From Saccoglossus kowalevskii (taxonomy: Eukaryota > Hemichordata > Enteropneusta > Harrimaniidae): a stretch of DNA of 31,361 bases. A model generated the notes under the pieces. The model had not been told where the DNA came from. It worked only from the letters and a program-made list of their open reading frames with translations, and did no database searches. Numbering within the stretch: position 1 is the first letter of the stretch; every line of letters begins with the position of its first letter. The stretch lies in assembly GCF_000003605.2 (NCBI RefSeq), contig NW_003106598.1:182693-214053 (forward strand), in the 5' to 3' direction. This document shows, piece after piece, positions 1 through 31,361 of this stretch. Made by a program: the position numbers and the translations under genes.

Positions 1-2470
1 GACAACAGATTCTGTTATGATACTTTACCCATAATCCTTTGCTTGAAAATCAAGAGGCTGACTACGTAATACTGATGAAAAGTGGAATATCTAGAGAATG
101 AAAAGTGATACAACAAAACTGTAAATTTCATTCTCCTACATTTGTGAAGCTTTTTCTTTAGGGACCATTATGTTGTTTGGATTGAGGTTCCCTTTAAACC
201 TTCGTGCATATTTTACATTTATAAAATGTTTTCTCTTTTACAATGCATTTTGTCCCAGAGCCGCATTTTTAACTTGTTGTTCCAAAACGGGTTGAGACAT
301 ATAACGCTTCCTTGTTTGAGTACAGCAGGGAAAGTGGAATTTACTTTTCCATATTCGATATTATACAATAATAGATGGGAGTGTGAATTGAACCAATAAT
401 TGAGTTACAATCACTTGTCGGCAAAACAGCGCATTTAGTAATCCCTGGTTGCGTAAAATCATGATGAATGAGATACAGAGACCATTATCAAGTATATACT
501 TTCTCACCGAGCGAAGGTAACACATTCTGGGGTGTAATCTCGGGCTCTGTGAAATGCCTAGCAAAGTGGATTGGTCGGGCATTTTACTTCTATCATTTAA
601 ACAAATTGTATTCTGTACACAACTAAAAATTAGCTCTACTTTGAGCTTATCACAAAAGGAAATCGTGAAAAGTTTGCAACTTACAAATTTTGAGTTCACT
701 AAAATATATAATATATCACTGATGTACGTGTAACACTGGATTCCCACTTTGTATGATATACAGACAACCTTTCACTCACCACTGTAAACATCACAAATGA
801 AGCAAAATGGTCTTAAGTGATCACAACAATGGAGATTATGTTTGACTTGGTGAATAGACAACCTTCTGTGTGGGCTAGCTGAATACTTCATTATTTCAGA
901 TTTCATAATACAATGTGGGATTGCACTCACCACGCACTTTAAAAGGCCTTTCGTAGATTCACAAAAGTTGCATACAAACAAGACAAGGCGATTTATTGAT
1001 GCCTTTTTCATTGGGACACGTCTTGTTGCTGAAGTTGTGGAATGCTGTGAAATATTTAACTTTTGATCATGTTAATGGTTATAAATTGTTCTCAAGCGGC
1101 ATGCCCAAAAGTCCCGGCCTCAGTGTTTACATTATTAGTAACTTGTTCTCTACGGTGGCCGTGACCTACCACGCACAATGGCGGTTAAACGTTGACACGC
1201 GTAAAGTAATGGTTGTTTGTTTATTTGTTTGTTCACATATGTTAAATTGGCTATATTTTAACACGCGCCATAACTATAACCCGGTCACGTCATAAAAAAC
1301 ATGAACAAATAGTGTTGTTTCATCGGTGTGACTAAACCATGACCTTGGCTGGAAACAACCGATCGATCGTCAGTCACGTAAACGACACAGGTCATGTGAC
1401 CAGTAGTAAATTACTTACAGGTCAATCACGTCTCAAGTTTACAGTCTTCTTCCGGATCACGAAAGTATACCTTGAATTGTAACAGTTCACCGTATTACGC
1501 GGTACAGTACGGGGATATAACGGTTTACCGATTAATTATACCAGGCCAGGGTTAACAGGGATTCATAATACCTGGGCTGACGTGGTTGAATTCGGAATGA
1601 ATGGAGGCTGGGTTTGCCACGCTGAGGCGTAAAAATATACAGATATATACTGTCATGATCCCTACTTACCGTGCGCACCATGTGCCCCTAGAAGCACCGC
1701 CGAGGCACCAGACAGTGCACCGATGCGAAGGAAAAATCGTCGAGAAGCTGTGTTAACTCTTGTAAACCTCGATATAGTCGCCATTGATATCAGCTTGCCA
1801 GTACCACACACCAACAGCTGGTTATTGGGGTCAAGGGTTCATTGACCGCGCTTTCGATTTCATTTGTTCAACCGTGTTTGAATCAATTATTGTAGGAGGG
1901 ATTGTGGAGCTGCGTGGTAATGCATCGTGTTCATGGTTACCTATCATTGATCTAATCATGGAGGTAAAAGACTTCGTTCCATGATATAATCATACAAATG
2001 TATGTATGGGCATTCGACTACAAATCGGGTCAAAATAAAAAAAAACAGGGGAGCCCTCTAAAAAAATGTTAGGATCTGTCGCCCAAACTCAAAACAGCTA
2101 CTATTTTCTAGAATTTCGGTCTGAAAAATTGCCAAAAAATGTTTTCTTCAAATTCACCGCTCCCGGAACGAAAAGGGACAGGCTGTCATAACAACTGCGT
2201 CATTTCCTAACTCAAAAAAACTGAGGGGGAGCTGGCAGACTACTGTTGTTTTCACTGGTTTTGTTCGAACTGGAGTCCGTATGATAGGAAGTTGTCGCTA
2301 CACTGCTTTGTTTGCTTTCGTCTAAATTCTGTAAACATTTTTTAGTCCCCATCATAATTTGGCCTCCGTCCGTCCGTCAGGATGCATATTTCAGAAACCT
2401 GTGGACCAAATCTGTCCATTCTTTGCATGTGCCTAGTACGTTATCTGGAACATATGCAATGCAGTGGTTT
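1..2470. other. No gene recognised
   Basis: Short ORFs up to 128 codons occur on both strands but have no domain, motif or codon pattern that I recognise. No RNA gene or clear repeat is visible apart from TCCGTCCGTCCGT-type words near 2366. Confidence 0.5.
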
Positions 2471-3110
2471 ACTGAATCAATCCAAGATGACAGAATGGCA
2501 TATCGTATCTTATCATGTTTTGTCAATTTTTGTTAAAATTTGGCACATACATTATACATGTTAAGATACGTCCATATTGTTCCGCGATCGGATCAAAGAT
2601 GGTCGAATGTTAGCCATCTTGTTTTTTTTTGGAAATGTTGTATTAGGGACATGGTTTGTCATTTTCATTCAAATTTATTATATACATTGTACATTTTAGA
2701 TTACATGTCCATGAAAATTTGTTTTTCAATCGGATCAAAGATGGCCGACTGGCACATATTTGGCACATGTATCATACATATAAGAATACATATTACTGTC
2801 AGTTTGTTCCATAATCAGATCAAAGATGGCCGACTACCATCCACCTTGTTTTTTGGAAAATGTGGTATCTTGGACAGGATTTTCGTTCAAATTTGATATA
2901 AACATTATACACGTTGAGATACACAATGTTCACAATGATTCATTTCGTGTTCGAATCAAACTGGCAGGCATCTTGTTTTTCGAAATCTATCGTTTACATG
3001 TTTGTTTTCTCTTCAACATGTTAGGATACAAGTTCATGACAATTAGTTTCACAATCGGATCAAAGATGGTTGAATGCCTGCAATCTTGCTTTTTGACCGT
3101 ACTACTATAT
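2471..3110. repeat. Degenerate tandem repeat, about 90-140 bp period, about five copies
   Basis: The anchor ATCGGATCAAAGATGG and variants occur at about 2475 (diverged), 2587, 2729, 2816 (ATCAGATCAAAGATGG), 2955 (diverged) and 3056. Between anchors recur (A/T)CATCTTGTTTTTTGGAAA, CATTATACATGTTAAGATAC and CAAATTT segments in the same order. Short overlapping ORFs through the block (up to 118 codons) come from the repeat and show no protein-like features. Confidence 0.7.
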
Positions 3111-4412
3111 CTTCGTACATGAGCCTAGAGAAATGAAATTCAGTTTAGATACACAAAAATATGAATAGCATATCCTGATTCATTTCTGACCATATATTTC
3201 GATTCTCGAAGAGTCATTTATTACATCTAATTTATGTTAATACTAGACCATTATTTTCATACTACGCCTTTGGTCCCATATTACTTTATTTTTGCGACGA
3301 ATAGCATTTCCCCTAATAGACCATTTTCCGTTCACTGCGAGAATCACGCGTTATGCGTGAAATCGAACGTAAAAACAGGACAAACAAAGGTCATAGCGTC
3401 GTAGTCGCGTCAAACATCGCGTGGGATTCGACAAACGCGAAAGTATTTCGGGGACATTTCCATGCTTAATAATGTGCTGTCCACATTTGATGATAGACAA
3501 TTTCGATTAAGTGAGGGTATTAGGAAGCAATATTCCTCTGTCGAAGATCGGCCGGTCGATGTGAGCTACGAAATATAGAAATTCGAGTTCAAAATCAAAT
3601 CGTTCGATTTTTGCGGCAGACGTTCGACGCGCGTCTTTCATGCATCTCGCGAGATCTCGCAATTGTACGGAAAATCACCTATTCCAATGGGGACTATGTT
3701 ATTAACAATGACTTTTGTTTTTCAAAATTGTCATCTTTTTCCATAATTTGGCGAATTAAAATCCGAGACCATCGCCTGATTTTATTAATGTATAGCACAA
3801 CTGAAACGAAACGTGTCGTCATCATCGCTGAAACGAGCATGCCTCGGTGTCTTCTAGCATCGATGAGTTCGGTACCAGTTGTCAATTGACAATATAGTAG
3901 ATTAAAATACGAAATTTACTTTTAGTTTTGAATTAACATCGTGAAGCAATCACGATCAATGTAATGTCGGTGTTTTTTGTTCGTATATACATTATATATG
4001 AGATAACTTGCAAGTCGTTGACAATTCTATATACCCGATATTCTAGGCATTCGTTAATGTAAATCTTCACGCTGCATTTTCTCATCATCCATTTCAGCTT
4101 ACACTAACCACGTGACTTATAATGATTGTTTGTTATTTGTAGTCATCTAAAAAACAATTACTTTGTCCTTCAGTGCATATATTTATCTTTTGTACCGGGA
4201 CTGAGCACCTTGTTCATAGTGTCAACCCCATCCAAACTGCTATGATGAGTGCGTCCTCGTATGTCGTAGAGGGCGTGAAATAACAGGTCCCAGAAAACCA
4301 GAAAAGCTAACATTCGACTCCACCAGCCTGAAATACGAAAGTAACCAGTCACACACATTCATAAGGGAGAAATTAAATCACTGGGTGATTTGTTTAACTT
4401 TACATACATTGT
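3111..4412. other. No gene recognised
   Basis: Contains a small inverted word CACGCGTTATGCGTG near 3346 and CpG-rich patches around 3350-3660. Overlapping short ORFs on both strands near 3611-3889 show nothing recognisable. Confidence 0.5.
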
Positions 4413-4469
4413 TCATGTTGGGCCATCGGAATCAGAATGTGTGTCGAAATTCGACACTTTGTGCTCTGG

Positions 4470-4588
4470 TGAGTGAGTGAATGAATGAATGATCGAATGT
4501 AGAATGAATGAATGAATGAATGAATGAATGAATGAATGAATGAATGAATGAATGAATGAATGAGTGAATGAATGAATGAATGAATGAA
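4470..4588. repeat. (TGAA)n microsatellite, copy 1
   Basis: A nearly pure GAAT/TGAA tetranucleotide tract of about 119 bases with a few interruptions (for example GATCGAATGTA near 4490). It is the simple-repeat tail of the LINE 3' end in the first duplicated block. Confidence 0.95.
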
Positions 4589-4865
4589 ATTTATTTCATC
4601 AGAAACAGTGTATACATTGAGTAGTAAATTATAAATAAATAAATACTAAAATTAATAATAGTAGTAATTACAATGATAATAATATAGTGTATATTTTTTG
4701 TTTCTGGTGGGGTCACAGAAATAGCTAAATAGCTTATTCAAACTAGTCTAGTCTGTGATTAATGATCCAAGATATATAATAAAGTAGTGATAAGCTAAGA
4801 TGCATAAATCATGTTGGGCCATCGGAATCAGAATGTGTGTCGAAATTCGACACTTTGTGCTCTGG

Positions 4866-4932
4866 TGAGTGAGTGAATGAATGAATGAATGAATGAATGA
4901 ACGAATGAATGAATGAATGAATGAATGAATGA
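4866..4932. repeat. (TGAA)n microsatellite, copy 2
   Basis: The same tetranucleotide tract in the second duplicated block, about 67 bases with one ACGAATG interruption. Shorter than copy 1, so the tracts have changed length since duplication. Confidence 0.95.
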
Positions 4933-5492
4933 AATTTATTTCATCAGAAACAGTGTATACATTGAGTAGTAAATTATAAATAAATAAATATTAAAATTAA
5001 TAATAGTAGTAATTACAATGATAATAATATAGTGTATATTTTTGTTTCTGGTGGGGTCACAGAAATAGCTTATTCAAACTAGTCTAGTCTGTGATTAATG
5101 ATGCAAGATATATAATAAAGTAGTGATAAGCTAAGATGCATAAGACATAGTTAAAGCATGTAATGAGTACTATAATAGCAATAACAAATTTGGAGTCTGA
5201 AAAGTTTTAGATAAATAAAAAAACAAGAAAAAAATCGCATACAGACTGCACATCAACTGTCTCGACATAAATTATGTAAATGTAACACATGCATACATGC
5301 ACGCATACACAGATACAATAATCATGAAAATTCGAAAAATATTAAATAAATGAAGCAGAAGACCAATACATAAATACATGTACTTATCTGGAAAGTTTAA
5401 ATACATAAAGCAATGCAGAAACACTCACACACCCTGATAAAATAAAACAACGTAACATACAAATACACATAATACTGATAGGAAAATAAAAA

Positions 5493-6029
5493 TTACATAT
5501 CTTCTAGAAGATACCTTTTCAAGTGGCATTTGAAAGACTGTCTATTTTGTATACTTTTTATGTGATCGGGAAGTGAGTTCCAGTGTTTAGTGGAAGCGTA
5601 TTTGAGAGTATGTTGATTTAATATGAGATTGACTTTGTGAGTATAATAGTTGTCGCCTGCAGCATATCTTGTAGGGTAATTATGGGGTAGTGTGTCTAGA
5701 TATTTGTCAATACTATGGGCATATTGTTTCTTCTATAAGTCAAAAACGAACAAACAGGTGTGTAATATACAGAGCTTATGAATATTTAAAATACCAAGAG
5801 ATTTGAAGAGAGGAGCGGTATGAGAACAAAAGTCAGAAAATGAGATTAGGCGGACAATTTTCTTTTGTAGAAGCGTAATTGGATTTAATAGCGTTGAATA
5901 AGTATTCCCCCAAATCTGTACACAGTAAGTTATGTGTGGTAATATCAAGGAGTTATATAGCAAGAGAAGTAAATATTTAGGAACATAGTGTCAAATTTGT
6001 AAAATGATTCCAACTTTGGGGGCAATTAT
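5493..6029 (-). pseudogene. 3' end of a non-LTR retrotransposon reverse-transcriptase ORF (Jockey/CR1/L2-type), decayed
   Basis: Read on the minus strand, about 179 codons align with the C-terminal end of LINE ORF2: a KVGIIL stretch, then HYVPKYLLLLLYNSLILPH, ITYCVQIWGNTYST, a KKIVRLI helix, HTAPLFKSLGILNIHKL, and after a stop HNYPTRYAAGDNYYTH, KHWNSLP and FKCHLKRYLLEDM ending at a natural TAA (5493-5495). The frame is intact but broken by stops at 5991-5993 (TGA, probably from CGA) and 5733-5735 (TAG). Upstream of about 6030 the frame holds further stops and no LINE similarity, so this is a 5'-truncated dead copy. In the parent element this region follows the reverse-transcriptase palm and thumb. 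Confidence 0.85.
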
Positions 6030-6045
6030 TTATCAATTTGATATG

Positions 6046-7225
6046 ATGATTTGATTTCAAATCATTACAATATTTGGCATGGCTTTTCAATCTTCCAGCT
6101 GCTGCGCATGCGTGATATAAATAGAATTGAACAATTAAAAATGATTAAAACAAAAACGTTATCTAATGGTAAGGAAACATTTTATTTTTTCATGAGATAA
6201 ATGGAAGTCGTTCTCGCGAGACGTCCATTCCGTTCTGTCACGTTCTTGCCTCGTGCATGAATAGTCACTGTTTTGCATATATTGAGAATATATAATTGCG
6301 ATCTCGACCCAATTTATCATCAGTGGCGGTGAAAAGAGGATTTGTAGGGAGTGACGGTGTAACAGTTTCTGTGAGTCACAATAGCCACTGCCTCATTGTA
6401 ATTCTTCGCTCGTGCAGATGTCGAAAAGAAACGTACTCTGGAAAAAAACATCGTAATGTCATTTGTTCCTTACTCAGTGTAGTGCGCAGCACAGATGCGC
6501 AATGCAATAAAATTCTCACGTGCGTCGATTGTAGTGATCTATCAAAAACCGGGACTAACAACGGCGGTGTTCAGTCGGGAAGTGGTATATTCAACATAAT
6601 TCATTCTCCTAAACTGCCCTTCAATTTATATTTTAATTCTTCGTGTGGTGTTTATAAAAAAGAAATTATTGGGAATAATTGAGAATGATACATTACTCAG
6701 TTTGTACATGAGTGATGATAACGATTATATTATGTACCACGTGAACGCAAGAAGCGGCAATCCAGGAACGGTTCTATGTCACGTGACCACCTAGTTTCAA
6801 TTACCAAACCGGTACCATGGGACATCATGCATAATTAAAAACGTTTGTTGAGGGTAAGTGATTTCACTATAATAAAATATTCAACAGTTATGAATTAGTG
6901 TAATTATCAAAGCTATTAAATATGCTATAGGAACATGATGAATCATGTTATGTTGTTTGTTTGTCTGTTTGTTTTTAATTGAATCTCAGAATTGTTGTCT
7001 GAGTATGAATCAATTAGTATTGAAATATAACAGTTTAGACAGTGGGTTGGCCATGTCCATTTGTGCATGCATGTTCTAGTGGTTTCCATGGATACACGTG
7101 CTGGTTGCGTCGGCGGTATTGTCTGGGTGTGTGTCATTATTATTTCTATTTAGCCAATCAAAAGACCGCTTACAGAGTTGGGCAGTAATATCGGTCAAGA
7201 TAAAGCAATGTCACAAATGTAAATG
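6046..7225. other. No gene recognised
   Basis: One 128-codon frame at 6296-6682 (+) without recognisable features. Contains a TGCGCATGCG word near 6106 and three CACGTG hexamers (6517, 6738, 6780). Confidence 0.5.
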
Positions 7226-7353
7226 TTAAAGGGCGGTGGTCGTCGCCAACACGTTTGGGAAATTCGTGTAAACAATGTATTTTACATAAGTTGTATACGT
7301 CGCTGTGGGTCCCATATCGAACACGACGTGGCGCGACGACCACCATCCTTTAA
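7226..7353. mobile_element. TTAA-ended MITE, 128 bp
   Basis: The ends are TTAAAGGGCGGTGGTCGTCG and, on the other strand, TTAAAGGATGGTGGTCGTCG, an inverted repeat of about 22 bp with two mismatches. TTAA stands at both ends (7226-7229, 7350-7353). There is no coding potential beyond short frames. TTAA targets are known for piggyBac and Kolobok transposons; TTAAAG ends recall Kolobok/T2-type MITEs, which is inference. Confidence 0.8.
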
Positions 7354-8490
7354 TAATACAGAGCATCGTTCCACTCTGTGCTTCTTCAGACTCTCCAATT
7401 ATTGGCACATAATTAAAGGAAGATCATTGTCACACAGAGACTCAGGTGGAAAAATAAAACCATGAACTGGTGCACCGACATTCAAATGCAATCGTTGGTG
7501 GCGCCCTATATTATGTTCGGCCTATCTTTGAGCCACACAATATAGTAGTTGAGTTGATGGATTTGCAATTTCACGAGTTTGCATGCCACGATGACGTAAC
7601 AGAACTTCAGATCCGGCCGTAAGCACAAAGAAACAAAACATGATAAAACATCCGGGTTGTTTGTGTGATGATATATTTTATTTTTTCTCCGCGGATAAAT
7701 TACACCTTTAAGCCTGAGTAGCTCTAAGACACGAAGCAGCTCTAAAACAGGGCGTGTATTTTAATGCAGCTGTATACCTTAATTAATCGTTTTTTGATGA
7801 GAAGTCGTAAAAAGTCATTTATTTTACACAGACAAAGGCGCACTCGGGAAATTATAATTATATATTCATGGAATGTTAATGAGTGATTCATCATCTGTTT
7901 CACGTGTATGCACCATGCTCAACGATAAGCGCATGTGTACGTGTAGGAACCACAACGAAGCAAAACATGTCGTGGTGTCGCACCTCTAAGGGTACACGGT
8001 GTATTTATCGGCATAAGGTAAGAAACAAGTTCGTGAATTAAAATGAGAAATGAGAAGCAGTCGTACCAAGGCGCTGAGTCTCCCCCCCCCCTTCTACTAT
8101 CATCCCTTATCATACACATTATTTTTAATCACAGTAGAATAATACTTCACTTATTGCGTTTCAGACATTGGTGATGCCTCGCTTACAAATGCAGTTCGTG
8201 AAACAAACATACTCCCGTAATTTTTTTAACTTGACGTACCCACGTGATGGGAATGTCAATATACGATGCACTTGAAATACTTCAGTTATGTATCCGTTGC
8301 TCGTTTTCCTTCGCCGTCACGTGACCTGTGCACTCATACCATCATCGTCGCCATAACAGTGACTATTGGCACTTGGCCTCCATGTCCGGCGATGCATCGG
8401 CACTATGTGAGAAGTTTAAATGTTGTCACAACCCCTCGATGTAACATCGATAGTTAACCGTGTTAGCTATGGATGATTCTCAAATATGTT

Positions 8491-8498
8491 GAGTACTC

Positions 8499-8580
<82 letters not shown>

Positions 8581-8590
8581 GAGTACTCTT
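8491..8590. repeat. (ATT)n microsatellite bracketed by 10-bp direct repeats
   Basis: Eighty bases of uninterrupted ATT/TTA repeat (8501-8580) lie exactly between two copies of GAGTACTCTT (8491-8500 and 8581-8590). On the minus strand it reads as a poly-Asn run, which is an artefact of the repeat. Confidence 0.95.
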
Positions 8591-8845
8591 AATATCCGGT
8601 TGATAACGAGTCAATGCCGCAATATTCGGAATACACTGACGTACCTGAGACAATAGCGTCAGTGTTGTGACTAAATCCCGACGGACTGCAAACACTGAGC
8701 TGTTATCTTTTCAGATAAATCAAGCAATCTTTATATATATAGTTACTGGTTCGTGGCGAAAAGTAAACGAGTGGGCAACTAAGGGTGTCAGCAATTGCCT
8801 CGTCAAAATCATCTTACTGTGCATAGTATTGACGCTGAGTCGAAA

Positions 8846-8867
8846 TGAAATGAAATGAAATGAAATA
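8846..8867. repeat. Short (GAAAT)n pentanucleotide repeat
   Basis: About four to five units of GAAAT. Simple repeat only. Confidence 0.85.
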
Positions 8868-11749
8868 CATAGAGGGCGAATCGATTACCGCGACTTTTCG
8901 TGATTTCAATTAAACACGTAGTCCGACTTTGCTCGTCGGGGAGAGCCTCGCGTGCATATATTGCTGCGTATTATTTTACAGCAAGCCACTGTTAGTATCG
9001 TGCCTGTAATATCCGGCATATTTAAACATTTAGAAGCAGGATTTGTATGAAATAGTCACGTGATTTTTTTCTGATAACATGTTCAATATACTGGTAGTAT
9101 AAAGGGCGTGCCATGCGAGGTATTCGCGTGTTCGATTCTGATATCACATGAATCCAAATTCCGGTATTTAAATTTAGCATGTTACGACCCAAACCCCTGG
9201 TCGATATTGGACGCAGTTAACGCAACCAGCCCTGCTTTCGCGGGAAAAATATATCTGGCCTGCATAGGGGAAGCCGGGTTCAGAACGCTTATATATGTGG
9301 GCGGTTACGTTAGTCACTCTTCGATCCGTACGTGTGAAGGCCACATGTCTGATTCAATGTTATGATAATTAAGTAAGGGCTGGACGTTGTAACTCTCTGA
9401 GTCAATAGAACAGACGTTGGTATTCTAGAGCGAAGACCAGACCTGGCCGGTAGATTACATTCGAGTCCGTGATTTCGACACCGGACATAATGTACTGGGA
9501 ATGTTAGACCGATCTGACGTCGTCGGTCATCCTCTCGCTTGTTTATAGGCCTCGCGCCTTGGTGCTATTGCTCGTACAAGGGTTTGCCGGTAAGTAGGGT
9601 ACACGTGTGAATCAATGGATGCTCTTTGAATAGGACACGGTGAGACGAGAGGTGTTCTTCATAGCCGGTATGTTCTTCAATTCAACGCAAAACTCTGGGT
9701 ACTGCCCGCGGTATCTTCGATACACAGATACGATGTAATAAATCATCTGTGTATCTCGTGTTCACGACCGTATCTTAATTTAAGGGTCATCCATTTTATT
9801 ATCGGAGGTGGTGGTTAATCTTCTGTAAAAATTGTATTCACGACAGTTTTTCATTTGATTGTTCATCATCTTTTACATTATTTAACCTTTTTTGTTTGCT
9901 CTCAATTTTGGAAAGTGTATGCACACCAAATTAGTATCTAGCTAACCCCTAGTTTTCTACATTGGTAATTCCTCGGCAAATTCAGTTCTCTGTCTTGTTA
10001 TGTAACAATGGTCCAGACTGTAAATTTAAGGAAAGGGTGCGTTGTAAACTGTATCGTACCGTGGCACAGCTCTAGACAACTTACGATATGTTGCATTGTT
10101 TAATTGGTTTCATCGATAAACGTTCGAGGAGGCACATGTATTACATGACTTGCCCCATTTGACTGTAACAATGGTATTTATCATAAACGTAACGTAACAA
10201 GTCGCGCGGTTCAATTCAGCTCAATCGAAAATCAGGTTTTGTCGCCTACCGTAGGCTGAAACAGCGCTTCCGCAAATATTACATCTAATTTCCCGTATTT
10301 TAGTATTATTTTGATAATTTTGTTGTTATTTTCTATGTTCATTGATATCGAATCAACATGTAAGGTCTACATTATTTACAAACAATAACACAGTTGATAA
10401 CAGCAGACGACGTGTCAGTGTAATTGGAAATGGATGCTGCCAGCAAATATGTGTAGTCATTATATATTAGAACGATTGCCAACTTGAAGGTCATTACAAC
10501 CTTTCATATTTTATTTATTTGATCTACATATAATTTTTAATCATAATTAAGTGAAATGTACACGTTTCCTAACGTCCATGGTTGTACAGCATGGTTATTT
10601 TATGATTTTGAAAATGATAAATGTGCGACCTTTATAAAACTATATTGGCAACCACCACTTTCAGGACTATTTAATTTATAATGCTAGTACAGTATGCGGC
10701 TATATCATGCACGAATGACCCGGTATTCATTGGAGGTCGCTTGTTCCATATGGCTTCAACACCAACTTCCCTTCAGCCTTTGTGTCTGTTATTTGTCAAC
10801 ACTACTGACAATTCCCGTCCACGGGTGATAAATATGCCAAGGGTCTCCCCCAAACACGAATCGCTAAGAGAGTATCCGAGGCTGCAATATTGGAACCGTT
10901 CAAACGTGATGGCACAACCTGTTGTTGTAACGGTCATCGCACTTCACTGAGATACACGCTTGGACAATCTGACTAACTTTAGTAGTCGAAAGATGCTTTA
11001 TTTTCTGTTGTGTGGTGTACACGGTCGCTTCATGCCAGCTTGCACGGTTCGTCTGATTTCAATAGATGTGTACATCTGTGTCTGTTCACCATTCAATGAT
11101 TAGTTTACTTATTGTGTTTATGTATGGCCATGATATGACTTTACCTTTTATAAACTAGCTCACATTCGTTCGACGGATTACACGTCTAAAATGTCAGTAT
11201 TATTGACACGACAAACATGGGACAAACATTACTAATTGTAGTTCAATTCTTCTCGTTCTTATAATGGGTCTCCGATTTTGGAATCCCTCTGGCCGCCAGA
11301 GTTAAAATAACGCTATATTGTAATGTTGTTTCTATGGAAACAACTTGAGCACGAGGGTCCTTCTTTTGATTATCACTTTACCACTTACATGGCTCTGCAA
11401 AGCTAACACACAATGTCGTCTGTCGCCCGCGGCTCATTTGACCCCATCTGGTTTGAACAAAGTCTAACCATAGAGCTAAAAGATTTTTTTTAAACTCCAT
11501 GGTCTCCTATATAGGAATTAGTTTATTTACCATATTGTTAAGGGGGCACTCGAGCACAAAGCATGTCATTGACATCCGTGGCATGAACCACACCCCGCCG
11601 AGAACTCTGCGATCACTTCACCCGTTCTCACACGGAAAAGCGGATAGACAGACGATATCACAAATAAATGTAATCATCTCGGCTAATAATAGTGACTCTA
11701 AACTAATCACAGGCAAACAATATCAAAGTACTAGTATTGAAAAGAACGC
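8868..11749. other. No gene recognised
   Basis: Only short frames (below 92 codons), none recognisable. A C-rich patch precedes this at 8082-8090. A TTCGAGTCC word at 9453 resembles a tRNA B box, but no matching A box or acceptor stem was found. Confidence 0.5.
9719..9755. repeat. Small hairpin
   Basis: GATACACAGAT and ATCTGTGTATC form a perfect 11-bp inverted repeat around a 15-base spacer. No associated gene or element was recognised. Confidence 0.7.
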
Positions 11750-12150
11750 ATACCCTCGTTCCCTGCACTTTTAATTGGGATATACGTTGCTACACTCTTG
11801 TGTCTTCTACCGTTGAAAGGAAAATAACTTGTCTATAGCTTGGTTGTAACCTGTACCTTTCAGCGAAAAAGAATGTGCGTATATCTTCGTGTACAACGAA
11901 TTATAGCAGAATGTACGTAAATGTGTACCCTCGTCCCCTGTACCTTCCATTAGAACATAATGTACGTTTTCCCCGTTCCCTGTACATTTCATTAGAACAT
12001 ATTTACGTTTACCCTCATTCCCTGTACATTTCATTAGAACACAATGTACGTATACCCTCGTTCCCTGTACCTTTCATTACAACATATTTACGTTTACCCT
12101 CGTTCCCTGTACCTCTCATTAGAACATATTTACGTTTACCCTCATTCCCT
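11750..12150. repeat. Minisatellite, 42-bp unit
   Basis: From about 11926 to 12150 there are five to six copies of a unit containing TACCCTCGTTCCCTGTACC, TTTCATTAGAACATA and TTTACGTTT, with one 43-bp unit. Diverged outlying pieces occur at 11750-11780 and 11855-11920. Because 42 is a multiple of three, frames stay open on both strands and give repeat-like peptides; nothing suggests translation. Confidence 0.9.
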
Positions 12151-15100
12151 GTGCGTACCATGATCGGAGAATGCTGTATTATCATGTACATTTCAGCCAG
12201 TATCATGACTGACATCTATGAGACACTCTTGGTTGAATGATTATACACCAAATCTGCCATACCATCCAGTATTTGACACTGAATGGTCATATCTCAGTCA
12301 CTTCCTTAGATTATTGCATACTGAAGTGTATTTCATATCTGTCGCCGAAAAGCGTATACTATGTATAATTAGAGACGAATAATGGCCGCCGGAAAAAAAT
12401 ACAGCTGGCAAACATTTTAGAGAATGCGTTCAAAAGGTGGTACACTTTTAACGTTACGGCTTCGGCCTTTACCTGGCACGAATTTAGCCGTATATCTGAC
12501 CTCGCCCGTACTTAAACTCGCAGTGTCGTCTGTGCGCTGTTTAGAAAAGAATTCCACACACTAATCAATTTCACAACGAGACTCGTCGTACGGTATACAT
12601 CTTACACAATTAGCAAAACATTAGTAGAGTAACATTAATTCTGTTTCTCCAAGACCCTGACCCTACATTTATAAGGTGAATTGTGTATTAGATTTTTTTG
12701 TCAATTATAAAGAGCGATGATGCATTATAAGATAATTGTAATCTCCGCTCACGTGCGTGATATCAGTCCCAAAGGCTGCTGGCTGCAACAACGAATCGTT
12801 CAGCCTCGGTCTCGATTCCTCATGAGTAATCGTTCATCACGATAACATCAGTTGTTTTTTTTAAATTCTTGAGTAAATTCATGATGAAATAATATATTAC
12901 GTCTTTCAAACTGTTTTAGTTACCTTGATTACCTTGTTCTTTTCAGCGTTACAATCCAGTAGACTTAGATTTTTGGCGCCAAAATGTAACACAGACTGGA
13001 ATGACTGAGCTCTGATCAAATGTATCAGTAATTCTCTGTCACATTGGTTTTTGGTCATGAATTTGAACTAGAGTGCAATAGCTTCAAAATATGCAGTTTC
13101 AAAGTAAAAATTGGTTAAAAAGTAGAAAACAATTTCAAATGTGTTCCCACTTGGATTTTCTAGACTGTCTAGATTGGATGACTCACATTATTTGATCATT
13201 CGGACAACCTTTACCGACTGAGGTCACAGACTCGTTTTTTGTCGCATCTCGTTCATTTCTCCGTTTTCTCCCAAGTGCAGTTATCATTACTATGTAAAAA
13301 AAAATAACGGAAAGAATCTGTTTTGGTTCAAAGTATGATATGTTACACTTTGTGATACATTATGCGGTTACTATAGGAACTACAACGAGTGGCCCTTGGT
13401 TTACATGGCAACCATGTGCAAAACAGCAATGTTCATCCTGTGAACTATTAGCCACGAGTTTGAGAATTCCTGACTTACACCTAAATGTAAAACTCCAAAG
13501 CATACATGTACATAGCTATATCACTATTTTACTTTTGTCTTTTGCTTATGGGTAATCTCAGACTAGAAGCCTGAGGTATAATTCAACGTGTACCACGTGA
13601 CATTTAAATTACCATTCTAATACTGAAGCCGGAATAGCTTAGGCGCCAGGTGCTTCATGCACTGTCGTTGGTTCGACTAAAAGCCAGCCAAGTCATACCT
13701 TTATTTGGCCATGTTTTTGAACTTCAATCCAACTCCATGCATTTTGGGGAAAGAGAAAAATCCGGGACTCGGCCGCCAATGGTCTTGGACTCCTCGTGTG
13801 CCAATTGTCCTGGGACTCGGACGCTAGCGACATTTACATACATTGGCTGGAGAGATGTATAACACGTGGGTGTTCATATACAATAGTAAAATAGTTTGAA
13901 CGCTCTGTATGGCAGAAGAAGAAACGTCACATAAGATCATCGAATTCATTTTACTCACGGGGTACACACATGTGTGGGTGGTAACAGCTGTCACAATGTA
14001 ATGTTTCAGTCGAATCGTGTAATCGGCTTAATACTAGTTGATACTTTTGATAGATTTATATAGATATGAAATAATAATGTTTCGATAAAAATCGATTTCG
14101 ATAAAATCATGATATTTTGTGGTTCTTAATGTACTGTGGTGTTATGATCAATGCGGGTCAAAGTTCACGTTGATATTAACACAAATACTCCAGAAATGTG
14201 GTCTTTCAAAAAATTTTCAAATGAAATATCAAATGTACTCAGGACTTTGCAAGGAAAGTTAAAGTATTAATTTTAATTTAAACAAATTGAATAAGTCGTA
14301 AGTTTCACAGAAACTGCATATATTGGTGAAATTACAATCCTTAGTTCACGAACTATCACGAGTCAGTAATTCGACCAATCAGTAATATAGTTGCGTGCGC
14401 TCACTGTGCTCACTGTCGATGTCGCCGATCCCGAACCGCTGCTACGCTCATCCACTTTCCCATGCTTAATTCTATGTTTTTATTGCTGGTGTTGTTGCAA
14501 ATATGATAAACGTCGTGCCTATAAGTGGCGCCCTCGGCGACAGAGCGTTTCTGTGACGTAAATTGGATATAATGGACGCTGCTCACAGCGTCGTCGATAT
14601 TGGGTTGATCTGTGGTCGCCCGTAATTAGAAAATAGTATTTTTTCAGATTTTACAGATTTTAAATGACATCGACTTCATGCGTGACAACAAGAGTTAGCC
14701 ATTTGAATTCATTGCATACATTCAGCTACGTCATTTTGTTGTCACATAAACGTTTCTACGTATGTATGCCACCAGTATCCATCTATCATTTTATCGACTA
14801 GTGGTTTGAACGATATACATGACATTATAAACCAATCATTTTGTAAACAGCGGACTTGTACGCCTCTAAATATTCGCCGTTATGAATTCGTGGTTGAGAT
14901 ACTAACATAAATGGGAGTCAGAGAGCATAAAACTAATTAGTATTAGTCGTGTAATCTGCATAATTTATCCTCAATTTGCGAAATAAAAACAAATCGACTA
15001 CACTATCGTTGTCTACATTATTATTGTATCACCACTGATTACAATGGTGACGTGGAAATTAACTAAACTTAGAAACTTACAACATACCCTCATCTGATGG

Positions 15101-15648
15101 TTGTTTTGTTGCCGGTTTTTGTACTATTTACGTCGAAATCTATTACCGTAACTGTTTAGAATAAAAATTACCCCTCGATTGCAATGGCCATTCCACCATA
15201 TGCTACCCGAGATGCCGTGTACTGAGAATGCCCGCAAGAATGGAAAGCATTACCAAAATAAAATACGATATAATCTGCTATCAATTTCAATTACGTTTAT
15301 AGCATCTTCCTTGAAGCATGTTTTAGCCCCAAAATTTATTTTCTAACCGTAGCAAAGTCGACTTAATATCACCTGGCGTTGCGTAGTTAAAATAAATACG
15401 ATCATGTACGCCTCAAGGACGTTATCTTCAAGGAAATCATTTCACTGAAGTCGTTATTGATGATTATGAGGACAGGAACGCAGCTCGTTAGCTTGTATTC
15501 TGTCATGTTCTCCATTCTCCCACAAGATAACGACACTAGAAATTGTGCAACTTTCTCTCGCCAGCGTGAAGATAGATGACTCTATCCAGGTCAAACTGGA
15601 CGACGAAAAGTCCAGTGTACAAACGGATAGCGGAAATAATAGCCCACT
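12151..15648. other. No gene recognised
   Basis: Mostly AT-rich unique-looking sequence. At 13630-13680 TAGCTTAGGCG and GGTTCGACTAA are spaced like RNA polymerase III A and B boxes, perhaps a tRNA-derived SINE head, but the cloverleaf does not close. Near 14082 TTTCGATAAAA is repeated twice. Confidence 0.45.
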
Positions 15649-15813
15649 TTAAAGCGGAGGATTGTCACCTGCGCACGCGCGGGAATTGAGTCCCAGGCGA
15701 CGATAAACAACACATACTAAAAACGCAAAAGCTCATGGGTATACGTTTGTTTGTAAACAATGACAAGCTTTGGCCATCTAACGCATGCGCAGGCGACGAC
15801 TCCCCCGCTTTAA
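15649..15813 (-). mobile_element. TTAA-ended MITE, 165 bp (family of 19161 copy)
   Basis: Ends TTAAAGCGGAGGATTGTCAC and, reversed, TTAAAGCGGGGGAGTCGTCG, both continuing into a GCGCA(C/T)GCG segment, with TTAA at both ends. Its reverse complement aligns over nearly all its length with the copy at 19161-19302. Non-autonomous; no transposase. Confidence 0.85.
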
Positions 15814-16392
15814 TGTCACCAGTTAAATTACCACATGCACTTATTTAGTTCTGGAACAGCAATACATAGTCGTCGCCCAACACCCATTAAAATGATTATG
15901 TCATTGTCACGTGGTATCATTTAAAACGAACGCAGTGTTAAGTGGATCACGAGTGGGAATTACAATCATTTATTGGTTTCGAACAAATTGTTTATGTCGA
16001 TTTAACCATGATGAAATTACTGTAAAACCATCATATTATTTTCACTGGCGGTTAATTTCGCTATTTCGATGCTATGAACAATTTCACTGGGCTGGACTTG
16101 GTTGAGAAACAGTGACTTCTATTGTTATTTGCGCACGTGGATTTAATTTAGCGGATTTTATATAAAAGCGAAAATAGGGAAATCAAAAACCAACGAATAA
16201 GTAATGCATTTACAGTAACCTGTTTAATCCTACTCACGAATTGTAATCCTTCGTCCCTCGCTGGTATTCTTCACGATGACGTCATGTTATCCTAAATGTC
16301 TGGATTAGAGGTCGTCGCCCGTTGGCGTCCGCGTCAACTTTTGATTACTCATTGCTTTGATGCTTATCTATATAAGTATATGTACTTGGCTA

Positions 16393-16690
16393 GACCTCTC
16401 TTAGATTTATTCATTTCGTGGTGATATCTTTAATACTCTAATTTTGGTGAATATTTCTGTCAATTTTTGATAAAAAGTAATATTTTTGATTTCTTCTTGA
16501 AAATCGCAATTCTGATTGCTTCAATATTATACAGGTACTACATATGGGCCTCTCTCGGACTTAATATCTTCAATCCTCTAAGTTTTGTCAATTTTGGTAA
16601 AATTTATATTTTTGACTTGTTGTTAAAAACCGCAGGACCTATCTCAGATTTGTTCATTTTGTGATGAAATCTTCAATTCTCAAATTGAAA
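16393..16690. repeat. Degenerate tandem repeat, about 2.5 copies
   Basis: Segments starting GACCTCTCTTAGATTTATTC (16394), GGCCTCTCTCGGACTT (16548) and GACCTATCTCAGATTTGTTC (16636) are each followed by ATCTTCAAT or ATCTTTAAT, a CTCTAA or CTCAAA, then TCAATTTTTG or TCAATTTTGG and a TATTTTTGA stretch (last copy partial). Spacing is 154 then 88 bases. Confidence 0.65.
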
Positions 16691-17075
16691 TGTGCATTGT
16701 TAACAGCGGGACTGAAATGCTACTTGTTTATATTTGCAATATATTAGTTCCATCATACATTGTCATTAAAATTTACATAAACCATTAAAAGTTCACTAAA
16801 TCATAAATTAATGAATATCGGTCTCCACGTTGCTGGTATCATTAGAGTCGTCACGCACGGATACTCAAGACAAGCAACTAATGAGTTTCGATTTGTGCGT
16901 GCAAAGGCAGTGTTTCAAATTACTGCTCGTGGCGTTACTACACTGTATTTTTCTTGATTTAGTCACGGTGAACGCATTAGGGAAATCGACAGTGTCGTCT
17001 TTATTATACTGGCGAACTAGCCAATTATTTGGCAATAGTTAGCACCACGTTTGTCGTTTTTTTTTTGTTTTTTTT

Positions 17076-17096
17076 GGGGGGGGGGGGTAAGGGGGG
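17076..17096. repeat. Poly(T)/poly(G) homopolymer tract
   Basis: A T-rich run is followed by twelve G, TAA and six G. Could fold as a partial G-rich structure, but it is also a place where base calls are often wrong. Confidence 0.8.
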
Positions 17097-17690
17097 TTTC
17101 TTATCTAGTTTTATGTTGTGGCTGGTAAGAATGCACCATGCCTTCGCGGATCTTAATCATAGCCCGTTCTTGACAATGAAAAACTTTCGTATTTGATTGA
17201 GATGAAACATTATTACTGCGGAGGTGGCAAGGTTACAATATGCGTGCGCAACATTTTCACTGACAGTGGCGTTGTACTATTTTCGTTCTGAGTTCGGGAC
17301 CCTGGTAATACAGTTACTGCTCAAAGTAAATGTAGGATTCTATTTTGATCACGTGTTTAGAATTACAGCACCAATTGCTCTCACTACTGTGACAGCCAAT
17401 CAGAAACCAAATCCTTCACGCGTAACGTGGTACCGTGTTTATTATTTGTGTATATTGTCACTAATTGTATTTATATCCCGGTTTATATATTTAAATGTAA
17501 AACAAATTGTATATAGTGTTTCGATGACAGGCGTGTCTATTACTACAGTGTTACCACCATCGGGAAATAAATTGTTAGCTTTTTTGTTTCTGAGCTAGTG
17601 TGATCTTCAGAAAGTGGTTGAATGGCCGCCGAAAATATGTTAACAGGTAACTTCATTTGTAGTGTAGCTACAACAGTAAAACTAAGAATA

Positions 17691-17804
17691 CTCGATGTTT
17701 TTTTCACTTTAGATTTGACCACNNNNNNNNNNNNNNNNNNNNNNNNNNNNNNNNNNNNNNNNNNNNNNNNNNCTCGATGTTTTTTTCACTTTAGATTTGA
17801 CCAC
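17691..17804. other. Assembly gap of 50 N with identical 32-bp flanks
   Basis: Fifty N fill 17723-17772. The 32 bases before the gap (17691-17722) are identical to the 32 after it (17773-17804), beginning CTCGATGTTTTTTTCAC and ending TTTGACCAC. Most simply the two contigs overlap here and no sequence is missing. Confidence 0.9.
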
Positions 17805-19160
17805 ACAAACTCGGGTTATTAAATACCACAACAAGTGTTAATATTTGTCATAAAAGCGAGTATAAAAAGAGAGTATTTTATAGGTATTCCCGGCATTTGA
17901 GGCGAGGCACGTAAACATGGGAAGAGCTCCGAGTAAATAATTTATTCGATGTTCTAAACCAATGAAATCCACATAAGATAAGAGGCAGAAGGGATATTTT
18001 AAGGCATGTTTCAAATGTTGACACGTGCATATGGCAATTTGGGGTAGTAGGTGAATGGTAGAATAGAGATGCGTGAATTTTATATATATATATCTCGCAT
18101 AGAATGGGGTTACGCATGTATGAATCAACATTTCATTTCCAGTTATGAAGCTGTATTCATTTCCCAAGTGATCGTAAAAAGTGTGTTTAGAACTATTAAA
18201 AATGCATGACTTGGCCTCGCATGGCATATTTCTCCGCGATGTATCATTTTCAGTCATTTATTGTCTGTTCATAAACTGATGTCGATCTCAACCGTGGGAC
18301 TTCATTGTTTGGAAACCTTCGTTAAACTTCTTCGATTTGTAGTGAATTATTTTATGGTTACTTATACTTGTCAATAACTGAAAAATATGTTGTTAGTGTA
18401 ATGCAGTAATGAGGTTGTAGTGTCACTAACTAGTTAGCCGATTTTCAAAACCAAAATTTGGAAACAAAAAATAAACTACACAAACATTGTTTGTGTTTTC
18501 TTACAATCAAAATCGGAGCGATGTACTCATGATACTTTGACTGTATTAGCTCACATTATATTAGTAAGCATATTTTACACTCATACAATTTTCAGGATAT
18601 GAAATGGATACGTACGCATCTAGGGTCAAACATTTGACCCGCATGTAATTTTACAACATTCACGTAATTGCCTCGCCATAGCCACCATGGATGAAACTAT
18701 TTCAGGCCATTTTGGCCCAGCGTTACATCGATAAACATCCGAAACATTGGCAAATGCAGATCACGGTGATCGTATGATCATCCGCTATTACGTTCCCTTC
18801 TCGCGTCTCAATTACATTACTTCATATGTGTCATGGTGTTCGGTGTATAATCACGCCCAGAGATGATATTTAAAAAAAAATATGTGACAAAAATATTTAT
18901 TTTTGGGGAAAAAATGTATGGATGTTGCTTGATAAGTTAAAATTCACTTTATTTTGAATCTAGATATTTCCAAAAATTGGACGCCGTGACCTGAACAATT
19001 TTAATTTTTGGTTTACCCATTCGACCTGACTCTTTGGCGACAAGAAAACCGGTTTGACTCCTTACGCGCCAGGTAAACGCCCGGCAGCTTAGACACCAAG
19101 CAAACACTTGACCTCGCAGATGACCAGTGAAACCACAAGACGCTTCGTCACGTCTCACCC
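17805..19160. other. No gene recognised
   Basis: A 139-codon frame on the minus strand (17838-18257) is the longest here; it contains a TATATATATATA tract and shows no family features. Otherwise nothing. Confidence 0.45.
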
Positions 19161-19302
19161 TTAAAGCGGGGGAGTCGTCACATACGCATGCGTCAGATGG
19201 CCATAGCGTGTCATTGTTTACAAACAAGTGTCTACCCATGAGCCTTTGCGCTTTAAGCGTTTGTTGTTATCGTCGCTTGGAACTCAATTCCCGTGCGATT
19301 AA
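19161..19302 (+). mobile_element. TTAA-ended MITE, 142 bp, one terminal inverted repeat shortened
   Basis: Starts TTAAAGCGGGGGAGTCGTCA and shares with the 15649 copy the segments CAGATGGCCA, TGTCATTGTTTACAAACAA, TACCCATGAGC and ACTCAATTCCCG, in inverted genomic orientation. It then ends early at CCCGTGCGATTAA, lacking about 20 bases of the right inverted repeat found in the other copy. Short ORFs on both strands here belong to the MITE and its flanks and are not genes. Confidence 0.8.
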
Positions 19303-19407
19303 GATTTGGCCAATTCTCAAATTGAAATTAAAGTCAACTCAGGAAATGCGCGTGTCGGCATTTGGTTTAGCGTTTAGATTGATACATAGTATACCTACCT
19401 AAATACT

Positions 19408-19548
19408 CAGCCGGAGTACGTGTTGCATTATTTAGCATGCGAGCGTGCCTCATTTATGAATATTTATTGTATTCTAATCTACGCACGTATTGTCAGCCGG
19501 AATACGTGTTGCACCACTAATTTAGCATGGGTGCGTGCCTCATTTATG
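19408..19548. repeat. Imperfect two-copy tandem repeat, 86-bp offset
   Basis: CAGCCGGAGTACGTGTTGCA at 19408 recurs as CAGCCGGAATACGTGTTGCA at 19494, each followed by TTTAGCATG and GCGTGCCTCATTTATG. The second copy has a 4-base insertion (CCACTAAT against TTAT). Confidence 0.85.
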
Positions 19549-21961
19549 CTGTGTTGGTGGTTATTTCATAACTTTCAACTGAATGCTTGAGTGTGACACC
19601 TTAAAGAAAAATCATTTCCGGAAGCACGGGCGAAGAAACCGACCATTAATTCCAAACAAATGATACATCCACCGTTTTTTTAGTGCAATGTACATTTAAC
19701 ACAATATTTGGAAGATAATGGTATCGCGTCACCTTGGAAACGCTGACAAATTGTGGTTAATAGTGCTTGGTTATTGAAGCGCGAAACTGAGTGCGGATGT
19801 AACTTTCGATATTATTTTATTCGATATTTTCTTAATTAATGAAAAGCCTTCCCTTATTCCTTGTACGCATGCGTGTCAGAAAGTTTTGCGCACAGATGCC
19901 ATTATTTGCACTGAAACCTTGGTCTCTGCATTTTAGAATGTTTTTACGAAATGGCATATACCAGTAGTTCATGGATATTTTATTAAGTTGTCTTCAATAA
20001 TAAGGTGAATTACTGAGCTTTCATCAGGTAAGCGCGTTCACTTCGTTGTATGGGCTTTTCACACTACACTCGGACTACGGTGGGCACTGCGTTTTACCGT
20101 GGACATGTCAATGACAATTCGCAGTTTAACCGGTCCTCTACTTTCCCATTTATAAACTATGGTGTATATATTATGTAGCATTCTTTGTTTGTAATCCACA
20201 TTAGTAATGCATACTCTAGTACACGAGTGACGCATTCTAGATGACACATCATTAGATTACAGGGAACGGAGCGTGTACGACGCATTCACCCGCAAATATG
20301 CATATACGGGCATCTATTACAATATTACAGCCATCTTACAAGAGTTGTACAATAACGCGGCGACTGTTGCTATGGCAAACAAATTAGTGTTTTGAATATG
20401 TGCCTGTCGATAGATATCATTTACCAATATTGAACAGCGACCTCGGCATGAACTCGTAGTACGAGATCGAACATGCTTAGATAACACCACAGTCGTCTGG
20501 TTACTCAATGCTACAGACAATGTTGCTGAAATGATATCGATGCAACTATAAATAAAAAGAAAACTGTCATGCTGATTTTATGACATCTTGTCGAATACAT
20601 AGGCCAGTGTGTGTCAGTGCTGCTATTTCTGTAATAGCGTGACGTTACTGGAATACGTACACGTCCCAGGCGGCATGGAAAACCAATCAATACCCGACTA
20701 GTCTTTGATTCACGTGTGAACTGCTTTGGTTGTGGATTTCAGTTTCGTCATCGCCCTGGTTCCGATTTCACTCCTTGTTGCGTGTAGTCGTATACATGTA
20801 CATTTCAGTGGTGTTATATTGACGAATACCGACATAATAGTATTGTATCACGGCGTGTCTGTATTATGTCCGTCTGGAATAACGAACGCACGTGAATGTG
20901 TAATGTATAAATGGACGGTCATTCACTGAATGGTAACGGATATACGGATTTAGTTGGATTGGGAAATGTACCCATTCAAACAATAAGTATTATTTGCGGA
21001 CGATGTGGCCAGTGCCCATAATACATGTGTATGTGTCCCGTGTTTATTATAAAAATATAATACGTTTGAATGATTTTATATCAAATACTATGTATTTCGG
21101 AACTACAGACTAATTTGATCATGTGATGCCTTTGTAAACGGAGAGATGTTATTAATTTTCATAAAATCCCGAGAAATATTTATAGAATTACTATTTACGT
21201 TACTATGTGAGATTACTTACTATCCATAATGAAATCAAGTGACGTAATAGTCCCAGATTTAACTGTAATCAGGTAAGCCAGAAATCAGCATAAGCTCGAT
21301 ACATATTATTGTTATTTTAATTGCCTCGATATCGACAACGATCCATATCTTAATGTTCAAATCGCCCCAGTCGTCACGCAGCGCGTGTTCGAACTTATCG
21401 TTTTTCACATATTTGCTACATTAAAAAACTACAACTACAACGAAATAAAACAGTTGTCTATTTGAATGATGTTGTTCACGCCACTGAAGAGGCAATTTTT
21501 AACAAATTTTGTACAACTGAACAAATATTTTCGACAAATTAATGGTCTGCTTATATGTTCTTTGCAACTAGAGCAATGGCGATGGTTCAATTAAATGGTA
21601 GGAATCACGCCGCATCGACTTCGAAGTGGCTTGTTTTGCAGGTCACGTATGACAAGAGATGTGCTTAGTTGGTTATGTGGCGGTGATTTATAATTGGGCC
21701 ATATGAATGTCATCTTAGTTTCACAGCCCATCTTGCTTCAATAACTTACCCACATTCTGTACTACAGCTCGTTTTCATTGCAATGTGAAAATATTGAAAT
21801 TATAGCAATTGAGTTATAATTTTAATACAATTATTATGAATAATTTCCGTATTTTTTCTAAATTACCTCGAACTTTGCATTATTAACCGAATTATAAACT
21901 AAATCACAATGTTTTTGCGATGCATGAAATATTACATATTAGAAATAACAACACACTTCCC
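19549..21961. other. No gene recognised
   Basis: Short unrecognised frames only. Two CACGTG sites (20711, 20889). Confidence 0.5.
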
Positions 21962-22021
21962 AAATGCGCATGCCCTGTAATTAATAGTACGTACCATTAA
22001 TTCGGAGCACATGCGCAATTT
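21962..22021. repeat. 60-bp imperfect palindrome
   Basis: The arms pair around GTAC|GTAC: AAATGCGCATG, AATTAAT and GTAC on the left match AAATTGCGCATG, AATTAAT and GTAC on the complement of the right, with one small bulge and several mismatches. Both arms carry a TGCGCATG core like an NRF1 half-site. It could be a miniature inverted-repeat element or a hairpin; no TTAA ends. Confidence 0.65.
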
Positions 22022-23076
22022 GTTTCAAAGATTTAGTACAGTTTATGAATTATTAACTGGACATAGCATTAGGTAAACCGGGACCAATTAAACATAATTT
22101 ATTTTGTGTAAAGTTATGTTGAATGTGCCCGTGATATCGTTCATTTACGTCGTACAACATACATCGTTAGTACGTGCGAAATATTTCTAATCGGTTAATA
22201 ACAATAGTGATCACCGTTATAGCCATGTGTCGCCACTATTACGCATCCGGGGTCGTACATTCGCCCTCAGATTAATTAGAGTCGCATATGAAAGTTGTGT
22301 AGCAGCTGCTGATTTAATAAGCACGTGGTGCGTGAACTGCAGTATGTCCTGGAGCGATGATCTCACGCTGCATTTCTACATGTTGTATAATGAAATTTGT
22401 GAAGAGTCATATACCCATGGGGTGCCCCTTCCCGTGGCTGAATGTTTTACGGGGGGAAACAGTAGGATCAATGCGAGTTCCACTGCATGAGGTTGTGCGT
22501 GATGTCGTGGGAACGAGACGAGACGAGATGAGACGAACGAAGCTGGAATTGTATGAATGAGAGGCAGCTTTGACCCCGCCGTACATGTGGAACCCGGCAT
22601 GAACAATAAATATGTTCGATGAAATGAGTCATATTGTGTCGATTAACATGTATGTGTAAAACAAATTCTGCGAAAAGTCTGTATTACAAACGGTTCGTGA
22701 TGAACGCCAAGATTGAATTTGTCGATGTAAATGGCTTTATTTCGCCACTGTATTGGTAATTATGACACAATGTAAAAATGCTGGTTGCAAAATCTTAGGT
22801 CTCGCAATCACTGTGAGTTTACGTCAAGTCTCGTGATAACATAGAACATGGAACTCGGCGTTGAACTCAACTCAACAAATGATTGGATTTAGTACATGTG
22901 TTCTCTTACATTATGTTACGACTGGGCACGGTGCGATGACATTCGAAGAATGGCAATTTACTCGAAGTGGTTGATTTAAAATTGTTTTTTTTTTCTTTTG
23001 CTTTGCATTGCGGAAAAGCAATCATATTGAAGACTTTCTCGGTGTACCAGTTTTCGACATTTTCTGTAACGTAACT
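22022..23076. other. No gene recognised; possible upstream region of the GT61-like gene
   Basis: Short overlapping frames on both strands near 22227-22606 are not recognisable. GAGACGAGACGAGATGAGACG near 22513 is a short GAGAC-type simple repeat. A 5' non-coding exon of the downstream gene could lie here, but I cannot point to it. Confidence 0.4.
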
Positions 23077-23360
23077 TTAAAGAGCGGTGGTTGTCGTGCC
23101 ACACATGCGCGAGATACGGGTCGATGTAACTTCTGCGCAGACAAAACGAGTGCAAACTGAGACGTTACCAAGCTTTAACTACACTGTATGTAATTTGGTG
23201 ATTGAAAGGTATCGAAAGAGTCGTCAACGGTACTTAGTGCACGCCCAGGTCAAAACTCGTACTCGTGATTTTCTTTAGAAGAGCGCATTACATTGTGGGA
23301 ATATCAATGTTTATCAACACAAATGTCGCACATGCGCGGCGCGATGATAACCGCCTATTA
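23077..23360. mobile_element. Diverged TTAA-type MITE, about 284 bp, upstream of the GT61-like exon
   Basis: The left end TTAAAGAGCGGTGGTTGTCG, followed by CACATGCGCG, matches imperfectly in inverted orientation with CACATGCGCGGCGCGATG, ATAACCGCC and TATTA at 23329-23360. The left end is clearly like the 7226 copy; the right end is more decayed and its TTAA has become TTAG. It ends about 170 bases before the predicted splice acceptor. Confidence 0.6.
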
Positions 23361-23510
23361 GGTGGCACTTGCAATGTGGAATACAGACCATAATAGTTTT
23401 TCTTCGAGGTCCATAGCTTTATGTATATCTATTTTAATATTTTTCAACATTTTTTGCGGATTGTGATTACATGTAACTACCATAACGAACTTGCTACACA
23501 GTGACTACAT

Positions 23511-23530
23511 TTTTTTTTAATCTTTTCTAG
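23511..23530 (+). promoter_or_regulatory. Probable 3' splice site of a 5'-UTR intron
   Basis: A T-rich tract runs into TTTTCTAG, with the AG at 23529-23530, 96 bases before the probable start codon. This is a good animal splice acceptor, and the sequence between it and the ATG has stops in the coding frame, so it would be untranslated leader. The upstream exon was not located; it may lie beyond the MITE at 23077. Inference only; the transcript could instead start near here without splicing. Confidence 0.45.
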
Positions 23531-23626
23531 GCGAAAATCATACCAAAGGGATGTATAAATTTTTATATAACCGTATGAGGGCGTAAGACAACCACATCGC
23601 CTTGATCGTGTACCTCCTGGGTGCCA

Positions 23627-25402
23627 ATGGGTAAATTTCAACACAAAGGACGAAGTTCCAGGAGAAAGATGTCGCGCCTTTTCAAGATCATGCTATTTCT
23701 GATCGCATTGGCTATTTTTATACTTATCAGCAATTTGGCCTTGTTATCAAACCCGTCATTCGTCTACCATACAACGCCCTCACTCGATGATGGCGATGAG
23801 ATGCATTCCTTCATGAGGGCGAGGAAACTGGAATCTGTTAAAGTGAACGCGGCAGACAACCCTGGGCTATTACACTTTGAAGAAGTTCGAACAGCAGTAT
23901 TCAAGCAAAACGTGGTGCAGACCTTCGGGGAAATGTGGACAGCGCCATCTCGAGGCAGTATTACGAGAATGTCGAATGGATATATTCACAGGAATGGACT
24001 AGTGTTATCAAATATGGAAGAATCTGTTTTAAACAATACAACGGTGTTGTCACGCGCAGCTATTTTATCATTTCTTCACATACAGCAGGATACTTTTGAA
24101 GACATAGTGTTTGGTTTATTACCATTTTTAAACTTTACGTGCGAATTTATGCAAACTACGGACCCTTTACAAATTTTGATGAAAACTCAATTACCCGCCG
24201 ACGTCATTGAGTATTTCTGCCACGTGAACAGTTCTCGTGTAATTTACGATATCCCGGATGTCACGTACTTTGCGAGCACTGTTTATCTTCCGGCATTCTT
24301 CCCGAACAACTTACTCCATCAGCAAGGGCTGATCCCACCGAATTCTCTACGCAAACTGAAAAGAACAGTTTTCAATGACGGTGACATCGTACTGTACCTT
24401 AGAGAGTCAGATCACACGTCTATACTTCTTGAAAACGAAAACGAGATTTTATCGGTCTTAGAAGCCTCGTTGCCCGACACACTGGGATTAGTTGTCTGGA
24501 AGTCGTCTGAACATGACTGGCGGGGAAACCAGCACACTTTCTCTCAAGCCAGAATTGTGTTGGCTCCTCGCAGTACTGCCGTTGCCAATGTCGCTTTCTG
24601 TCACCCTCAAAGTCACGTGATTGAAATAACCCACCGAAATTTTAGTTGCCATGGAAATAATTCTCTTAGGTGCTATGATGGTCTGGCGAAGGCGTTTGGT
24701 TTGAATTACTGGACTCTTTTTGCTGAAAGGACCACGCCGCAAGATGACAAGATCGCGCGTGTATCGCGAGAAAGTCTACTGCAGTTGCTGAGTGTCATTC
24801 TGGACGAGACGGACTACGACGTGTCCCAGAAGAAGAGTGATATTTTGCAAAGAATGTTCCAGGAAAGCATGCCGCTTGGACTTCGACAGATGTCGTCTAT
24901 TCTAGAAGACATTTTTTACAGGTCCGGTAGTTGTAAATTGCTAGTTTTCGGGTTTGCCAATGACATTGAATTGCTTAGCACCGCAAACCAAAATGGTGCC
25001 ACGACTCTTGTAGTCGCCGGAAACGACACGTCGCGAATGATTACAATGGCGCCCAAAGACGTAACTTACATTTCTGGGGAATACTCAGTTTCGAAGTCAG
25101 AATGGAAAACGCTAATTAACAACAAACCTGAACTTTTGCAAGAGAACTTTCCTAAGGAGTTGAAGTCCACGGTATGGGACATAATCATAATTCGTTCGAT
25201 TAACTCAGACTCGTATTTGTCGGATACCATAAAACCAATATACTGGGCTTCACAGATTGCTGGTATGGGTTCTTCTGTGTATATCCACGCAGTTCATAAC
25301 ACCATAGAATCGTCTGTAGCGTTCAAATTTTTTGGTGATTCTAGTTTGTTGATCGAAGAAGCCAACACTGCCATGGCTAAGTATGAGACCTCCCGGCTGT
25401 AA
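23627..25402 (+). CDS. GT61-like glycosyltransferase fused to a DUF579 (IRX15/GXM)-like domain, type II membrane protein
   Basis: Seen: 591 codons without an intron. The in-frame stop TGA lies at 23603-23605 and the first ATG at 23627 (G at +4); an ATG at 23669 is an alternative start. Residues 1-17 are basic, about 19-41 form one hydrophobic segment, and the rest is hydrophilic with about seven N-glycosylation sequons, so a Golgi/ER type II topology is inferred. Residues about 100-375 resemble the GT61 (DUF563) fold: NGYIHRNG at 117-124, DGDIVLYLRESD at 251-262, ENENEILSVLE at 269-279, then SQARIVLAPRSTAVAN and a VIEITHR strand near 331. GT61 enzymes transfer sugars such as xylose, arabinose or GlcNAc. 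Residues about 417-575 resemble plant DUF579 glucuronoxylan methyltransferases: KLLVFGFAND at 437-446, VWDIIIIRS at 516-524, YIHAVHNTIES near 552-562. Expected catalytic landmarks are altered in both domains (see findings), so activity is uncertain. The protein may act in glycan synthesis; substrate unknown. Confidence 0.85.
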   Translation: MGKFQHKGRSSRRKMSRLFKIMLFLIALAIFILISNLALLSNPSFVYHTTPSLDDGDEMHSFMRARKLESVKVNAADNPGLLHFEEVRTAVFKQNVVQTFGEMWTAPSRGSITRMSNGYIHRNGLVLSNMEESVLNNTTVLSRAAILSFLHIQQDTFEDIVFGLLPFLNFTCEFMQTTDPLQILMKTQLPADVIEYFCHVNSSRVIYDIPDVTYFASTVYLPAFFPNNLLHQQGLIPPNSLRKLKRTVFNDGDIVLYLRESDHTSILLENENEILSVLEASLPDTLGLVVWKSSEHDWRGNQHTFSQARIVLAPRSTAVANVAFCHPQSHVIEITHRNFSCHGNNSLRCYDGLAKAFGLNYWTLFAERTTPQDDKIARVSRESLLQLLSVILDETDYDVSQKKSDILQRMFQESMPLGLRQMSSILEDIFYRSGSCKLLVFGFANDIELLSTANQNGATTLVVAGNDTSRMITMAPKDVTYISGEYSVSKSEWKTLINNKPELLQENFPKELKSTVWDIIIIRSINSDSYLSDTIKPIYWASQIAGMGSSVYIHAVHNTIESSVAFKFFGDSSLLIEEANTAMAKYETSRL

Positions 25403-25454
25403 AATGTCGGTGTTTTAACAATTGGACGTGAAATGTGTTTTTAAATATTATTTG

Positions 25455-25460
25455 ATTAAA
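25455..25460 (+). terminator. Poly(A) signal ATTAAA, proximal
   Basis: ATTAAA lies 53 bases after the stop codon of the GT61-like gene. It is a common variant signal, and a T-rich and GT-containing stretch follows. It would give a very short 3' UTR. Confidence 0.35.
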
Positions 25461-25699
25461 GTAGTACATGTTGTACGAGTATTTTAAACACGGTGTTCCC
25501 CAGTGACAAGAAATAACGATTGCTTTGCATGAACACGATATTTCTACCTTGAATGTTTAAGATTACTGAAAAGAAACACTGCCTGTTTAGGACATATTCA
25601 TTTCAAGTTGAAAAACGACATTTATCATGCATGCAATTACATTGTTTTGCCGATTTCCGTCAAAATTGGCATCACATAGACATTTTCTATTTGATCCTC

Positions 25700-25705
25700 A
25701 ATAAA
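25700..25705 (+). terminator. Poly(A) signal AATAAA, distal
   Basis: A canonical AATAAA lies about 300 bases after the stop codon of the GT61-like gene, on the coding strand. It is the first canonical hexamer downstream of the stop and the better candidate for the main mRNA end. Confidence 0.5.
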
Positions 25706-26264
25706 ATGACCGACTAGCGGGCAATTTAAACGCAACCGATTCTTCGAGAAGGCTTGGGCAATTTCAAGCAACCCATAGTTCTGTATAGTCTATGATCAAA
25801 CGAAGTATAATAACAACACGTATGTTATTCTTGATCCGATTCAATGTATTTGTATCAGTTTCTCTAGCATGCAATCATGTTATCGAACAAAAATAAATTG
25901 TTGTTTACTATGAATATTATGGTAACAACGATGAAAAGATGCATGGTACGTTGGGTGGTCGTTGATCTCCCCGGTTGTTTGGAAATCAATAACATTAATA
26001 TTGGAACTCACACTTGTTTACGTTTTGCCGCATGCATCAGTGGCTCGCACCCGATAACGAAATAGCGACGCTTCGTTGATGCTATTGTTTTTTATCAAAT
26101 TCCATTGTATTTGCCTTTATTTCAAGGGTGCCACAGCAGATCGTAAGCTAGTTATTAGGTGCAGCCAACGAGCAATAAATTGAAATAGTCAATTTTCTGA
26201 GACAAAATTTATTTTATGGGCCTTTCGAAGTATGCTAATTAATATTAAGAAAAGAGGGGAAATT

Positions 26265-26808
26265 AAAAGCTGTTCATAAGCTACCCTGCACCTGAAAATA
26301 TTGGCCTCCCCTCCTGCTGACCAAATTCATCTTTCCCCTGCTCTCGTTAAAAAAACACTTTTTTGCCTACTCCCCTACCGCCAACTTGCCTTTCTTGCCC
26401 TCCTGCTGACCAAATTTATCTTTTCCCTCCCCTCATTAAAAAAACACCACTGATTGGTGGCGTAATTCATCGAGTCATTGGCTTCTATGGGCTTCTTGAA
26501 TACATTAACCACTCAGCAGATCAGTGGGTGACTCGCATTTTCAGTTATTGATAGCACAAGGCTGCCTACATTTAGCAGATGTTATTCCCTCCAATGCGTT
26601 TTTTTATTATACCCTGCCCTAAAGGCTGTTTTGCCCACACTGCGATATTTTTTATGTAAGTACCCTACCCACTAAAAAAAGTTTCCCTGTCCTTGCACTT
26701 TTTTTTAGAAATCTGTCCTGCCTACTAGGGGGTACTGATATTTCCCGCCCCCTACAAAAAATAGAAAAAATCCCCTGCCCTAAACAAAAACCACTTGGAA
26801 CAGCTTTT
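26265..26808. mobile_element. Possible inverted-repeat element rich in CCCT and A-tracts, about 544 bp
   Basis: AAAAGCTGTTC (26265-26275) and GAACAGCTTTT (26798-26808) form a perfect 11-bp inverted repeat around a stretch of unusual composition, with many CCCTGCCC/CCCTACCC words next to poly(A) or poly(T). Inside it, TCCTGCTGACCAAATT... TTAAAAAAACAC occurs twice in tandem (26312 and 26401, 89-bp offset). No transposase. The boundaries rest on one short repeat and may be wrong. Confidence 0.45.
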
Positions 26809-26964
26809 CCGATGAACAGCTCCATTGGCTGCATCTGAGTTATTGATCAGTGGTCTCGGCGACATTTGTCATCGCAATTACCCATACAGATGACGTCACA
26901 GTAGAACTATGTAAAACAATAAACCATTCCTATCCTTGGTGCGGACATCTTGGTATTTTCAACT

Positions 26965-27103
26965 ACTGTAAAATACTTTATTTTAATTGGTTGAAATTAA
27001 TTTTCGCGGAATTGAGTTATTTTCACTGAATTTTGATAAGTAGAATGTAAAATATTGGAAAAAAATGTCATATCCATTCAGTGAAAATAACGTACTTCAC
27101 AGT
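26965..27103. mobile_element. MITE with nested inverted repeats, 139 bp
   Basis: Outer arms ACTGTAAAATACTTTATTTT (26965-26984) and the complement of 27084-27103 (ACTGTGAAGTACGTTATTTT) match at 17 of 20 positions. Inside, TTATTTTCACTGAA (27017-27030) and TTCAGTGAAAATAA (27077-27090) are a perfect 14-bp inverted repeat that overlaps the right outer arm. ACTGTAAA...TTATTTT...TTCGCGG words resemble MITEs seen in many marine invertebrates (recollection, unverified). Confidence 0.65.
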
Positions 27104-29323
27104 ATTCAAAAGTACTGTTTTCTGATAGTTGTCGGCTTTTTTTTCACCGTGATGCTTGTCAGGCGGTGAAAATGCCCGGATGTCCGTCGCCGGGATGGGT
27201 GACGGTAATGTCGTTCATATCAACCACTGTGTTAGGTTGGGTAGCCGTTCGTCATCTAAAATATAGTAAAATCTCTTCAAAAACGTTAGTCTTCACTGAT
27301 GAACCCGATAGACGACAACAGACCAAAAAGATATCGACGTTTAAAACGCCCTTATCACTGCCTTATGTCACCCGTTTACGTCTTAGAAGCGTTTCGTCAC
27401 TAGATGGTGCAATTTGTAGCGAATTCTGTATATTCAGGGCTCATACCACTAATTGGAACTCCATAGACGACAATGTTAACTTGTAAGAAGATTGCTATAT
27501 GCAAATGAACGAGGTGCATTGACATGTTTAAAACTTTAACTGCAGTGTACCTTTAAAAAATGTTGCATAATTGTTGATTTAGACTCAAGTCGTCAACTTT
27601 TGTGCCAATATTATTTTTTTTTAAATATAAATTGTCTGAAAACATGCAAAATTTTTGTTTTTTAGTTTTTTGAGATATGGCGTAATCTTTTGACTATAAG
27701 AGCCAAATGGAAATAGCTAATTTTTTTATGAGCGAAAAGTAGAATTTAGTGACCTTACTTTTGTATCGTGATTCATCGAGGCACAGAACAAAATAAAGCC
27801 GCATGGTAAAAGTCGAAAACAAATATGGCGGTGAGTTTTAATCGTAACCAATTAATTGTTGTAATACATTACTGTACGAGTTCGATCTTTTCTGGATAAT
27901 GTTTTATGTTGAAATGTAGTTTTCACCCATGCACAATCCATGATGTCATGATGATGATTACTTTAGTAGTCCTAGTAGAAGTAGTGTAGTTTATTAAATA
28001 ACAAATACGAAACAAAATTATACAGACATTATACTGGAAAGTGCTTATACAACTGAAAGGAAAATTTGACAACGACCCGATACAGATACAAAGATGAACT
28101 TGTTTTTCCTCAGTATATGTTCGAGTATACCTTAGTTTTACATTCCTATATAAAACAAAGACAAAAATCTGTTTTCTTGCCTTTTCGTTCAGATTTACGC
28201 CACATATATATAAGTAAGTCTTGAACATAAACCCCCGCTACATCATTGGATAAAAGTGTCAGGATGAGTTCGACGCAGACGGTAACTATCATACACATAA
28301 TAGACTTTACATATCTCATCACCTCCACGACCCCTGACGTTTAAACATGCTATTAAATCTTCAAATCTGAAAAAAATCTGACCCCATTTCAACTGAAAAC
28401 TGTTTACTCGTAGTCGTGGAGCTATGCACACTGCTACGACTCGGCGTGACGGGATCTTGTTACGATGGGTCGCGAAGTGTCAAGTCACAGTCGGGTCGCC
28501 AAATAAATAATTATCGAACCATGATTCTGTAAGACTGTATTTAGAAATGAGCCACCCTACCGCTATTAGCGAGAAATCGCCAATTTTATCATAACACCGG
28601 GGTTGATCGCAATCTATTAATTTTCCCACATCAGTTATATACATGGACTGTCTTGGTCAATTAGTGACCCGAAAGAGTATTGTTCCCGGAATGTGTGGAA
28701 TGCTGAATTATCATTAAGACTTCAAACCATGAATTAAGGCATGGTATGTTTTACGTTAAACTGTTATTAAATATGTGAATGCCGTGATAGCAACTTCCTT
28801 TCGATGTTCACAACAGGTATATATTGCAAAAAGTCTTATGAGATGTATCGAAAGCTCCTTCATGATATTTGATATTGCTGGGAAAATGATTTATTATCAG
28901 TATAGCATGTCAAACAACTTGAATATTCATCACAAGTGTTTAATTATGTGCATTTATATTCCAAATAAACGAATCAAATTATAGGATACGTAATGTGAAA
29001 TATTTTGGATAATGGACAAGTGGAATGCAATCGTTCAGATAGTGTACGAGTGCATTATCCCCCTTACAACACGTAAACCGAACCTGGAGTTTGTACTGGC
29101 CAATCATATTCAACTGATTGTGTTGGTATGAGTTTCAGATTTGTTTTCATAATTCCGACTAGAGATTGATATCCTGATGGTTCAAAATACAATATGGTTG
29201 CATTTGAGTTGTTGGTGTTTCGAATTCGAACACAACAGGGTGGGTACATTTAAAATCTAGTGAATATCTCTACAACATCAAATCCGCCATGTGGACACCA
29301 GTTATTTCATCTTGCATAGTATG
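27104..29323. other. No gene recognised
   Basis: A 106-codon frame at 27166-27486 (+) starts with GTG, first ATG 27172, and has no recognised domain. Minus-strand frames between 27923 and 28431 overlap each other and look random. No repeat was identified. Confidence 0.45.
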
Positions 29324-29442
29324 AGGTTATTACGAGGATACCTCAAAGTATGCACGAAGACAGTACAGAGGGAGTATCGACCGATGCGCAGCGGAGATCG
29401 ATGCGAAGGTGTACTGTCTTCGTGCATACGTGCATAATAACC
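29324..29442. repeat. Left terminal hairpin of the long-inverted-repeat element
   Basis: GTATGCACGAAGACAGTACA (29348-29367) pairs perfectly over 20 bp with 29410-29429, around a 42-base loop. Outer GGTTATTA (29325-29332) and TAATAACC (29435-29442 by eye) add a further stem. Short ORFs reading through this palindrome on both strands are artefacts. Confidence 0.9.
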
Positions 29443-31263
29443 TTATTATTATACATATTTTTCTTCCAAAGATACACCATGGGAATTCCAAAATCCAACA
29501 TGTTTAGATCTGAATCAGCGAACTTCTTTGTGAGGAGTCCGGTCAAACCCCGGTGGCAGCCATGTTTGTTTTTATTATTAGAGAACGCTTACGCGTGTAA
29601 TCATTCCATATTTGGAAATCGCATTTTCTAATATGGTAGGATGAAAAGTACCCCGTAAAATACCGCAAAATTACTGCACGCTATAACTTATGACGTTACG
29701 GTGACAGATGTATAATAATTTTTGATACAACACACCATTTTTGTAAATTATACCCTCTCGTGCCGACGTGCTTCTATGACGTATATATGTTTTGGTGATA
29801 TATTCTAAATGACAAACGACAACACAGCCAAACACTTCAGCCTTCACCTGTATACGTCATTGTTACGTCACAAAACCTCTCCGTCACTAGAGGGCACGAT
29901 TTTTGATTTTTCGACGGAGTGCGACGATATTCCGCCCTCTGTGTTGAAATGTGCTCTATCCATTATCAAGTAGATTACACGTTGCGAATGGCGTTGTTTC
30001 AAAGAGGCAAGAATACATTCTCTTCATAAGGGCGTCCCGAAAATGGTGTTGATAACAGCAGGTCCATAGCTATCCTTTTCCTTTTTCTTACATTTATTTA
30101 TTCACACGTTTATCATTTTTTGCATAGAAATCATTTAATCACTGATTCCCATTCTTGGTTCCGGCAACTCCGCTCGTGCACTATCGCCCTCATTGGTCTG
30201 TCTGATAAATGTGTCAATACCATGGTGCTAGTTGTTTCTATGGAGGGCGGATTTGTGCAAGGCATTTGATACTAGTATTGATAATCATAGTACTATTTTA
30301 TGTAAGTTCAAATGTGCTGGTTTTGATACTCACAGTCACTAAGATGGTTTCACTCTTAATTTGACAATCTCAATTGAATTTGTTCGTTTTATCAGGGCGT
30401 ATTCAGATAAGATACCAATCAACTACCATGTACCGCATTCTTAGCCATCTGTTTTTTTTTATCGTAACCACGACTAAATATGAATATGTTCGCAGATGAT
30501 CAAACATTTATTTCATTTCAGGGGAAATAGTTTGGCTGTCAATGATAAATCAAATGAGGATAGATTTTTCATGTATGCCCGAAACCAAAATTACCGAGGA
30601 ACAATAAGGTGCACGGATTTCCTAATTCATGCATTTCTTCATGCATGCATTCATGAGTTGTTGAACACACTACATAGTTTTTCATTCAGCTTCTTTCAGT
30701 CATAATTCAAGACACATAAAAGGCAAAAATATAGAGAATATAGCAAATTATCTTTTTCTCTAATATTCTTGTGTAATCGGTAATTATGAAAATTAGTTAT
30801 GGTTGCATATGGAATATTTTTCGGTATTAATTATTCTTAATATAAATTTCTGAATTATTTTGTCAAATTTTTTTTCAGCTCCCTCCCAAACGAAAGAATT
30901 TCACAATGTCGAAAACGGAAAATCTTTATCATAGTGTTCACAGAGCAATTTTTTTTTTTAGATATGAAGATATAATTTTACAGTACCGCATAAATAAATA
31001 TTATATATATATAAATACAATAAATATTATTATACATCTGTCACTGTAACGCCATGAGTTACATCTTGTCGTAATTATTAGGAAATGCGAATTCCAAATG
31101 AAATGATTACGCGCGTAAGCGTCCTCTAATAATAAAAACAAACATGGCTGCCACGTGACCAGGGTTTGACCAGACTCCACACAATCGCTGATTCTGTTCT
31201 AAACATTTTGAATTTCGGCATTCCTATGATGTATCCTTGGAAGGAAGAGATGTATAATAATAA

Positions 31264-31361
31264 GGTTATTACGAAGATACCTCAAAGTATACACTCTGGC
31301 AGTACAGCGGTATCGATCGACGCGCAGCGCTGTACTGTCTTCGTGCATACTTGAGGTATCC
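31264..31361. repeat. Right terminal hairpin of the long-inverted-repeat element, incomplete
   Basis: GATACCTCAAAGTATAC... and CTGTACTGTCTTCGTGCATAC (the first 20 bases from 31331) with TTGAGGTATCC at the window edge pair imperfectly around a loop near 31309-31328. By comparison with the left hairpin, the missing outer bases should resemble CGTAATAACC; this is inference. Confidence 0.75.

Follow-up and report, generated by a model that had tools for sequence, protein, structure and literature searches.

Among the described systems closest to this locus are the GT61 glycosyltransferases, of which mammals, according to PMC13123520, possess only two, EOGT and POMGNT2. As described there, an asparagine and two arginines (the N-R-R triad) recognize UDP in EOGT and POMGNT2, and the histidine of an NxxH motif is important for activity; the same source reports that the asparagine is lacking in proteobacterial GT61 proteins. 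DUF579 (IRX15/GXM) was treated as a plant family in the literature found, and its GXM proteins methylate glucuronic acid according to PMC3921138. Among the titles and abstract openings found in the open-licence literature, none described an animal protein combining GT61 and DUF579, an architecture that may be recorded elsewhere.

Gene, frame and domain layout

The window, a stretch of 31,361 nucleotides of Saccoglossus kowalevskii DNA, contains a single open frame (23627..25402; coordinates refer to the window and to its forward strand unless stated otherwise) encoding 591 amino acids followed by a stop codon. ORF analysis of the whole window showed that it is free of stops from position 23606, has its ATG at 23627 and terminates at 25400-25402. 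The stop-free run comprises 598 codons, compared with a longest run of 202 codons in 100 shuffles of the window, and no other frame of at least 150 amino acids occurs anywhere in the window. The G+C content of the gene matches that of the remainder (0.32-0.43). Approx. 100 bases upstream there is a T-rich tract with AG at its end, and polyadenylation-like hexamers follow downstream, the first at 25455, as expected for a gene with its coding part in one exon.

Residues 1-40 (23627..23746) consist of a basic N-terminus followed by a hydrophobic segment and probably act as a type II signal anchor. The best 19-residue window, residues 21-39, has a mean hydropathy of 2.84, in line with the membrane anchor proposed in the initial annotation. 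Seven sequons start at residues 136, 137, 169, 201, 338, 344 and 466, the first two overlapping. The predicted topology suggests that the product probably enters the secretory pathway as a membrane protein of type II.

The frame had been annotated as a GT61-like domain followed by a DUF579-like one, and profile comparison upheld both the identity and the order of the domains. Residues 187-332 (24185..24622) matched the Pfam family Glyco_transf_61 (PF04577) with 28.8 bits; scores of the protein ranged from 28.8 to 31.5 bits against the curated cut-off of 27, and the GT61 half by itself reached 29.9 bits. The DUF579 domain occupies residues 408-586 (24848..25384). Here PF21729 gave 36.9 bits for the whole protein, in two stretches of which 425-499 was the best, and 41.5 bits for the C-terminal half alone (cut-off 27.8). 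TIGR01627 matched residues 418-588 with 40.2 bits, a score well below its own curated NCBIfam cut-off of 149.85.

Models built from microbial relatives agreed with the Pfam results. An HMM of 24 DUF579 relatives scored 70.9 bits on the whole protein, covering model positions 8-186 of 190, and 74.3 bits on the half. The corresponding GT61 HMM, derived from 37 proteins (25 viral and 12 from plasmids), aligned with residues 233-373 and gave 35.7 bits for the whole protein and 37.4 bits for the half. Decoys, i.e. 1000 shuffles per half and both reversed halves, of which 455-824 per model and half gave any score, did not exceed 7.2 bits on either model. In single hhalign comparisons, E-values of 5.8e-10 and 2.3e-13 were obtained for GT61 and DUF579, respectively, while a crossed control of the DUF579 profile with the GT61 half was negative (E=0.66). 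Family members that were left out in turn scored 147.8-252.8 bits (DUF579, n=24) and 86.4-440.8 bits (GT61, n=37). Given its scores relative to the decoys and to the left-out members, the protein genuinely belongs to both families but has diverged very far within each.

Neither the full-length protein nor either half detected a relative among PDB sequences (best E 0.22), and PHROGs likewise yielded none (best E 0.22). Searched against the PDB sequences, a bacterial GT61 profile reached POMGNT2 and EOGT, and the DUF579 profile gave nothing below E=0.076. A joint alignment of both halves was discarded, as GT61 relatives fell on the DUF579 half. The C-terminal motifs highlighted by the initial annotation (LLVFG, WDIII, PIYWA and VYIH...IE) are present and represent mostly fold positions. 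Its designation of this half as plant-type DUF579 stood as far as the family is concerned; the plant label is not shown, since among the microbial sequences compared relatives were found in bacteria and on viral contigs.

Relatives in the same genome and in microbes

A PF21729 profile search of the 572-Mb genome returned only this locus, in a search that scored the best candidates and from which introns can hide genes; none of 14 control genomes gave a match. With PF04577, four places were found: the present gene, a POMGNT2 gene (named by its likeness to POMGNT2 chains in an alignment with PDB sequences), an exon that probably belongs to EOGT, and a weak fourth match (E=1.31). The presence of POMGNT2 and EOGT fits an animal source of the DNA. 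POMGNT2 resembles the GT61-DUF579 gene in that it forms one long frame in this genome and scores similarly on the microbial GT61 HMM (33.6 bits as against 35.7), whereas direct blastp comparison of the two proteins gave no significant match (best E 0.34). The genome's POMGNT2 retains NLMH, two arginines ahead of NE, and HGS, and the putative EOGT exon retains HGAG. The loss of site motifs described below is therefore particular to the GT61-DUF579 gene. POMGNT2 carries a further C-terminal domain. Compared with POMGNT2 and EOGT, the present protein is without the second arginine and GAG, its histidine is unplaced, and DUF579 forms its C-terminus. With plant GXM, AGM and IRX15 proteins it shares a probable membrane anchor, many of the fold positions and membership of PF21729, with a score exceeding the curated threshold; it differs from them in its fusion to GT61, its animal source and the replacement of residues whose invariance was judged on microbial relatives.

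Searching plasmids with the C-terminal half (tblastn) yielded as best match a TIGR01627-annotated protein of Priestia megaterium (E=3e-3); the other 19 matches listed, out of 53 matched records, had E-values of at least 2. Pairwise blastp of the Priestia protein with the C-terminal half gave E=8e-15, and identity to the nearest plasmid relative amounts to 24-27%. A first scan of prokaryote genomes for DUF579 relatives produced 0 loci, and viral scans gave no hits when either the GT61-DUF579 protein or the Priestia protein was used by itself. Relatives gathered from the Priestia protein came from two plus eight loci on viral contigs and 19 loci in prokaryote genomes. The alignment of 24 relatives omits L019, which is near-identical to L018, as well as L010, L012, L013, L014 and L016, which repeat L009, L008 and L007. 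For the viral part of the GT61 HMM, 38 of 63 loci were used, and 25 remained after removal of near-duplicates.

Five microbial DUF579 proteins, among the longest, were scanned for additional domains, leaving aside a 455-aa ORF at L028 and shorter ones. GT2 was found in L030 and L031 and TOD1/MUCI70 in L029, all above cut-off; of the other two, L007 gave GT8 below cut-off and one contained TPR only. The gene at L007:4218-5555 lies on a viral contig; its DUF579 domain is canonical and is fused to an N-terminal part with weak likeness to GT8. The bacterial fusion of DUF579 to TOD1/MUCI70, a family named after plant proteins, is located at L029:2980-4218, and the same pair occurs as adjacent genes at L017. 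Among selected ORFs neighbouring microbial DUF579 genes, 6 of 20 were glycosyltransferase-like (TOD1/MUCI70, Nucleotid_trans, GT29, GT2 and two GT8). The fusions together with these neighbours indicate an association of DUF579 with glycosyltransferases in several microbes. At 25 microbial DUF579 loci, 269 six-frame ORFs (120 amino acids or longer) included no GT61 at E<=0.001, and 38 viral GT61 proteins included no DUF579 at E<=0.01; a microbial fusion of GT61 with DUF579 was therefore not seen in either set. Like the present protein, which adds to such cases, the microbial fusions carry DUF579 on the same chain as a glycosyltransferase; they differ in that other glycosyltransferase families are involved, the DUF579 signature is intact and, in L029, it is the glycosyltransferase that occupies the C-terminal position.

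ORFs of about 540 amino acids next to DUF579 at several microbial loci gave the impression of one recurrent gene. Among nine of them compared with Pfam, no match was obtained for three, and the remainder fell into unrelated families. On the viral contigs L008, L009, L011 and L015, the DUF579 gene lies within a run of same-strand ORFs of like sizes. Among the genes scanned there are, at L008, one resembling GT29 and one for a nucleotide-diphospho-sugar transferase and, at L009, one for a cytidylyltransferase, which suggests viruses carrying surface-glycan genes.

Site residues and probable function

Sixteen alignment columns are invariant in all 24 microbial DUF579 relatives. The protein retains six of them (F441, G442, N454, G457, T459 and E561) and replaces ten, including three acidic residues and two arginines. 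A444 (24956..24958) stands for the second glycine of FGxG, R523 (25193..25195) for the aspartate of VDxP, D533-T534 (25223..25228) for the Gly-Arg of PGRM, and A555 and N558 (25289..25300) for the aspartate of HD and the arginine of RxxE. V463 (25013..25015) replaces the glutamate of TVFxE, likewise found in 24 of 24 relatives, in columns biased by their inclusion in the pattern with which prokaryote relatives were found; VDxP, PGRM, HD and RxxE lie outside those patterns. A tryptophan, the phenylalanine of TVFxE and the proline of VDxP are exchanged for L450, L461 and I525, respectively. Moreover, D446, P509, W517 and D518 are retained at columns conserved in 22-23 of the 24 relatives. The family-invariant set of GXM methyltransferases (FGxG, Glu, VDxP, PGR, HD and RxxE) is thus broken in this protein, although E561 belongs to the residues kept. 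By analogy with methyltransferase folds in general, the replaced residues may be catalytic ones.

In the GT61 half, alignments to relatives point to R259 (24401..24403) as the probable first arginine of the UDP-binding triad; it was in register in one alignment and one residue off in two others. Each triad arginine is present in 36 of 37 GT61 relatives, the second one in 11 of the 12 plasmid proteins. In the present protein no arginine occurs from residue 260 to 298, the next being R299, and hence the second triad arginine is absent. The position of the triad asparagine is ambiguous. Where GT61 proteins have HGAG, alignment with the 37 relatives places RSTA (residues 315-318; 24569..24580). 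Conservation of this motif (H 33, G 37, A 35 and G 36 of 37) is biased by the 25 viral relatives, which were found partly through HGAG. In the 12 plasmid proteins, detected by tblastn and not by the motif, the G, A and G are conserved in 12, 11 and 11 cases, with the histidine less conserved. N270-E271, F324-C325 and E333 are GT61 residues that the alignment shows as retained.

The histidine of NxxH, present in 35 of 37 relatives, falls on different sites of the protein depending on the alignment: NFTC (169-172), with a cysteine, in one and gaps in two others. A global pairwise alignment with the genome's POMGNT2 set N228-LL-H231 on NLMH (E=0.55 for the corresponding blastp piece). The assignment of H231 as this histidine is doubted because only 28 residues separate it from R259, compared with 128 between H166 and R294 of POMGNT2 (numbering of PMC13123520), and because the C-lobe motifs fall out of register in the same alignment. 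D154-E157, suggested as NxxH by a hand alignment beside POMGNT2, was produced by no computed alignment, and no position of NxxH is claimed. The sequence alignments behind the proposed catalytic loss are firm for DUF579 and the GT61 C-lobe and weak for the GT61 N-lobe, where they are unreliable.

On balance we slightly favour the view that the protein is a double pseudoenzyme of the lumen which serves as a scaffold or regulator of glycan assembly in the Golgi or ER. Its lumenal part would comprise a GT61 (GT-B) fold and then a DUF579 fold of methyltransferase-like type, the two having lost their catalytic residues and being retained without chemistry. Within the ER or Golgi, such a protein could bind an acceptor glycan or else a glycosyltransferase partner, e.g. 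POMGNT2, EOGT or a proteoglycan-building enzyme, and act as a regulator or scaffold. Donor binding is possible, as R259 and possibly an asparagine are kept. The coupled transfer and modification of a glycan put forward in the initial annotation is contradicted by the ten replaced DUF579 positions and the loss of the second UDP-binding arginine and GAG; its alternative proposal of a regulator of glycan transfer or modification fits these losses better.

The main rival explanation is that the GT61 half is divergent yet active and that DUF579 alone is dead, serving as an acceptor-binding or dimerising module. We regard this as rather unlikely, although not negligible. R259 can be aligned with the first triad arginine, the N270-E271, F324-C325 and E333 residues are kept, N228 and H231 might form NxxH in the pairwise alignment with POMGNT2, the score is close to that of POMGNT2 itself, and, following PMC13123520, proteobacterial GT61 proteins also miss the asparagine. 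However, a counterpart is lacking both for the second arginine, nearly universal in the relatives including those from plasmids, and for GAG, and the spacing of H231 is wrong.

A young pseudogene in early decay, its frame still unbroken, appears improbable. Both active sites are altered and a second copy was not found in the genome, as such decay would allow, but the 598 open codons far exceed the 202 or fewer in window shuffles, and decay is hard to reconcile with an unbroken frame of this length. Furthermore, many fold positions are kept while likely catalytic ones are lost, a pattern that random decay does not favour. Still less probable is a bifunctional enzyme that transfers a sugar and O-methylates that same sugar. 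The domain pair itself, the bacterial DUF579-GT2 fusions and the methylation of glucuronic acid by GXM proteins (PMC3921138) would suit it; against it stands the change of 10 of 16 invariant DUF579 positions, with three acidic residues and two arginines among them. A contaminating or recently transferred bacterial gene is hardly credible: the nearest relatives of the DUF579 half are bacterial among the microbial collections searched, but the signal-anchor-like N-terminus and sequons, the T-rich tract with AG upstream and polyadenylation-like hexamers downstream, the G+C content shared with the window and the low identity to the nearest plasmid relative all speak against it.

If the protein is indeed a double pseudoenzyme, it may descend from an active fusion of transferase and methyltransferase, comparable to the bacterial combinations of DUF579 with other glycosyltransferase families. 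More tentatively, and with less confidence than in the functional reading itself, an animal lineage could have kept a dedicated double pseudoenzyme, as a glycan-reading or glycosyltransferase-regulating subunit, derived from an ancestor that combined sugar transfer and O-methylation of the sugar in a single chain. If true, this would hint that animal glycan methylation has a branch that was lost or has yet to be seen. A third animal GT61 protein, joined to DUF579 and degenerate at both sites, would bring a pseudoenzyme into animal glycan assembly and would provide a concrete candidate for binding-partner tests.

Elsewhere in the window, a 131-codon open stretch at 27091-27483 (forward strand) has no Pfam match but encodes a hydrophobic segment after an internal ATG; it is possibly the first exon of another membrane protein. 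Two adjacent open stretches on the reverse strand (5493-5990), for which Pfam gives a weak, sub-threshold match to another family, presumably resemble the end of a retrotransposon reverse transcriptase. A tandem repeat with a 42-base unit in 5.4 copies is located at 11926-12152.
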